Positions 1 through 64,000 of a stretch of 64,000 nucleotides of DNA are shown piece after piece. A model generated the notes under the pieces. The model saw only the letters and a list, made by a program, of their open reading frames with translations, ran no database searches and had not been told where the DNA came from. The translations under genes and the position numbers were made by a program. Position 1 is the stretch's first letter; each line of letters begins with the position of its first letter. Source of the DNA: Bathymodiolus thermophilus thioautotrophic gill symbiont (GTDB lineage: Bacteria > Pseudomonadota > Gammaproteobacteria > PS1 > Pseudothioglobaceae); contig NZ_CP024634.1 in assembly GCF_003711265.1 (NCBI RefSeq), forward strand, positions 2,480,001 to 2,544,000. The letters run 5' to 3'.

Positions 1-949
1 CAACATCAATGACCACATCAGGATTATATTTTTCAACATAAGTTAACGCATCACATAAAATCAAACGCCCTTCAGCATCGGTGTTAAGGATTTCAATGGT
101 TTGCCCTGACATACTTTTAACCACATCACCCGGCTTAGAGGCATTGTGTGCTGGCATATTTTCAACTGCTGGCACCACAACGGTTAAATTAACTTTGAGC
201 CCCATCTCAACCACTGCTCGCATGGTACCAAGTACAGATGCTGCACCGCACATATCATATTTCATTTCATCCATTGCCGTGCCGGGCTTTAGCGAAATAC
301 CACCACTGTCAAAGGTTACGCCTTTGCCCACTAACACAATCGGATTCGCATTGCCGTTGCCGTTGTAGCTCAAACTGATTAACTTAGGTGGCTCAATAGA
401 GCCCTTAGAAACTGACAAGAGCGACCCCATTCCCAATTTGCTCATCTCTGCTTCTTCTAAGATTTCACATGTCAAACCAAATGTTTTGGCCAAATCTTGT
501 GCTGTATTTGCCAAATAAGTTGGCGTGCAAATATTCGGGGGCAGATCGCCCAATGTGCGTGTTAACGCCATACCACTTACAATTGCTAACGCTTTATCAA
601 TATCGGCTTGCTTGCCATGCTCAAAGGTTACGCTTTGTAAAGTATGCTCTTCGGGTGCGTTTAAATCAATTTTTTGCACTTGATAATCATTATTTGCCAT
701 CGCTTGGGTAGCAATTTGCACAAAATCATCAACTTCAAGTGTGGGCACAAATAAAGCTGTTATGCCAAACTGATTAGCCGTTTTCGCTAAAGTTAGCGCC
801 AATTCTTTTACCGTTTTACCATTAGGTGTCTGACCCCCAAGCCCAATCGCCAATTTGTTAGTCCCCTCAAACACTATTTTGTTTAATTTAAGCGCTTCGT
901 CAAAGGCGACTTGCGTCCCTACAGTGGATTTATTAATTCTAAAGTTCAT
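1..949 (-). CDS. pepA: Leucyl aminopeptidase PepA, 3' part outside the window
   Basis: Cytosolic leucine aminopeptidase (peptidase family M17), which removes N-terminal residues from peptides using two metal ions. The reverse-strand reading begins [20 protein letters not shown] and runs open to the window edge. It contains the family metal-site blocks [16 protein letters not shown], the MKYDMCGAA region and [16 protein letters not shown], in which the Lys, Asp and Glu ligands are visible. About 316 residues are present; the family is near 490-500, so the C-terminal third is cut off by the window end. It is divergent from dsbC, with a 66-bp shared intergenic region. The start is the first in-frame ATG of the homologous N-terminal domain. 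Confidence 0.93.
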
Positions 950-1015
950 TATTGTGCAACCGTTGCTATAAAATGCGTATAATTTTATCATCTTAATTAC
1001 TTCCATATAAAAACT

Positions 1016-1735
1016 ATGCTCAAGAAAATATTACTTTCCCTCGTTATCCTTAGTACTCAATCTATTGCTGGCAATAACGATATTATTAAAAACCTCTCGC
1101 CTCTCTTTGGAGTAATTGACAAGCAAGATATTATTAAAACACCTCTTGACGGCATATATGAAATAATTTTCAAAAATCCCATCAGTTCGCAATTCATTTC
1201 AGCTGATGGCAAGTACTTAATTAAAGGCGATATTATTAACCTAAAAACGCTTACTCCTTTAGATTCTAGCGCTCGTGTTAATGCACTCAAAAAAGACCTA
1301 CTTGACACTATTAGCGACAAAGACAAAATTATCTTTAAAGCCAAAGAGGAAAAATATGTCATTCATGTCTTTACCGATGTTGATTGCCCATTCTGTAAAA
1401 GACTACATCAACAAATGTCCAAGATGAACGCCTTAGGTATTACAGTAAAATATCTTGCCTCACCATTGGCATCGCTACACCCAACTGCACAAGGGAAAAT
1501 GGAAAAAATTTGGTGTGCAAAAGACAAAGCGAAAGCAATGAACGACTATAAAATCAAAAACATTGTTCCTGATGTTAAAAATTGTAGCAATCCAGTGGCA
1601 CAACAATTATCATTATCCCAACAATTGGGTGTGAATGGTACACCTGCTATTTTCCTCTCTGACGGTACACATATCCCAGGCTATATGCCAGCTGAAAAGC
1701 TGCTAAAAACCATTAAACAAAAACTTGGAAAATAA
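1016..1735 (+). CDS. dsbC: Thiol:disulfide isomerase DsbC
   Basis: Periplasmic disulfide isomerase that reshuffles wrong disulfides in exported proteins. The 239-residue product has a Sec signal peptide (residues 1-18, ending SIAG), an N-terminal dimerisation domain to about residue 85 and a thioredoxin-fold domain. The active site is CPFC in the context [11 protein letters not shown], and the cis-proline is in [10 protein letters not shown] second cysteine pair (IWCAKD and VKNCSNP) matches the structural disulfide of DsbC. Its end overlaps the rsmB start by 11 bp, so the two are probably co-transcribed. A sulfur oxidiser with several periplasmic cytochromes would be expected to use it, but this is inference. 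Confidence 0.9.
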
Positions 1736-2948
1736 CACTCGAACTGTTGCCCTACAAGCGATTTACTCAGTTGTTTTAGAAAAAAAATCACTCTCTGCTT
1801 TTGTTTATCCAGAAGAAGTGAGTGCCTTAACAAAATCTTTGGTTTTTGGTACTATTCGTTTTTACCATCAGCTTAATGACATTGTTTCTGGATTGTTAAA
1901 ACATTCACTAAAAAAAGAAGATTTGGACATTCATTGTCTGATGTTGCTCGGTGCTTATCAAATACTGCATTCTAATGTAGCAGCCCATGCCAGCATTTTT
2001 GAAACCGTTAATGTGACCAATGAACTTGACAAACCTTGGGCAAAAAAATTAGTCAATGCCATTCTTAGGGAAATCGATCGACAAAAAAGTGTATTACAAA
2101 AACAAATACACTACTCACATCCAACTTGGCTGTTAAAGAAAATCAAACAATATTATCCTAACGATTTTGAGCAGATATTTCAGCAAAATAACACTCAAGC
2201 ACCCATGACACTTCGCATTCACCCTGATTTTCATAAACAAAGCTTACTTGCGGTTGCACCACAAGCTCAAATTTTAGACAAAGCAGTCAATGTTTATGCC
2301 ATTCAAGACTTTGACAAAGGCGCCTGCTTTGTGCAAGATGCATCAGCACAATTAGCTGCACCACTACTTGATCCAAAAAATGACGATTTAATCCTAGATG
2401 CCTGCTGTGCACCAGGTGGAAAAACCACTCATCTTAGCGAACTTGCACCGCAATCTAAAATTATCGCACTGGACAATAACCCTGATAGGCTTAAGCGTGT
2501 ACAAGAAAATATTGACCGATTTAAGATTAAGAATATCACACTTCTTCAAGGCAAAGCACAAAATCAAGACTGGTGGGATGGCAAGTTATTCGACAAAATC
2601 TTACTTGATGCACCCTGTTCAGCCACTGGTGTTATTCGTCGTCATCCCGATATTAAACTCTTACGAAAGCCTAAAGATATTAGCGCCTTAGTAGATTTAC
2701 AAAAAAACATTCTAAACAATCTATGGATGCTACTTAAACCAGGTGGAACGCTATTGTATGCCACTTGTTCCATTCTAAAAAACGAAAATGAAACTCAAAT
2801 TGCGCAGTTTTTACAAACCCATGATGAGGCAATAGAAGAAGAAATCACCCTTGACTGGGGCTATAAAGCCACTCATGGCAAGCAACAAATCCCCTGCTAT
2901 GAATTTGATGGTTTTTATTATGCTAAATTAAAAAAAATTAATCATTAA
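1725..2948 (+). CDS. rsmB: 16S rRNA m5C967 methyltransferase RsmB
   Basis: SAM-dependent cytosine-5 methyltransferase acting on 16S rRNA C967. The N-terminal NusB-like RNA-binding domain covers about residues 5-130. The Rossmann methyltransferase domain follows, with LDACCAPGGKTTHL (SAM-binding loop), the catalytic Cys in LDAPCSATGVIRRHPD, and the second motif-VI Cys in LLYATCSIL. Length 407 is slightly under the usual 430. The start is a TTG inside the dsbC 3' end, giving an 11-bp overlap; this is the only start that keeps the full NusB-like domain. A hairpin terminator lies 320 bp downstream, after mobile-element debris. Confidence 0.93.
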   Translation: MENNTRTVALQAIYSVVLEKKSLSAFVYPEEVSALTKSLVFGTIRFYHQLNDIVSGLLKHSLKKEDLDIHCLMLLGAYQILHSNVAAHASIFETVNVTNELDKPWAKKLVNAILREIDRQKSVLQKQIHYSHPTWLLKKIKQYYPNDFEQIFQQNNTQAPMTLRIHPDFHKQSLLAVAPQAQILDKAVNVYAIQDFDKGACFVQDASAQLAAPLLDPKNDDLILDACCAPGGKTTHLSELAPQSKIIALDNNPDRLKRVQENIDRFKIKNITLLQGKAQNQDWWDGKLFDKILLDAPCSATGVIRRHPDIKLLRKPKDISALVDLQKNILNNLWMLLKPGGTLLYATCSILKNENETQIAQFLQTHDEAIEEEITLDWGYKATHGKQQIPCYEFDGFYYAKLKKINH

Positions 2949-3319
2949 GTGTCATTCCTTTTATAGGGTTTTACCATTTTCGAAAATAAAATGAATAATA
3001 TGAGAGCTTTGCATAAATATGAATGATTAGCAAAATTCAATTTTTTTCCCACTTGGTAATTTTCTTAAACCTTGCCCTAGTAGAGCTAAGGCTGGGTTTA
3101 AAAAATTACCGAGTCGGTGAAAAGTGGATTCTTGATGATTATTTATACAAAGGTCTCAATATAATACTTGGGATGAGGGCAAGTGCCAGATTGTTTGGTT
3201 TATTTTTGAAAATAGTGTTCTTTGTTTGACAAATAACAAAAAACAAAGAGCCTTGGAGTTGGACAACAAAATAGGCGCTTAAAGCGCCTATTTTTTTTAT
3301 TGAGTCAACGAACTAAATA
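2949..3319. repeat. Intergenic stretch: element A copy nested in element B remnants
   Basis: No gene is seen here. Positions 3002-3157 are a copy of the roughly 155-bp inverted-repeat element A, with ends GAGAGCTTTGCATAAATAT and, at the other end, ATTTATACAAAGGTCTC. The flanks 2968-3001 and 3158-3222 match the two ends of element B as seen intact at 56205-56363, so A appears to have inserted into B. The open frames across this block are repeat sequence, not genes. A terminator hairpin follows at 3271. Confidence 0.7.
3271..3298 (+). terminator. Rho-independent terminator after rsmB
   Basis: A perfect hairpin ATAGGCGCTT/AAAGCGCCTAT is followed by eight T on the plus strand. It would end plus-strand transcription from dsbC-rsmB. 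It faces the end of lon, which has only a short T run on its own strand here. Confidence 0.8.
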
Positions 3320-5656
3320 TTACTTTTCTAAAGCAATATCCAACACTTCATCAATCCACTTAACTTTAATTACCTTAAGTTTGCCTTTAATTTTTTCAGG
3401 CACTTCAGAAAGTTCTCGTTCGTTATCATTCGGGATAATAACCGTTTTAATGCCACCACGAAGCGCAGCAAGCATTTTTTCCTTCAATCCGCCAATGGGT
3501 GTAATTTCTCCACGAAGAGTAATTTCTCCAGTCATAGCAACATCAGCTTTAACTTTACGACCCGTTAATACTGATACCAAGGCTGTGCACATTGCTGCCC
3601 CTGCACTGGGGCCATCTTTTGGCGTGGCACCGTCAGGCACATGGATGTGAATATCCAACTTTTCCTGAAAGTCATTGGCAATTTTGAGTTCTTTGGCACG
3701 AGTGCGGGTAACGCTCATTGCTGCTTGGATGGATTCTTTCATCACATCACCGAGTTGGCCTGTGTAATTAAGTTTGCCTTTGCCTTTATAAATAGCAGCT
3801 TCAATGGTGAGTAAATCGCCACCCACTGATGTCCATGCCAAACCTGTTACTTCACCAACTTGGTTGTTCTCTTCTGCTAAACCAAAACGATGTTTATGTA
3901 CGCCAAGATATTTTTCCAATGTTTTGTCGCTAATAATGGCTTTGGTTTTGCGTTTTTTCAATACTACCTCTTTGACCACCTTTCGACAGATAGTACCAAG
4001 GGTTCTGCTTAAATTACGCACGCCTGCTTCACGGGTATAATAACGAACAATATCAAGAATAGCAGAATCTTCAAAGGCAATTTCATCAGTGCTAATGCCG
4101 TTATTTTTCATTGATTTTTTAATTAAATGACGCTTGGCAATCTGCACTTTTTCATCTTCGGTATAACCAGACAGTTCGATAATTTCCATCCTATCTAATA
4201 GCGGTTGTGGCAAATCTAATGAATTGGCCGTTGCCACAAACATCACTTGAGACAAATCATAATCCACCTCTATGTAGTGATCGCTAAAAGTGTGATTTTG
4301 CTCCGGGTCTAACACTTCTAACATTGCACTAGAAGGGTCGCCTCGATAATCTGATGCCATTTTGTCAATTTCATCAAGCAAAAATAGTGGATTTTTTACT
4401 TTTACTTTTTGCATTTTTTGAATAATAGAGCCCGGCATTGCACCAATATAAGTGCGCCTGTGTCCACGAATTTCCGCTTCATCCCTAACGCCACCAAGTG
4501 CCATACGCACATATTTACGATTGACTGCTTTGGCAATTGACTCACCAAGAGAGGTTTTACCAACACCTGGAGGGCCTACTAAGCATAGAATATTTGCTTT
4601 ATTGTGGGTAACACGCGTTTGCACTGCAAGATGTTCTAGAATGCGCTCTTTAACTTTATCTAAGCCATAGTGGTCGTCATCTAAAATCTTTTGTGCTTTG
4701 GCTAAATTTTTATTGATGTGTGTTTGTTTTTTCCACGGCATATCACAAAGATTTTCAATATAAGTGCGAATGATTGAGGCATCGGATGAGTGCGATGACA
4801 TTCGTGAGAGTTTTTTCAGCTCCCCTTCTGCCTGCTTTTTGGCGTCTTTTGGCATCTTGGCTTTATTGATTTTTTCCTGCAAGTCTTCAATTTCATTTTC
4901 ATCTTCTGCTTGCCCCAATTCTTTTTGAATGGATTTCATTTGCTCATTCAAATAATAATCACGCTGATTGGATTCCATTTGTTTGCGCACACGAGACTGG
5001 ATTTTTTTCTCAGTGCCTAAGACATCAATCTCACCCTGAATGGCTGATAAAATTTTATCCAATCGAGTTTGTGTATCACTACTACTCAAAAGTTCTTGCT
5101 TCTCGGCAGTTTTAAGGGTCAAATTAGCAATAATAATATCGCTAAAACGCTCAACATCGCTCACATCTTTGAGCATATTAAGCACTTCTTCTGGGATTTT
5201 CTTATTAAGTTTAATGTAGGATTCAAAGTTTTCTAATGCTAAACGCATCATCGCCTCAACTTCAACATTTTCACCGATCTTGAGCGTGAGTTCACTCACT
5301 TTAACTTCAGTATAGCCGTCAGCTTCAATAAATTCTTCAATCTCAGCACGCTTAACACCTTCAACCAATACCTTGATGGTGCCATCAGGCAACTTCAACA
5401 TTTGTAAAATAGTTGCTAAAGTGCCAACTGTGTGTAAATCTTGATTTTTCGGTTCTTCGGTTTTCTCGTCTTTTTGTGCCACTAAAAAGATATATTTATT
5501 GGTACCCATTGCTTGAGTAATAGCATTAACAGAACTTTCTCTACCAATAAAAAGTGGCATTACCGTATGCGGAAAAACCACCACATCCCGTAATGGTAAT
5601 AGTGGCACTAACTCCTGATTCAAATTTATTGCACTTACTGTGTCTTCTGTTCCCAT
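3320..5656 (-). CDS. lon: ATP-dependent protease Lon
   Basis: Cytosolic AAA+ serine protease for misfolded and regulatory proteins. It has an N-terminal LON substrate domain (about residues 12-200), a coiled-coil region, an ATPase domain with Walker A GPPGVGKTS and Walker B FLLDEIDKM, and a C-terminal protease domain with the Ser in PKDGPSAGAAM and the Lys in GGLKEKMLAA. Length 778 is normal (E. coli 784). The start overlaps the end of hflX by 22 bp, so it is the last gene of the tig-clpP-clpX-hflX-lon run. No HAIR-type heat-shock operator or sigma32 promoter could be assigned upstream. Confidence 0.97.
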   Translation of the reverse strand: MGTEDTVSAINLNQELVPLLPLRDVVVFPHTVMPLFIGRESSVNAITQAMGTNKYIFLVAQKDEKTEEPKNQDLHTVGTLATILQMLKLPDGTIKVLVEGVKRAEIEEFIEADGYTEVKVSELTLKIGENVEVEAMMRLALENFESYIKLNKKIPEEVLNMLKDVSDVERFSDIIIANLTLKTAEKQELLSSSDTQTRLDKILSAIQGEIDVLGTEKKIQSRVRKQMESNQRDYYLNEQMKSIQKELGQAEDENEIEDLQEKINKAKMPKDAKKQAEGELKKLSRMSSHSSDASIIRTYIENLCDMPWKKQTHINKNLAKAQKILDDDHYGLDKVKERILEHLAVQTRVTHNKANILCLVGPPGVGKTSLGESIAKAVNRKYVRMALGGVRDEAEIRGHRRTYIGAMPGSIIQKMQKVKVKNPLFLLDEIDKMASDYRGDPSSAMLEVLDPEQNHTFSDHYIEVDYDLSQVMFVATANSLDLPQPLLDRMEIIELSGYTEDEKVQIAKRHLIKKSMKNNGISTDEIAFEDSAILDIVRYYTREAGVRNLSRTLGTICRKVVKEVVLKKRKTKAIISDKTLEKYLGVHKHRFGLAEENNQVGEVTGLAWTSVGGDLLTIEAAIYKGKGKLNYTGQLGDVMKESIQAAMSVTRTRAKELKIANDFQEKLDIHIHVPDGATPKDGPSAGAAMCTALVSVLTGRKVKADVAMTGEITLRGEITPIGGLKEKMLAALRGGIKTVIIPNDNERELSEVPEKIKGKLKVIKVKWIDEVLDIALEK

Positions 5657-6945
5657 AATAGCGTTACGCCTTTTAAACTTAGTAATTTAGATAGATAGTG
5701 ATGAGTTACATTAATTTCAAGTACCCATTGCCCAAAATCATCCACTTTTTCATTATGGATATAGCCAATATTGTGAATTTCACTGCGAATATAGGCACTT
5801 TTTACATCAATTTGTATTTTAGCACGCGTCATCATACCACTCAATTGTTCAGCTAATGCTTGATAAAGAAACTCAATGCCATCACCTGTATGCGCAGAAA
5901 TCCACACACGGAAAATTCTACCATTTTCATCTCTATCCAATCTGGGTTCAAAATTGTCCAAACAATCAATTTTATTCATCACCAAAATACTCGGGACTTT
6001 GTCGGCCTCAATGTCAAAAATAATGGCCTGTACTTGCTCGATTTTCTCCAGCTTATATTCGTCAGCGGCATCAACTATATGCAATAACACATTTGCCTGT
6101 CGGGTTTCTTCTAAGGTTGACTTAAAGGCTGCCACTAAATCGTGTGGTAAGTTTTGAATAAAGCCAACTGTATCAGCAATTACCGCTTCACCAGATGCAG
6201 GTAATATCACTCGTCTAATAGTGGAATCCAAAGTGGCAAACAATTGATCGTTAGCGAACACTTCTGCCTTGGTTATGTAATTAAACAGCGTGGATTTTCC
6301 AGCATTGGTGTAACCTGCTAAGGCAATCATTGGCAATGCATTTTTAAGGCGTGATTTTCTACCTAGGTCACGCTGTTTATGTACTTTTTCTAAGCGCTTG
6401 CTAATGTTTTTAATGCGAACGGCAATCAATCTTTTATCTGTTTCAAGTTGTGTTTCACCTGGACCCCGAAGACCAATGCCACCTTTTTGTCGTTCTAAGT
6501 GTGTCCAGCCACGCACCAATCGTGTCGATAGATGCCTCAATTGTGCTAATTCTACTTGTAATTTACCTTCAAATGAACTTGCTCTAAGGGAGAAAATATC
6601 CAAAATTAAACCTGTTCGGTCCATCACTTGACACTCAAGGTCTTTTTCTAAATTGCGTTCTTGCGATGGCGACAGTTCAGAAGAGAAAATAACCAAATCT
6701 AACTCCAGTTCTTTCACCAATGCCGCCAGTTCTTCTACTTTACCTGAGCCAATAAAATGTTTGGCTTTGGCATTATTGCGAGCGACCTTTAAGTCTCTAA
6801 TAACATTCAGTCCAGAAGATTTTGCCAATTCTAAAAATTCATCCCTGCCATTGTGAATGTGTCGATTGGTAGGAAGTTCTACATAGACCAGCAGCGTTCG
6901 TTCGCCTTGACCAACTGCTTCTTTTTGTTTATCAAATAATTCCAA
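5635..6945 (-). CDS. hflX: Ribosome-associated GTPase HflX
   Basis: GTPase that splits or rescues stalled ribosomes. The N-terminal HflX domain carries the glycine-rich segment KAKHFIGSGKVEEL and the arginine-rich GGIGLRGPGETQLETDKRL. The G domain carries G1 AGYTNAGKST, G3 DTVGFI and G4 NKID. Length 436 is normal. It sits between clpX and lon, where most gammaproteobacteria have clpX directly followed by lon; hflX is more often beside hfq. The overlap with lon suggests translational coupling. The start begins with an acidic segment and no alternative is better placed. Confidence 0.94.
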   Translation of the reverse strand: MELFDKQKEAVGQGERTLLVYVELPTNRHIHNGRDEFLELAKSSGLNVIRDLKVARNNAKAKHFIGSGKVEELAALVKELELDLVIFSSELSPSQERNLEKDLECQVMDRTGLILDIFSLRASSFEGKLQVELAQLRHLSTRLVRGWTHLERQKGGIGLRGPGETQLETDKRLIAVRIKNISKRLEKVHKQRDLGRKSRLKNALPMIALAGYTNAGKSTLFNYITKAEVFANDQLFATLDSTIRRVILPASGEAVIADTVGFIQNLPHDLVAAFKSTLEETRQANVLLHIVDAADEYKLEKIEQVQAIIFDIEADKVPSILVMNKIDCLDNFEPRLDRDENGRIFRVWISAHTGDGIEFLYQALAEQLSGMMTRAKIQIDVKSAYIRSEIHNIGYIHNEKVDDFGQWVLEINVTHHYLSKLLSLKGVTLLWEQKTQ

Positions 6946-6966
6946 AGTTTACTCGGTGTTAAGTGC

Positions 6967-8250
6967 TTATGATGCTTTTTTAGGTTTATCGATTTTGGTA
7001 ATGGCTTTGGGTTTTTTAGCCGACTTATACATCATTAGTGGTGATTTTTTCTTTTCAACCACAGTTTTATCAATAATAATTTCTTTGACATCGCTGAGTG
7101 ATGGTAATTCAAACATGGTATCGAGCAGCATATCTTCCAGAATAGAACGCAATCCTCTGGCGCCTGTTTTACGCTTAATGGCTAATTTAGCAATTGCCAA
7201 TAAGGCTGATTTTTTAAAAGTTAATTTAACATTTTCCATGGAAAATACTTCTTGGAATTGCTTAACCACTGAATTCTTAGGCTTGGTTAGAATTTCCATT
7301 AACGCCCCTTCATCCAATTCGGTGAGTGCCGTTTGCACTGGCAAACGACCCACCAATTCTGGAATTAAACCATACTTAATTAAATCTTCTGGCTCAATCA
7401 AACCGAACAAATCAGTCAGCGTTTTTTCTGCTTTTAGGTCTTTTACATCCGCAGAAAAACCAATGCCTGTGGCTTTTTCAACACGCCTACCAATCACTTT
7501 ATCTAAGCCATCAAACGCACCACCACAAATGAATAAAATCTTTGAAGTATCCACATCAATAGTTTCTTGATTTGGATGCTTGCGTCCGCCTTGTGGTGGC
7601 ACTGATGCGATAGTACCTTCAATCAGTTTTAACATGGCTTGTTGCACGCCTTCACCTGATACATCACGGGTAATAGAGGGTGAATCTGAGCGACGGGAAA
7701 TCTTATCAATTTCATCAATAAAAATAATACCTCGCTCTGCACGCTCTGCATCAAAATCACATTTTGACAACAAACTCTTAATCACATTTTCAACATCATC
7801 ACCCACATAACCTGCTTCGGTTAAAGTTGTTGCATCTGCAACGGTAAATGGCACATCCAAAAGTCGTGCTAAAGTTTGGGCCAATAATGTTTTGCCTGAA
7901 CCTGTAGGGCCAATCATTAGAATATTAGATTTATCTAGCTCAACATCGTTAGAAATATACCCATTTTTTAAGCGCTTGTAGTGGTTATAAACAGCAACTG
8001 ATAAAACTTTTTTTGCATGCTCTTGACCAATCACATATTCGTTTAAAAAATCACGCAATTGTTTAGGCGTATAGTTCCAATCTTGATGATTGTCAATGAC
8101 TTCTTGCAAAACTTGCTCTTCAAGTAAAGTATGGCAAGATTCAATACATTCGTTACAAATATAAACCTCTGGGCCAGCAATTAAGCGATCCACCTCGGAT
8201 TTAGCTTTTCCACAAAACGAACAATTCAATTCTTCAATATTCTCTGCCAT
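6967..8250 (-). CDS. clpX: ClpX, ATPase subunit of the ClpXP protease
   Basis: AAA+ unfoldase that feeds substrates to ClpP. It has an N-terminal zinc-binding domain with four Cys (CSFCGK and CNECIESC), Walker [13 protein letters not shown], Walker [11 protein letters not shown], and the IGF-like ClpP-binding loop as IGF in [10 protein letters not shown]. Length 427 agrees with E. coli 424. It is 20 bp downstream of clpP and 21 bp upstream of hflX, on the same strand. Confidence 0.97.
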
Positions 8251-8270
8251 AATTGCGCCCCCTATTTTGA

Positions 8271-8867
8271 TTAACGCTGAGTTAAAACTTTGTCAATTAA
8301 GCCATATTTGGCTGATTCAGCCGCTGACATAAAATTGTCTCTATCGGTGTCATTTTGAATTGCTTTGATAGATTGACCCGTGTGAGTTTTTAAGATGTTG
8401 TTGAGTTTTTCTCTAACTTTAAGAATTTCTTGCGCATGGATATCTATGTCACTGGCTTGGCCAGAAAAGCCACCCAATGGCTGGTGAATCATCATTCTTG
8501 CATTTGGCAAGGCAAAGCGTTTGTCTTTGGCGCCAGCGGTTAATAACAAAGCGCCCATACTTGCTGCTTGACCGATACAAAGTGTTGAAACATCAGGCTT
8601 AATGAATTGCATGGTGTCATAAATAGCCAAACCTGCAGAAACCGAACCCCCTGGCGAATTGATATATAAATGAATGTCTTTCTCAGGGTTTTCAGATTCT
8701 AAAAATAGCATTTGCGCAACAATGACATTCGCCATATAGTCCTCAACTGGGCCAACCATAAAAATAACGCGTTCTTTTAAAAGACGCGAATAAATATCAT
8801 AGGCACGCTCACCACGGGCAGATTGCTCTACCACCATTGGAATTTGATTTAGATTCTGAATTGTCAT
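8271..8867 (-). CDS. clpP: ClpP, proteolytic subunit of Clp protease
   Basis: Self-compartmentalised serine protease. The catalytic Ser is in [13 protein letters not shown], the His in [11 protein letters not shown] and the Asp in the [10 protein letters not shown] region. Length 198 is typical. Its start codon overlaps the stop of tig by one base, showing tight coupling with the trigger factor gene, as in many bacteria. Confidence 0.97.
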
Positions 8868-10165
8868 TATGCTTGTGCTTGGGTTGCTTCTTCAAAAGTT
8901 ACTTTTTTAATCGTTACCTTGGCATCTTTTAAGATTAAATCTTGTACCATTTTCTCTACAACCATCAACTCAATGGAGGTCATTCTAGAGGGGTCTGCCT
9001 TGTAGTAATCTAACATTTGTTGGGCATTTTCACCGTAAGATTTTGCCATTTCTGCTAATTTAGCATCTAATTGCTCTTTAGTGGCTTCAATCTTATTGTC
9101 GGTTGCAATTTGGTTAATCAACAAACCTAACTTAACGCGTCGCTCTGCTTCAGGATTAAAAGTAGATGCTGGCATATCACCTTTAGCAGGTATACCTTGC
9201 TGCTGTAAACGCTGTTGCATTTCTTGCAATAAACTTTTTGCTTCTTGATTAATGCTGGCTTGTGGCACATCAAAACTATTGGCTTCCAACAACACGCCAA
9301 ATAAAGCATCTTTGTTTTGATTGCCCAAACGATTAGTCACTTCAACGCTCATTTGCTTTTTCATACTTGCTTTTAAAGCATCCATATCTTTTTCACCAAA
9401 TTTTGCCGCAAACTTGTCATCTAATTCTGGTACTGTAGGCTCAGCAACTTCTTTCATCTCTACTTCAAAAACCACAGCTTTGCCTGCTAATTGTGGTGCA
9501 TGATATTCTTTTGGAAAGGTTAAATCTAGCGTGGTAGAGTCACCAGAAGTAATTCCTTTAAGTCCTTCTTCAAAACCTTTAATCATTGACCCTTTGCCCA
9601 ACACCATTTTAAAATCACTGGCAACGCCACCTTCAAAAACTTTACCGTCAATCATACCTTTGAAGTCAATTGTTACTTGGTCGCCTTTTTTAGATTTACG
9701 CTTAACTGCCTTGTATTCCATGGCTTGCTCGGTCAAGCCTTTTAAAGTTTTGTCCTCGTCAGCTTGAGTAATTGTTACTTCCGACTGTTCTACTTGTAAC
9801 TTGGAAAAATCAGCAACCTTAATTTCTGGATAAACCTCAAATGTGACTGTGTAAGTAAAAGTTTTCTCTCCTTCTGCATCAATTTCAGTAATGTCTGGTC
9901 GTGAAGCGGGCGTTACCTTTACCTCTGTCAATGCATCAAATAAAGTGTCATTGACGATTTCATTAACCGCATCTGAACTGGCACGGGCGCCAAATTGTTT
10001 ACGCATAATGGCAATAGGTACTTTGCCTTTTCTAAAGCCATCAATGTTGACTTGTGATGCCATTTTTTGCAAAACTTGATCTGTTTTTTTCTTAAACGCA
10101 TCAATTGGTAATTCAACAGTGAATGATCTTTTTAGTCCGTCTAGTGTTTTTAATGAAGTTTTCAT
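8867..10165 (-). CDS. tig: Trigger factor, ribosome-bound chaperone
   Basis: Peptidyl-prolyl isomerase and chaperone at the ribosome exit tunnel. The N-terminal ribosome-binding domain contains the signature GFRKGKVP (residues about 42-49). A PPIase domain with [22 protein letters not shown] follows, then the helical C-terminal arms. Length 432 matches E. coli. It heads the clpP-clpX-hflX-lon run. Its Shine-Dalgarno is weak (GGAT, far upstream). A terminator separates it from the upstream cytochrome gene, so the promoter should lie within 10166-10226. Confidence 0.96.
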
Positions 10166-10226
10166 TTTATTATAAATCCAATTTTTTTCTTAATAAAGGG
10201 TCTATTATACCCGAATTGCAAGTAAC

Positions 10227-10253
10227 AAAAAAGGCGACAAGACTGCCTTTTTT
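10227..10253 (-). terminator. Terminator after the diheme cytochrome
   Basis: AAAAAAGGC and GCCTTTTTT flank a short loop, so both strands end in a T run. It lies between the cytochrome c4-type gene and tig. It would mainly stop the cytochrome transcript. Confidence 0.65.
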
Positions 10254-10270
10254 AAACATTTGAGAATAAT

Positions 10271-10918
10271 TTATTCTAAGCCAGAAGAAATATAAGCAGC
10301 AATAGCATTAATCTCTTTACTGGTTAAATTCTTAGTAAAGTTAATCATCATACCTTCGTAATCATTTGTTCTGCTTGGCAGGGTCTCACCTGTTTGTATA
10401 TTAAATGAATGTTGACGGAATAATTTAAGTTGCTTAGATAAATATGCCGCATGTTGTGATGCGAGCGCTGGAAAGCCTGCTGACGGTATGCCCCTGCCTT
10501 TGGGGCCATGACAAGCAATACAAGCTGTAACACCTGATTTTTTCTTGCCACCACGATAAAGGGTTCGACCTAATTTAAACAAAGCATTCGATACTGGCAC
10601 ACCTTTAGAAGTTTTTTGCGTGGCAAAATAGGCTGCTAAATTAGCCATATCTGCTTCACTTAACGGTGCAACTATACCTGCCATCACGGTATCAATACGA
10701 GCGCGAGATTTAAAGTCTTTAAGTTGTTTTAGTAAATAGCCTTCACTCTGTCCTGCTAATTTTGGAAAAGTAGGCACAACTGAATTGCCATCAGCACCGT
10801 GGCAACCAATACAGGTTATCGATTTTGCTTTACCTTTAACTGCATCACCTGCAGCGAAAGTAGAAGTTGAAAACAAAGCAAACGCTGCCAAAAAAATTAG
10901 TGCTAATTTATTCATCAT
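10271..10918 (-). CDS. Diheme cytochrome c4-type protein
   Basis: Periplasmic electron carrier with a Sec signal peptide (residues 1-22, ending TFAA) and two similar heme domains. The heme motifs are CIGCH (about residue 36) and CIACH (about residue 134). Each is followed by a Pro-rich loop and a distal Met region (APLSEADM in the first half, EGMMINF in the second). The 215-residue tandem layout matches cytochrome c4, which usually feeds electrons to a terminal oxidase. In a sulfur oxidiser it could take electrons from Sox proteins; this is inference. A monoheme relative lies upstream, separated by a terminator. Confidence 0.85.
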   Translation of the reverse strand: MMNKLALIFLAAFALFSTSTFAAGDAVKGKAKSITCIGCHGADGNSVVPTFPKLAGQSEGYLLKQLKDFKSRARIDTVMAGIVAPLSEADMANLAAYFATQKTSKGVPVSNALFKLGRTLYRGGKKKSGVTACIACHGPKGRGIPSAGFPALASQHAAYLSKQLKLFRQHSFNIQTGETLPSRTNDYEGMMINFTKNLTSKEINAIAAYISSGLE

Positions 10919-10935
10919 GTTTTTTCCTTTTTTAC

Positions 10936-10973
10936 AAAAAAATAAGCCGACATTATACTTAATATCGGCTTAT
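10936..10973 (-). terminator. Terminator between the two cytochrome genes
   Basis: On the minus strand a hairpin with arms AAGCCGA and TCGGCTT is followed by seven T. It lies after the monoheme cytochrome, so the two cytochrome genes are probably separate or only partly co-transcribed. Confidence 0.65.
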
Positions 10974-10997
10974 CATAATACAGAATTTAATGCTAAA

Positions 10998-11300
10998 TTA
11001 CTGCTTAGCCAACCAATCGGCAATTATTTGCTCTTTACCTTTAGACAATGCTGCCATAGCACTCATTGTTGGGTCTTTACGCGCACCAGATTGGAAGTCT
11101 TTTAACTGTTTAACAATATAAGCAGCTTGTTGGCCAGCAAGATGAGGGTAAATTGGGGCTATTGATTTTCCTGCAACGCCATGACAACCAGCACAGCCGC
11201 CAGCAGTATAAGCCGCCTTGCCATCTGCTTGAACCATAGAACTCATTGACATTACTGTCGCTGCTACTGCTAAAACTTTTTTTGTTGTTGTTAAAAACAT
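10998..11300 (-). CDS. Small monoheme cytochrome c
   Basis: A 100-residue periplasmic cytochrome with a signal peptide (residues 1-25, ending VQA), one heme motif CAGCH in GGCAGCHGVAGKSIAP and a candidate axial Met in DPTMSAMAAL. The sequence is similar to one half of the neighbouring diheme protein, including LAGQ..Y..KQLKDF and ARKDP/ARIDT, so the two are likely related by duplication. Its exact partner cannot be told from sequence. Confidence 0.85.
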   Translation of the reverse strand: MFLTTTKKVLAVAATVMSMSSMVQADGKAAYTAGGCAGCHGVAGKSIAPIYPHLAGQQAAYIVKQLKDFQSGARKDPTMSAMAALSKGKEQIIADWLAKQ

Positions 11301-11377
11301 ACTATCTCCTTAAATTTAAAAATATATAATGGTAACCTGAAATTACCAATTGTAAATTATACGCTTACTCAAACTAA

Positions 11378-11977
11378 ATGAACAATAATTATCATCGAGC
11401 AAAATTCCTACTTTCTTGTCCTTCACTCAAAGGCACGCCACCAGACCAAGGTTATGAAGTGATTTTCGCAGGTCGTTCAAATGCAGGGAAATCCAGTGCT
11501 ATTAATACCATTACTTTACAAAAAAAGTTGGCAAAAGTTTCACGCACACCGGGGCGAACTCAGCATTTGGTCTTTTTTGAATTAGATGAAGATCGCCGTT
11601 TGGTTGATTTACCTGGTTATGGTTATGCCAAAGTGCCTGAACATATTAAAAAACAATGGCAAATTGACATGGGTGAATATTTTGCAAAACGCCAATGTTT
11701 AGTAGGCGCTGTGCTGGTTATGGATGTTCGTCGTCCGCTAACGCCATTTGACCAAATGATGTTAGATTGGTGTGTGAATGTTAATTTGCCCACGCAAATC
11801 ATTCTAACCAAATCTGACAAAATTAAAAAAGGCGCTGCTAGCAATGCATTGCTTCAAGTTAAACGCGCAATTGAGCCCTATCCTTATGTCAATGTGCAGT
11901 TATTTTCCAGTTTAAAAAAACAAGGTTTGGACAGTTTGGGCGCTAGACTAGATACTTTTTTTGCTTATGTGGATTAA
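11378..11977 (+). CDS. engB: Ribosome biogenesis GTP-binding protein EngB/YsxC
   Basis: Essential GTPase for 50S subunit assembly. It has G1 [12 protein letters not shown], the switch region [16 protein letters not shown]3 [10 protein letters not shown] and G4 TKSDK. Length 199 is typical. It is divergent from the monoheme cytochrome gene. No clear Shine-Dalgarno precedes the ATG. Its last 17 bp overlap the downstream nuclease gene. Confidence 0.94.
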
Positions 11978-14444
11978 CGCTGATACAAGCAACATCACCC
12001 AAGATGATACTATTATCTTAGCAAACAACCGCCAAGTATTGGCATTTAAAAAAACTTGGGGTGGGCAAAAAGGCAATTCCGCTTTACCAAAATCTCTATC
12101 TTGGTATCAATACTTACAAGAAACTTGGCGTATATTGCAGCCCAATTCAGAAAAACGCTTAATTTCAAACAGTGAATCTCGCACGCTAATTGAACGCTCA
12201 ATGTTAAAGTTGGGACAGACTGAAATCGACAGTCGTTTATTAGACGAAGTCATTAAGAACAATGATTATTGCCAGGCACATCTAATTGAATATACTCAAT
12301 TATCACAAACAGGCATACAAAATTACGAATTGTTTGTTACTTGGATGCAAGATTATCAACAAACCAAACTTAGTCACCATTTATTAGACGCCAATGATTT
12401 GCCTGCCTTGCTTATTGAGCAAAGTGCCGAACTTACTCAACCCTATATTTACGGCTTTAAAACACTCACACCTGTGCAAGCGCTATTATTAGATAAAATT
12501 GGCTATCAAACACTTGAAGAAGGGCAAAAACAACCGCAGAGTGACAATCAAATCTTTCAAACAAGTTACGATGAAATATTGTCTGCTGCCAAATGGGCAA
12601 AGGCTTTAAATGTACAGCACCCAAACAAGCACATTGCCATCGTCTGCCCAACTTTGAATCGTCAACACCATCAAATTAAGTCTATTTTTGACCAAGTATT
12701 TACCAACACGCTAATTGAAACAGGGCAAAAATCCTACAATATTTCTTTGGGTTTGCCGCTGAATGATTACCCCTTAATTCGCCATCTTCTTGCTGTCTTA
12801 AAACTTTGTGAGCAATTGCAAAACAACCGTATTGATACCGAAGTGTTTAATGCTGTTATTACTTCACCTTATATTGCTTACGCACAAGAAGAGCAATCAG
12901 CTCGTGCTTTACTGGTAAACCGTGTCTTGTTTTTTTCAAAAACCTGTTTCAAATTTTCTCATTTGGAAAAACACTTGGATATGACGCCACAAGTAAAAAT
13001 AATGCTTGAATCCATCATTGCACAAGCATCCAAGAAAAAACAAACGCACGATCAATGGTTATTGTTGTTTGATAACTACTTACAGATTTGGGGCTTTGTT
13101 ACCGACAGAACCCTGTCCAGCACTGAATATCAATTATTTAACAAATATCAAACTGCCCGTTCTGAGCTTAATCAACTGGCACAATTTGGTGGAAAAATCA
13201 ATATGGCAGAAGCCCTTTTTGATTTAAAAAAATGGCTTTCGCAAGTAATTTTCCAAGCACAATCAGCAAAAACCCCCATTCAAATACTCGGCAGTTTGGA
13301 GGCAGAGGGGCTGGTTTTTGATCACGCTTGGGTGTTAGGAATGACCGATGGATTCTTGCCCGTTGCACTCAATTCACCCCGCTTTATTCCCAGCGATATC
13401 GCCCAACAGCACCAAATTCCACACAGTAGTTTTGCATTAATTACCAAAGATGCACAAGATACCTTTAATAATTTAGCAAGTTTATCGGACACGGTTATTT
13501 TTTCTTATGCCAAAACCCATTCTGAAAGTGAACAACAGCCATCACCTTTGCTTAAATTTAATAAGGAAACTCAAGCGTGCAAACACAAATATCAAAATGT
13601 AGCATTAGCATCATTATTAGATGCCGAAGCCAATTCTTTATTGGACACCCAAATAAATAATGGCGTCAATGTTTTAAAAGACCAAATGGCTTGCGAGTTC
13701 AAAGGCTTTGCACATCGGCTTAATACCCAGACCTTTAACCGTCCACACATTGGTTTAAATAGAATGGAACAAGGCAATATTATTCACCTTGTCTTACAAT
13801 ATTTTTATCAAGAAATCACCACGCAAGAGGCACTTTTATCGTTGAGCAACGATGCTTTGGATGCACTGATTCAACAAAAAATAATGGCTGCTCTTAAATA
13901 CTACGATGAATCTGGTTTCAAAAAAATAGAAAAAATAAGAGTTTTAAGACTGATTCATCAATTTGTCAAAATTGACAAACTAAGAGAATCATTTACCGTC
14001 TTATCCACTGAGGAAAAAATTAAAACCAATGTTGCTGGATTAGAATTCACCACCCGACTAGACAGGCGAGACGAAATGAGCAACGGTGATAAAATTATTT
14101 TTGATTACAAAACAGGGAAAACCGTCGTCGGTCATTGGTGCGCTCAAGCCATTAAAGAACCACAATTACCCATCTATGCAATCAGCAAAGACACGCAGGG
14201 TATTGCTTTTATCCAATTGAACGCCGATCAAGTGAGCATCAAAGGTTTGTCAAAAGATGAGGAATCCCTCCCTAAGCAATCTACTAGAAATTCCTGTAAA
14301 GAATGGAATGAACAGGTTGTTATTTGGAGAGAATCACTAAGTACTGCCAGCCAAAATTTTCAACAAGGCAAAGCACAAATTTTGCCAAACAAAACCGCTT
14401 GCCAATATTGTGAATTTGATTCACTATGCCGCATTGAAAAATAA
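11961..14444 (+). CDS. RecB-like PD-(D/E)XK nuclease, AddB/RexB-type DNA repair protein
   Basis: An 827-residue protein resembling the inactive-helicase plus nuclease proteins annotated as 'probable DNA repair protein' in betaproteobacteria and gammaproteobacteria. The nuclease domain is at the C-terminus: [10 protein letters not shown] after GNIIH, the catalytic DYKTGK (about residue 712), then QLPIYAI. The last 20 residues hold [10 protein letters not shown], half of a likely Fe-S or zinc site as in AddB. No intact Walker A is seen at the N-terminus, so it may be a structural partner of a helicase. It overlaps engB and is probably co-translated. Confidence 0.7.
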
Positions 14445-14537
14445 CACCAATACACCCCAGTGCTTCGATTTTTTTTAAAACTCCAGCAAAGAAATAACTG
14501 ATATCAACATCTAAAATTTTAAAGATTTTTTAATGCA

Positions 14538-14570
14538 TTGAGGTCTTTGCATAAGTATGGATGATGACGA
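14538..14570. repeat. Single end of element A
   Basis: GAGGTCTTTGCATAAGTATG followed by GATGATGA matches one terminus of element A. The rest of the element is missing. It lies in the 165-bp gap between the nuclease gene and the ferritin-like gene. Confidence 0.55.
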
Positions 14571-14609
14571 TAAGGTCAGTTTGCAAATGCGACACTGGCA
14601 CTATTGGAT

Positions 14610-14894
14610 TTAGTGTGCAATCGGTTTGTCAACAAAAAGATAATCTCTAAGCTCTTTATCAAAGGTCTTATCCTTGCGTCTAATCCACTCTAAAATCATT
14701 GACGCATGTTCTTTTTCTTCATCACGATTATGCGCTAAAATTGCCGATAATTCTTTGTCTTGACACGCATCAATACGCTGATTGTACCAATCAATTGCCT
14801 CTAATTCCTCCATTAAAGACACAATTGCTTTGTGCATGTCTTTGGTTGCCTGGGTTAAGTTTTCTTCTGCTTCGTGGTAGCCTTCATTTGCCAT
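14610..14894 (-). CDS. Encapsulated-ferritin-like (EncFtn) iron-oxidising protein without cargo tag
   Basis: A 94-residue all-helical protein closely matching the EncFtn family, whose known members oxidise iron as ring-shaped decamers inside encapsulin shells. The block KAIVSLMEELEAIDWYNQRID and the block ILAHNRDEEKEHASMILEW carry the expected metal ligands (E29, E30, E32, W36, E60, H63). The family's usual C-terminal extension with an encapsulin-targeting peptide is absent, because the protein stops after YLFVDKPIAH. No encapsulin shell gene is in the window. It overlaps the end of the peroxiredoxin-glutaredoxin gene by 11 bp, and its Shine-Dalgarno GGAG lies inside that gene. This supports a role in iron or peroxide defence. 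Confidence 0.8.
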   Translation of the reverse strand: MANEGYHEAEENLTQATKDMHKAIVSLMEELEAIDWYNQRIDACQDKELSAILAHNRDEEKEHASMILEWIRRKDKTFDKELRDYLFVDKPIAH

Positions 14895-15642
14895 AATTTT
14901 CTCCTAAAAAACCTTTGCATAAATATTGTTCCAATTCATCAGCACCGCCAATATAATCTCCGCCAATGAAAATCTGTGGTGTGCTGCTTTTGCCACTCAT
15001 TGCACGCAGTGAACGAGAAGTAATACCCGCCCCTAACTCAATAACTTCCACATAAATCCCTTGTTTATTTAATAAATCTAAGGCTCTTTGACAATGCGGA
15101 CAGCCTTTGCGACTAAACATTGTGGCTGATTTTGGCACAACAGCATCAGCATTAATATAGGTGAGCATGGTATCTGCATCAGAAACTTCAAATGGGTCGC
15201 CGTCAACTTCTGGCTCAATAAACATTTTGTCAATCACGCCATTTTTAACGAGCATTGAATAACGCCATGAACGCTTACCAAAACCCAAATTATTTTTATT
15301 CACCAACATCCCCATACCATCGGTAAATTCTCCATTGCCATCGGGCAACATTGTGATATTTTCCGCTTCTTGGTCTTTTTTCCATTCATTCATTACAAAA
15401 GTGTCGTTCACAGATACACATACGATTTCATTAACGCCATTGTCTTTAAAAATTGGGGCCAGTTCATTAAATCTTGGTAGATGTGATGATGAACAAGTGG
15501 GTGTGTAAGCACCCGGTAATGAAAATACGATAACCGTTTTATTGTTAAAAATATCACTTGTTGTAACATCTAGCCATTGGTGCTTATCTTGCGTTTTAAA
15601 AGTTATAGATGGAATATTATTTCCGGTTTTATCAGTTAGCAT
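14884..15642 (-). CDS. Hybrid peroxiredoxin (Prx5)-glutaredoxin
   Basis: Glutathione-dependent peroxidase in one chain. The Prx5 domain covers residues 1-160 with the peroxidatic Cys in PGAYTPTCSSSHLPRF. The glutaredoxin domain covers about residues 170-245 with CPHC in RKGCPHCQRALDLL and the cis-Pro TPQIFIGGDYIGG. Length 252 is slightly longer than Haemophilus hybrid Prx5. The last codons (EQYLCKGFLGENYGK) are read through a piece of element A end (14911-14928), so the C-terminus seems to be rebuilt by the insertion. A LysR-type palindrome, also found before oxyR, lies upstream at 15720-15736. Shine-Dalgarno is AAAAGGAG. Confidence 0.92.
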   Translation of the reverse strand: MLTDKTGNNIPSITFKTQDKHQWLDVTTSDIFNNKTVIVFSLPGAYTPTCSSSHLPRFNELAPIFKDNGVNEIVCVSVNDTFVMNEWKKDQEAENITMLPDGNGEFTDGMGMLVNKNNLGFGKRSWRYSMLVKNGVIDKMFIEPEVDGDPFEVSDADTMLTYINADAVVPKSATMFSRKGCPHCQRALDLLNKQGIYVEVIELGAGITSRSLRAMSGKSSTPQIFIGGDYIGGADELEQYLCKGFLGENYGK

Positions 15643-15667
15643 AATTGCTCCTTTTGATTAACAAGTA

Positions 15668-15741
15668 TCATCTTACATAAATTTAATTATTAAGTAAAAT
15701 GAATAATATTGATTATAATAATCGATAAAAACGATTGTAAA
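15668..15741. promoter_or_regulatory. Prx-grx upstream box, direct repeat copy 1, likely OxyR site
   Basis: These 74 bp recur at 17382-17455 with two mismatches. Within them AATCG-N7-CGATT (15720-15736) is a perfect inverted repeat with LysR-type T-N11-A spacing, beside a GATT-N5-AATC near-palindrome. A candidate promoter for prx-grx on the minus strand reads TTTACT-17-TAAGAT. The location upstream of a peroxidase gene and of oxyR makes OxyR the likely binder. The palindrome is directly visible; the binder is inference. Confidence 0.6.
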
Positions 15742-15853
15742 ATTGGCAATTTTTTAAACTCAACATTGACCCTAACTAGGACAAGGTTTGATAAAACTGC
15801 CAATTTGGCAAAGATTGAATTTTACTAATCATCCATATTTATGCAAAGGTCTC
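15742..15853. repeat. Element A, one end missing
   Basis: It matches the element A core and one end (ATATTTATGCAAAGGTCTC at 15835-15853). The opposite end is lost exactly where the direct-repeat promoter box stops. Confidence 0.7.
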
Positions 15854-15879
15854 ATTAAGTTTATTTTTATAATCAAACG

Positions 15880-16431
15880 CTAAAAATGTTTATTAAGGTG
15901 TTTAATATAGCCACTTTCAATCCAACTGGTATCACCTGAAATTACATCATCAGCATGAAAAGTGGGAATTTGATTGCGAATACTTAAATAATGGTTGGTC
16001 ATTATTAAGGGCTGCAACAAATCATCAATATGTGTGGCATTTTTTAAAACAAAGCCTTTTCCTAAATCACTATTTTTCATGTTAGAAGTCGTTACAATCA
16101 TAAAATGAGTTGCCGGCACTTGTCCACCTTCACCGTATTCATCGGTAATAATAAAAGTTTTCTTATAAAGCAAAACTTCATTAAGCCATTGAACAAGAGG
16201 GGCTGGCATATTAAACCACATTATTGGTGTGATATAAATAACAGCATCTGCCCATAGTAATTTATCAAGCTCCCTGTCCCTATCCAAGGTAATTTTAGTC
16301 ACATCTGAAACTTTGATTTTATAGCCTCTTTTACTCAGCGTTTTGTCCGTTAAATAACTCAAAAAACTATTTAGTTGTCCTTTGGCGTCAAAAATTGAGT
16401 AACCTGCTGTGACTAGTAATATTTTTTTCAT
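15880..16431 (-). CDS. Flavodoxin-fold NAD(P)H oxidoreductase, MdaB-like
   Basis: A 183-residue FMN/FAD-binding quinone reductase-type protein. The N-terminal LLVTAGYSIFDAKGQLNSFL forms the phosphate-binding loop region. The segments DAVIYITPIMWFNMPAPL and TTSNMKNSDLGKGF match the MdaB/KefF group. Such enzymes reduce quinones by two electrons and protect against oxidative stress. Shine-Dalgarno AAGGG precedes ATG. It sits between two copies of element A and inside the pair of direct promoter repeats, together with the nitroreductase. Confidence 0.75.
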   Translation of the reverse strand: MKKILLVTAGYSIFDAKGQLNSFLSYLTDKTLSKRGYKIKVSDVTKITLDRDRELDKLLWADAVIYITPIMWFNMPAPLVQWLNEVLLYKKTFIITDEYGEGGQVPATHFMIVTTSNMKNSDLGKGFVLKNATHIDDLLQPLIMTNHYLSIRNQIPTFHADDVISGDTSWIESGYIKHLNKHF

Positions 16432-16447
16432 TTTATGCCCTTATATT

Positions 16448-16605
16448 GAAACTTTTACACAAATATAAATAATCATCAAAATCCACTTCTCACCCACTTG
16501 GCATTTTTTAAACCCAGATTTAACCCCATTAGGACAAGGTTTGGCAAAACTACCAATTTGGTAAAATTGAATTTTGCCAATCATCCATACTTATGCAAAG
16601 ACCTC
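16448..16605. repeat. Element A copy
   Basis: A full-length 158-bp copy with inverted ends GAAACTTTTACACAAATAT and, reverse-complemented, GAGGTCTTTGCATAAGTATG. Its right end contributes two bases of the nitroreductase stop codon. Confidence 0.75.
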
Positions 16606-17260
16606 ATATTTTTAGTAAAATACGCTCCAAAGAGCGTCTTGTTTTAACCATGTTCTTATTATAATCTTCGGTAGGATGAGAGTAACCAATCGCTAAAGCC
16701 ACTTCACATTGATAACCGTCTAATTCCCGCTTAAATTCCTGATTAACCAACTCAATATCTAACCCCTCCATCGGCGTTGAATCAATTCTCAAGCGAGCTA
16801 AAGTATGTAGCGTATTGCCCAATGCTAAATATAGTTGTGCTTTTGTCCAAGCGGAAGTATCACCATTTTTATCGGTATTTAATTCAGCAAAGAAAAATCC
16901 AGCAAAGGCAGACTCTCTATCTTCAGGTTTGGTTCTGCCGTCCTCAATACCTTTGTCCACTACTTCGGCATAGTTTTCACGAGTGTATTTTGGGTTATGA
17001 GCAAAAAGAATAGTTTGTGAACTATCAAAAATATGTGGCTGGTTAAACTGATATTTATTGACAAAAGTGCGACTCATTCTCTCCCTTGCCTCTTGACTTT
17101 CTATCACGATAAATCTCCAAGGTTGAGAATTGATTGAAGAAGCGGATAAACTTATTGCTTTGTAAATAATATTTAAATCTTCGTCAGAAACTTTTTTGGT
17201 TGAATCGTATTTTTTGGTTGAATGTCTCCATAGTAAATCTTTAATAATTTCGTGTTTCAT
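16604..17260 (-). CDS. Oxygen-insensitive NAD(P)H nitroreductase family protein
   Basis: A 218-residue FMN enzyme of the NfsB/NfnB fold. The N-terminal FMN-binding block is WRHSTKKYD, the active-site block is SASSINSQPWRFIVI, and the conserved GMDAxPMEG-like loop appears as IDSTPMEGLD. Family members reduce quinones, nitro compounds or flavins. Shine-Dalgarno AAAGGA is 9 bp before ATG. The stop codon TGA is completed by the end of an adjacent element A. The natural substrate is unknown. Confidence 0.85.
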   Translation of the reverse strand: MKHEIIKDLLWRHSTKKYDSTKKVSDEDLNIIYKAISLSASSINSQPWRFIVIESQEARERMSRTFVNKYQFNQPHIFDSSQTILFAHNPKYTRENYAEVVDKGIEDGRTKPEDRESAFAGFFFAELNTDKNGDTSAWTKAQLYLALGNTLHTLARLRIDSTPMEGLDIELVNQEFKRELDGYQCEVALAIGYSHPTEDYNKNMVKTRRSLERILLKI

Positions 17261-17286
17261 AGTATTTTTTCCTTTATTTTATAATG

Positions 17287-17358
17287 TTACGAGACCTTTG
17301 CATAAATATTTAATGATCTTCCAAATGTCAGTTGCTTGTTACCTTTAATAATGTGCAT
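17287..17358 (-). pseudogene. 23-codon orphan gene start cut by element A end
   Basis: Below promoter box copy 2 there is AAAAGGAG followed by an ATG reading MHIIKGNKQLTFGRSLNIY and stopping after AKVS. The last part is the end of element A (17291-17312). It looks like the remaining 5' end of a gene that once started here, in the position prx-grx occupies beside copy 1. The original gene cannot be identified. Confidence 0.35.
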
Positions 17359-17381
17359 TACTCCTTTTGGCTGATATGGCG

Positions 17382-17455
17382 TCATCTTACATAAATTTAA
17401 TTATTAAGTAAAATTAATAATATTGATTATAATAATCGATAAAAACGATTATAAA
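17382..17455. promoter_or_regulatory. oxyR upstream box, direct repeat copy 2, likely OxyR site
   Basis: Second copy of the 74-bp box. AATCG-N7-CGATT is at 17434-17450 and ends 9 bp before the oxyR ATG, so a bound regulator would block the start region. This fits negative autoregulation, which is known for OxyR. A TATAAT lies inside the box. Confidence 0.6.
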
Positions 17456-17459
17456 TATT

Positions 17460-18326
17460 ATGACACCTTCACTTAAGAATTTAAAATATTTACTAGCACT
17501 TAAACAACACCTGCACTTTTCTAAAGCTGCAAAAGCTTGCTTTGTTAGTCAATCAACTTTAAGTTCAGGAATTAACAAATTAGAAGAAAATCTTAACGCC
17601 AAGTTGGTTGAAAGGACAAATAAGTCTGTTTTATTTACCCCCTTAGGAGAAAAGGTCGCAAAAAAAGCGCAGGAGGTTATTTTTTCTATGCAAGATTTGG
17701 TCAAAATATCACAGTTAGATTTTTTTAACTCCAGTATTAAAATTGGCGTTATTCCAACAATTTCTGCTTATTTATTACCTGATTTTTTATCTAAGTTAAA
17801 ACAAAAATATCCAAAATTAAGACTTGTTGTTACTGAAGATACCAGTCAAAACTTAATCGAAAAAATTGAGAAAATGCAACTAGATTTTGCTATTTTTGCT
17901 TTTCCTTTTGAAGAATCTAAAATTGTTATTCAACAAACTGTGTTTACCGATGAATTGGTGCTGGTCAAACACAAGCACCATCAACACAAAAGCATTGCTG
18001 ATGGCAGTTTATTATTATTAGAACAGGGGCATTGCCTAAGAAAGCATATTCTAAACAATGCTCAAATTCACAAAAAACATATATCTGAGTTTTCTTTTTC
18101 TAGTTTAGAGACTTTAGTGGCAATGATTGATATGCGTTGTGGCGTCAGTTTTTTACCAAAAATGGCAATTGATAATGGTATTTTAGACAAATACCCAAAT
18201 TTAATTATTGATAAAAATCAAAAAAAACTTTCTCGAGGCATTGGCATTATTTATCGTAAAAACAACCCTTGGCAGAAAAATATTATCATACTTTCTAATT
18301 TTTTAAAACCTTTGCATAAAATATAG
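17460..18326 (+). CDS. oxyR: LysR-type regulator, OxyR-like, with only one redox Cys
   Basis: A 288-residue LysR protein with an N-terminal winged helix (FSKAAKACFVSQSTLSSGINKLEENL) and a periplasmic-binding-type effector domain. The block LLLEQGHCLRKHIL aligns with the E. coli OxyR C199 region GHCLRDQ. The second redox Cys (C208 in E. coli) is not present in the following segment, where the sequence reads ILNNAQIHKKH. SSLETLVAMIDMRCGVSFLP matches the OxyR C-terminal region. It lies next to peroxidase, ferritin-like and oxidoreductase genes and has the shared box upstream. Its last residues KPLHKI and stop are read from element A. Confidence 0.8.
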   Translation: MTPSLKNLKYLLALKQHLHFSKAAKACFVSQSTLSSGINKLEENLNAKLVERTNKSVLFTPLGEKVAKKAQEVIFSMQDLVKISQLDFFNSSIKIGVIPTISAYLLPDFLSKLKQKYPKLRLVVTEDTSQNLIEKIEKMQLDFAIFAFPFEESKIVIQQTVFTDELVLVKHKHHQHKSIADGSLLLLEQGHCLRKHILNNAQIHKKHISEFSFSSLETLVAMIDMRCGVSFLPKMAIDNGILDKYPNLIIDKNQKKLSRGIGIIYRKNNPWQKNIIILSNFLKPLHKI

Positions 18327-18459
18327 ATGGTTAGCAAAACTCAATTTTTGCCTAATTGATGATTTTATTAGACCTTGTTCTAATGGGGTAAGGTGGGGTT
18401 TAAAAAATTTCCAAGTGGGTGAAAAGTGGATTCTTGATGATTATTTATACAAAGGCCTC
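18305..18459. repeat. Element A copy shared by the 3' ends of oxyR and cca
   Basis: A full copy with ends ACCTTTGCATAAAATAT and, on the other side, ATTTATACAAAGGCCTC. The convergent genes oxyR (stop at 18326) and cca (stop at 18445) both end inside it. Confidence 0.75.
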
Positions 18460-19518
18460 AATGATAGATAATTTTTGCTGCTGAATTACCTGGGCAATAT
18501 TATGCTTATCAAGACTAGAAGTATCAATTGCATTCAACAAATCTTTGAGTTCAACTATGCGACTAACATCAATACCTATCAATGCAAAAGTTGTCAGTAG
18601 TTCTGCAAATCGCTCTTGTCGTCTAAGTGCATCAGTTTTTGCAAAAAAATTAAATACTTCATCGCTAGATTGAGTTTTAAACTTAGCGGCAAATTGATAA
18701 GTTGTATTCACCAGTTTTGCCAGTTGTTCATATTTTTTTGGGCATTTAATATGTTTGCACAATGCATCAAGCGCCTTTGGGTCTTCATCTTTCAGCCATA
18801 TGCTAAATTTAATAGCCGGCTCACTCGTGGGTAGATTATCCAAAAATTCAAAAGCATTTTGATGGTTTTGTGGAGGACAAGATTTAAGCGGTGAAAACAC
18901 TTTTTCATACGCCCCGCAAGCGGACAATACTTTAAAAAAAGCAGCGGGTGTATCACCAGCTAAGGATTTGTCTAATTCTTTAAAAACCCGTTCAGGCGTT
19001 AGGGCATCCACCTCGCCCGAAACAACCATATCTTTCATTAATTGATGCGTTTCGTGTGCCACCTTGAAGCCAAATGCCTTAAATTGTGCAGCAAAGCGTG
19101 CTACACGCAAAATGCGCACAGGATCTTCAACAAAAGCAACAGACACATGTTTAAGCAATCCATTGTCCAAATCAACTTGCCCATTAAATGGGTCAAACAA
19201 TTCATCATTTTTTTGTGCAATGGCATTGATGGTTAAATCACGGCGGGATAAATCTTGCTCAAGGGTAACAGATTTAGAAGTGTCAAATTCAAAGCCTTTA
19301 TAGCCTTTGCCGACTTTACGCTCAACTCTGGCAAGCGCATATTCTTCTTGCGTTCCGGGGTGTAAAAATACCGGAAATTCTTTGCCTACTTGCCGATAAC
19401 CCAAATCTAACATTTCCTCAGGGGATGAGCCAACAATAAGCCAATCTTTCTCAGTATGCTCATTGGCAATACCTAATAATTGATCACGAACCGCACCGCC
19501 AACTAAATACTTTTTCAT
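18445..19518 (-). CDS. cca: CCA-adding tRNA nucleotidyltransferase
   Basis: Adds or repairs the 3' CCA of tRNA. It has the N-terminal signature YLVGGAVRDQLLG, the catalytic metal motif as EKDWLIVG, the RRDLTINAIAQ motif and the DPVRILRVARFAAQF motif. At 357 residues it lacks the HD domain of longer gammaproteobacterial forms. The final residues EAFV and the stop codon come from an element A end, so the native C-terminus may have been a little different. Confidence 0.93.
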   Translation of the reverse strand: MKKYLVGGAVRDQLLGIANEHTEKDWLIVGSSPEEMLDLGYRQVGKEFPVFLHPGTQEEYALARVERKVGKGYKGFEFDTSKSVTLEQDLSRRDLTINAIAQKNDELFDPFNGQVDLDNGLLKHVSVAFVEDPVRILRVARFAAQFKAFGFKVAHETHQLMKDMVVSGEVDALTPERVFKELDKSLAGDTPAAFFKVLSACGAYEKVFSPLKSCPPQNHQNAFEFLDNLPTSEPAIKFSIWLKDEDPKALDALCKHIKCPKKYEQLAKLVNTTYQFAAKFKTQSSDEVFNFFAKTDALRRQERFAELLTTFALIGIDVSRIVELKDLLNAIDTSSLDKHNIAQVIQQQKLSIIEAFV

Positions 19519-19586
19519 ACTTGTAATAAATCAAAATAAGATTTGCCTATAATACACGAATTGATTTTATCTAAAGGGCAACTCTA

Positions 19587-20894
19587 ATGCACATTCATAT
19601 TCTTGGTATTGCTGGTACATTTATGGGCTCTTTGGCGCTGATTGCCAAACAAATGGGGCATCAGGTAACTGGAATGGATCAAGGTGTGTATCCGCCAATG
19701 AGCATTCAACTTAATGAACAAAATATTAATTACACACAAGGATACAGCGTAGATGATTTGCCACTAGCAGATGTTTATATTATAGGCAACGCCTTATCAC
19801 GAGGTAATGAATGTGTGGAGGAAATTCTCAGCCGACAATACACTTATACTTCAGGCGCACAGTGGTTAAGTGACAATGTATTACACAATAAATGGGTGCT
19901 CAGCGTTGCTGGTACACATGGAAAAACGACGACTGCCAGTATGTTGGCGTGGATTTTAGAAGATGCGGGTTACAATCCGAGTTTTTTAATTGGTGGTGTG
20001 GTTGAAAATTTTGGCGTCTCTTCACGGTTAACTGATTCTAATTTTTTCGTGATTGAGGCAGATGAATACGACACTGCTTTTTTTGATAAGCGTTCAAAGT
20101 TTGTGCATTACCATACTAAAACTTTGGTACTTAATAATCTTGAGTTTGACCATGCCGATATTTTTGATTCACTTAAAGATATTCAAAAACAATGCCACCA
20201 TCTACTTCGTACTGTGCCAAAAGAAGGGCTGATTGTGCATCCAAAAAATAATAAAAATATTGATCAAGTGATTACCATGGGGCTTTATTCAGAACAACAA
20301 ACATTACCCAATGCAACGCTATCAATCAGTGAAAAAGGCACCTCATTCAAAGTTGAAGGTGAAACAGTTGATTGGCATTTACTGGGTCAACACAATATGC
20401 AAAATGGACTGTGTGCCATTTATGCAGCACATCATGTAGGTGTGCCATTTTCTGTGGCCTGTAAGGCGTTAAATAACTTTCAAGGGGTTAAGCGCCGTTT
20501 AGAAGTCAAGTACCAAACTCAAGCAATTACTTTATACGATGATTTTGCCCACCACCCTAGTGCCATACAAACCACACTTGAGGGTTTGCGCAAAAAAATA
20601 GGCGATGACAAGATTATTGCCATTTTGGAGTTAAGATCCAATACCATGAAAGCTGGCATACATCAACAAAGTCTAGTTGCAGCATTAAGTGCTGCTGATC
20701 AAATTTTTATTCTAAAACCTGATACTCAAATATGGGACATCGGCACTTTATTTGATGAATCAATGTTATTTAACTCAGTTGATGAGATTGTTGAAGAATT
20801 GGCAAAAATACCACACGGTCATTTTGTGGTAATGTCCAATGGGGGATTTGACGATATTTTTAATAAAATTACCTTTAAAGAGACCTTTGTATAA
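19587..20894 (+). CDS. mpl: UDP-MurNAc:tripeptide ligase Mpl (peptidoglycan recycling)
   Basis: Attaches recycled L-Ala-gamma-D-Glu-meso-DAP to UDP-MurNAc. Mur-ligase fold: the N-terminal block is HIHILGIAGTFMGSLA, the ATP loop is VAGTHGKTTTASML, then EADEYDTAFFDKRSKFVHY, LNNLEFDHADIF and YDDFAHHPSAI. Length 435 is a little below E. coli 457. It is divergent from cca with a short shared promoter region. The C-terminus KETFV and stop are supplied by element A (20880 onward). Confidence 0.94.
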   Translation: MHIHILGIAGTFMGSLALIAKQMGHQVTGMDQGVYPPMSIQLNEQNINYTQGYSVDDLPLADVYIIGNALSRGNECVEEILSRQYTYTSGAQWLSDNVLHNKWVLSVAGTHGKTTTASMLAWILEDAGYNPSFLIGGVVENFGVSSRLTDSNFFVIEADEYDTAFFDKRSKFVHYHTKTLVLNNLEFDHADIFDSLKDIQKQCHHLLRTVPKEGLIVHPKNNKNIDQVITMGLYSEQQTLPNATLSISEKGTSFKVEGETVDWHLLGQHNMQNGLCAIYAAHHVGVPFSVACKALNNFQGVKRRLEVKYQTQAITLYDDFAHHPSAIQTTLEGLRKKIGDDKIIAILELRSNTMKAGIHQQSLVAALSAADQIFILKPDTQIWDIGTLFDESMLFNSVDEIVEELAKIPHGHFVVMSNGGFDDIFNKITFKETFV

Positions 20895-20985
20895 ATATGG
20901 ATAATTAACAAAATTCAATTTTTTCCAAACAGGGCTAAGGCTGGGTTTAAAAAATCGCCAAGTTAGTAAAAAGTGGATTCATGAT
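20880..20985. repeat. Element A, right end lost, abutting element B end
   Basis: Left end GAGACCTTTGTATAAATATG plus core. The right end is replaced by a fragment of element B (about 20985-21008). Confidence 0.65.
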
Positions 20986-21017
20986 GGTTTATTTTTTTAA
21001 AAGTGGTATTACAACAA

Positions 21018-21797
21018 CTAAAAACTCAAAACAACCATACTTAATACAGCCAAAAGCAAGGCAAAAAGCTTTTTAAGTTGACCGCCATCTATGCTATGTG
21101 CAACTTTAGCGCCAAATGGTGCAAAAATTACACTCATTAGCGCAATACTCAACAACGCTTCAATATGCACAAAACCCAAACTGTTCTCAGTATTCGTATG
21201 CCAACCAGCCATAATAAAACCCATGCTACCTGCCATTGCAATCGGTAGTCCAGTAGCCGCCGAAGTAGCAATGGCATTTTTAACGGCAACTTTATTATAA
21301 GTTAAAAATGGCGTGGTCATTGTGCCACCACCAATCCCAACAATGGCTGAAATAAAACCGATAACATAGCCTGTTGCCACCCAAGTCCATCGACTTAAAT
21401 TATCTACATGCCCAGAAGCACTAATGCCAAACCACATAATTAACGCCACTACTATTTCAAAAATTGCAAAGAAAATTCGCAGAAAATCAAAACTCAAATA
21501 TTGAGCAATCATTGCACCACTAAAGGCACCCAATAAAATACTTGGCGTCAGTTTAATAAAATAATGCCAATAAATTGCACCGTGACGATGATGTGCCCAA
21601 ACGCTGGAAAGCGAAGTAAAAACAATCGCCGCTAACGCCGTACCCACAGCTGTTTGCATTAAAATAGATTGCTCAACACTTCCTGCCAATAAATACAATA
21701 ACGCTGGTACGATGATCAAACCACCGCCAACACCCAGCAAACCTGCCATAAAGCCAGAAAACATACCAAGCAGTAGTAATAGAATTAGTTCAAACAA
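21018..21797 (-). CDS. TauE/SafE family anion exporter
   Basis: A 259-residue inner-membrane protein with about eight hydrophobic segments and the two family repeats, marked by GLLGVGGGLIIVPALLYLL (residues about 19-37) and AIVGIGGGTMTTPFLTYNKV. Family members export sulfite, sulfoacetate or related organosulfur anions. In a sulfur oxidiser, sulfite export is plausible but not shown. The start is TTG with a good GAGGTG Shine-Dalgarno 6 bp upstream. Confidence 0.85.
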   Translation of the reverse strand: MFELILLLLLGMFSGFMAGLLGVGGGLIIVPALLYLLAGSVEQSILMQTAVGTALAAIVFTSLSSVWAHHRHGAIYWHYFIKLTPSILLGAFSGAMIAQYLSFDFLRIFFAIFEIVVALIMWFGISASGHVDNLSRWTWVATGYVIGFISAIVGIGGGTMTTPFLTYNKVAVKNAIATSAATGLPIAMAGSMGFIMAGWHTNTENSLGFVHIEALLSIALMSVIFAPFGAKVAHSIDGGQLKKLFALLLAVLSMVVLSF

Positions 21798-21980
21798 GTG
21801 CGCACCTCAATAATAATACCATTTTTAAAAATAAACCAGACAATTTAGCATTCATTCTTACCTCAAGTGCCCCTCTACATTAGACATGAGTGCCGAATAA
21901 AGGGCAAATTTTATTCAGTTGTATTTTTATAGAACCTATCCTAGCAGGGCTAAGATGGGCTCTACAAAAATTTACAAATG
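21798..21980. repeat. Mosaic of element B, C and A fragments left of the IS
   Basis: No gene is seen. Positions 21811-21866 match an end of element B, 21868-21924 match most of element C (CCCCTCTACATTAGACAT), and 21930-21975 resemble the core of element A (GAACCTATCCTAGCAGGGC). The IS5-family insertion then begins at 21981, so this is a landing zone for repeated insertions. Confidence 0.5.
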
Positions 21981-23283
21981 AAGACCCCTGCATAGCACCC
22001 TAAAACCAACCATCAAAACCCAAAACCCTCAATTTTTGACTTTTCAAAGTCAAAAAACATATAAAACCCAGCTTTCATTAAAAAAATCATCAATATCAAC
22101 TATAAATCGCTCATTTTTTACTCTTTTTTGTACTGTTTCCACAAAAAAGACACAATAATCCCTAGGTTGTATTTAATCCCTTGTTAATATAAACATTCGC
22201 CGCTCTAACTAGATTATAAGCAATAGCTTTAAGATTAACTTCGCTGGCAACTTTCTCTAAACCAATATAACGACTTCTTGCCAAACCATAAGTGCGTTTG
22301 AGCGTACCAAAGGTGCGCTCAACCACAAACCTTCTTTTGCTGATTGCTTTATTGCGTAATTTATTCCAATGACTCATTTGCTTGCCTTTGGGTTTTTTGC
22401 GCATAATACCATCTCTTAACTTTTGTGCTTTAAGTGCTTCACTATTAGCTTGAGAGGCTGCTCCTTTGTCGTATAAAACTCTTACGCCTTTTTGATTGCC
22501 TGCCTGTTTAACATTTTCTTCAAAATGAGTCATTTCACTATCATTAGCAGGGTGCGTAGTGGCTTTGTTAATTAATCCATTGGCATCAGTTGTTACTACT
22601 GATGAATATCCATAAGTGTATTTTCCCGCCTTAAATGTCCATCTTGCATCTTTATCATCTGAATATTGAATTGGGTTACTATCAATCTCATAAACCTCAC
22701 CAGTTTTGTGTGTTGTAATAATCTTCTTAGTGCGTCTAGCACTTTGAATTAAGGTTGCATCCATGGCAACATGTTTGCCATTAGAGAGTTTGAGTTGATT
22801 ATTCTCAAGCATAAGATTGATGCTACTCAAAAGTCTATCAAATAGATTTTGTTTGATTAGTTTGGTTCTAAATCTGCCAATGGTTGTAGCATCAGGTTTG
22901 TTGCCACTTAGGCTAAAGTTGCAAAAGTTAATAAAGACTAAATCTCTACTAAGACTATCAGCCAACTTCTCATCAGAGAGATTGTGCCATGTGCCTATTA
23001 ATAGCGCTTTAAACAGACTAACAGCAGAATAGTCAACTTTAATATGAGACAGATCTTTGGCTATAACTTCCCAATCGATAACTTTGTTAATGATGTCTAG
23101 TTGGGAGTTTGGTATGTTGATAAAACTATCAGCAAAGGTTTGTTCTTGAGTGGTTTTAACTCGCATTTTTTTGTAAGTGTCTGATAATTATAGTATTTTA
23201 TCATAAATTCTAATGTTTGCATAAGGTTTTGAGGGTTGATTTGTGATTTTTTGTTGGGTTTTTTAGTTTAATGCAGGGGTCTT
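21981..23283 (-). mobile_element. Complete IS5-family insertion sequence, 1303 bp
   Basis: The ends are inverted repeats: AAGACCCCTGCAT at the left and its perfect reverse complement at the right, with imperfect matching for about 20 bp further. Both sides are flanked by AAATG (21976-21980 and 23284-23288), a 5-bp target duplication, so the copy looks recent. It contains one full transposase gene. Confidence 0.85.
22162..23166 (-). CDS. IS5-family transposase
   Basis: A 334-residue DDE transposase. The N-terminal DUF772-type segment includes LFKALLIGTWHNLSDEKLAD and PDATTIGRFRTKL. The catalytic residues are visible as the Asp in HVAMDATLIQSARR, the Asp in VRVLYDKGAAS and the Glu in RRFVVERTFGTLKR. 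The frame is intact, so the element is probably active or only recently inactive. Confidence 0.92.
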   Translation of the reverse strand: MRVKTTQEQTFADSFINIPNSQLDIINKVIDWEVIAKDLSHIKVDYSAVSLFKALLIGTWHNLSDEKLADSLSRDLVFINFCNFSLSGNKPDATTIGRFRTKLIKQNLFDRLLSSINLMLENNQLKLSNGKHVAMDATLIQSARRTKKIITTHKTGEVYEIDSNPIQYSDDKDARWTFKAGKYTYGYSSVVTTDANGLINKATTHPANDSEMTHFEENVKQAGNQKGVRVLYDKGAASQANSEALKAQKLRDGIMRKKPKGKQMSHWNKLRNKAISKRRFVVERTFGTLKRTYGLARSRYIGLEKVASEVNLKAIAYNLVRAANVYINKGLNTT

Positions 23284-23417
23284 AAATGGAGGGAAGTTAG
23301 ATTGTGTGCCATTTTATTTTTGAAAATAGTATTGGTTAATATTTATGTCTAATACAAAGGTCTTAAGTGGGTGAAAAGTGGGTGCTTGATGATTATTTAT
23401 ATTTATGCAAAGGTCTC
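23284..23417. repeat. Element B, C and A end fragments right of the IS
   Basis: 23308-23334 matches an element B end (TTATTTTTGAAAATAGTATT). 23339-23361 resembles an element C end. 23361-23417 is the right half of element A, ending ATTTATGCAAAGGTCTC. The last two bases supply part of the adhesin stop codon. Confidence 0.55.
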
Positions 23418-26400
23418 AAATTATTGCTAACTCTTGATCTACCCACAGTTTTGCAGTAGAGGCATTGGCATTACTATACACATCATAAACAACCCCATCG
23501 ACACTCTCTACACTTGACTTGCTAAATCCAGTTACCTCAACTTCATCACCTGAATTACCAATCACTTTAAGAACATTGGTTGTGCTGGAAATATCCAGCA
23601 AATCATTCAGATTAAGTTTCAAAGTATTATCACCTGAACCTGTCAAATCAATAATCTCAATGTCTTGAATGCGGCCACTGTCTATTCGCGTAAGATCTAG
23701 GTTTAGATTAGCACCTGCTAATTTTAGTGTATCAGTATTACCACCCCCATCAACACGGGCGAGCAAATGACTGCTAAGCACCTTGCTGTAGAGTTTAGCA
23801 AGGTTATCTGCATTAATAACAATAGTGTCATTACCCTTGCCTGCGTTAAAGACATCGGTGCCACCGTTACCCGTTAAAATATCATCACCTAAACCAGCAA
23901 CAAACAACTCATCAACAGAAGCACCTGTTAGCGTGTTGTTAGCATCATCACCTTGAAAATCAATGGCATGGACAATGGAACCTTTGCCAGCACTAATATC
24001 TGTTAAATTAACAGCCTCTGTATCGGTTTTACCAAACACAACGAAAGATTTCCCTGCTTTGTCTTTATTATTGAAGCCTGCTTGATAAGCACCAATAATC
24101 AAATCATCCAAACCATCGCCATTGACATCGCCTGCTGAGGAGACTGAGGTGCCATTCCGATCCCCAGCATTCTCGCCATTGATAACAAAACCACCTGTGC
24201 CAGCGGCTATGGTTGATAAATTAACAGCGTTCACATCAACTTTGCCAAACACAACATAGGATTTACTTACATCGCCTTTACTATTGGTACCTACCTCTTT
24301 AACACCAACAATCAAATCATCTAAGCCATCGCCATTGACATCACCTACTGAGGAGACTGAATAACCACTCCAATCAGCAGCATTCTCACCATTGATAACA
24401 AAGCCACCTGTGCCAGCGACTATGGTGGATAAATTAACAGCGTTCACATCAACTTTGCCAAACACGACGAAAGATTTACCTGCTTTGTCTCTACCATTGG
24501 GGTCTGCCCTACAAGCACCAACAATCAAATCATCTAAGCCATCACCATTGACATCGCCTGCTGAGGAGACTGAAATGCCATTGTAATCCCCAGCATTTTC
24601 GCCATTAATAACAAAGCCAGTTTTGTCTGAAGCCATGGTGGATAAATTAACAGCGGTTTTACCAATTTTGCCAAACACGACATAGGATTTACCTGCATCG
24701 GTTTTATCACCAAAATTTGCATAAGGAGCGCCAACAATCAAATCATCCAAGCCATCGCCATTGACATCGCCTGCCGAGGAGACTGAAAAGCCACTGTGAT
24801 CCCCAATATTTTCGCCATTAATAACAAAGCCGCCTGTGCCAGCGACTATGGTGGATAAATTAACAGCGGTTTTATCAGCTTTGCCAAACACGACATAGGA
24901 TTTACCTATAGAGTTTTTATTACTAAGACTTGCATAAGAAGCACCAACAATCAAATCACCCAAGCCATCGCCATTAACATCGCCTGCTGAAGAAACTGAG
25001 TGACCACTCCAATCTCCAATATTTTCGCCATTAATAACAAAGCCGCCTGTGCCTAAGGCCGATAAATTAGCAACGACTCCATCAGATTTACCAAACACGA
25101 CATAAGATTTACCTGCATCAGTCCTGCCATCGGGATCCGCCTTATTAGCACCAATAATTAAATCATCTAAGCCATCGCCATTGACATCGCCTGCTGAGGA
25201 TACTGAGGTGCCACTAAGATCATAACCCTTCTCACCATTAATAACAAAGCCGCCTGTGCCTAAGGCTATGTCCGATAAATTAGCAACGGCTCCATCAGAT
25301 TTACCAAACACGACATAAGATTTACCTGCATCAGTCTTACCATAGGGATCCGCCTCATTGGCACCAATAATTAAATCATCTAAGCCATCGCCATTAACAT
25401 CGCCTGCTAAAGAGACTGAGCGTCCACTATAATCCCTAGCACTTTGACCATTAATAACAAAACCTTGTGCAAAAATCGGGGTTATTACCGACACAACAAC
25501 AGTCTGATCCGTTGTGTTGCCTGCAACATCAGTGGCAATAATGTTCACTGTGTCATTATGCACTGTCGTTTGTATGGTCTTATAAGTGACTATTCCAGTA
25601 TCAGCAGTAATCGCAAATTTACTGGTGTTTGCATTTTTTATATGATAAGTAATGCCGTCATCTGCATTACCACCACTACTAAGATTGCTTGCTTGAGCAT
25701 CGTAAACAACGGTTTCGATAGTAGTATTTATTTCCAAATCAGCAGTCGCTGCACTGGTAAATAAAGGATCTGAGGTATCTACAACAATAGTGGAGGTGTT
25801 CTTAACAATCGAGGCATTGCCCGCTATATCAGTTTGCTTAATCTGCATGGCATCAACACCATAGGTGCCCTCATTCAGCGTAAAACTATTGCCTGTGCCA
25901 TTAGTAAAATCAGTGCCGCCATTGATGGAATACTGCCAAGTTGCATCTTCTTTCAAGCCAGTCACTGTAATTGTGCCATTATTGGTAATGTTATCGTTGT
26001 CTAACGAACCTGTATCTGTAAAAGAAAATATTGGAGCCGTTAGTGGGGTGGTGTCTACAACAATAGCAGAGGTGTTCTTAATAACACTTGAAGTGTTGCC
26101 CGCTACATCAATTTGCTTAATCTGAATGGTATTAACGCCATAGATATCTTCATTCAGCGTAAAACTATTGCCTGTGCCGTTAGTAAAATCAGTGCCACCA
26201 TTAATGGAATACTGCCAAGTTGCATCTTCTTCCAAGCCAGTAACTGTAATTGTGCCATTATTGGTAATGTTATCGTTGCTTAATGAGCCTGTATCTGTAA
26301 AAGAAAATATTGGAGCCGTTGGTAAGGTAGTGTCTACAACAATAACCAAGACATTCTTAACAACACTTGAAGTGTTACCCGCTACATCGGTTTGTTTAAT

Positions 26401-27426
26401 CTGAATAGCATCAACATTATAGGTGCCTTCATTCAGCGTAAAACTATTGCCTGTGCCGTTAGTAAAATCAGTGCCACCATTAATGGAATACTGCCAAGTT
26501 GCATCTTCTTCCAAACCAGTAACTGTAATTGTGCCATTATTGGTAATGTTATCGTTGCCTAATGAACCTGTATCTGTAAAAGAAAATATTGGAGCTGTTG
26601 GTGGAGTGGTGTCTACAATAATAGCAGAGGTGTTCTTAACAACACTTGAAGTGTTGCCCGCTGCATCGGTTTGTTTAATCTGAATAGCATCAACATTATA
26701 GGTGCCTTCATCCAGCGTAAAACTATTGCCTGTACCGTTAACCCAGTTAGTGCCACCATTAATGGAGTACTGCCAAACTACACCCTCTTCCAAACCAATA
26801 ACTGTAATTGCGCCATTACTGATAATGTTATCGCTATCTGATGAACCTGTGTCATTCGCTAAAGTGAATGTGAGTTCAGGTGCTGTTGTATCCCCACTAT
26901 CACTGCCACTGACAGCAACCACAACGGCTACAACCACAACGGCAGCCACGATTCCTATATTTGAAGTAATAACATCAGAGAAACTTTGATTATCGTCTGT
27001 GCTTATTACTGCACTAGATTCTGTGGCAACAATGGATTGTTTGCCATAAAAATAGACGACTTGGGTGCCATCTTCTAAAGTAAAGAAGGCATCAGCAACA
27101 ATATGATAAAGTCCACCGTCTTCGATGGGTAGAGAAACCAAGCAAGATAAATCAGTCTCACAAATAGTAAAATAGTTGTCAAAGATAATAATGCTTTCTT
27201 CTAATACCACCTCTAAATCATTATCAACCTTTTTGGCAATTAGGCCGGTCTTTTTAGTATCAACATCTTTGGGGTTTAATTGGTAAGCTATGCCAGCTTG
27301 AGTTTGAATGTGCTGAATACCCTTGGCAAGGGTAACCACTTCTTCGTTAAGTTTATTGGCAGCTTTTTGTGCTTCATTTTGTAGTGCCACAACTTGTTGT
27401 TGTGTTTTTGCTTGAATATCTTGCAT
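23416..27426 (-). CDS. Giant adhesin-like protein with Ig-like and FG-GAP repeats, BapA-type N-terminus
   Basis: A 1336-residue surface or secreted protein. An N-terminal coiled-coil segment (residues 1-55) has no Sec signal peptide. A BapA-like prefix domain follows to about 165, then a hydrophobic Val/Ala run (about 164-182) and Asp/Ser linker. Four near-identical Ig-like repeats of about 93 residues share GTITVTGLEEDATWQYSING. A cadherin-like domain follows. Seven FG-GAP (integrin alpha-type) repeats of about 70 residues each have the calcium loop AGDVNGDGLDDLI. One RTX-like block (GLGDDILTGNGGTDVF) precedes the C-terminus. The C-terminal end LWVDQELAII resembles type I secreted adhesins. 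The stop codon is formed with element A. No secretion genes are nearby. Shine-Dalgarno GAGGG. Confidence 0.8.
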   Translation of the reverse strand: MQDIQAKTQQQVVALQNEAQKAANKLNEEVVTLAKGIQHIQTQAGIAYQLNPKDVDTKKTGLIAKKVDNDLEVVLEESIIIFDNYFTICETDLSCLVSLPIEDGGLYHIVADAFFTLEDGTQVVYFYGKQSIVATESSAVISTDDNQSFSDVITSNIGIVAAVVVVAVVVAVSGSDSGDTTAPELTFTLANDTGSSDSDNIISNGAITVIGLEEGVVWQYSINGGTNWVNGTGNSFTLDEGTYNVDAIQIKQTDAAGNTSSVVKNTSAIIVDTTPPTAPIFSFTDTGSLGNDNITNNGTITVTGLEEDATWQYSINGGTDFTNGTGNSFTLNEGTYNVDAIQIKQTDVAGNTSSVVKNVLVIVVDTTLPTAPIFSFTDTGSLSNDNITNNGTITVTGLEEDATWQYSINGGTDFTNGTGNSFTLNEDIYGVNTIQIKQIDVAGNTSSVIKNTSAIVVDTTPLTAPIFSFTDTGSLDNDNITNNGTITVTGLKEDATWQYSINGGTDFTNGTGNSFTLNEGTYGVDAMQIKQTDIAGNASIVKNTSTIVVDTSDPLFTSAATADLEINTTIETVVYDAQASNLSSGGNADDGITYHIKNANTSKFAITADTGIVTYKTIQTTVHNDTVNIIATDVAGNTTDQTVVVSVITPIFAQGFVINGQSARDYSGRSVSLAGDVNGDGLDDLIIGANEADPYGKTDAGKSYVVFGKSDGAVANLSDIALGTGGFVINGEKGYDLSGTSVSSAGDVNGDGLDDLIIGANKADPDGRTDAGKSYVVFGKSDGVVANLSALGTGGFVINGENIGDWSGHSVSSAGDVNGDGLGDLIVGASYASLSNKNSIGKSYVVFGKADKTAVNLSTIVAGTGGFVINGENIGDHSGFSVSSAGDVNGDGLDDLIVGAPYANFGDKTDAGKSYVVFGKIGKTAVNLSTMASDKTGFVINGENAGDYNGISVSSAGDVNGDGLDDLIVGACRADPNGRDKAGKSFVVFGKVDVNAVNLSTIVAGTGGFVINGENAADWSGYSVSSVGDVNGDGLDDLIVGVKEVGTNSKGDVSKSYVVFGKVDVNAVNLSTIAAGTGGFVINGENAGDRNGTSVSSAGDVNGDGLDDLIIGAYQAGFNNKDKAGKSFVVFGKTDTEAVNLTDISAGKGSIVHAIDFQGDDANNTLTGASVDELFVAGLGDDILTGNGGTDVFNAGKGNDTIVINADNLAKLYSKVLSSHLLARVDGGGNTDTLKLAGANLNLDLTRIDSGRIQDIEIIDLTGSGDNTLKLNLNDLLDISSTTNVLKVIGNSGDEVEVTGFSKSSVESVDGVVYDVYSNANASTAKLWVDQELAII

Positions 27427-27623
27427 ACTTTGCCCTCATTTTACTTTTTGTGACACAACCATATCTTGATTAATTTTTTAAAAAAAAGACCTAATGGTAT
27501 TTTTAATATGTAATTTTTTTTATTAACACCTGCGCTTATTCCAGTTTAATATAGACTAATGCTGTCATATCACATTCATTCAATCCAATACTTGGACTTC
27601 AATTGTCTAATATTCTAGAATTT
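27427..27623. other. 197-bp spacer upstream of the adhesin
   Basis: AT-rich spacer between yqeY and the adhesin. It presumably holds the adhesin promoter, but I see no convincing -35/-10 pair, repeat or terminator in it. Confidence 0.4.
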
Positions 27624-28070
27624 TTAAGAGAGTTTAGATCTGATTAGTTTTGACACCACAGCCATGTCAGCCTTACCCGCTAATTGACCCTTGAGCAACC
27701 CCATTAACTTACCCATATCTTGCATAGAAGATGCATTGGAATCAGCAATCACTTTATCTACGACTACAGAAATTTCATCTTCTGAAAACTGTTCAGGCAT
27801 ATAGTTATTGATAATAACAAGCTCCGCCTCCTCAACCTTAACCAAATCGCTACGATTGGCTGCTTGAAATTGTGAAATTGAGTCTTTACGCTGCTTAACC
27901 ATTTTTTGAATAACAGCCAACACCTGTGTATCATCTAACTCAATACGCTCATCTACTTCTATTTGCTTGATTGCACCTAGAATCATACGAATGGCCTTTA
28001 AGGCGTCTTTATCTTTGGCTTTCATTGCTGACTTCATATCGTCAGTAATGCGGTTTTTTAATTCAGGCAT
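27624..28070 (-). CDS. yqeY: GatB/YqeY domain protein
   Basis: A 148-residue stand-alone YqeY protein, related to the tail domain of amidotransferase GatB, thought to help tRNA-dependent amidation or tRNA binding. Matching features are MKSAMKAKDKDALKAIRMIL, the central IQKMVKQRKDSISQF and the C-terminal MGKLMGLLKGQLAGKADM. It follows rpsU, a common arrangement (rpsU-yqeY-dnaG); dnaG is not here. Confidence 0.9.
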   Translation of the reverse strand: MPELKNRITDDMKSAMKAKDKDALKAIRMILGAIKQIEVDERIELDDTQVLAVIQKMVKQRKDSISQFQAANRSDLVKVEEAELVIINNYMPEQFSEDEISVVVDKVIADSNASSMQDMGKLMGLLKGQLAGKADMAVVSKLIRSKLS

Positions 28071-28101
28071 AAAATTTTATAATTTGTTACCAAAAAAACA
28101 A

Positions 28102-28317
28102 CTAGTACATACGCTTTCTGTGGATACGATTTTTAGCCATTTCTTTGTGTGTGCGCTTGACTGCTGCTGCCTTCATGCGCTTATTCACCCAAGTTGGCTT
28201 TTCATAAAATTCTTTCTTACGAACATCAGTAATAACACCTGCTCGGTCACATGTACGACGAAAGCGTCTTAGTGCAATATCAAATGGTTCGTTTTCTCTT
28301 ACTTTAATTGAAGGCAT
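28102..28317 (-). CDS. rpsU: 30S ribosomal protein S21
   Basis: A 71-residue basic protein of the small subunit, beginning [19 protein letters not shown] as in other proteobacteria and ending with an Arg/Lys tail. It sits directly after rplQ on the same strand, which joins the usual rpsU-yqeY pair to the end of the alpha operon. Confidence 0.96.
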
Positions 28318-28328
28318 AGGGGTTTCCT

Positions 28329-28718
28329 TTATGAGTCTGTAGAATCGTTAGCCTCTGTGCTATCGAAATCAACTAATTGAACAATCGCCATTGGCGCTTT
28401 ATCGCCAGTACGAAAACCAGCTTTAAGAATACGGATATAACCGCCAGGGCGGCTTTTGTAAAATGGGCCTAGCTGAGTAAACAACTTGGCAACCATTGCA
28501 TCATCGCGTAATCTTGCAAATGCGTGACGACGATTGGCAACACTGTCTATTTTGGCTTTGGTAATTAACGGCTCAACAACACGACGAAGTTCTTTTGCTT
28601 TTGGCAAAGTCGTCCTGATTGTTTCATGAAGAAATAATGAATTTGCCATATTCTTAAACATCGCCTTACGATGAGAAGAGTTACGATTTAGTTGTCTACC
28701 TGACTTTCTATGTCTCAT
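28329..28718 (-). CDS. rplQ: 50S ribosomal protein L17
   Basis: Begins [20 protein letters not shown], the family signature. Length 129 is normal. Last gene of the alpha operon, 14 bp after rpoA and 11 bp before rpsU. Confidence 0.97.
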
Positions 28719-28732
28719 TATAAAATCCTTTA

Positions 28733-29713
28733 TTATTCGCTCATTAAATCAACTGGTGGCCAATTTTCAATGGCTGTGCCTAATTCTAGACCTTTATCAG
28801 TTAATACTTCTTTAATTTCATTCAACGACTTACGGCCTAAATTAGGTGTTCTTAGCAAGTCTTGCTCAGATTTTTGAATTAGGTCGCCAATGTAGTAAAT
28901 TTGCTCGGCTTTCAAGCAGTTTGCACTACGCACTGTCAACTCTAATTCATCAACCGCTGCCAACAATTGTGGATCAAAATCATCTGAAGTTGGCAACGCC
29001 TCTTCTTCTTCAACTAATTCCAATTCAACAAATGAAGACAACTGGTCTTGTAAAATTGTTGCTGCACGCTTAATTGCTTCTTCGGCATTAACGGAACCAT
29101 TGGTTTCTAATTCAATATTAAGTTTATCAAGATTAACCTTTTGATCAACACGAGCCGCATCAACCGTAAAACTAACACGCTTAATTGGTGAAAAACTTGC
29201 ATCCAACTGCATGCCACCAATGGCTGATGCTTCATCATCACGCGCAACAGCTGCATCATAACCAATACCAGTACCGATCTTAAGTGTCATACGCATATGA
29301 CCGCCAGCGTTTATGGTGGCAATAACTTTGTCTTTATTAAAGACAACAACATCGGTGCCATTTGCTTCAATATCAGCCACTGTAATTTCACAAGGGCCTT
29401 TTTTATCAATGACAACCTCTGCTGATTCAGAAGTGTTTAAAGCAACTGAAACTTCTTTAAGGTTTAATAAAATATCCAGCACATCTTCTTGAACATCATC
29501 AATGGCTGAAAACTCATGCATCACCCCTTCAATCGCCACTTCAGTAATTGCCGAACCCACCATAGAAGACAATAAAGTTCTTCTCAATGCATTACCTAGC
29601 GTATGACCAAAACCCTTTTCCAAAGGCTCAAGAACAACCTTATATTGATTATTCGCCGTCTCTGTTAATTCAACCAACTTCGGCTTTAAAAAATCTCTTG
29701 CATTTCCTTGCAT
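28733..29713 (-). CDS. rpoA: RNA polymerase subunit alpha
   Basis: Scaffold for polymerase assembly. The N-terminal dimerisation domain includes [21 protein letters not shown]. The C-terminal DNA-binding domain includes the helix-hairpin segment [19 protein letters not shown]. Length 326. I place the start at [11 protein letters not shown], with Shine-Dalgarno AAGGG, rather than 11 codons upstream inside the rpsD end. Confidence 0.96.
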
Positions 29714-29723
29714 AATATGTCCC

Positions 29724-30350
29724 TTATTTTGAATATAATTCAACAATTAGATGTTCTGCAATATCAGATGACAAATCATCACGAGCAGGCACATTTTTAA
29801 ACACACCTTTCAGTGCTTTGGTGTCAACTTCAATCCATTCTGCTTGCTCGCCTTGTTGGGCTAATTCCACAGCTAATTGAATGCGACTTTGTTTTTTTGC
29901 TTTTTCTCTAATAGAAATTTCATCATTAGCACTCACTTGATAAGAAGGAATGTTAACCACTAAACCATTTACTAAAATAGACTTATGAGAAACCAATTGC
30001 CTAGATTCAGCACGCGTGGATCCAAAACCCATGCGATAAACCACATTATCAAGACGACACTCCAATAAAGACAAGAGGTTTTCACCTGTTGAACCTTTCC
30101 TTTGAGAGGCTTTTTTGTAATATGAGCGGAATTGCTTTTCTAAGATGCCATAAATGCGTCTAACTTTTTGCTTTTCGCGTAACTGCAAGCCATACTCAGT
30201 ACCTTTGGCTTGACGAGCAGTTGCACCGTGCATACCTGGTAATTGTGTTACTTTACATTTAGAATCTAATGATCTAATGCCACTTTTTAGAAATAGGTCC
30301 GTGCCTTCGCGACGAGCTAATTTACAAGTGGGTCCAGTATATCTAGCCAT
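29724..30350 (-). CDS. rpsD: 30S ribosomal protein S4
   Basis: A 208-residue assembly protein, with the start [20 protein letters not shown] and an S4 domain ([20 protein letters not shown]). In E. coli S4 represses the alpha operon by binding its leader. A matching leader structure is not checked here. Confidence 0.97.
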
Positions 30351-30359
30351 AATTTATCC

Positions 30360-30743
30360 TTATACTCTGCGTTTCTTAGAAGGACGACAACCATTGTGAG
30401 GGATTGGCGTTACATCTGTGATTGATTGAATTTTTAAACCTTGTGCATTCAAGCCACGAATGGCTGAATCTCTACCAGGTCCAGGGCCTTTAACACGAAC
30501 TTCTAAATTCTTCATGCCAAAAGCCAGTGCTTTCTCACCACAATTGCCAGCAGCAACTTGTGCGGCAAATGGTGTTGATTTTCTAGAACCTCTAAAACCA
30601 GAGCCACCTGAGGTCGCCCAACAAACTGCATTGCCATGACGATCTGTAATCATAACGATGGTGTTGTTAAATGTTGCATGGATATGCGCAATACCGTCAG
30701 TAACGACTTTTTTTGATTTTTTCTTTGTTGGAGCTTGTGCCAT
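30360..30743 (-). CDS. rpsK: 30S ribosomal protein S11
   Basis: 127 residues with a basic N-terminus and the conserved [15 protein letters not shown] and [11 protein letters not shown] ends. Part of the platform of the small subunit. 16 bp after rpsM. Confidence 0.97.
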
Positions 30744-30758
30744 AATAAATTCCTATAA

Positions 30759-31112
30759 TTATCTAATTAAACGACGAGGACCCTTACGAGTTCTAGCATT
30801 TGTTTTGGTTCTTTGACCACGAAGTGGCAATGATTTTCTGTGACGAATACCACGGTAGCAACCCAAATCCTTTAAGCGCTTGATGTCCATTGCAATTTGA
30901 CGACGAAGATCACCTTCAACTTCAAATTTTGCAACCGCGCCACGTATGAGTTCTAACTGATCTTCAGCCAAATCCAAAACTTTTGTGCTTGGGTCTAATT
31001 TAAGCTCTATACAAATTGCTTGTGCACGGGTAGCACCAATGCCAAAAATTGACTGTAAGCCAATAACAATGTGCTTATGTGTTGGAACATTTATTCCTGC
31101 TATTCTAGCCAT
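30759..31112 (-). CDS. rpsM: 30S ribosomal protein S13
   Basis: 117 residues: [19 protein letters not shown] at the start and a basic tail [13 protein letters not shown]. First gene of the alpha operon, preceded by a consensus sigma70 promoter in the rpmJ-rpsM gap. Confidence 0.97.
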
Positions 31113-31212
31113 TTACCTTTTCCTTATATCCTATATCTTTAAGTTTTATTAAAATCTGCCCTAATAATTTCTTATTTAAAATAGTAACAAATTAAAATTT
31201 TCAAAACGAGCA

Positions 31213-31241
31213 ATTATACCTTGTTAACTTTGCTCTGTCAA
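31213..31241 (-). promoter_or_regulatory. Perfect-consensus sigma70 promoter for the alpha operon
   Basis: On the minus strand TTGACA, a 17-bp spacer and TATAAT are all exact consensus. It lies between rpmJ and rpsM, about 100 bp before the rpsM start. It would drive rpsM-rpsK-rpsD-rpoA-rplQ independently of read-through from the spc genes. Confidence 0.9.
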
Positions 31242-31248
31242 TTCCCAA

Positions 31249-31362
31249 TTAGCCTTGTCTTTGTTTATGTCTAGGCTCTTTGCAAATAACACGCACGACA
31301 CCGTGACGCTTGATAATTTTACAATGGTTACAAATTTTCTTAACTGATGCTCTTACTTTCAT
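31249..31362 (-). CDS. rpmJ: 50S ribosomal protein L36
   Basis: A 37-residue protein beginning [15 protein letters not shown] and ending with a [11 protein letters not shown] tail. It has the zinc-binding set C-x2-C, C and H, so this is the zinc-containing form. It sits 13 bp after secY, the usual end of the spc operon. Confidence 0.96.
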
Positions 31363-31375
31363 AATACTTACCCCT

Positions 31376-32671
31376 CTAGTTTAAACCTGATTTTTTCATT
31401 AATGACTCATACTGGTTGGACATTAAATGTGATTGCACTTGTGTAATAAAATCTATTACTACAACAACAATAATTAACAAACTGGTGCCACCAAAATAGA
31501 ACGGTACATTCCAATATAAAATCAAAAATTCTGGTAGCAAACAAACCGCAGTAATATAAACTGCACCTGTTGCTGTCAAACGCGATGTTACTGCGTCAAT
31601 ATAATCTGCTGAATGCTGACCTGGGCGAATACCCGGAATAAAGCCACCAGACTTGCGTAAATTATCCGCCATGTCTTTTGCATCAAAAGTTAATGCGGTA
31701 TAGAAAAATGTAAAAAACACAATGGCCAAACCATAAAACATAACATACAATGGCTGACCGGGAGAAATACTCGCAGTCAAATCAGCCAACCAACCCATAC
31801 CTTCTGATTGAGAAAACCAACCGCCTAAAGTTGCTGGAAATAAAATAATTGAAGAGGCAAAAATTGGTGGAATAACACCTGCCATATTAATTTTAAGTGG
31901 CAAGTATGAACTTTGTCCGCCTACCATTTTACGACCTTGTTGACGCTTGGCATAATTCACAGTAATGCGGCGTTGCCCACGCTCCATAAAGACAACAAAA
32001 GCAGTTACCAATAATGTCATTGCTAATAATACCACCAGCAAAATAACCGCCAATTCACCCGTGGAAACCAACGACAATGTCGAGCCTATCGCCGAAGGCA
32101 AGCCTGAAACAATGCCTGCAAAAATAATCATAGAGATTCCGTTACCGATACCTTTTTCTGTAATTTGTTCACCTAACCACATTAAAAATAGTGTGCCTGT
32201 AGTAAGCGTTACCACGGTTACCAAACTGAATGTAAAGCCAGCATTGGTGACCAAATCTACACCACCAGCACTTTGTGATTGCAAAGCAATGGAAATACCA
32301 TACGATTGAAATACTGCCAGTACCACTGTACCTAAGCGTGTGTATTGTGTAATCTTACGCTTGCCCGTTTCCCCTTCTTTTTTAAGCTGCTCTAACTTTG
32401 GCACCACCGAAGTCATTAACTGAATAATAATTGATGCTGAGATATAAGGCATAATGCCCAATGTAAAAATAGACAATCTTTCTAGTGCACCACCAGAAAA
32501 CATATTAAACATATCCAAAATTGTACCCTGCTGATCTTGCACAAGTGATGCTAATGCAGTAGACGATATAAATGGAATAGTAATGTGTGTGCCCAATCTA
32601 AAAACGATTAACGCACCCAATAAAAAGAGGATGCGCTTCGATAAATCTTGAGAAATTCCAGATTGACTCAT
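31376..32671 (-). CDS. secY: Protein translocase subunit SecY
   Basis: Channel of the Sec translocon in the inner membrane. It has ten hydrophobic segments, the plug region near residues 60-70 ([16 protein letters not shown]), and the conserved cytoplasmic loop [16 protein letters not shown]. Length 431 is slightly shorter than E. coli 443. Four bp after rplO. Confidence 0.96.
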
Positions 32672-32675
32672 AAGA

Positions 32676-33119
32676 TTACTCGCTTACCGAACCTTTGGCC
32701 GCTTCAATTGCTGCTTTTGCGCCTTTAGTTACCTTAATGCCTGTCAATGTTACTGCTCTAGTAATTTCACCAGAAAGCATAACTTTAACACGCTTAATAT
32801 TTTTGGTCACCAAGTTGTGTTGCTTCAACACTTCAAGAGTAATTTCTTTTTCGTCTAACTTATTAAGTTCAGACAAGGTTACTTGAGAAGTGATAATTGA
32901 AACGCGCGAAGAGAAGCCCACTTTAGGTAAACGACGCTGTAATGGCATCTGACCACCTTCAAAACCAACTTTAGAAAACCCGCCTGAGCGAGACTTTTGA
33001 CCTTTGTGACCACGACCACAAGTTTTACCAAAGCCACTGCCGATACCACGACCAACACGCTTTCTGTCTCTTTTTTCGCCTTCTGCAGGTGCCAATGTAT
33101 TGAGTTGCATAATATTCAT
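32676..33119 (-). CDS. rplO: 50S ribosomal protein L15
   Basis: 147 residues. The glycine- and arginine-rich N-terminus [20 protein letters not shown] is the family signature. The chosen ATG has Shine-Dalgarno AAGGA 7 bp upstream. A second ATG three codons later (MQLNTLAP) is also possible. Confidence 0.95.
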
Positions 33120-33138
33120 AATTTAATCCTTGTTTACC

Positions 33139-33360
33139 TTAGTCTTCAATCTTAAGTAGGTACGATATTTTATTAATCATGCCTCTTACTTCAGGCGTAT
33201 CAACCAATTCTACTGTATGATTAATACGCTTAAGTCCAAGACCTGTTACTGTTGCACGATGAGAGGGTAAGCGACCATGAAAACTCTTAACCAGAGTTAC
33301 GCTTACTGTACTTTTTTTAGTTGCAGTTTTTTTTGCTGCTACTTTTTTCTCTTCAGTCAT
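33139..33360 (-). CDS. rpmD: 50S ribosomal protein L30 with N-terminal extension
   Basis: 73 residues where typical bacterial L30 has about 59. The first 17 residues are a Lys/Ala/Thr-rich extension ([17 protein letters not shown]). The L30 fold follows, with [21 protein letters not shown]. The start overlaps the stop of rpsE by one base, which supports the extended start. Confidence 0.93.
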
Positions 33361-33878
33361 TATGCCTCTCCCCTGATTTCTTCAACAGTTTTACCACGCT
33401 TGGCTGCAACTAATTGCGGAGATGACATTGAGGTTAAGCCTTCAATTGTTGCACGAACAACACTGATAGGGTTGCGTGTACCGTTGCATTTTGCCAAGAT
33501 ATTGTGCACACCAACTGCCTCTAATACACTACGCATTGGGCCACCAGCAATAACACCTGTGCCTTCTGATGCTGGTTGCATATAAACTTTGGCAGCGCCA
33601 ACATTAGAAGTAATAGGGTAATAAAGTGTACCATCTTTAAGTGGCACACTCTTCATTGCCTTTCTTGCTTTGTCCATTGCTTTTTGGATGGCAACAGGCA
33701 CTTCACGAGCTTTACCCGTACCATAACCTACTTTACCATTGCCATCACCTACAACAACCAATGCAGAAAAGCCAAAGATGCGACCACCTTTAACTACTTT
33801 TACAACGCGACGAATATTGACCAATTTTTCAATATAATCATCACCTTCTTCTTTATTATTTTTTCTAAAATCTGCCAT
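33360..33878 (-). CDS. rpsE: 30S ribosomal protein S5
   Basis: 172 residues with [19 protein letters not shown] and the C-terminal [19 protein letters not shown] fidelity and mRNA-entry protein of the 30S subunit. Confidence 0.97.
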
Positions 33879-33903
33879 TCTCTATGCCTTTTTATAATTT
33901 TTT

Positions 33904-34245
33904 TTAAAAGTCCAAGCCACCATCTCTAGCTGCTTCTGCTAATGCCTTAATACGACCATGGTATTTGAAGCCAGATCGATCAAATGCAACCTTTGTTACC
34001 TTTACTTTTTTCGCTGCCTTGGCAATCTCAGCACCAATCTTTGTTGCTGCTGCTACATTGCCCCCATTCTTCTCTTTTAAGCTAGAAGCAAAAGCCAAAG
34101 TTTTTGTGCCACAAGCACTAATCACTTGCACATAAATATGCTGGGCAGTTTTGTGCACACATAAACGCTCAACACCTTTCTCAGCATGCTTTGCTCTAAA
34201 CTTAGTTGCTCTTCTTAAACGCGCTTGTTTTTTAGAAAGTTTCAT
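33904..34245 (-). CDS. rplR: 50S ribosomal protein L18
   Basis: 113 residues with a basic N-terminus and the 5S-RNA-binding core, ending [20 protein letters not shown]. Position in the spc operon is standard. Confidence 0.97.
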
Positions 34246-34262
34246 ACAATTACCTTAATTAA

Positions 34263-34808
34263 TTATTTCTTCTTAGCTTCTTTACGAACCACATACTCAT
34301 CAGTATAACGAACACCTTTGCCTTTATAAGGCTCTGGTGGACGAAAGGCACGAATTTCAGCAGCCACTTGACCTACTTTTTGTTTGTCCATACCCTGAAC
34401 AACAATCTCAGTCTGAGAAGGTGTCTCAGCAGTAATACCTTCTGGTAATGCATACTGAACAGGATGTGAAAAACCCAATGTTAAATCTAATACCTTGCCC
34501 ATTGATTTGGCACGATAACCAACGCCAATTAGGGTTAATTTTTTTATCCAACCTTCTGAAACGCCTTGAATCAAGTTCGCCATATTGGCTCTAACAGTAC
34601 CCGCTTGCGCCCATGCTTTCTTTTCATCTTTCTTATCAACTTTGGCAATGGCAAATGTTAAAACATTGTCTGTATTGGTAATTGTTACCAATGGATGAAC
34701 ATTCATCTGCATTTGGCCTAACTTACCTTTAACTGCCACTGAAGAATCCTTTAACGATACTTCAATACCTGCTGGAATTTCGATTGGTGCTTTTGCAACT
34801 CTAGACAT
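34263..34808 (-). CDS. rplF: 50S ribosomal protein L6
   Basis: 181 residues, two L6 domains, with the C-terminal signature PPEPYKGKGVRYTDEYV. Eighteen bp before rplR. Confidence 0.97.
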   Translation of the reverse strand: MSRVAKAPIEIPAGIEVSLKDSSVAVKGKLGQMQMNVHPLVTITNTDNVLTFAIAKVDKKDEKKAWAQAGTVRANMANLIQGVSEGWIKKLTLIGVGYRAKSMGKVLDLTLGFSHPVQYALPEGITAETPSQTEIVVQGMDKQKVGQVAAEIRAFRPPEPYKGKGVRYTDEYVVRKEAKKK

Positions 34809-34820
34809 CTTATAACTCCT

Positions 34821-35216
34821 TTAAGAAACGCTACACAAAACTTCACCACCCACATTTTGGGTTGCTGCTTTTTGTCCAGTCATTACACCTTTGGGTGTTG
34901 AAACAATAACAATACCTAGTCCATTCATAACACTTGGCATTTCAGTACTCTTTGCATATACACGCAAACTTGGCTTTGAAATTCTTTTCAACGAATCAAT
35001 AACAGGTTTTTCATCATAATACTTTAACTTAATAGTCAAAGTCTTAGTGGCTTTTTCACCAGCAACACTAAACGATTCAATATAACCTTCTTGCTGCATC
35101 ACACTTGCGATAGCAGACTTTAAACTTGATGCTGGAATGTTAACTTCTTTCTTTTCAACCATATGTGCATTACGAATGCGGGTTAACATATCAGCTACGG
35201 GATCAGACATACTCAT
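34821..35216 (-). CDS. rpsH: 30S ribosomal protein S8
   Basis: 131 residues: [15 protein letters not shown] at the N-terminus and [11 protein letters not shown] at the C-terminus. Two adjacent Met codons (MSMSDP) make the exact start uncertain by two residues. In E. coli S8 is the translational repressor of the spc operon. Confidence 0.97.
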
Positions 35217-35229
35217 AATCTATTACCTC

Positions 35230-35535
35230 CTACCAACTTGCTTTAGATAAACCAGGAACTTCGCCGTTCATGGTGCGTTCTCTAAGTTTGATTCTAGCCA
35301 AACCAAACTTACGATAAAAACCGTGTGGACGACCTGTCAAACCACAACGACTGCGTTGTCTGGTTGGCGAAGCGTCACGCGGCAATGCCTGCAACTTAAT
35401 CGTTGCTTGAAAGCGTTCTTCGTCAGAAGTATTTACGCTTTTAATAATTCTCTTTAACTCAAGGCGCTTAGTGCGGTATTTTGCAACCAACTTAGTGCGC
35501 TTAAGGTCTCTGTTTATCATAGACTTTTTAGCCAT
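35230..35535 (-). CDS. rpsN: 30S ribosomal protein S14, zinc-free form
   Basis: 101 residues, the long form without CxxC zinc motifs. Family signature [20 protein letters not shown]. Its start overlaps the end of rplE by 8 bp. Confidence 0.97.
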
Positions 35536-36079
35536 TTTCTTTATCCTTAAATGGGAAATTAAACATTGCTAATAGTTTCTTAGCGTCTTCATTATTTTGT
35601 GCACTAGTAGTAATAGCAATATCCATACCACGCACTCTTGTTACTTTTTCGAAATCAATTTCAGGGAATACGATTTGTTCAGTTAAACCCATGTTGTAAT
35701 TGCCACGACCATCAAATGATTTCTCATTTAAGCCACGAAAGTCACGAATACGCGGAATTGCGATATTAACTAAGCGATCTAAGAATTCATACATCTTTTC
35801 TTTGCGCAATGTTACTTTACAACCAATAGCATTACCTTCTCTTAACTTGAAACTCGCTACTGATTTGCGTGCAATACAGGTCATTGGTTTTTGACCTGAA
35901 ATTAAACTCATTTCTTCTAATGCGCTTTGCAAAATTTTCTTGTCACCTAGCGCACTACCCAGACCCATATTAATGGTAATCTTTTCAATCTTAGGCACTG
36001 CCATTGGATTCTTTTGGTCCAACTCTTTTTGTAGAGCGGGTAGAATTTCTTCTTTATATTGTTTTTGTAATCTAGACAC
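35528..36079 (-). CDS. rplE: 50S ribosomal protein L5
   Basis: 183 residues, 5S-RNA-binding, with [18 protein letters not shown] and the conserved [18 protein letters not shown]. Confidence 0.97.
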
Positions 36080-36100
36080 GGTATTTTCCTTTTAACTGTT

Positions 36101-36412
36101 TCAAACGATTGATTCGCCGTTTGATTTAAAAAATCTTTCCTTGTTACCCTCTTTGTTGGCACGAATACCAACTCTATCTGCTTTTTTAGTCTTCGCATTG
36201 TAAATTGCTACATTTGAAATTGCCATTGGCATTTCTGTATCAATAATACCACCCGTAACACCCGCATTTGGATTGGGCTTAACATGCTTCTTAGCAATGT
36301 TTAAACCTTCAACCACAACTTTAGCATTTGTTACTTTAGTTACAGTACCCATTGAGCCTTTGTCTTTACCTGCAATAACAATAACTTCGTCATTCATTCT
36401 AATCTTTTGCAT
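36101..36412 (-). CDS. rplX: 50S ribosomal protein L24
   Basis: 103 residues with the KOW motif near the N-terminus ([17 protein letters not shown]) and the assembly-initiator loop. The start overlaps the stop of rplN. Confidence 0.97.
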
Positions 36413-36780
36413 TATAGAACCTCTGGTGCTAATGAGACAATTTTCATAAATTTTGCACTGCGCAATTCACGGGTTACAGGGCCAAAGATGCGTGTACCCA
36501 CTGGCTCAAGTTTTGTATTTAACAACACAACTGCATTATTGTCAAAACGAATGCGTGAGCCATCAGCACGACGAACACCTTGTGCTGTACGAACAACAAC
36601 GGCATCATACACATCACCTTTTTTGACTTTAGCGCGAGGTGCGGCTTCTTTAATACTTACTTTGACCACATCACCGATATTTGCATAACGACGCTTAGAG
36701 CCACCTAATACTTTAATACACATTGCTTTGACACCACCACTGTTGTCGGCAATATGAAGTTTTGTTTGCATTTGAATCAT
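36412..36780 (-). CDS. rplN: 50S ribosomal protein L14
   Basis: 122 residues beginning [20 protein letters not shown]. First gene of the spc block. I see no obvious promoter in the 28 bp to rpsQ, so transcription likely continues from the S10 genes. Confidence 0.97.
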
Positions 36781-36808
36781 ATTTTATTCTCTTTTAATAT
36801 GCTAATAA

Positions 36809-37075
36809 TTAATCAATCGCAACTGATTTTTCAAGGACTTCTAGCAACGCCCAACACTTGGTTTTAGAAAACGGTTTCGCTTCAACAACTCTTACCGTAT
36901 CGCCTAAACCGCATTCATTATTTGCATCATGTGCATGTACTTTAGTACTGCGCTTGATGTACTTCTTATAAATTGGGTGTCTTACTTTACGCTCAATTTG
37001 AACCGCAATTGTTTTATCACGACTATTACTAACAACTTTGCCTGTTAATACGCGTTCTACTTTATTCTCGCTCAT
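36809..37075 (-). CDS. rpsQ: 30S ribosomal protein S17
   Basis: 88 residues with [20 protein letters not shown] and the C-terminal [12 protein letters not shown]. Overlaps rpmC by 4 bp. Confidence 0.97.
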
Positions 37076-37260
37076 ACTCGTTTCTCTCTAATAATAGTTT
37101 TAACTCGTGCAATCGACTTTTTAATCTTGCTTAATTTAGATGCATCATCTAACTGTGCACTTTTATGCTTCATACGCAATTCAAAATGATCTTTTAAAAG
37201 TGTCATTAAAGTTTCGTTAAGTGTAGAAGTATCTTGACTTCTTAATTCTTTTGCATCCAT
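37072..37260 (-). CDS. rpmC: 50S ribosomal protein L29
   Basis: 62 residues, two-helix protein near the tunnel exit, with the C-terminal signature [14 protein letters not shown]. One-base overlap with rplP and 4-bp overlap with rpsQ. Confidence 0.96.
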
Positions 37261-37670
37261 TACATTGCCATCCTTTTAATTACTTTCGTTTTTACTGGTA
37301 ATTTAGCTGCTGCTAGTGCAAACGCCTCTTTTGCAACAGTCTCATCAACGCCTTGCATTTCAAACAACATTTGACCTGGTTTGATTTGTGCAATCCAATA
37401 TTCAACACTACCCTTACCTTTACCCATACGCACTTCCAATGGCTTTTTAGTAATAGGCTTATCTGGAAACACACGAATCCAAATTTTACCCTGACGCTTC
37501 ACATGGCGCGTCATTGCTCTACGAGCGGCTTCAATTTGTCTGGCAGTCATACGACATCTACCCACAGCTTGTAAGCCAATTTCACCAAAACTAACCTTAT
37601 GGCCAGTTGCAAGACCGCGGTTACGGCCTTTCATCATTTTTCTAAATTTTGTACGTTTAGGTTGTAGCAT
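37260..37670 (-). CDS. rplP: 50S ribosomal protein L16
   Basis: 136 residues, beginning [20 protein letters not shown], with the signature [17 protein letters not shown]. Confidence 0.97.
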
Positions 37671-37681
37671 TTCTCAATCCT

Positions 37682-38374
37682 TTATTTCTTACCGATTTGA
37701 TTAGTAGCACCACGACGAGCAACCTCATCTAATGTGCCTTTCTTATGGTCTAAAATTTCACCTTTAAATATCCAAACCTTGATACCGATTACCCCATATT
37801 GTGTATTTGCACCATAATGTGCGTAATCAACATCCGCTCTAAAAGTATGCAATGGTACACGACCCTCTCTATACCACTCAGAGCGTGCAATTTCTGCACC
37901 GTTTAAGCGACCACTAACCATTACTTTAATTCCCTGAGCGCCTAAGCGTGTGGCATTACCTAATACACGCTTAACTGCACGCCTATACATCACACGCTTT
38001 TCTAATTGTTGTGCAATATTCTCTGCTACCAAACGCGCATCCAACTCTGGCTTCTTAATTTCTTCAATACTAATATGTACTGGAATGCCCATTATCTTGG
38101 CAACAATAGCCTTTAGATCTTCAATATCTGCGCCTTTTTTACCAATAACAATACCTGGGCGTGCAGTATGAATAATAACTTTTGCATTATCTGCAAGACG
38201 CTCAATCTGAACACGACTAACAGAAGCGGATTTTAATTTCTCAAATAAGAAATCTCTCACTTTAATATCAGACAATAAGTACTTAGAATAATCTTGAGAA
38301 TTTGCATACCACTTAGAATCCCAATCTTTAACGATGCCTAATCTAATACCTTTTGGATTTACTTTTTGACCCAT
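37682..38374 (-). CDS. rpsC: 30S ribosomal protein S3
   Basis: 230 residues with a KH domain ([20 protein letters not shown]) and the C-terminal domain [20 protein letters not shown]. Part of the mRNA entry site helicase region. Confidence 0.97.
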
Positions 38375-38376
38375 AA

Positions 38377-38712
38377 TTAACCTGCGCTTACGCCAACTGT
38401 AATGTGGCTTGTTCTTTTTAAAATACGATTCGCTCTACCTTTTGCTCTAGGGCGAATTCTTTTCATTGTTGAGCCTTCGTCAATATAAACGCTGCTCACC
38501 TTTAATTCATCAATGTCTAGTCCATCATTGTTTTCAGCATTTGAAATCGCCGAATTCAACACTTTCTTAACAAGTACCGATGCTTTTTTATTGCTAAACG
38601 ATAAAATGTTAAGTGCCTCCTCTACTGATTTTGAACGAATTTGATCCGCTACCAATCTCGCCTTAAAGGCTGAGGTTTTTGCATATTTATGTATTGCTTT
38701 AACTTCTTTCAT
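38377..38712 (-). CDS. rplV: 50S ribosomal protein L22
   Basis: 111 residues, lining the exit tunnel, with the conserved hairpin region [20 protein letters not shown]. Two bp before rpsC. Confidence 0.97.
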
Positions 38713-38728
38713 TTCAACCTACCTATAT

Positions 38729-38998
38729 TTATGCTTTACGATCGCCTGAATGTGCATGGAATGTTCTAGTCGCTGCAAATTCACCCAGTTTATGACCTAC
38801 CATTTGTTCGTTAACTGATACTGGCACATGTGCTCTGCCATTATGCACTGCGATTGTTAAGCCAATCATTTCAGGCACAATTACCGAACGCCTAGACCAA
38901 GTTTTAATTGGTTTTCTATCGTTATTCTCTTGAGCAGTTAATACTTTTTTGATTAAATGCTCGTCAACAAATGGACCCTTTCTTAATGATCTAGCCAT
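38729..38998 (-). CDS. rpsS: 30S ribosomal protein S19
   Basis: 89 residues: [19 protein letters not shown] and the signature [20 protein letters not shown]. Confidence 0.97.
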
Positions 38999-39006
38999 AA
39001 TTACCC

Positions 39007-39834
39007 TTATTTATTTCGACGACGTACGATAAGTTTATCAGTACGCTTATTACTACGTGTTTTATAACCCTTAGTTGGTGTACCCCAAGGAGAAACCGGA
39101 TGACGACCACCACTAGTTTTACCTTCACCACCACCATGTGGGTGATCAACTGGGTTCATCACTACACCACGAACAGTAGGTCTGACACCTCTCCAACGAG
39201 TAGCACCCGCTTTACCAAGTTTTCTTAAACTGTGCTCTTTCTTAGATACTTCGCCAATGGTTGCACGACAATCTGCCAATACTTTACGCACCTCACCAGA
39301 ACGCAATCTCAAAGTAACATAAGTACCTTCTTTTGCAATTAACTGTGCTGAAGTACCTGCACTGCGTGCCATTTGTGCGCCCTTACCTGGCTTAAGTTCG
39401 ATGCAATGAATAACACTACCCAGTGGAATATTCGCACATGGCATTACATTACCAACTTTAATAGCAACGCTATTACCTGAAACAATTTCTTCACCTACTT
39501 GTAAACCGTTTGGTGCAATAATATACTTTCGCTCACCATCTGCATATAAAACCAAAGCAATATTTGCACTACGATTTGGATCATATTCTAGACGCTCAAC
39601 TTTTGCAACAATATCGTCTTTATTGCGTCTGAAATCAATAATGCGATAACGACGCTTATGGCCACCACCCTTATGTCGAACCGTAATTTTTCCACGGTTA
39701 TTACGACCACTGATTCTATTCTTGCTTTCTGTTAGCGGTGCATAAGGCGTACCTTTATGCAAATCTTTATCAACAACATTAACAACAAATCGTCTGCCAG
39801 GTGAAGTTGGTTTTCTTTTAATTACTTGTGCCAT
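39007..39834 (-). CDS. rplB: 50S ribosomal protein L2
   Basis: 275 residues. The peptidyl-transferase-proximal segment [20 protein letters not shown], with its conserved His, is present. Confidence 0.97.
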
Positions 39835-39844
39835 AATCTCTCTC

Positions 39845-40135
39845 TTAAGATGCGCTTACGTCAATCATTTGGCCTTCAGACACTTTTACCATTGCCTTCT
39901 TCCAATTAACACGACGACCAATTTTGCCTTTATAAACTTTTTTCTTACCTTTAACAACAGAGGTGGTTACATTTTCTACAGTAACACCAAATAGCGTTTC
40001 AACTGCTGCCTTGATTTCTTTCTTATTACTATCAACACGCACTTTAAATGCATACTGATTTTGTACTGACAACAATGATGTTTTCTCAGAAACAATAGGT
40101 GCCAATAAAGTTTTCAATACTTTTTCTTGATTCAT
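39845..40135 (-). CDS. rplW: 50S ribosomal protein L23
   Basis: 96 residues. The family body is seen as [20 protein letters not shown] and [11 protein letters not shown]. Docking site for trigger factor. Four-bp overlap with rplD. Confidence 0.97.
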
Positions 40136-40746
40136 AATTGTGCCTCAATTTTCTTTAATGCTGCTTCAGTAACCACAACATTTTCATAACCAATTAAACT
40201 CACTGGGTCAATACTTTGTGTGTCACAAACGCCAACATGATATAAATTACGCGAAGAAAGATATAAATTTTCATCTAACTCATCTGTCATTAACAGTGCA
40301 TCTTTCACATCTAAAGCCTTAAGCAATGCTGTAACATTTTTTGTTTTCGCATCTTTGACTTCAAAATCTTTTACCACTTTCAGGCGCTCAGTACGCACCA
40401 ACTCTGAAAAAATAACGCTAATTGCACCTTTGTACATTTTCTTGTTAACTTTTTGAGAAAAACTCTTTGGCTGTGCAGCAAATGTTACGCCACCTGAACG
40501 CCAAATAGGTCCACGAGAAGTACCTGCACGAGCACGACCAGTACCTTTTTGTGCCCAAGGTTTTTTACCGCCACCACTCACTGCTGAGCGATTCTTTTGC
40601 GCTTTAGAACCTTGGCGACCCGTCGCCATATAAGCCGTTGTTATTTGGTGAACCAACGATTGGTTGTAATCTCTTGCAAATACCTTATCCGCAACTTCAG
40701 CAGAAGTGGACTTATTGGTGCTTATATCTAATACTTTTAATTTCAT
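40132..40746 (-). CDS. rplD: 50S ribosomal protein L4
   Basis: 204 residues with the tunnel loop [20 protein letters not shown]. In E. coli L4 represses the S10 operon; no matching leader was identified here. Confidence 0.97.
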
Positions 40747-40756
40747 TTTAACAACC

Positions 40757-41491
40757 TTATTCTTTTGTTTCGGCTTCTGGTGCTACATCAACAGCATCTT
40801 TCTGCTCTTGAAGTTGCTTACTTATGCCGTTATTTACTTTATCTTTTTTAGTAGATAAATTAACTTTAACAAAACCTTTGTTAGCACCAGGGATTGAGCC
40901 CTTTACTAAAATTAAGTTTCTCTCATTGTCAACACGAATCACTTCTAAACATTCTTGTGTTACCTGCTCATCACCCATGTGACCAGCCATCTTCTTGCCT
41001 TTAAATACACGACCAGGATCTTGACACTGTCCAGTAGAGCCAATTGCTCTGTGAGAAATCGAGTTACCATGTGTGGCATCTTGCATTGAAAAATTATGAC
41101 GCTTCACACCACCCTGAAAACCCTTTCCTTTAGATTGCCCAGTAACATCAACATAATGACCTGCGCCAAAAGTTGATAAATCAAAGCTCTTTACACCTGC
41201 AATTTCATCAGCATTTGCTCTAAATTCCCAAAGACCTAAACCAATCTCTTGTTCAGCTTTTGCATAATGACCTTTAGTTGCTGATGAAACACGACGCAAC
41301 TTCGCCTGACCTTTCTTATTAACTTTAGCACCCGTAGTAACCTGTACAGCGCTATAGCCATCTACTTCTACTGTTTTTGTCTGAACAACACGATTAGGTT
41401 CAACTTTAATAACACTTACTGCAGTCGCCGAACCATCGTCAGCCAAAATACGCGTCATTCCTAATTTTTGTCCTACTAAACCAATTGCCAT
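40757..41491 (-). CDS. rplC: 50S ribosomal protein L3 with C-terminal extension
   Basis: 244 residues where E. coli has 209. The core carries [17 protein letters not shown]. About 30 extra residues follow the normal end VKVNLSTKK, rich in Gln, Lys and acidic residues ([14 protein letters not shown]). The extension function is unknown. Confidence 0.96.
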
Positions 41492-41517
41492 GATTCTATT
41501 CCTATTACTTGTGTTTG

Positions 41518-41829
41518 TTAATTAAGCTGAATTGCTACATCAACGCCTGCTGCTAAATCTAATTTCATTAATGCATCAACTGTTTTATCAGTTGGGCTAA
41601 TAACATCCATTAATCTAACATATGTTCTTAATTCGTACTGATCTCTTGCTTTCTTGTTGACATGTGGAGAAGTTAAAACTGTAAAACGCTCCTTCTTTGT
41701 TGGCAAGGGAATCGGACCTCTAACACTAGCACCAGTGCTTTTTGCTGTTGCTACAATCTCGATGGCAGACTTATCGATTAAACGATGGTCAAATGCCTTT
41801 AATTTAATTCTAATATTTTGATTGCTCAT
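41518..41829 (-). CDS. rpsJ: 30S ribosomal protein S10
   Basis: 103 residues with [16 protein letters not shown]. First gene of the S10 block; also the NusE antitermination factor. 93 bp after tuf. Confidence 0.97.
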
Positions 41830-41869
41830 GTTCTGAATCCTATTAATAAGTACAACTTATGTTTCAACG

Positions 41870-41900
41870 AAAAAGCGAACATTATACAAGAATATTCGCT
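41870..41900 (-). terminator. Hairpin after tuf, possible attenuator, with embedded -10
   Basis: On the minus strand, AGCGAA and TTCGCT arms are followed by five T. The loop contains TATAAT. It may terminate the str transcript and/or provide a start for rpsJ; the -35 is weak. Confidence 0.45.
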
Positions 41901-41921
41901 CTTAGATTAATTAATTTATTT

Positions 41922-43112
41922 TTAATCTGTCACCTTAGCAACAACACCTGCACCAACGGTACGCCCGCCTTCTCTGATGGCAAATCTTAAGCCTTCTTCC
42001 ATAGCGATTGGTGATAATAACTCTACTTCCATCTTCACATTGTCACCCGGCATAACCATTTCTACATCTTTTGGTAATTGGCAAGCGCCAGTAACATCAG
42101 TTGTTCTGAAATAAAATTGTGGACGGTAGTTATTGAAGAATGGTGTGTGTCGTCCGCCTTCATCTTTGCTTAAAATATAAACTTCTGCTTCAAACTTTGA
42201 ATGCGGCTTGATTGAACCTGGCTTGGCCAATACTTGACCACGCTCTACATCTTCGCGTTTAGTACCACGAAGTAGAACGCCAACATTATCACCTGCTTCA
42301 CCAGAATCTAATAATTTACGGAACATTTCAACACCTGTACAAGTTGTTGTTTGTGTGTCTCTAATGCCAACGATTTCAATTTCATCATTAACATTAACAA
42401 TACCTGCTTCAATACGACCTGTAACCACGGTACCACGACCAGAGATTGAGAATACATCCTCAATTGGCATAATAAATGGTTTGTCTGTATCACGCTTAGG
42501 TGTTGGAATGTATGAATCTAATGCTTCAACCAATTTAACGATAGAAGGAACGCCAATGTCTGAAGTGTCGCCTTCTAATGCTTTTAGTGCAGAGCCAAAA
42601 ATAACGGGGGTGTCATCACCTGGGAAATCATATTCGGTCAACAGTTCACGAATTTCCATTTCTACCAATTCTACCAATTCTTCGTCATCAACCATATCGG
42701 CTTTGTTCATATAAACAAGAATATACGGAACACCTACTTGCTTAGACAAAAGGATATGCTCACGAGTTTGTGCCATAGGGCCGTCTGTTGCTGCAATAAC
42801 GATAATAGCGCCATCCATTTGGGCGGCACCAGTAATCATATTCTTGACATAGTCGGCGTGTCCGGGGCAGTCAACATGGGCATAATGACGAGCTTCTGAT
42901 TCATATTCTACATGCGCTGTTGAAATGGTAATACCACGCTCTCTTTCTTCAGGGGCATTATCAATATCTGCATAGTCGTTAAATTCACCGCCATTGATTT
43001 CTGCCATAACTTTAGTGATGGCTGCTGTTAGGGTGGTTTTACCATGGTCAACATGACCAATAGTGCCTACATTAACATGGGGTTTGGTTCTTTCGAATTT
43101 TTCTTTTGACAT
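41922..43112 (-). CDS. tuf: Elongation factor Tu
   Basis: 396 residues. G1 [10 protein letters not shown]3 DCPGHADYV and G4 NKAD are intact. The single tuf copy in the window closes the str block. Delivers aminoacyl-tRNA to the ribosome. Confidence 0.98.
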
Positions 43113-43136
43113 ATTATTGCTCCTTGTTACTTTATA

Positions 43137-45239
43137 TTATTTATTTAATTTTTCGATGACATCATCAGCAACATTTTTTGGTGCTGCGGTATATTTTGAG
43201 AACTCCATTGAGTAACTTGCGCGACCTTGAGTTGCGGAACGAAGGTCATTTGCATAACCAAACATTTCAGCCAATGGAACATCTGCTTTTAACTGCTTGC
43301 CATTCGGGAGATCTTCCATTGCACCTACCAAACCACGGCGTCTATTTAGATCGCCCATCACATCACCCATATATTCTTCAGGTGTAACAATCTCAACAGC
43401 CATCATCGGCTCAAGTAATTGTGGATTTGCCAATCGAACGCCTTCTGCTAAACACTTACTAGCAGCAATCTTAAATGCCATTTCGTTTGAGTCTACATCA
43501 TGGTAAGAACCATCATAAACAGTAACCTTCATATCAACCAATGGGAAGCCAGCCAATACACCGTTTTCCATTTGCTCTTGAATACCTTTGTTAACCGCAG
43601 GAACATATTCTTTAGGAATAACGCCACCTTTAATCTCATCAACAAATTCATAGCCAGCACCCGGCTCTTGTGGCTCAATGCGTAAATATACATGTCCATA
43701 TTGACCACGACCACCTGATTGTTTAGCAAATTTGTGCTGATGCTCAACCAAAGTTGTAATCGCTTCACGATAAGCAACTTGTGGTGCGCCGACATTACAC
43801 TCAACATCAAACTCACGCTTCATACGATCAACAATAATATCCAAATGAAGTTCGCCCATGCCTGCAATAATAGTTTGACCCGACTCTTCGTCACTTGATA
43901 CACGGAATGAAGGATCTTCAGCGGCAAGTTTACCTAAGGCAATACCCATTTTTTCTTGGTCTGCTTTGGTTTTTGGTTCAACTGCCAAAGCAATTACTGG
44001 CTCTGGAAATTCCATTCTTTCCAAGACAATTTTCTCTTTCATGTCACACAGGGTATCACCTGTAGTCACATCTTTGAGTCCAATGGCGGCTGCAATATCG
44101 CCAGCACGAACCTCTTTAATTTCATCTCGTTCGTTTGAGTGCATTTGCACCATACGACCAATACGCTCTTTTTTGCCTTTAGATGAATTATAAACAAAAT
44201 CACCTGCTTTTAACACGCCTGAATACACACGGAAAAATGTTAAATTTCCTACAAATGGATCGGTTGCAATTTTAAATGCTAATGCTGCGAATGGTTCGCT
44301 GTCATCGGCTTTACGCGGTGCACGAGTTTCCTCTTTATCATCAAGAATACCTTCAATCGCATCCACATCTAGCGGTGACGGCATATACATAATTATTGCA
44401 TCTAATGCTGCTTGCACACCTTTATTCTTAAAGGCTGAACCACAAAACATTGGAATAATATGATTGCCAATACACTGAGAACGAATGCCTTCTTTAATTT
44501 CATCATCTGACAATTCGCCTTCTTCTAAGTATTTTTCCATTAACTCATCATTGGCTTCTGCTGCAGACTCAACCATAAATTCACGCTTTTCTTTTGCTAA
44601 GTCTTGTAAATCTTCTGGAATGTCTTTAGTTTCGTAGGTGGCACCTTGATCTTCTTCGTTCCAATAAATGGCTTTCATGGTAATTAAATCAACCACACCT
44701 TTAAAGTCTTCTTCTGCACCAATAGCGATTTGCATTGGTACCGGATTTGCACCTAAACGGGTTTTAATTTGCGCACAAACGCGCAAAAAATCTGCACCAG
44801 CACGATCCATTTTGTTAACAAAACCAATTCTTGGTACATTGTATTTATTTGCTTGACGCCACACAGTCTCAGATTGAGGCTCTACACCACCAACCGCACA
44901 AAACAAAGCTAGCGCACCATCTAATACTTTAAGAGAACGCTCAACTTCAATCGTAAAATCAACATGTCCCGGAGTATCAATAATATTGATGCGATGCTCT
45001 TCAAACTGCTCATCCATACCTTTCCACATACAAGTGGTTGCAGCAGAAGTAATGGTAATACCACGCTCTTGCTCTTGCTCCATCCAGTCCATGGTAGCGC
45101 CACCATCATGCACTTCACCAATTTTGTGTGTGCGACCTGTATACAAAAGTACACGCTCAGTAGTAGTAGTTTTACCAGCATCAATATGCGCCATAACGCC
45201 AACATTACGGTAGCGACTCAGTGGGTGATTTCTTGCCAT
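43137..45239 (-). CDS. fusA: Elongation factor G
   Basis: 700 residues, translocation GTPase. G1 [16 protein letters not shown]3 [16 protein letters not shown] and G4 [10 protein letters not shown] are visible, and the domain IV tip includes [10 protein letters not shown]. Placed between rpsG and tuf as usual. Confidence 0.98.
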
Positions 45240-45257
45240 CTTCTTATCCTTTTATGT

Positions 45258-45740
<483 letters not shown>

Positions 45741-45752
45741 TTAATATTTAGT

Positions 45753-46127
45753 TTATTTCTTTGGTTTCTTGGTGCCATATTTAGAGCGACCTTGCATTCT
45801 GCCATCAACACCAACCGTATCTAATGCGCCACGAACAGTATGGTAACGCACACCTGGTAAATCCTTTACACGACCACCACGAATTAAAATCACCGAGTGT
45901 TCTTGTAAGTTATGACCTTCGCCACCAATATAAGTCGTTACTTCAGCAGCATTGGTTAATCTAACACGGGCAACTTTACGCAATGCTGAATTAGGCTTTT
46001 TAGGTGTTGTTGTATATACACGAGTACATACACCACGCTTTTGTGGGCAGCTGTCTAAGGCTGGAACACCACTCTTTGTAACCTTCTTTTTACGCGGTTT
46101 GCGTACTAATTGATTCACTGTTGACAT
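45753..46127 (-). CDS. rpsL: 30S ribosomal protein S12
   Basis: 124 residues. Decoding-site protein with [17 protein letters not shown] and the loop around [14 protein letters not shown]. The start is at [15 protein letters not shown] with Shine-Dalgarno GGAG; an apparent 37-codon upstream extension runs through the promoter and is not real. Confidence 0.97.
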
Positions 46128-46209
46128 AAATACATTACTCCAATAAATTACTAAATATTTGTTTATAAAATTAATCGCTCTTTCGTTTTCACGGGCAATA
46201 AAGGCAAGC

Positions 46210-46238
46210 ATTATACTGTGCTGAATTACCCCCGTCAA
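46210..46238 (-). promoter_or_regulatory. Strong sigma70 promoter of the str operon
   Basis: Minus strand TTGACG, 17-bp spacer, TATAAT, about 80 bp before the rpsL start. It is the main candidate for driving rpsL-rpsG-fusA-tuf. Confidence 0.88.
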
Positions 46239-46267
46239 TATGTTTTCTTAATTTTTTTACTAAGAGT

Positions 46268-46426
46268 GGCCTTTGCATAAATATAAATAATCATCAAGAA
46301 TCCGCTTTTCACCCACTTGGTAATTTTTTAAACCCAGCCTTAGCCCTGCTAGGACAAGGTTTAAGAAAATCACCAAGTGGGCAAAAATTGAATTTTGCTA
46401 ATCGTCTATATTTATGCAAAGGTCTC
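46268..46426. repeat. Element A, near-consensus full copy
   Basis: 159 bp with long inverted arms. CACTTGGTAATTTTTTAAACC pairs with a near-perfect reverse complement in the right half, leaving a GC-rich loop (CAGCCTTAGCCCTGCTAGG). The ends match CCTTTGCATAAATAT. Nothing else in 46128-46591 looks like a gene. Confidence 0.8.
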
Positions 46427-46430
46427 AAAG

Positions 46431-46593
46431 AAAGTTTTGTATAAAATATTAGGGATGAATAAAATTCATTTTTTCTAAACTTATTAACTTTTCTAAACCT
46501 TGTTTTAGTAAGGCTTAGACTGGATTTAAGAAAATTTCCAAGTAAGTGAAATAGGCACTTAGATAACCACTCATAATTTTATACAAAAGTTTC
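46431..46593. repeat. Degenerate element A copy in tandem
   Basis: Decayed second copy beside the previous one. Ends AAAGTTTTGTATAAAAT and GAAACTTTTGTATAAAAT (inverted). The right end completes the TGA stop of the phosphatase gene. Confidence 0.65.
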
Positions 46594-47059
46594 AGCTCAG
46601 TCTGTCTAATAAAAAACGACTGGCACGATTTAACATCTCAAACACATCATCAAAACGCCCTTCAAAATATGGATCGGGCACGCCTTTTCCGTTATTTTTC
46701 GGAATATTATCAAGCATTAAAGAAAGTTTGTGCTGATGTTCTGATGGGCAAATGTCTTGCAAGTCTGTCAAATTACTAACATCCATCGCAAAAATATAAT
46801 CATAATGATAAAAATCTGACTCATGTACTTGCCTAGCACGCTGCACAGACAAGTCCACATTGTGCTTATGTGCCACAACTTGAGAACGAGTATCGGGTTG
46901 CTCGCCAATATGATAAGCATGCGTTCCTGCGGAATCAATTTCAAATAAATCTTGTACGCCTCGCTTTTGCATTTGCGAATAAAAAGCGCCCTCAGCAGTT
47001 GGTGATCGGCAGATATTACCCATACACACAAACAAGATTTTGATTTTTTCGTTACTCAT
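46592..47059 (-). CDS. Low-molecular-weight protein-tyrosine phosphatase
   Basis: 155 residues. The P-loop VCMGNICRSPTAEG at residues 11-24 holds the catalytic Cys and Arg, and the general acid Asp is in VPDPYFEG. Bacterial members often act on exopolysaccharide tyrosine kinases or free phosphotyrosine; no kinase gene is nearby. It is divergent from kdsD with about 53 bp between starts. Its stop codon TGA is built from the end of an element A copy. Confidence 0.92.
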   Translation of the reverse strand: MSNEKIKILFVCMGNICRSPTAEGAFYSQMQKRGVQDLFEIDSAGTHAYHIGEQPDTRSQVVAHKHNVDLSVQRARQVHESDFYHYDYIFAMDVSNLTDLQDICPSEHQHKLSLMLDNIPKNNGKGVPDPYFEGRFDDVFEMLNRASRFLLDRLS

Positions 47060-47112
47060 TGTGCTTATACTTAGATAAAATCCAACATTATATCTATTAA
47101 AAACTATTGTCT

Positions 47113-48078
47113 ATGCCAAACACATTATTAAACTTTGCTAAAAAGGTCATTCTCACTGAAGCACAAGCAGTTAGTCAATTGGCTGATAGGCTTGACCAAA
47201 GTTTTATAGATGCTTGCACACTCATTCAAAACTGCACAGGTAAAGTGATTTTAATTGGCATGGGTAAGTCGGGACATATTGGCAATAAGATTGCTGCCAC
47301 TTTTGCCTCCACTGGCACCCCTGCGTTTGCCGTCCACCCTGGCGAGGCAGGGCATGGTGACTTAGGTATGATTGAACAAAACGATGTTGCTATTTGTATT
47401 TCTTACTCAGGCGAATCTGATGAAATTATGACACTGGTGCCAGTGATTAAACGCCTTGGTGTTGCTATTATTGCTATGACAGGCAATAAAAACTCTGCTA
47501 TTGGAAAAATCAGCGATGTGCATCTTGATGTGAGTGTTGAAAAAGAAGCTTGTCCACATAATTTAGCCCCCACTTCTTCCACCACAGTAGCGCTTGCCAT
47601 GGGCGATGCTTTGGCAGTGAGTTTGCTTAATGATAAAGGTTTTAGCCCCGATGATTTCGCCCGTTCGCATCCCAGTGGGGCACTCGGCAGACGCTTACTA
47701 ACTTTTGTCAATAACATTATGAAAACCAATGACGATATTCCTATTGCCAACGCCGACACCAAACTGCTTGATGCTCTGCTGATAATGAGTCAAAAAGCCT
47801 TGGGCATGGTGCTAATTACCAATGAAAATACCCTACAAGGCATTTTCACCGATGGCGACCTACGCCGTGTATTGGAAACCCATTCTAATATTCAAGACTT
47901 AACTATTGGCGAGGTTATGACCTCAAATTGCAAATCTATTCTAGCCGACAAACCCGCTATGGCAGCAGTTGCAATAATGGATAAATTCAACCTAAATTCA
48001 CTACCAGTCGTTGATAAAAACAATCAAGTTCTTGGTGCAATCAACACCCATACTTTAATGCAGGCAAAGATTATTTAA
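47113..48078 (+). CDS. kdsD: D-arabinose-5-phosphate isomerase (LPS Kdo pathway)
   Basis: Converts ribulose-5-P to arabinose-5-P, the first step to Kdo of lipopolysaccharide. The SIS domain (residues about 30-180) has IGMGKSGHIGNKIAATFAST, and the active-site segment HPGEAGHGDLGMI contains the catalytic His. Two CBS domains follow (about 205-320). Start at ATG 47113; a TTG two codons earlier is also possible. No clear Shine-Dalgarno. Confidence 0.92.
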   Translation: MPNTLLNFAKKVILTEAQAVSQLADRLDQSFIDACTLIQNCTGKVILIGMGKSGHIGNKIAATFASTGTPAFAVHPGEAGHGDLGMIEQNDVAICISYSGESDEIMTLVPVIKRLGVAIIAMTGNKNSAIGKISDVHLDVSVEKEACPHNLAPTSSTTVALAMGDALAVSLLNDKGFSPDDFARSHPSGALGRRLLTFVNNIMKTNDDIPIANADTKLLDALLIMSQKALGMVLITNENTLQGIFTDGDLRRVLETHSNIQDLTIGEVMTSNCKSILADKPAMAAVAIMDKFNLNSLPVVDKNNQVLGAINTHTLMQAKII

Positions 48079-48196
48079 ACTGAAATTTACCAATGGCAAG
48101 AAACTGCACTTTTGCACCTCTCAAGGTCTGGAAAATTACAACTGAATAAAAAAAATTCCCTGTATTCAATACCTATCTCTAATACAGAAGAAGCCC

Positions 48197-49312
48197 CTAG
48201 TTTGTTAATCGTTCTACACCCCAGTAAATACCAATAAATGCTATGATGAATGATGCTGGGATAACAGCAAGTTGTCGATAATTAAGTTTGGCTATTTTGA
48301 GCAATAATAGAACAGCAACAACACTTAGAACGATAATAACTTGTGCCAATTCAACGCCAATATTAAAACTGATTAAGGTAGTTACAAAATTGTCATTCGT
48401 CATTTCAAAAGATTTAAGCATACTGGCAAAACCCAATCCATGAACCAAACCGAATAAAAATACAATGATGCTTTTGCGTTTAATAGATTGGTTAGGCAGT
48501 AAGTTTTCAATTGCTACAAACGCAATAGAAAAGGCGATTAACGGCTCAATAATCCGCCCTGATATTTCTATAATGCCTAACATTGCCAAACCTAGTGTTA
48601 AGGTGTGTGCTAGGGTAAAAGTGCTCACTAGCAATAACAGTCTTTGCCACAAGAGTGAGGAAAGTGCCATGCCGATAATAAATAAAATATGATCAAGCCC
48701 TAAGGGAATAACATGGTTGAAACCAATATTGATAAATTGCAATATTGTTTGCACAGTTGTCATTGGTTGCGGGTGGTTAATATCAATTATGCCACTTGAT
48801 ACACCGTTACGCAACCAACGCCATTGGCTCCAATTATATTCATCTTTTTTATATATTTGATGGCGTAATGCGCTGTCGCCATAGGATTTGTTGTATTGCC
48901 ATGAGAGAGTTTTTGGCCATTCGCTTAGTTGGGTTGAGTAAGTAAGTAGCGTTTTTCTCGGGCGTTTTTTGTAACCCACAATGTCAATCTTTGTTGAAAC
49001 GAGTTTTAAGTGCTGAGGTTTTTTATTAATAGTTAATAAAATATGGCTTAAAAATTTAGACTCAAAAGCCTTAAAGCGTGCCTGCAATGCCTCAGGTGCT
49101 AGCGCACGAAGTGTATCATATTGTGCCGAACTTGGTGCATCTGTAGTATTTTTATATTGAGTGCCAATATCCGTCATTGCCGCTTCAAGGCTTAAATCAA
49201 TCACAACGCTGACTTTTTTATCCGCATAAATTGAAATTTCCACTAGCGCAGGTTTAACCACATCAGCAACTGACACGCCTGCCAATAAATACAGTAAAAA
49301 AACAAATTTCAT
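48197..49312 (-). CDS. HupE/UreJ-type membrane protein
   Basis: 371 residues: a signal peptide (1-16), a periplasmic N-terminal domain to about 190, then six or seven membrane segments. The conserved family block is GFNHVIPLGLDHILFIIGM, with further charged positions in LAHTLTLGLAML and GLVHGLGFA. HupE/UreJ proteins are linked to nickel or cobalt uptake. Here the gene abuts a DUF4395 gene and soxB with no gap, so a metal or thiol role for SoxB maturation is possible (inference). Confidence 0.75.
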   Translation of the reverse strand: MKFVFLLYLLAGVSVADVVKPALVEISIYADKKVSVVIDLSLEAAMTDIGTQYKNTTDAPSSAQYDTLRALAPEALQARFKAFESKFLSHILLTINKKPQHLKLVSTKIDIVGYKKRPRKTLLTYSTQLSEWPKTLSWQYNKSYGDSALRHQIYKKDEYNWSQWRWLRNGVSSGIIDINHPQPMTTVQTILQFINIGFNHVIPLGLDHILFIIGMALSSLLWQRLLLLVSTFTLAHTLTLGLAMLGIIEISGRIIEPLIAFSIAFVAIENLLPNQSIKRKSIIVFLFGLVHGLGFASMLKSFEMTNDNFVTTLISFNIGVELAQVIIVLSVVAVLLLLKIAKLNYRQLAVIPASFIIAFIGIYWGVERLTN

Positions 49313-50062
49313 TTATTTATTTTGTTTTTTGTCTATTTTTGCTTGTTTTTTGCGATTAATCTTATCCCAGTCAATATTTTCACAGGCATTACAATGGCGA
49401 TTAACAATGCCTATTTTGACCAATAATGCATAAATTTTACAGCCGACACAAAAACCTACAATTGCCTCTAACCACATAAATAACAAACACATCCACACTA
49501 AGTTTAACGCTAGCCAAGAAGGAATGTAATTTTCATCAGCAGGAATATTAGTCCCTAACAAACTGTTAACCCAAAGTGCAACTGCGTCTGGGTTAAAAAA
49601 GATGATACACACAGAAATAAAACTTGACCCCAGCATCCAGGCACAACGCTTAGGGCCAATAGGACCCCATTCAGATTTCCTACCAGTAGCCAAAAAACTG
49701 GCCAATAAAATCGTGGGAGAAAATCGTGAGCCAATAATGGACATACCCAGCAACATTTCAATCAAAGCATAAATTAATAATTTAGTCTGAAAACCATATT
49801 CATAAACACGCTTCACTGCCTCTACTTGATAAACGATACGGTCATCCCAATTAGTCTCAAGCGTATCAACAGAAGTGGTATTAAGCACCACATCCCATGA
49901 CGAGCCATACACCACATCAATCAAAGTAAAAACCATATAAATGGGGATAATCAATAACATACCCGCACGAATGCGTACTGCGGTGTTATTAATATGAATA
50001 GATTCCTCGCCTACATCACGAAACCAAAGGTTTTTAAAAGTATTTTTAATCAAGGTTATCAT
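49313..50062 (-). CDS. DUF4395-type membrane protein downstream of soxB
   Basis: 249 residues with four or five hydrophobic segments. The conserved DUF4395 region appears as GSRFSPTILLASFLA in the middle and WLEAIVGFCVGCKIYALLV near the end. The cysteine pair GFCVGC and a second pair HCNACENI are candidates for thiol or metal chemistry. The C-terminus is strongly basic (KKQAKIDKKQNK) and probably cytoplasmic. It lies 6 bp after soxB and is adjacent to hupE, so the three form one operon. The function is not known. Confidence 0.7.
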   Translation of the reverse strand: MITLIKNTFKNLWFRDVGEESIHINNTAVRIRAGMLLIIPIYMVFTLIDVVYGSSWDVVLNTTSVDTLETNWDDRIVYQVEAVKRVYEYGFQTKLLIYALIEMLLGMSIIGSRFSPTILLASFLATGRKSEWGPIGPKRCAWMLGSSFISVCIIFFNPDAVALWVNSLLGTNIPADENYIPSWLALNLVWMCLLFMWLEAIVGFCVGCKIYALLVKIGIVNRHCNACENIDWDKINRKKQAKIDKKQNK

Positions 50063-50068
50063 GTAATC

Positions 50069-51958
50069 TTAAATGATTTTTCCTGAATAATTTTCAATAC
50101 CTGGATTATTTTTTACGCCTTTAATGGTTGGATGATTGACTTTTTTAAGATTAAGATGTTTTTGTTTGCGGAGATAATCTGCTGCCACATCCCACATTAA
50201 ACGACCATTGCCCACCGAACCAACTTGCGCCCAACCCGATACTTTATAAGATTTATTTGGGTCAATCGCCGTCCCCTCGTCATCAACAATATTGCTGATG
50301 CGATTACCCAAACTTTTAGCAGGATCAATTGTGTAATCCAACCCACCTATACGCACCATATCGCCACCTGACTGTAAATATGGGTCTTGCACAAATAAGT
50401 TTTCTGCAATACCTTCTAAGATGTCTTTAAGTTGCGCACCTTTTAATTCATTAACATAAGTTTCGCCGTAAGTCATTGAAGTATTGGTCATTAAATCTTC
50501 CATAGTAACATCATGCCCTGCTGGTACGCTGGTACCCCAACGCACGCCAGCTGACATGGCAAAGTCTGCGTTATGTTCTTCACGCAATGAATTAACCAAC
50601 ACTTGATCCCAAGTCCCCATAAAGTTACCACGGCGATAAAGGGTTTGCTCAGTGGTACAAAGTTTTTCGGTCAAAATTGCATCAAAAGTTTTACCAACAC
50701 GCTTTGGATTGTTGCTCATTGTACTACTGCGTGCTTCAACCACATTGCGGTCGTATTTGGTTTGACGCATTTTATTAATATATGACACCATCGCTGCATC
50801 AGGCTTAATCAAATTGGTAATAATGGGCAACATCTTATAGTTATAGCCAACCACTTTATGGTCTTTAATATCCAAATCCATCACCCCAATATACTTACCC
50901 GAACACCCTGCATTAGTTACCACGGTTGTCCCACCTGCATTTTTTACTTCAATAGGTTTTGGCATACCGTCATGCGTATGACCACCAAAAATCGCATCAA
51001 TACCACTAATGCGTGATGCCATTTTAATATCCACATCCATGCCATTATGAGAAACCAAAATCACCGCATCAGGCTTTTCATTTGCACGAATATCAGCCAC
51101 CAGTTCAATCATCTCATCTTCACGCAAGCCAAATGACCAATCTGGGAAAAAGTATTTTTGTGGATTGGCGTTTGAAGTTCTAGGAAAGGCTTGTCCAATG
51201 ACTGCAATACGATGTCCGCCCACATTTTTAATCACATAAGGCTTAAATGGTAGAGCGTCGTCCTCGTTATAAAGTCCTCTGCCATCATATTTTTCCGTCA
51301 TAGAAATGTATTTATCACCCAGCAAAGCGTCTTCTAAAATGCGCACATTTTGACCCAGAAAATCCCCTTTAAAAAAACCAATATTCTTAAGTGTCTCTTC
51401 TTCTTTGTAGGTGAATTCCCAATGCCCAACCATCACATCCACTCCCAGCATATTACACGCCTCAACCATATCGGCACCCCGCGTCCAAAGCGATGTGCCA
51501 GAGCCTTGCCAAGTATCACCCCCATCAACGGTAAGTGTATTCTGCACACCACCTGCACTCTCACGCAACGAATCTAAAACAGTTTTAATCTGACCAAAGC
51601 CACCCGTTTTGCCGTATTTAGCCGCCAATTCTTCAAAATTATTGTAAGTAAAAGCATACGCTTCAGGTGAACCGGGTTTAACGCCAATTTGTTTGAGTAA
51701 CTTATTACCCACTACATGAGGCAATTGCCCAAAAGTTGAGCCAAAACCTAAATTAACATTTGGCTCACGGAAATAATTCGGCAATAAATTACCATGGGTA
51801 TCAGTAATATGCAAAATACGCGCATTACCTGTTTTTGCCACCTCATACTTATTTTCCTGAGTAGCTAACTTATCTGCATCATTGCCACAACCACCAATCA
51901 AGCCAGCCGTCGAACCAGCACCCAAAACCTTTATAAAATCTCTACGCGTCAAAGCCAT
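50069..51958 (-). CDS. soxB: Thiosulfohydrolase SoxB
   Basis: Periplasmic dimanganese enzyme of the Sox pathway that hydrolyses the sulfonate from SoxY-bound sulfur. It has a Tat signal TRRDFIKVLG (residues 4-13), then an LIGGC segment that could be a lipobox. Metallophosphatase motifs are HITDTHGNLLP, VMVGHWEFTY, LVSHNGMDVD and IFGGHTHDGMPKP. The C-terminal nucleotidase-like domain includes GVRWGTSVPAG. Length 629 is slightly above typical. No soxXYZA lie in the window, so soxB is unlinked from those genes here. Confidence 0.95.
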   Translation of the reverse strand: MALTRRDFIKVLGAGSTAGLIGGCGNDADKLATQENKYEVAKTGNARILHITDTHGNLLPNYFREPNVNLGFGSTFGQLPHVVGNKLLKQIGVKPGSPEAYAFTYNNFEELAAKYGKTGGFGQIKTVLDSLRESAGGVQNTLTVDGGDTWQGSGTSLWTRGADMVEACNMLGVDVMVGHWEFTYKEEETLKNIGFFKGDFLGQNVRILEDALLGDKYISMTEKYDGRGLYNEDDALPFKPYVIKNVGGHRIAVIGQAFPRTSNANPQKYFFPDWSFGLREDEMIELVADIRANEKPDAVILVSHNGMDVDIKMASRISGIDAIFGGHTHDGMPKPIEVKNAGGTTVVTNAGCSGKYIGVMDLDIKDHKVVGYNYKMLPIITNLIKPDAAMVSYINKMRQTKYDRNVVEARSSTMSNNPKRVGKTFDAILTEKLCTTEQTLYRRGNFMGTWDQVLVNSLREEHNADFAMSAGVRWGTSVPAGHDVTMEDLMTNTSMTYGETYVNELKGAQLKDILEGIAENLFVQDPYLQSGGDMVRIGGLDYTIDPAKSLGNRISNIVDDEGTAIDPNKSYKVSGWAQVGSVGNGRLMWDVAADYLRKQKHLNLKKVNHPTIKGVKNNPGIENYSGKII

Positions 51959-52563
51959 TCTTCGTTCCTAGTCATTGCAAAAGGAAATAATTTTACTGCG
52001 TCTAACCCTAAAGTGCAAAACTATCACTAAATTATAATATTCTAAAATAGACTTAATATCTTTAAGACATCCCAAAACTTAAGTATAAAAAACAGCATTT
52101 TTCAATAACAAAAAAACCATAGGCATCCCTCTATAAAGCATTTAAAGTAAGGCTTTTACATAAAATATAGATGATTAGGAAAAATCAATTTTTGCTCAAC
52201 TTGGTGATTTTCTCAAACCTTGTCTTAGCAAGCACCAAGGCTGGATTTATCCCCTTAGAGGGCTCTAGGTGTCGCTGGAAAAATTACCAAGTTAGTGAAA
52301 GTGGACTCCTGATGATTGCCCATATTTATACAAAGATCTTAAAGTAACCCCTGTATTATTGATTAAAAAAATAGATATTTAACCACAAGTTCAGATTAGA
52401 AGAAATCAACAAAGAACAAAGGCTTGGAATTGACTTGTAACTGATAAATGAACTCCATTTGACCCTATAAGCGTTAAACACTTATCAAGATTAATAAAGA
52501 ACCAACAATGGGATCAAACTAATCGCCAACAGAATAAGAAATCTTAGGTTGCCGCCTAGATAT
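51959..52563. other. Long gene-free spacer upstream of soxB with an element A copy
   Basis: The only clear structure is a divergent element A copy at 52151-52340. It contains about 30 extra bases near its centre (AGAGGGCTCTAGGTGTCGC) that look like an internal insertion. 52380-52560 may be decayed IS DNA but no frame is convincing. The soxB promoter should lie near 51960-52040; I cannot pick a -35/-10 pair. Confidence 0.5.
52151..52340. repeat. Divergent element A copy with internal insertion
   Basis: Ends GGCTTTTACATAAAATAT and, inverted, AGATCTTTGTATAAATATG. The length is about 190 bp instead of about 157. Confidence 0.6.
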
Positions 52564-52602
52564 AATTAAAACACCCGACAAATTTGCCAGGGTGTTTTAA
52601 TT
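52564..52602. terminator. Perfect 13-bp hairpin after the small secreted gene
   Basis: AATTAAAACACCC and GGGTGTTTTAATT form a perfect stem. It likely ends the minus-strand small-protein transcript. Confidence 0.7.
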
Positions 52603-52627
52603 GCAAATCTTTTGCATAAGTCTTTAC

Positions 52628-52999
52628 TTAAAGTATGATACCTATACCTATCTCTCTCAATATCGTGTCTTTTATATTCAGTGTAGAATTACCCGCTACC
52701 ACCTTTGCTCCCCTTACATCTCCTTGCAACAGTTTTTGTATAATTTGTGCATCAAAACTACTGTCGGTTGCCACCTTGATATCTAACTTCGCCGCCTTCC
52801 AAATATCTCCAAAAAAACCTGCTCCTTTCACTTTTTGCATTGAAGATTCGCTCATCGCAAGTGAACCAGTATTTTGTAGAAATACTGGGGAAGAAACAAC
52901 TGGGTTTTGACTTAGATTGGAATTTGCCATGCTAACACCCGAAGATACTACTCCTGTGACAATCACAATTGGTACCAATATTTTTTTTAAATTAAACAT
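52628..52999 (-). CDS. Small Sec-exported protein with GA-type C39 leader motif, paralogue 1
   Basis: 123 residues, family not recognised. Residues 1-25 are a Sec signal peptide (MFNLKKILVPIVIVTG, cleavage after SMA). A short linker is followed by MSESSMQKVKGA (49-60), which fits the bacteriocin-type double-glycine leader pattern at -12, -11, -7, -4, -2 and -1. The rest (GFFGDIWKAAKLDIKVATD onward) is the predicted released core. The first 60 residues are almost the same as in the paralogue at 53808, while the core is more divergent, as in leader-plus-variable-core systems. About 115 bp of upstream DNA are also shared with that gene. Proposed substrate of the C39 peptidase at 54250. Confidence 0.7.
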   Translation of the reverse strand: MFNLKKILVPIVIVTGVVSSGVSMANSNLSQNPVVSSPVFLQNTGSLAMSESSMQKVKGAGFFGDIWKAAKLDIKVATDSSFDAQIIQKLLQGDVRGAKVVAGNSTLNIKDTILREIGIGIIL

Positions 53000-53115
53000 A
53001 TACTCTCCCTATTAAGATTACAATTGATTAGTTCAATCAAACTTTTGCGAAAAACTCGCATGTAAATGTAATTAATTCTATTAGGAATTAATCAATTTAT
53101 TTGAAAATAATAACA
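53000..53115 (-). promoter_or_regulatory. Conserved leader of small secreted gene 1
   Basis: This region is the inverted counterpart of 53695-53807. Three inverted repeats are kept in both copies: TTAATTC-N6-GAATTAA, GCGAG-TTT-TTCGC and TTGAT-N7-ATCAA. Shine-Dalgarno is GGGAG. The conservation is stronger than in the protein cores, so it is likely a shared promoter/operator. Confidence 0.6.
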
Positions 53116-53181
53116 CACTTCCCTCTAAAGAAAAAGTTTTTTTATAAAAAAGTTTTTGTGTAAATAATTTTTCTAGGACAC

Positions 53182-53640
53182 TCAGTAGTTTTCACTCATT
53201 ACTAACTGCGAATCCATGGTATTGGATGTCTTATGTGGTAACACTACTTTAGAATGCCAATTGATAATAGTTATCATATACGCTATGCCACCTGCAACCC
53301 CGATGTAAATGATGTCTGTAGACCAAACTTGATTGGCATGGTTAATACCAGGACCTTGAAGTTTGTAACTGTGCTTCTTGTGTGTTTTGATTGATATAGT
53401 TGCATTAACTTGTTTAACTACCAATACTGCCTTTAAGCCCAGTTTTTAATGATAGCGTACAATCGTATTTAGGCTTACCTTGTAGCCGTCTTCAAGCAAT
53501 TGTTAATGTACTTTTTTTCGCCGTAAATGGATATGCGTTCAAATACTTTGCTAATGTGATTTTTGACGGTTTGCTTATTTTTTCGCTTGATTTAACGGTT
53601 CTGAAATAAGGAAAGTTAAATTGCTGGGATTTCATAAAAG
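53182..53640 (-). pseudogene. IS3-family transposase remnant
   Basis: The longest piece (53182-53424) reads NQVWSTDIIYIGVAGGIAYM, the integrase-core signature of IS3-type OrfB. Upstream, in other frames, YGEKKYINNCL and similar pieces match the HTH_21 segment. Frame changes and a missing C-terminus with its catalytic Glu make it inactive. It lies between the two divergent small secreted genes and may have created their inverted arrangement. Confidence 0.7.
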
Positions 53641-53694
53641 CCTTCTTTAGTAAGAAAATATTTTTTTTGAAAAATATTCATTTTTTAAAAAAAA

Positions 53695-53807
53695 ATATGT
53701 TATTATTGGATTTAAATTAATTAATTCCCAACGGAGTTAATTACATTTTATGCGAATTTTTCGCAAAAGTTTGATTGAGCTGATCAATTGTAATTCTAAG
53801 GGGCTAT
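53695..53807 (+). promoter_or_regulatory. Conserved leader of small secreted gene 2
   Basis: Matches the inverted 53000-53115 leader over about 110 bp. The palindromes here are TTAATTC-N6-GAGTTAA (one mismatch), GCGAA-TTT-TTCGC and TTGAT-N7-ATCAA. Shine-Dalgarno is AAGGGG. Confidence 0.6.
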
Positions 53808-54185
53808 ATGTTTAATTTAAAAAAAATATTGACAGGGGCTGTTATTGCTACAGGGTTAGCATCTTCAGGTATTAGCATGGCAAATTCCAATTCTTCTCCA
53901 GCATTTCTACAAAATACCGGTTCACTTGCGATGAGCGAATCTTCAATGCAAAAAGTGAAAGGAGCAGGTTTTCTTTCAGATGTTTGGACAGCGATGAAGG
54001 TAGATATTAAAATAGCAACCCATCCTATATATGCTGTAAAAATTGCACGCAAACTGCTTAACGGGGATGTAAAAGGGGCAGAAAAGGTAATGTTCAAGAA
54101 TAATGTTGAAATGAATGCAGGAACGCTGTGGAAAAATTCTTACCTATACAGCATAAAAAAAACAATTGGCCTTATACCCCTATAA
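53808..54185 (+). CDS. Small Sec-exported protein with GA-type C39 leader motif, paralogue 2
   Basis: 125 residues. Signal peptide 1-25 (MFNLKKILTGAVIATG, then SMA). FLQNTGSLAMSESSMQKVK then GA is identical to paralogue 1. The predicted core starts GFLSDVWTAMKVDIKIATH and shares KLLNGDVKGAEKV with paralogue 1, but the C-terminal third differs. It is followed on the same strand by the C39 peptidase and the beta-barrel gene, with a fragment of element A between. The function of the core is unknown; toxin, adhesin or signalling peptide are all open. Confidence 0.7.
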   Translation: MFNLKKILTGAVIATGLASSGISMANSNSSPAFLQNTGSLAMSESSMQKVKGAGFLSDVWTAMKVDIKIATHPIYAVKIARKLLNGDVKGAEKVMFKNNVEMNAGTLWKNSYLYSIKKTIGLIPL

Positions 54186-54195
54186 AAAACTTGTA

Positions 54196-54213
54196 ATTTA
54201 TGCAAAGGTCTCA
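54196..54213. repeat. Solo end of element A
   Basis: ATTTATGCAAAGGTCTC alone, between the small secreted gene and the peptidase gene. Confidence 0.55.
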
Positions 54214-54249
54214 AAGAAAATTGTGTTTTTAATTTACTAGAGGTAAAAA

Positions 54250-54858
54250 ATAAAATATATTTTCATAATTCTGGCTTTCCTAGGAATTTCTTTTTCTGTT
54301 TTTTCAGAAAAAAATTTTAAAAATTGGCAAGATTTAAAATTTAAAAATGTCACACCACAACTGTACGATTTTAGTTGTGGTGTGGCTGCGTTAACGACAC
54401 TATTCAATTATCAATTTGGTAGGAATACTAAGGAGCAAAAACTTTTACTTGGTTATTTAAAAAGTCTGTCGAAAAAACGGCAGAACAAAATAACAGAGCT
54501 TGGACTTTCTCTTTTTGAGTTAAAAGAAATCGGAGAATACTCTGGGTTCCAAGTTTATGTTGTTAGAATTCCATTTCAAGGCTTGGTAAAAACAAATAAA
54601 CCGGCGTTGGTTTATATTGAAAATGAAAAGTTCAAGCACTTTGTCGTGTTTCGTGGATTTAAGCAAGGTAAAGTTTTTCTAGCCGACTCTTCAATTGGTA
54701 ATCGTTCGATCCTTCCCAAAGATTTTATAAAATTGTGGAAAGGAACCGCAGCGTTGTTTCTTGTCAGTAACAAAGAAAAAGATTTGAATATCTTAGATAT
54801 TCATAATAAAGAATTAATTTTCCCTCAATATAGAGCAATAGAGGGCATGTTGAGATAA
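54250..54858 (+). CDS. Periplasmic C39-type (double-glycine) peptidase with an ATA at the start position
   Basis: Stand-alone C39 cysteine peptidase, about 202 residues, without an ABC transporter. Read from 54250 it has a signal peptide (KYIFIILAFLGISFSVFS). The catalytic block is TPQLYDFSCGVAALTTLF with the oxyanion Gln and the Cys, the His is in FKHFVVFRG and the Asp in VFLADSSIGNRS. It belongs with predicted double-glycine peptidases such as FapD. The expected start codon, right after GAGG-7bp, is ATA instead of ATG. The only standard upstream-usable codon is GTG at 54382, which would remove the catalytic Cys. Either ATA is used, or the gene is newly inactivated. The rest is undamaged. 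Confidence 0.7.
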   Translation: MKYIFIILAFLGISFSVFSEKNFKNWQDLKFKNVTPQLYDFSCGVAALTTLFNYQFGRNTKEQKLLLGYLKSLSKKRQNKITELGLSLFELKEIGEYSGFQVYVVRIPFQGLVKTNKPALVYIENEKFKHFVVFRGFKQGKVFLADSSIGNRSILPKDFIKLWKGTAALFLVSNKEKDLNILDIHNKELIFPQYRAIEGMLR

Positions 54859-54863
54859 TTTAC

Positions 54864-54890
54864 AAGCGAGGTGTTGGCTCGCTTTTTTTA
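54864..54890 (+). terminator. Terminator after the C39 peptidase
   Basis: AAGCGAG and CTCGCTT arms with a 7-base loop, followed by a run of T. It separates the peptidase from the barrel gene, unless read through. Confidence 0.75.
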
Positions 54891-54898
54891 AAATATTG

Positions 54899-54979
54899 CA
54901 AGATCTTTGTATGAGTGTGGACGATTAACAAAATTCAATTTTGCTAAAGTGGTGATTTTATTAAACCTTATCTCAACAA
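54899..54979. repeat. Left half of element A
   Basis: AGATCTTTGTATGAGTGTG and the following core match element A. It is cut off where element C begins. Confidence 0.6.
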
Positions 54980-55056
54980 GAGACCCCTGTATTAGACATA
55001 AATATGAACTAAAGGCCAACTTTTATTCAACATCCATGTCTAAATGTAGGGGTCTC
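54980..55056. repeat. Element C, 77-bp palindromic element
   Basis: GAGACCCCTGTATTAGACAT at the left and GAGACCCCTACATTTAGACA (inverted) at the right. No coding capacity. Its ends share AGACCCCT with the IS5-family element at 21981. It sits 36 bp upstream of the barrel gene start. Confidence 0.7.
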
Positions 55057-55091
55057 GTCGTATGTTTTCTTTTTAATTAAAGGGGTAAAAA

Positions 55092-55928
55092 ATGAAAAAA
55101 ACCTTTAAAGCAATCATTACTGGTATTTTGTTTTTAGTTTTTTCACAAAATTCTCTTGCAGAGGAGGAGGGTAAAGTTGGGATCAAATCAAAAGATGATT
55201 TAAAAGCCTATTTAGAGATGTTTAGAAATTCTCATTCTTTGTTGAAAAAAGGAAAATTTAGATTTACAGAATCACTGTCTTATCAATTTGATGGAAATTC
55301 AACACTTTTTACGGAAGAGTCTTTAAGGGTTATTAACTTATATTCTAGTTTAGAATACGGGTTAACAAAAAACATTGGCATCTATGGGGTTTTTTTGTAT
55401 TCTAATGCTTCTAAAAATGTAAAAACAGCCTACACCAATAATGAAGAAACAATCGTCGCCAATATTAAAGAATCTTCTAATTCTAGATTTTCAAAAATTG
55501 GCATTAAAAAAGTTATATTTTTGGAAGAAAATAACTTTCCAGAATTGGTGTTAGACTTCTCATTTTCTGGCAAAAATAAAGAAAAAAATAAAACGATTTC
55601 CTCTAAAATTAATTTGATAAAATCTTTCGACCCCATTGTTTTATTGGGTAGTTTTGGCTTAAATTATGAGACTGATTCATATAAAAAATCTGTTGCTTTG
55701 GTCGGAGGAATTGGTTTTGGAATCAACGACAAAATAGCATTGGGCTCTGATTTATCTTGGTCTATTCCAATTGGCAATAATTTTGATTCAAAAAAAGATA
55801 ACGCTATGCTTTCGGGTAGAGTTATTATCACTTCTGCACAAGATACTTTTGAACCATCGGTAAGCTTTGGTTTGACGGAATTTTCTCCAGATATGTCTTT
55901 AGGAATTTCTTGGTCAAGAAGATTCTAA
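55092..55928 (+). CDS. Outer-membrane beta-barrel protein beside the C39 peptidase
   Basis: 278 residues, family not recognised for certain. The Sec signal peptide covers residues 1-23 (ending SLA). A short helical segment with DDLKAYLEMF follows. Then come alternating amphipathic strands and a C-terminal aromatic end GISWSRRF, typical of outer-membrane barrels. Shine-Dalgarno is AAAGGGG with the same GGTAAAAA context as the peptidase gene. Known C39-barrel pairs, such as FapD-FapF, suggest an export pore. This is inference. Confidence 0.65.
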   Translation: MKKTFKAIITGILFLVFSQNSLAEEEGKVGIKSKDDLKAYLEMFRNSHSLLKKGKFRFTESLSYQFDGNSTLFTEESLRVINLYSSLEYGLTKNIGIYGVFLYSNASKNVKTAYTNNEETIVANIKESSNSRFSKIGIKKVIFLEENNFPELVLDFSFSGKNKEKNKTISSKINLIKSFDPIVLLGSFGLNYETDSYKKSVALVGGIGFGINDKIALGSDLSWSIPIGNNFDSKKDNAMLSGRVIITSAQDTFEPSVSFGLTEFSPDMSLGISWSRRF

Positions 55929-56034
55929 AGGAGATGATTCTGCTGTTTAGGGAGAATACAACTAATACTATTGAATTATTAAACTCAATGATCAAAAAAA
56001 ACCATCAAAAAACAGAAAGATTTTTAATAATAAC

Positions 56035-56188
56035 AAGGTCTTTGCATAAATATAAATAATCATCAAAATCCACTTTTTACCCACTTGTCAATTCTTTAGG
56101 CCCAGCCTTGGCATTGCCAGGATAAGGTTCAAAGAAATTGCCAATTGATCAAGAATTGAATTTTGATGATTATTTATACCAAGGCCTC
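56035..56188. repeat. Element A copy
   Basis: 154 bp, ends AGGTCTTTGCATAAATAT and, inverted, GAGGCCTTGGTATAAATA. Full length with decayed arms. Confidence 0.75.
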
Positions 56189-56204
56189 AATTTACATCTA
56201 TACC

Positions 56205-56363
56205 ATTTTCTAAAATAAACCAAACAATATAGCGCTTTATAATCACCCAAATATTAGTGGTAAAAATACCTAATTATTGATAGCGTGGATATTTTGTTAC
56301 TGTTAATACTTGAGATGAGGATAAACGCCAGATTGTTTGCTTTATTCTTGAAAATAGTATTAC
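56205..56363. repeat. Element B, intact copy
   Basis: About 159 bp, no coding capacity. The ends are inverted: ATACCATTTTCTAAAATAAA on the left and AATACTATTTTCAAGAATAA (reverse complement) on the right, with further pairing to AACAATNTGGCG. Remnants of the same element are at 2968-3001/3158-3222, 20985-21008, 21811-21866 and 23308-23334. The right end supplies the TAA stop of the gene at 56360. Confidence 0.65.
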
Positions 56364-57157
56364 AAAGAGCCAGTACCGCAAGCACCTTCCGACTCAGAAT
56401 CACCTGTCAAATCCCACACAAAATCTTCCTCTTGAGGTGCATTTTCTACTTTATTTTTCCAACCTCGAGACATATAATATCCACTATTTCCAGATTCAAG
56501 TTCAATGCGATCCACTCCTGCCTCTTGATATCTGCGAACTATATGACCCAAGAGTGATGACCCTCCTCCCTTAACAATTGTCGTCTGACCGCCTACCAGT
56601 CCCTCAGGGTTTGCCACAAGTATTCTAATTTGAGGGGTTACCCCTACTGTATTGTCAGTGTAGGCTATAGCCTCCACCTCCCCTTTGTAAAGGGCAACAT
56701 GGACTTCTTGTTGCATGGGCGTTAGACTGGTTTCAGAATATTCCAAATCATTATTAACATCTGTAGACATAACAGTTGAGAGTTTTGAGGAATGACTAGC
56801 CTCAGAGGGGCCAAAATTAATGTCAAATGCTCCCCATTTAGACAAAATGGGCTCAATATCTTCTTTGTATCCTGCAATATCTTCTGCGATTTTTAAATCA
56901 TAGGTTTTAAATTGAAAATCATTGTCTAAATCAAACACTTTATACAATTCATTTGTAACTGGATTTATTTCAAAATGATAAGGGGGGAATGCATTTTCCC
57001 CGAATTGATATGTCTGAGGATTAATATACAATGTACCGGCATAAAGCAAACCGCTACAAATTATAGTTATTAATAATAAGGTTTTTAAAAAACCAAAAAA
57101 AAATAGTGTTAAATTGAATTTGCATGTTTCTAAAAAGTTGTACGATTTGGGGTGCAA
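56360..57157 (-). CDS. Membrane-anchored protein with GNAT-like C-terminal domain
   Basis: 265 residues, not firmly recognised. A single N-terminal membrane segment (about 18-41) is followed by a long polar region. The C-terminal part has GGGSSLLGHIVRRYQEAG, RIELESGNSGYYMSRGW, a pattern like acetyl-CoA-binding and final strand-helix elements of GNAT acetyltransferases. The classical R/QxxGxG loop is replaced by VKGGGSSLLG. It could be an envelope-tethered acetyltransferase or a toxin-type domain. There is no obvious immunity partner. Its stop lies in the end of element B. Confidence 0.45.
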   Translation of the reverse strand: MHPKSYNFLETCKFNLTLFFFGFLKTLLLITIICSGLLYAGTLYINPQTYQFGENAFPPYHFEINPVTNELYKVFDLDNDFQFKTYDLKIAEDIAGYKEDIEPILSKWGAFDINFGPSEASHSSKLSTVMSTDVNNDLEYSETSLTPMQQEVHVALYKGEVEAIAYTDNTVGVTPQIRILVANPEGLVGGQTTIVKGGGSSLLGHIVRRYQEAGVDRIELESGNSGYYMSRGWKNKVENAPQEEDFVWDLTGDSESEGACGTGSL

Positions 57158-57291
57158 AAAAATAGTGTATTTTTCTAAATCTCAGGAACCTTCAAGGGGA
57201 TTCTAAAGTTAGTAACTAAAATCAAAAACGATTTTTTCACCCTTATTTCAAGGTTTATCTTGTTATTACTATAAAAATATTCACTCCATTG

Positions 57292-57445
57292 GAGACCTTT
57301 GCATAAATATAAATAATCATCAGGAATCCACTTTTCACCCACTTGGTAATTTTTTAAACCCAGCCTTAGCCCTGCTAGGACAAGGTTTAAGAAAATTACC
57401 AAGTGGGCAAAAATTGAATATCATCCATATTTATGCAAAGGTCTC
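57292..57445. repeat. Element A, near-consensus copy
   Basis: Ends GAGACCTTTGCATAAATAT on both sides (inverted). ATT flanks each outer G (…ATT-GGAGACC and GGTCTCC-ATT), a possible 3-bp target duplication. Confidence 0.8.
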
Positions 57446-57574
57446 CATTAAATGAGAAAATTTACTTTTATCATTTGTCAAGTATACCACTTCCGAATGT
57501 TTTAGAGAATTTAAAAAATCTAAAAATAGAAGCCCAAAATCTAGCACCACCTATTACTCCGCCTACATTTATAG

Positions 57575-57669
57575 CCCTTTGTATAAATATGAATCATCAT
57601 CAAAACCTACCTTTTACCAGGTTGGAAAAAATTGAATTTTGCCAATCATCCATATTTATACAGAGGTCT
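57575..57669. repeat. Internally deleted element A
   Basis: Both ends are present (CCCTTTGTATAAATATG and, inverted, AGACCTCTGTATAAATATG) but the core is missing, giving about 95 bp. Confidence 0.65.
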
Positions 57670-57674
57670 ATCGT

Positions 57675-57680
57675 TATAAT
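57675..57680 (+). promoter_or_regulatory. Putative murE -10 with no leader
   Basis: TATAAT ends 7 bp before the murE ATG and no Shine-Dalgarno lies between, so the transcript may start at or next to the start codon. Confidence 0.4.
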
Positions 57681-57686
57681 ACTCAC

Positions 57687-59081
57687 ATGAATATCAAACA
57701 ACTGCTTCACAACATTACCTCAACTGAGTTCAACTTTGCCGTAGCAGGATTGTGCCTCAACTCACAACAAGTACAAGAAGGCGATGTATTTATTGCCCTA
57801 CAAGGGCGCTCAACTCATGGCATTCAGCACATTAACCAAGCCATTGAAAACGGCTGTATTGCTGTGTTGATTGACTCAAAAGACATTGAGTGTCGTGTGC
57901 CTGCTATTCGTATTGACGATTTAGGACTGCACTTACCTGTTCTGGCAAAACAAATGTATGGTGAAGCACTAAATGTAGAGATAATCGGCATTACTGGCAC
58001 AAATGGCAAAACCTCAGTGGCTTGTTTTATCTCGCAATTGCTCACTTTATTAGGGGTTAAAAATGGGTTGATTGGCACACTGGGTATTGGTCAATCTGAG
58101 CAATATTCTCAGCACACCACACCCGATATTCTCACACTCTACCGCACACTTGCTGGGTATTTTAAAAATGGCATAAAAACCGCTGTATTAGAAGTGTCAT
58201 CACATGGCATTGATCAAGACAGAATTGCAGGTCTCAACCTCACACATGCAGTGCTTACCAACCTCACGCAAGACCACTTAGATTACCACCAAAATCTTAG
58301 CGCCTATCAAAGTACTAAGGCACGATTATTCTCACTAGCCAGTGTTACTACCACTATTCTTAATCGAGACGATGAACATTATGTCAATTTTTTAGAAGTG
58401 GCAAAAGGCAAGAAAATCATCGACTTTGGTTTAGATGATTTTGACGACATCAAACCTACCGAACAAGGTTTTTTGGTCACACTACAAGATTATGTTTTTG
58501 AGGTACCTTTCTTAGGTGAATACAATTTATCAAATATCTTGGCTGCCTTTAACACGCTTAAAGCCTATGGATTTGACATTGAAAAAATCATCCCCCTACT
58601 ACACAAACTCACGCCACCACTAGGCAGAATGCAGAAAATAGACAACCATTTGGTGTGGATAGACTACGCCCACACACCAGATGCCATCGAAAACACCATC
58701 ACTTCACTGCAAAAACACTATCCAAACTTTAAAATTCGCCTGGTATTTGGTTGCGGTGGCAATCGAGATCAAGACAAACGCGCAAAAATGGGCAAAATTG
58801 CCTCAAAATTAGCAGACACCCTTATTTTAACCAACGATAACCCACGCAATGAAAACCCGCGTGCCATTATTGACGACATCTTGAATGGTATTGACGACAG
58901 TTATGAAGTGGACATCACCTTAGACAGACAACTTGCCATTGAAACTGCCATCACCACCTTGGGCGAAAATGAATGCCTGCTCATCGCTGGCAAAGGACAT
59001 GAAACCACACAACAATTTAAAGACAATATCGTTGATTTAAATGATATTCAAATTGCCCAAAACATTCTTAAATCTTCTTGA
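57687..59081 (+). CDS. murE: MurE, UDP-MurNAc-dipeptide:meso-DAP ligase
   Basis: Adds meso-diaminopimelate during peptidoglycan precursor synthesis. ATP loop IGITGTNGKTSVACFI, DNPRNENPRAI in the C-terminal domain (the DNPR motif specific for DAP), and LIAGKGHETTQ near the end. Length 464. Start chosen at MNIKQLLHN; an upstream frame extension runs through element A. Separated from murF by about 2.2 kb, although the two are normally adjacent. Confidence 0.95.
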   Translation: MNIKQLLHNITSTEFNFAVAGLCLNSQQVQEGDVFIALQGRSTHGIQHINQAIENGCIAVLIDSKDIECRVPAIRIDDLGLHLPVLAKQMYGEALNVEIIGITGTNGKTSVACFISQLLTLLGVKNGLIGTLGIGQSEQYSQHTTPDILTLYRTLAGYFKNGIKTAVLEVSSHGIDQDRIAGLNLTHAVLTNLTQDHLDYHQNLSAYQSTKARLFSLASVTTTILNRDDEHYVNFLEVAKGKKIIDFGLDDFDDIKPTEQGFLVTLQDYVFEVPFLGEYNLSNILAAFNTLKAYGFDIEKIIPLLHKLTPPLGRMQKIDNHLVWIDYAHTPDAIENTITSLQKHYPNFKIRLVFGCGGNRDQDKRAKMGKIASKLADTLILTNDNPRNENPRAIIDDILNGIDDSYEVDITLDRQLAIETAITTLGENECLLIAGKGHETTQQFKDNIVDLNDIQIAQNILKSS

Positions 59082-59197
59082 AAAAGGCGCAATACCCAGT
59101 CATATAAATACCAATTTTCATCTTTTTTTATCAACCCAACAGTTGAGTACTAACTATATCAACAAAAATATAAGCACCATATTATTTCAAATAATAT

Positions 59198-59220
59198 GAG
59201 ACCTCTGCATAAATATGAAT
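59198..59220. repeat. Solo end of element A
   Basis: GAGACCTCTGCATAAATATG alone, between murE and the lipoprotein gene. Confidence 0.5.
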
Positions 59221-59246
59221 TAATATAACTGTTTTAGAAAAAACGG

Positions 59247-59252
59247 TATAAT
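59247..59252 (+). promoter_or_regulatory. Putative -10 of the lipoprotein gene
   Basis: TATAAT 30 bp before the start codon. The -35 is weak. Confidence 0.35.
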
Positions 59253-59282
59253 ACGAATTTTTAGCAACAAAACAAAAAAATT

Positions 59283-59465
59283 ATGTTTAAAATTTTAACT
59301 CTAGTTTTATTAGGTTTTACTTTGTCAGGTTGTTTTCTCACTAAAGTTGTTACCGTGCCAATGCGTGTTGTCGGTGCAGTTGTTTCAGTAGTGCCAGTAG
59401 TTGGCAATACAATGGATGCTGCGATTGATACAGCTGCTGATACACTGGATGCTGTTCCCCTTTAA
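59283..59465 (+). CDS. Small lipoprotein
   Basis: 60 residues with lipobox LSGC (residues 14-17) after a hydrophobic signal. The mature part is VVTVPMRVVGAVVSVVPVVG then DAAIDTAADTLDAVPL. Similar small lipoproteins are widespread and uncharacterised. A terminator follows directly, so it is a single-gene unit. Confidence 0.75.
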   Translation: MFKILTLVLLGFTLSGCFLTKVVTVPMRVVGAVVSVVPVVGNTMDAAIDTAADTLDAVPL

Positions 59466-59516
59466 AGAGAATCGTAACGCAGCGTTTTATTGCTCCAATA
59501 TAAATAAAACCACTCA

Positions 59517-59552
59517 AAATCCAGTGTGTGTAAATTACACTGGATTTTTTTG
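59517..59552 (+). terminator. Terminator after the lipoprotein gene
   Basis: AAATCCAGTGT and ACACTGGATTT arms followed by T. Strong plus-strand terminator. Confidence 0.85.
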
Positions 59553-59623
59553 ACGACTTTTTAACAAGACCAATGGCTTAATTGACATCACTTAAAATAC
59601 AAAATAATTTACACTTTACAGGC

Positions 59624-59671
59624 TATAACCGTTAAAAATAACAAATAAAATTGTTTTTTAACGGTTATAAT
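59624..59671 (+). promoter_or_regulatory. 15-bp inverted repeat overlapping the fic promoter
   Basis: TATAACCGTTAAAAA at 59624-59638 and its exact reverse complement at 59655-59669, 16 bp apart. The right arm overlaps TATAAT (59666-59671), 8 bp before the fic ATG, with no Shine-Dalgarno. It looks like an operator for autorepression. Confidence 0.6.
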
Positions 59672-59679
59672 AGTAAATT

Positions 59680-60552
59680 ATGGCAAAAAAACCTGAAATC
59701 TTTGAAAACATCCAGCGCTTGCGAAAGCGTTATTATGCTTCATTCCAAAACAAGCAATCGTTATTAGACTTGCTCTCAGAAACCGAAGTTGGAGAGCAGG
59801 TTTATGACTCCAATGCAATTGAGAATTCCACGCTTACCCTAGGCGATACTGAGAAAGTTTTATTGCAAATTGACCTCGATAAATACATTTCTGAACGAGA
59901 GTTATTTGAAGCAAAAAACCTTGCTCGTGTGGTTGACTATATCAACAAAAAAGCCACACAATCGGAACTTACCTTGGAGATTATTCTGCTATTACATCAA
60001 ATGTTACTGGCCAATATCAATGATGATTTTGCAGGAAGATGGCGACAAAAGGACGAATGGGTGCGAGTTGGCAATCATATTGCCGTTGCCCCTGAGCAAA
60101 TTATCAACAAATTACACAAAATGCTGGCAGATTATTTTGCAACAAATGATGAACATATTATTAAACGCATTGCCCTACTACACTTGCAATTTGAGCAAAT
60201 TCATCCTTTTATTGATGGCAATGGGCGCATTGGGCGTGTGTTAAATAATTATTTGTTAATTCGTGATGGCTTTGTACCGATTAATATTAAATTCATTGAT
60301 AGAGCAGATTATTACAGCGCTTTTAGCGAATTTAATGAAACAGGAAAAACCAAAGTAATGGAGCAAATTATCGGCACAGCATTGTCAAATAGCTACCACA
60401 AACGCTTGGCATACTTAGAAGGCAAAGAAATTATCACCTTAGCAGATTACGGCAAACGGCACAAAATATCACACGCCAATCTCATTAACAAAGCCAAACG
60501 CCAAACCATTGCCGCTTTTTCTGAAAAAGGCAAATGGAAAATTGGTGATTAG
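59680..60552 (+). CDS. Fic-domain protein (class II, predicted AMPylator)
   Basis: 290 residues. The Fic motif HPFIDGNGRIGR at 175-186 has all catalytic and nucleotide-binding residues. The N-terminal inhibitory motif S44-NAI-E48-N49 (SNAIENSTLTL) fits class II Fic proteins, in which an N-terminal helix blocks ATP. A C-terminal segment (LADYGKRHKISHANLIN) looks like a small helix-turn-helix. Fic enzymes transfer AMP to target hydroxyls. No antitoxin gene is adjacent, consistent with self-inhibition. An inverted repeat spans its promoter. Confidence 0.88.
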   Translation: MAKKPEIFENIQRLRKRYYASFQNKQSLLDLLSETEVGEQVYDSNAIENSTLTLGDTEKVLLQIDLDKYISERELFEAKNLARVVDYINKKATQSELTLEIILLLHQMLLANINDDFAGRWRQKDEWVRVGNHIAVAPEQIINKLHKMLADYFATNDEHIIKRIALLHLQFEQIHPFIDGNGRIGRVLNNYLLIRDGFVPINIKFIDRADYYSAFSEFNETGKTKVMEQIIGTALSNSYHKRLAYLEGKEIITLADYGKRHKISHANLINKAKRQTIAAFSEKGKWKIGD

Positions 60553-60614
60553 TCCTAAAAAACCAATTAAGATAAACTTAAGACAATAAACCTCTTGATT
60601 TAATTCTTAATAAA

Positions 60615-60640
60615 ACCCCTGCGTAAGCAGGGATTTTTAT
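60615..60640 (+). terminator. Terminator after fic
   Basis: CCCTGC-GTAA-GCAGGG followed by ATTTTTATT. Confidence 0.8.
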
Positions 60641-60659
60641 TGGGAATTACTTTATTTTT

Positions 60660-61238
60660 TTAAAGATTGATCAATAAAACGGCACCAAAATTATTCATAT
60701 CATCACCATCTATATCCATCTTTTCAAACTCAACACGATATTTCATTGTCTCATTAATTTTTCCATCTACACCAATGCCATAAAATATATCGGTACCATC
60801 CAATTCGGATGATACACCAGTGGAAGTATTTGTAGTTTTAAAGTCCCAAGAATGAAAACCTAATTTAACAAAAGGTAAAAAATCTTCACCTGAATTGAAA
60901 TAATACAATCCAGCCACACCGAAACTATTTCCAGATGTATCCAGTATAGTTACTACACCATCTACTGTTATGGCATCTTTAGTAAAATTAGTAAATTGCA
61001 ATTCAGTAGCCACATTATCATTTAAACGCTTACCAACTAACGCCTTAAAACTAGTGCTTTTGTATTTCAAAGTATATCTTGTTCCAGAAATAACAATATT
61101 TTCTTTGTATTTACTTGATGTACCCCCAATACCAAAATATATGCCATTGGTGTTGGTGCTGGTGCTGGTGCTGGTGTTTGCATATGCTATTGAAATCAAA
61201 AAATTAGACAATACAATTATTTTTATTAAGTTTTTCAT
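60660..61238 (-). CDS. Small outer-membrane beta-barrel protein
   Basis: 192 residues, opacity/OmpW-like eight-strand barrel. The signal peptide ends IAYA. A Ser/Thr repeat (STSTST) follows, from a GGTGCT hexamer repeat in the DNA. Then alternating strands with GIYFGIGGTSSKYKEN and a final VLLINL. The start is at MKNLIKIIVL with Shine-Dalgarno AAGGAT; the longer frame running upstream overlaps murF and is not used. Function unknown. Divergent from murF with 61 bp between. Confidence 0.75.
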   Translation of the reverse strand: MKNLIKIIVLSNFLISIAYANTSTSTSTNTNGIYFGIGGTSSKYKENIVISGTRYTLKYKSTSFKALVGKRLNDNVATELQFTNFTKDAITVDGVVTILDTSGNSFGVAGLYYFNSGEDFLPFVKLGFHSWDFKTTNTSTGVSSELDGTDIFYGIGVDGKINETMKYRVEFEKMDIDGDDMNNFGAVLLINL

Positions 61239-61299
61239 TTTTATCCTTATATAATACTTAAAAATTTTACCACAAGTCACAATAATCACACCTAAAATA

Positions 61300-62553
61300 A
61301 TGCTCTCATCTGACACACACACTATTGCCAAAATGCTAAAAATTGATTGCCCTGTCAATGTTAAGTTTAATGGCGTTTGCACCGATACACGAAAACGCAT
61401 GGATGGCGCTTTGTTTGTGGCATTGATTGGGGATAATTTTGATGCACATAACTACCTTCATCAAGCACAAAAAATGGGGGCGGTGGCTGTTGTAGTCAGT
61501 AAAAAAGTGGATTCAAATTTACCCTCATTGGTGGTTGAAAATACACAAACAGCATTGGGTTTAATCGCCCACTGGCATTTGCAAAATATCAAGCCTACTG
61601 TCATTGCCATTACGGGCAGTAACGGTAAAACAACCACCAAAAATATGTTAAAAAATATTCTGCAATTAAAGGCACCCACTTTAGCAACCCAAGGCAATCT
61701 TAACAATCATCTTGGCGTGCCAATGACTTTACTGGCATTGAAGAAAAAACACCAATATGCAATCATTGAAATGGGCGCCAATCATTTGAATGAAATTCAG
61801 CATTTATGCACGCTTGCACCGCCTGATATTGCACTTGTAACGAATACTTTGGATGCCCATATTGGCGAATTTGGTGGCTTTGATAATTTGGTTCAAGCCA
61901 AAAGTGAAATTTACACCTGTCATTCAAAAAATATTGTCAATACACAAACCACTTTTACAGGTGATATAAGTTTTGGCGAGGGTGGCAATGTGTTTGCCAG
62001 TAAGATTGACAACAATTGTTTTACTTTACACATTGTCAATAAAAAAGTACCTATTATGCTGCAACTACTTGGTAGGCATAATATTGACAATGCCTTAGCG
62101 GCAAGTGCTTGCGCTTATGCGCTAGGGATTGACATTAATCTAATCAAGCAGGGTTTGGAAAATACAACACCTGAAGCAGGTAGGCTGAATATTATTCAAC
62201 AACCCAATCTTACTATTATTGACGACACTTATAACGCCAGCCCTCAATCCATGGAAGCGGCAATTGCCACTCTGTTAAATTTTGAAGGTGAAAAAATTGC
62301 CATACTTGGCGATATGGCAGAACTTGGCAACAACACCAAAGCCTTTCACCAAGAAATCGGGCAATTGGCTAAAAATACACTGGATAAAGTTTATACCTAC
62401 GGAGAATTGGCAAAACATTACGAAGGTCTTCACTTTGACGATTTAGAGTGTTTAGCATCACATCTTTTAACTCATCACACCAACGCCACCCTACTAATCA
62501 AAGGCTCTCGTATCGTTAAACTTGAGCAATTAGTAAAGCATCTGCAAAAATAA
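61300..62553 (+). CDS. murF: MurF, UDP-MurNAc-tripeptide:D-Ala-D-Ala ligase
   Basis: Adds D-Ala-D-Ala to the peptidoglycan precursor. ATP loop AITGSNGKTTTKNML, then EMGANHLNEI, TNTLDAHIGEFGG and IDDTYNASPQSMEAAI. Length 417, a little short of E. coli 452. Not directly next to murE; the inserted genes between them are not cell-wall enzymes. Confidence 0.95.
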   Translation: MLSSDTHTIAKMLKIDCPVNVKFNGVCTDTRKRMDGALFVALIGDNFDAHNYLHQAQKMGAVAVVVSKKVDSNLPSLVVENTQTALGLIAHWHLQNIKPTVIAITGSNGKTTTKNMLKNILQLKAPTLATQGNLNNHLGVPMTLLALKKKHQYAIIEMGANHLNEIQHLCTLAPPDIALVTNTLDAHIGEFGGFDNLVQAKSEIYTCHSKNIVNTQTTFTGDISFGEGGNVFASKIDNNCFTLHIVNKKVPIMLQLLGRHNIDNALAASACAYALGIDINLIKQGLENTTPEAGRLNIIQQPNLTIIDDTYNASPQSMEAAIATLLNFEGEKIAILGDMAELGNNTKAFHQEIGQLAKNTLDKVYTYGELAKHYEGLHFDDLECLASHLLTHHTNATLLIKGSRIVKLEQLVKHLQK

Positions 62554-62626
62554 CACCATTCTTGCTTGACCTTTGACACAAATATAGCGATAATACTGGA
62601 CTTGTTTATATGTTCTTCATTTTTTT

Positions 62627-62783
62627 GTATTTTATATACAGTAGATGACACATAACGCAATTGTTTATGTTTTGTATTTTTTTTTGCTTAAGAGCGTGAA
62701 ATGCAAGGCATTTTTTATCAGACAGTATTTCATATACGGCAGATGGAAAATAACGCAGTAGTTCACGCTCTTAAGCAAAAAAA
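62627..62783. repeat. Direct repeat plus a perfect 22-bp inverted repeat abutting tRNA-Arg
   Basis: Two copies of a 41-bp unit (62627-62667 and 62725-62765; about 78% alike, both with TAACGCA). The second lies inside a perfect 22-bp inverted repeat: TTTTTTTGCTTAAGAGCGTG plus AA at 62679-62700, reverse-complemented at 62762-62783. The right arm ends at the base before tRNA-Arg. No gene is seen. It could be a structured leader or a small inserted element. Confidence 0.6.
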
Positions 62784-62860
62784 GCGCTCGTAGCTCAACT
62801 GGATAGAGTACTCGGCTACGAACCGAGCGGTTGCAGGTTCGACTCCTGCCGAGCGCACCA
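62784..62860 (+). tRNA. tRNA-Arg(ACG)
   Basis: 77 nt, acceptor GCGCTCG/CGAGCGC with encoded CCA, anticodon ACG in CTACGAA, T loop GGTTCGACTCC. Anticodon A34 implies TadA editing to inosine. Confidence 0.95.
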
Positions 62861-62873
62861 TATTTTTTTTTCT

Positions 62874-62902
62874 AAACCCTTGTGAATATGCAGGGGTTTT
62901 TT
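62874..62902 (+). terminator. Terminator after tRNA-Arg
   Basis: AAACCCTTG and CAGGGGTTT arms followed by T. One mismatch. Confidence 0.7.
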
Positions 62903-62928
62903 GGTTTAGGCTGGTAAGATATTTTTTT

Positions 62929-63513
62929 ATGATGACAATACCTAATATTTTAACTTTATCTAGAATTGCGTTAATTCCGCTTTTTGTGGTGTTGTATTAT
63001 TTTCAACCTGCTTATACGGATGTGCCAATATTCACTTGGATTAATTTTTCGGTTACGGGTATTTATGCTGCTATTAGTATGACGGATTATTTAGATGGGT
63101 ACTTGGCGAGGAAGTTGAAAATGACTTCAAAATTGGGGGCTTTTTTGGATCCTGTGGCGGATAAGTTGATGGTTTCAACGGCGTTGGTTTTGTTGGTTGA
63201 TTATTATCCTAGTAATACACATTGGTATATTGGTGTTTGTGCGTTGATTATCATTTCTAGGGAAATTTTGGTGTCGGCATTGAGGGAGTGGATGAGTACT
63301 ATTGGTCAGCGCTCTACTATTAATGTTTCATTTATTGGCAAGGTAAAAACCTTTGTGCAGATTTTTGCTATCTTATTCTTGCTTTATCAGCAACCCTTCT
63401 TTGGCTTGCCAAGTTTCGATATTGGTGTGGCATTATTGTTGTCTGCAACTTTGTTGACTTTATACTCTGGTTTAATTTATTTGAAAGAAGGTGTAAAAAC
63501 ATTCAAACCTTGA
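62929..63513 (+). CDS. pgsA: Phosphatidylglycerophosphate synthase
   Basis: Inner-membrane CDP-alcohol phosphatidyltransferase making PGP, first step to phosphatidylglycerol. Motif DYLDGYLARKLKMTSKLGAF then LDPVADK at residues about 48-77 holds all required Asp. Five or so membrane segments. Length 194 is slightly above E. coli 182. Followed by tRNA-Gly and tRNA-Cys, the same order as in E. coli (pgsA-glyW-cysT). Confidence 0.95.
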   Translation: MMTIPNILTLSRIALIPLFVVLYYFQPAYTDVPIFTWINFSVTGIYAAISMTDYLDGYLARKLKMTSKLGAFLDPVADKLMVSTALVLLVDYYPSNTHWYIGVCALIIISREILVSALREWMSTIGQRSTINVSFIGKVKTFVQIFAILFLLYQQPFFGLPSFDIGVALLLSATLLTLYSGLIYLKEGVKTFKP

Positions 63514-63542
63514 CAAAAAACACATTATAATATGCCACTTAT

Positions 63543-63618
63543 GCGGGAATAGCTCAGCTGGTAGAGCATCACGTTGCCAACGTGAATGTCGCGAGTTCGA
63601 ATCTCGTTTCCCGCTCCA
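63543..63618 (+). tRNA. tRNA-Gly(GCC)
   Basis: 76 nt with acceptor GCGGGAA/TTCCCGC, encoded CCA, and anticodon GCC in GTTGCCAAC. Confidence 0.95.
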
Positions 63619-63624
63619 ATTTCG

Positions 63625-63650
63625 AAGCCTGTCCTGACAGGCTTTTTTTT
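63625..63650 (+). terminator. Terminator between tRNA-Gly and tRNA-Cys
   Basis: AAGCCTGTC and GACAGGCTT stem then eight T. It implies that much of the pgsA/tRNA-Gly transcript stops before tRNA-Cys. Confidence 0.8.
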
Positions 63651-63667
63651 ATTACCGCTTTATTCTT

Positions 63668-63741
63668 GGCCGGATAGCAAAGCGGTTATGCAGGGGCCTG
63701 CAAAGCCTTACAGACCAGTTCGATTCTGGTTCCGGCCTCCA
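63668..63741 (+). tRNA. tRNA-Cys(GCA)
   Basis: 74 nt with acceptor GGCCGGA/TCCGGCC, encoded CCA, and anticodon GCA in CTGCAAA. Close to the E. coli cysT D-arm (AGCAAAGCGGTTATGCAG). Confidence 0.93.
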
Positions 63742-63747
63742 AAATAC

Positions 63748-63780
63748 AATAAAAAGCCCGACTATAGTCGGGCTTTTTAT
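63748..63780. terminator. Two-way terminator between tRNA-Cys and argG
   Basis: AAAAAGCCCGACTATAGTCG then GGCTTTTT: a perfect stem with T run on both strands, serving both converging transcripts. Confidence 0.9.
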
Positions 63781-63798
63781 TGTCTGAAAGAACGATTC

Positions 63799-64000
63799 TT
63801 ACAAAGATTTAAGGCGTAAGCGCAATGCATTAAGTTTAATAAAACCTGCTGCATCTTTTTGATCATAAGCACCTTGATCATCTTCAAAGGTAGCAATTTT
63901 CTCACTAAACAATGAATTATCAGATTGACGACCGACCACAATCACATTACCCTTGTAAAATTTAAGACGCACAACGCCATTCACAACTGCTTGAGTTTGG
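63799..64000 (-). CDS. argG: Argininosuccinate synthase, C-terminal end only
   Basis: The last 66 residues of ArgG, ending [20 protein letters not shown] then [24 protein letters not shown] is the conserved C-terminal block. It joins citrulline and aspartate in arginine synthesis. The rest of the gene lies beyond the window edge. Confidence 0.93.

Follow-up and report, generated by a model that had tools for sequence, protein, structure and literature searches.

A candidate nap-like peptide-export locus with shared upstream and leader DNA in two inverted gene copies of a mussel symbiont

Introduction

The nap island of Neisseria, as described in PMC11798529, encodes the GG peptides NapA, NapB and NapC together with a C39 peptidase, NapP, and a homologue of FapF, NapF. 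The authors of that paper propose a model in which the peptides are cleaved in the periplasm and secreted by NapP and NapF. A C39 peptidase that works in the periplasm, FapD, is also described in the Fap paper (PMC5557850); according to that paper, the Fap proteins are without canonical C39 sequences and the target of FapD is unclear.

Here we analyse a locus in a stretch of 64,000 nucleotides (hereafter the window) from the genome of the Bathymodiolus thermophilus thioautotrophic gill symbiont. An earlier note on this DNA had described two divergent paralogues with about 115 bp of shared upstream DNA, and had proposed that they are under shared control and arose as a duplicated leader-plus-promoter cassette. 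The best explanation that we can offer, with about an even chance of being right, is a nap-like peptide-export locus in which promoter, 5'UTR and secretion leader form a duplicated cassette and in which the hairpins of the 5'UTR, if active, would act as RNA.

Results

The duplicated gene pair

The interval 53000-53807 lies between two divergent genes, copy 1 and copy 2. The genes of the locus are the following.

52628..52999, minus strand: copy 1, a 123-aa precursor with a Sec-like signal, a C39-type leader ending MSESSMQKVKGA and a 63-aa core
53182..53424, minus strand: IS3-family integrase fragment between copies 1 and 2 (Pfam rve E=3e-7, just under the cut-off; NCBIfam IS3 E=3.5e-9, far under the cut-off)
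53808..54185, plus strand: copy 2, a 125-aa precursor with the leader motif as in copy 1 and a 72-aa core
54250..54858, plus strand: C39 peptidase of the periplasmic, FilB/FapD-like type (Pfam C39 E=6.7e-20, FilB 2.3e-30, FapD 1e-20)
55092..55928, plus strand: FapF/NapF-like outer-membrane beta-barrel of 278 aa, the putative exporter

The upstream homology of copies 1 and 2 clearly exceeds chance. About 100 bp of inverted upstream DNA is common to both and is 80-90% identical. A repeat search found two pairs of inverted arms upstream, one of 50 nt (90% identity) and one of 36 nt (86%), and further arms of 87 nt (83%) and 199 nt (79%), which lie largely within the two genes. BLAST joined the two upstream regions in one match of 97-99 bases with 85% identity (E=1.7e-23), and over about 140 nt there are 107 identical sites among 134 aligned, the differences being 21 transitions and 6 transversions. 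The inverted upstream copies of the earlier note are thereby borne out, as is its IS3 remnant between the genes by the IS3-type integrase fragment.

A SoxB-like protein was recognised by eye at 50069-51958 in the window.

Four precursors in the genome

A protein-level search of the 2.83-Mb one-contig genome found four members of the precursor family. Paralogues 3 and 4 (copies 3 and 4) lie in tandem at a second locus (L013) and adjoin a C39 fragment that carries stop codons.

contig 248974-249291: copy 3
contig 249420-249710: copy 4

In the signal plus leader, copies 3 and 4 are 93% identical, copies 1 and 3 61% and copies 2 and 4 55%. The cores of copies 3 and 4, with 37 and 46 aa, are 46% identical where they can be aligned. 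Furthermore, all four members have a TATTAT box upstream, which in copy 4 is not preceded by TG. They also have in common a start flank of the type T-Y-GTAAT...AAGGRG, which includes the Shine-Dalgarno sequence.

A genome search with 121 upstream bases gave eight matches, namely copies 1 and 2 and six short weak ones. The earlier note had suggested aligning the leader genome-wide in order to find more family members; such a search recovers two full leader copies only, and the two additional members appear at the protein level. The situation that the note had set against its own reading, a genome with two copies and no other conserved palindromes, does not hold for the proteins, of which there are four, and nearly holds for the palindromes. 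A search of 11 other genomes of the genus found no copy of the leader, only matches of 21-43 bases in five.

Searches for the precursors themselves in related genomes gave one weak BLAST match among 94 other genomes and one weak profile match among 82 others, two sets that overlap, and the two weak matches in genomes of the family fall in frames of considerable size, 478 and 366 aa. No relative of the precursors was confirmed in genome_contigs, in viral contigs, in plasmids with copy 2 as the query or in phages with copy 1 as the query.

Repeats of 31 nt that are 84% alike flank the peptide locus of the window (52202-52232 and 54950-54980). Similar frames and GCAAAGGTCTC-like ends were seen by eye near both peptide loci (57175-57402 in the window and L013:5729-5980). 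All of these are probably remnants of insertion sequences.

Precursors, C39 peptidase and barrel

All four precursors consist of a short basic-hydrophobic signal whose last residues are S-M-A or S-V-A, a spacer, a C39 motif and a core. By eye, the N-terminal signal is Sec-like. The consensus of C39 leaders is L-12, S-11, E-8, L-7, I-4, G-2 and G/A-1. In each of the four precursors a motif M-S/N-x3-M-x2-V-K-G-A is found within residues 42-60, with the same spacing of M-12, S/N-11, M-7, V-4, G-2 and A-1, and these positions fit the consensus. The wider leader comparison covered 12 precursors, which were picked for showing the motif.

The C39 peptidase, encoded downstream of copy 2, has a hydrophobic N-terminus. 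Its Cys, His and Asp positions, which we take to be the catalytic residues, are invariant in seven sequences. There is no in-frame ATG, GTG or TTG before the conserved Cys of this frame, and the apparent start is an ATA at 54250 (54250-54258), at fitting distance behind a GAGG. The lack of a normal C39 start, together with the C39 fragment with stop codons at the second locus, points to possible decay of the peptide-export system in this genome; alternatively, the C39 start may be inefficient.

The barrel has a BLASTP match to the barrel of a Neisseriaceae MAG (locus L030) with E=1.8e-9 in a database of five sequences, and hmmsearch gave 9.4e-12 for one sequence among the barrels that neighbour other C39 genes. 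In the PDB, the barrel-family profile has its best match, a weak one, in FapF (5o67, E=5.9e-4). The AlphaFold model of the barrel was unusable (pLDDT 32.5).

A route can be proposed. The precursor would cross the inner membrane via Sec, the adjacent periplasmic C39 peptidase would cut it after K-G-A, and the core would exit through the FapF-like barrel, as proposed for the Neisseria Naps.

The same anatomy in other bacteria

Relatives of the C39 peptidase were found in 4 of the 82 other genomes of the family. Six named C39 loci came from genome_contigs, three of which belong to Bathymodiolus thiotrophic symbionts. A barrel, a precursor with Sec signal plus C39 leader and a C39 peptidase occur together in genome G007, the Neisseriaceae MAG, a Hydrogenophaga MAG and Cardiobacterium hominis, and the same three-gene anatomy is present in the class genomes behind loci L041 and L042. 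The contig of the B. brooksi symbiont has the precursor and the peptidase, with the barrel absent. The barrel frame of the B. heckerae symbiont is cut short, and no precursor was seen when its frames of at least 60 aa were inspected. For the B. septemdierum symbiont (L025), about 4.7 kb separate the peptidase from a barrel-like stretch, and a precursor was not noticed there.

At 6-545 and 1569-2261 of the B. heckerae locus (L034) there are a polymorphic-toxin-like fragment, recognised by eye, and the short barrel frame, which is placed before a transposase-like gene.

A C39 match with E<=1e-10 was present in 59 of the 369 genomes sampled from the class, our own genome included. Those in frames of about 700-1130 aa probably represent C39 domains of ABC transporters. 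One genome (G128) holds an expanded set of seven C39 matches in frames of 218-236 aa, on contigs C183, C111, C213, C125 and C17.

We searched 29 loci, within about 1.5 kb, with a regular expression for precursors. It matched in L041, L042, L044, L052, L054 and L061, and a convincing precursor, one protein each, is present in three of the 29 (L041, L042 and L054). The two-signal design therefore recurs, though it is not universal beside C39 genes. The L042 motif, LSTAEMGEIKGG, was read by eye, and the start of the L031 precursor was chosen by eye.

Two proteins of L042 (55-345 and 2713-3375) have similar CYYLMY-AG-YYQI-LP stretches at their ends. One of the two has a Sec-like signal followed by LSTAEMGEIKGG and adjoins a barrel and a C39 gene. 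In the Neisseriaceae MAG (L030:1359-2954), a 243-aa gene comes after that of a 265-aa Sec-plus-C39-leader precursor, whose C-terminal part is large; the two are possibly an effector and its partner, and neither has a family match above the curated cut-off. A match of a relative's peptide to JUQZ/BLB8 had E=0.18 and was taken as chance.

Divergence along the cassette

The divergence between copies 1 and 2 is mosaic. It is 0.193 in the upstream DNA (18/106 sites), and dS is 0.215 in the part that encodes the signal and leader (7/37.5 synonymous sites) and 0.74 in the core (20/42.5 synonymous sites). The excess of core over leader dS has a Fisher P of 0.009 with rounded counts, in a gapped core alignment in which misalignment may inflate the core value. 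Without gaps, the first 40 core codons agree at 81 of 120 bases, and 48% of the core residues are identical, so that the cores resemble each other less than the upstream DNA does, as the earlier note had observed. Copies 3 and 4 differ in the same direction, with 0.107 in the leader and 0.37 in the core (P=0.09 taken alone).

The jump in dS at the boundary of leader and core suggests recombination, by which either the 5' cassette was homogenised or the cores were replaced. Copies 1 and 2 would be inverted duplicates of the gene for a secreted-peptide precursor, with the cassette either copied whole or homogenised by recombination afterwards. Its parts would be the promoter box, a 5'UTR that spans about 95-105 nt and contains small hairpins, the Sec-like signal and the C39-type leader, followed by a core that diverged. 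The low values upstream and in the leader, set against the value of the core, support the proposal that a leader-plus-promoter cassette was duplicated.

Palindromes and the promoter box

The elements upstream of copies 1 and 2 are the following.

53107..53115, minus strand: TGTTATTAT box upstream of copy 1, extended -10-like by eye
53698..53706, plus strand: TGTTATTAT box upstream of copy 2, extended -10-like by eye
53069..53094, minus strand: hairpin 1 of copy 1, arms paired at 10 of 11 positions, once by G-U
53718..53743, plus strand: hairpin 1 of copy 2, arms paired at 11 of 11 positions, once by U-G
53046..53060, minus strand: hairpin 2 of copy 1, TGCGAG-TTT-TTCGCA, 6 pairs with one G-U
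53751..53765, plus strand: hairpin 2 of copy 2, TGCGAA-TTT-TTCGCA, 6 pairs
53024..53040, minus strand: hairpin 3 of copy 1, TTGATTGAACTAATCAA
53771..53787, plus strand: hairpin 3 of copy 2, TTGATTGAGCTGATCAA

Three conserved palindromes had been claimed for this DNA. GCGAR-TTT-TTCGC and TTGAT-N7-ATCAA are indeed exact in both copies, whereas TTAATTC-N6-GAATTAA is perfect in copy 1 only and reads GAGTTAA, with one T-G pair, in copy 2. The claim that the GCGAG/GCGAA difference keeps pairing through G-T holds, as hairpin 2 has six pairs in each copy.

Since the likely -10 box precedes the palindromes, these would be transcribed. If TGTTATTAT is an extended -10, the transcript would begin just before hairpin 1 and the hairpins would form in the 5'UTR. 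A sigma-70 scan predicted 12 sites against 7.4 expected, none of them at the proposed TGTTATTAT box, and the promoter and terminator scan found 0 terminator-like sites. Rfam covariance models run over 52400-56000 gave only one match, at chance level (E=0.78) and outside the leader. In the predicted folds the Shine-Dalgarno region is unpaired in copy 2 and partly paired in copy 1.

The palindromes exceed chance weakly. Perfect hairpins of at least 5 pairs contain more bases than in shuffled sequences with P=0.004 for copy 1 and P=0.13 for copy 2; when G-U pairs are allowed and at least 6 pairs are required, P is 0.06 and 0.05 (500 shuffles for each of the four). The leader of copy 1 folds with z -2.36 (108 nt; 2 of 200 shuffles fold as well) and that of copy 2 with z -1.91 (101 nt; 7 of 200). 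Among 31 upstream regions of 105 nt each, taken from the 56 frames of the window, copy 2 ranks fourth (z -2.4) and copy 1 seventh (z -1.8), and the region in third place is no real upstream region, as it sits within the C39 frame.

Between copies 1 and 2 the hairpin arms, which were picked from predicted folds, differ at five positions. Four of these changes retain the pair via G-U; at the fifth position copy 2 has a C-G pair where copy 1 has C-A. In simulated substitution, such preservation of pairs has P=0.008 starting from copy 1 and P=0.15 starting from copy 2. The copies differ at 5 of 48 sites in the arms and at 13 of 58 in the remainder, and the rate in the arms is not significantly lower (P=0.12). 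The palindromes of copies 1 and 2 are not present upstream of copies 3 and 4, which have other hairpins, with one double compensatory change and two pairs broken in copy 4 (pair preservation P 0.14 or 0.001, by direction). The hairpin covariation that the earlier note had proposed to analyse can draw on four leader sequences only. It is favoured by the four of five arm changes that keep their pairs; against it stand the dependence of P on direction and the consensus fold of all four leaders, which has a single, different stem of 5 pairs and does not recover the three hairpins.

Discussion

What the upstream DNA may do

The fact that four of the five arm differences keep G-U pairing favours weak mRNA hairpins over DNA operators, and the evidence leans weakly to RNA. 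If the hairpins are active, they would most likely be RNA elements of the 5'UTR that slow mRNA decay or tune translation. As an analogy only, the nearest working counterpart of the leader may be the ompA 5'UTR of E. coli, which also places structure ahead of the start and whose elements are said to stabilise their mRNA, according to PMC2777011.

The main alternative to such a functional RNA is plain common descent. The upstream divergence of 0.19 is close to the dS of 0.215 in the adjacent leader, so shared descent suffices for the upstream likeness, and nothing in these alignments shows a constraint on the upstream DNA of copies 1 and 2 beyond it. The likeness would then come from duplication or gene conversion, and the palindromes would be functionless products of chance in AT-rich DNA, consistent with the weak hairpin excess and with the absence of the stems from copies 3 and 4. 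The preserved pairing in the arms speaks against this, as do four segments of 66-75 nt that fold with z -2.4 to -4.0, though these were selected post hoc, once the hairpins were known. As an account of the whole region, we consider plain descent a serious competitor, at roughly one chance in three; for the hairpins alone, functional RNA and descent stand at about even odds.

A role in DNA, with the palindromes as operators at which dimeric regulators co-regulate copies 1 and 2, seems unlikely to us. The dyad symmetry lies close to the promoter that we infer, and since the half-sites TTGAT/ATCAA and GCGA/TCGC are symmetric in both copies, some room for such a role is left. FNR half-sites resemble TTGAT/ATCAA and have a spacing of N4; an FNR site at TTGAT-N7-ATCAA was dropped on account of its N7. 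Moreover, the TTAATTC element is asymmetric in copy 2, inner or outer arm pairs differ by G-U changes in all three elements, the sites are missing from copies 3 and 4, and they lie downstream of the likely -10 box. The only other genomic occurrence of the GCGAR element is within a frame. GCGARTTTTTCGC has three occurrences in the genome, of which the third falls within a frame of 458 aa.

An upstream ORF, in which ATGCGA in hairpin 2 would open a peptide MR[I/V]FRKSLIELINCN... of 24 residues in copy 1 and 21 in copy 2 and couple translation across the gene start, is very improbable: it is open in both copies with its stop beyond the main ATG and two of the three differences in its shared part are synonymous by eye, which is not telling, and by eye it has no clear Shine-Dalgarno sequence ahead in copy 1 and is absent from copies 3 and 4.

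The shared control proposed in the earlier note is plausible; what counts against it is that the upstream DNA is no better conserved than the synonymous sites beside it, that copies 3 and 4 lack the palindromes and the fold common to all four leaders misses the three hairpins, and that no copy of the leader turned up in a search of 11 other genomes of the genus.

Comparison with known systems

On its own, the leader offers a modest example of a 5' cassette that was duplicated, and the surrounding locus is more useful. We tentatively propose, at slightly less than even chances, that the loci with a periplasmic C39 peptidase and a FapF-like barrel, present in several of the beta- and gammaproteobacteria examined here, export precursors with a Sec signal followed by a C39 leader of fixed positions -12 to -1, and that here the promoter, 5'UTR and double leader were duplicated as a unit with changing cores. 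If this is true, two-signal precursors would supply a recognition sequence for peptidases of the FapD/NapP type. In what is likely a chemosynthetic mussel symbiont, the locus also shows how probably exported peptides evolve with a conserved leader and a variable core. We met no class of Sec-plus-C39-leader precursors in the literature searched, which does not prove its absence from print.

Fil, a putative pilus system, shares with this locus a C39 peptidase of the FilB type (E=2.3e-30) and, weakly, the barrel (FilC, E=0.009; NCBIfam), with scores that are far below the cut-offs (FilB 105.9 of 475 bits, FilC 15.4 of 630 bits). The Fap functional-amyloid system of Pseudomonas likewise combines a periplasmic C39 peptidase with an outer-membrane barrel (PMC5557850). 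The Fap equivalogs are again far from their cut-offs, with 74 of 330 bits for FapD and 15.6 of 700 bits for FapF, and the barrel has 278 aa against the 420 positions of the FapF model. Unlike the Fap proteins as that source presents them, the precursor neighbouring the peptidase here has a canonical C39 motif (PMC5557850).

By its anatomy the locus looks nap-like. Small precursors with C39 leaders, a stand-alone C39 peptidase and a FapF-related barrel occur in one locus, as in the nap island (PMC11798529), and the processing and export of the precursors would follow from this likeness. The cores differ from the mature Nap sizes quoted in that paper in length and charge (PMC11798529). Furthermore, a Sec-like signal precedes the C39 motif here, whereas the main text of PMC11798529 is without the terms 'signal peptide' or Sec. 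The precursor carries its canonical C39 cleavage motif after a Sec-like signal and is encoded beside a peptidase of the FapD/NapP type, which provides a concrete and testable cleavage site.
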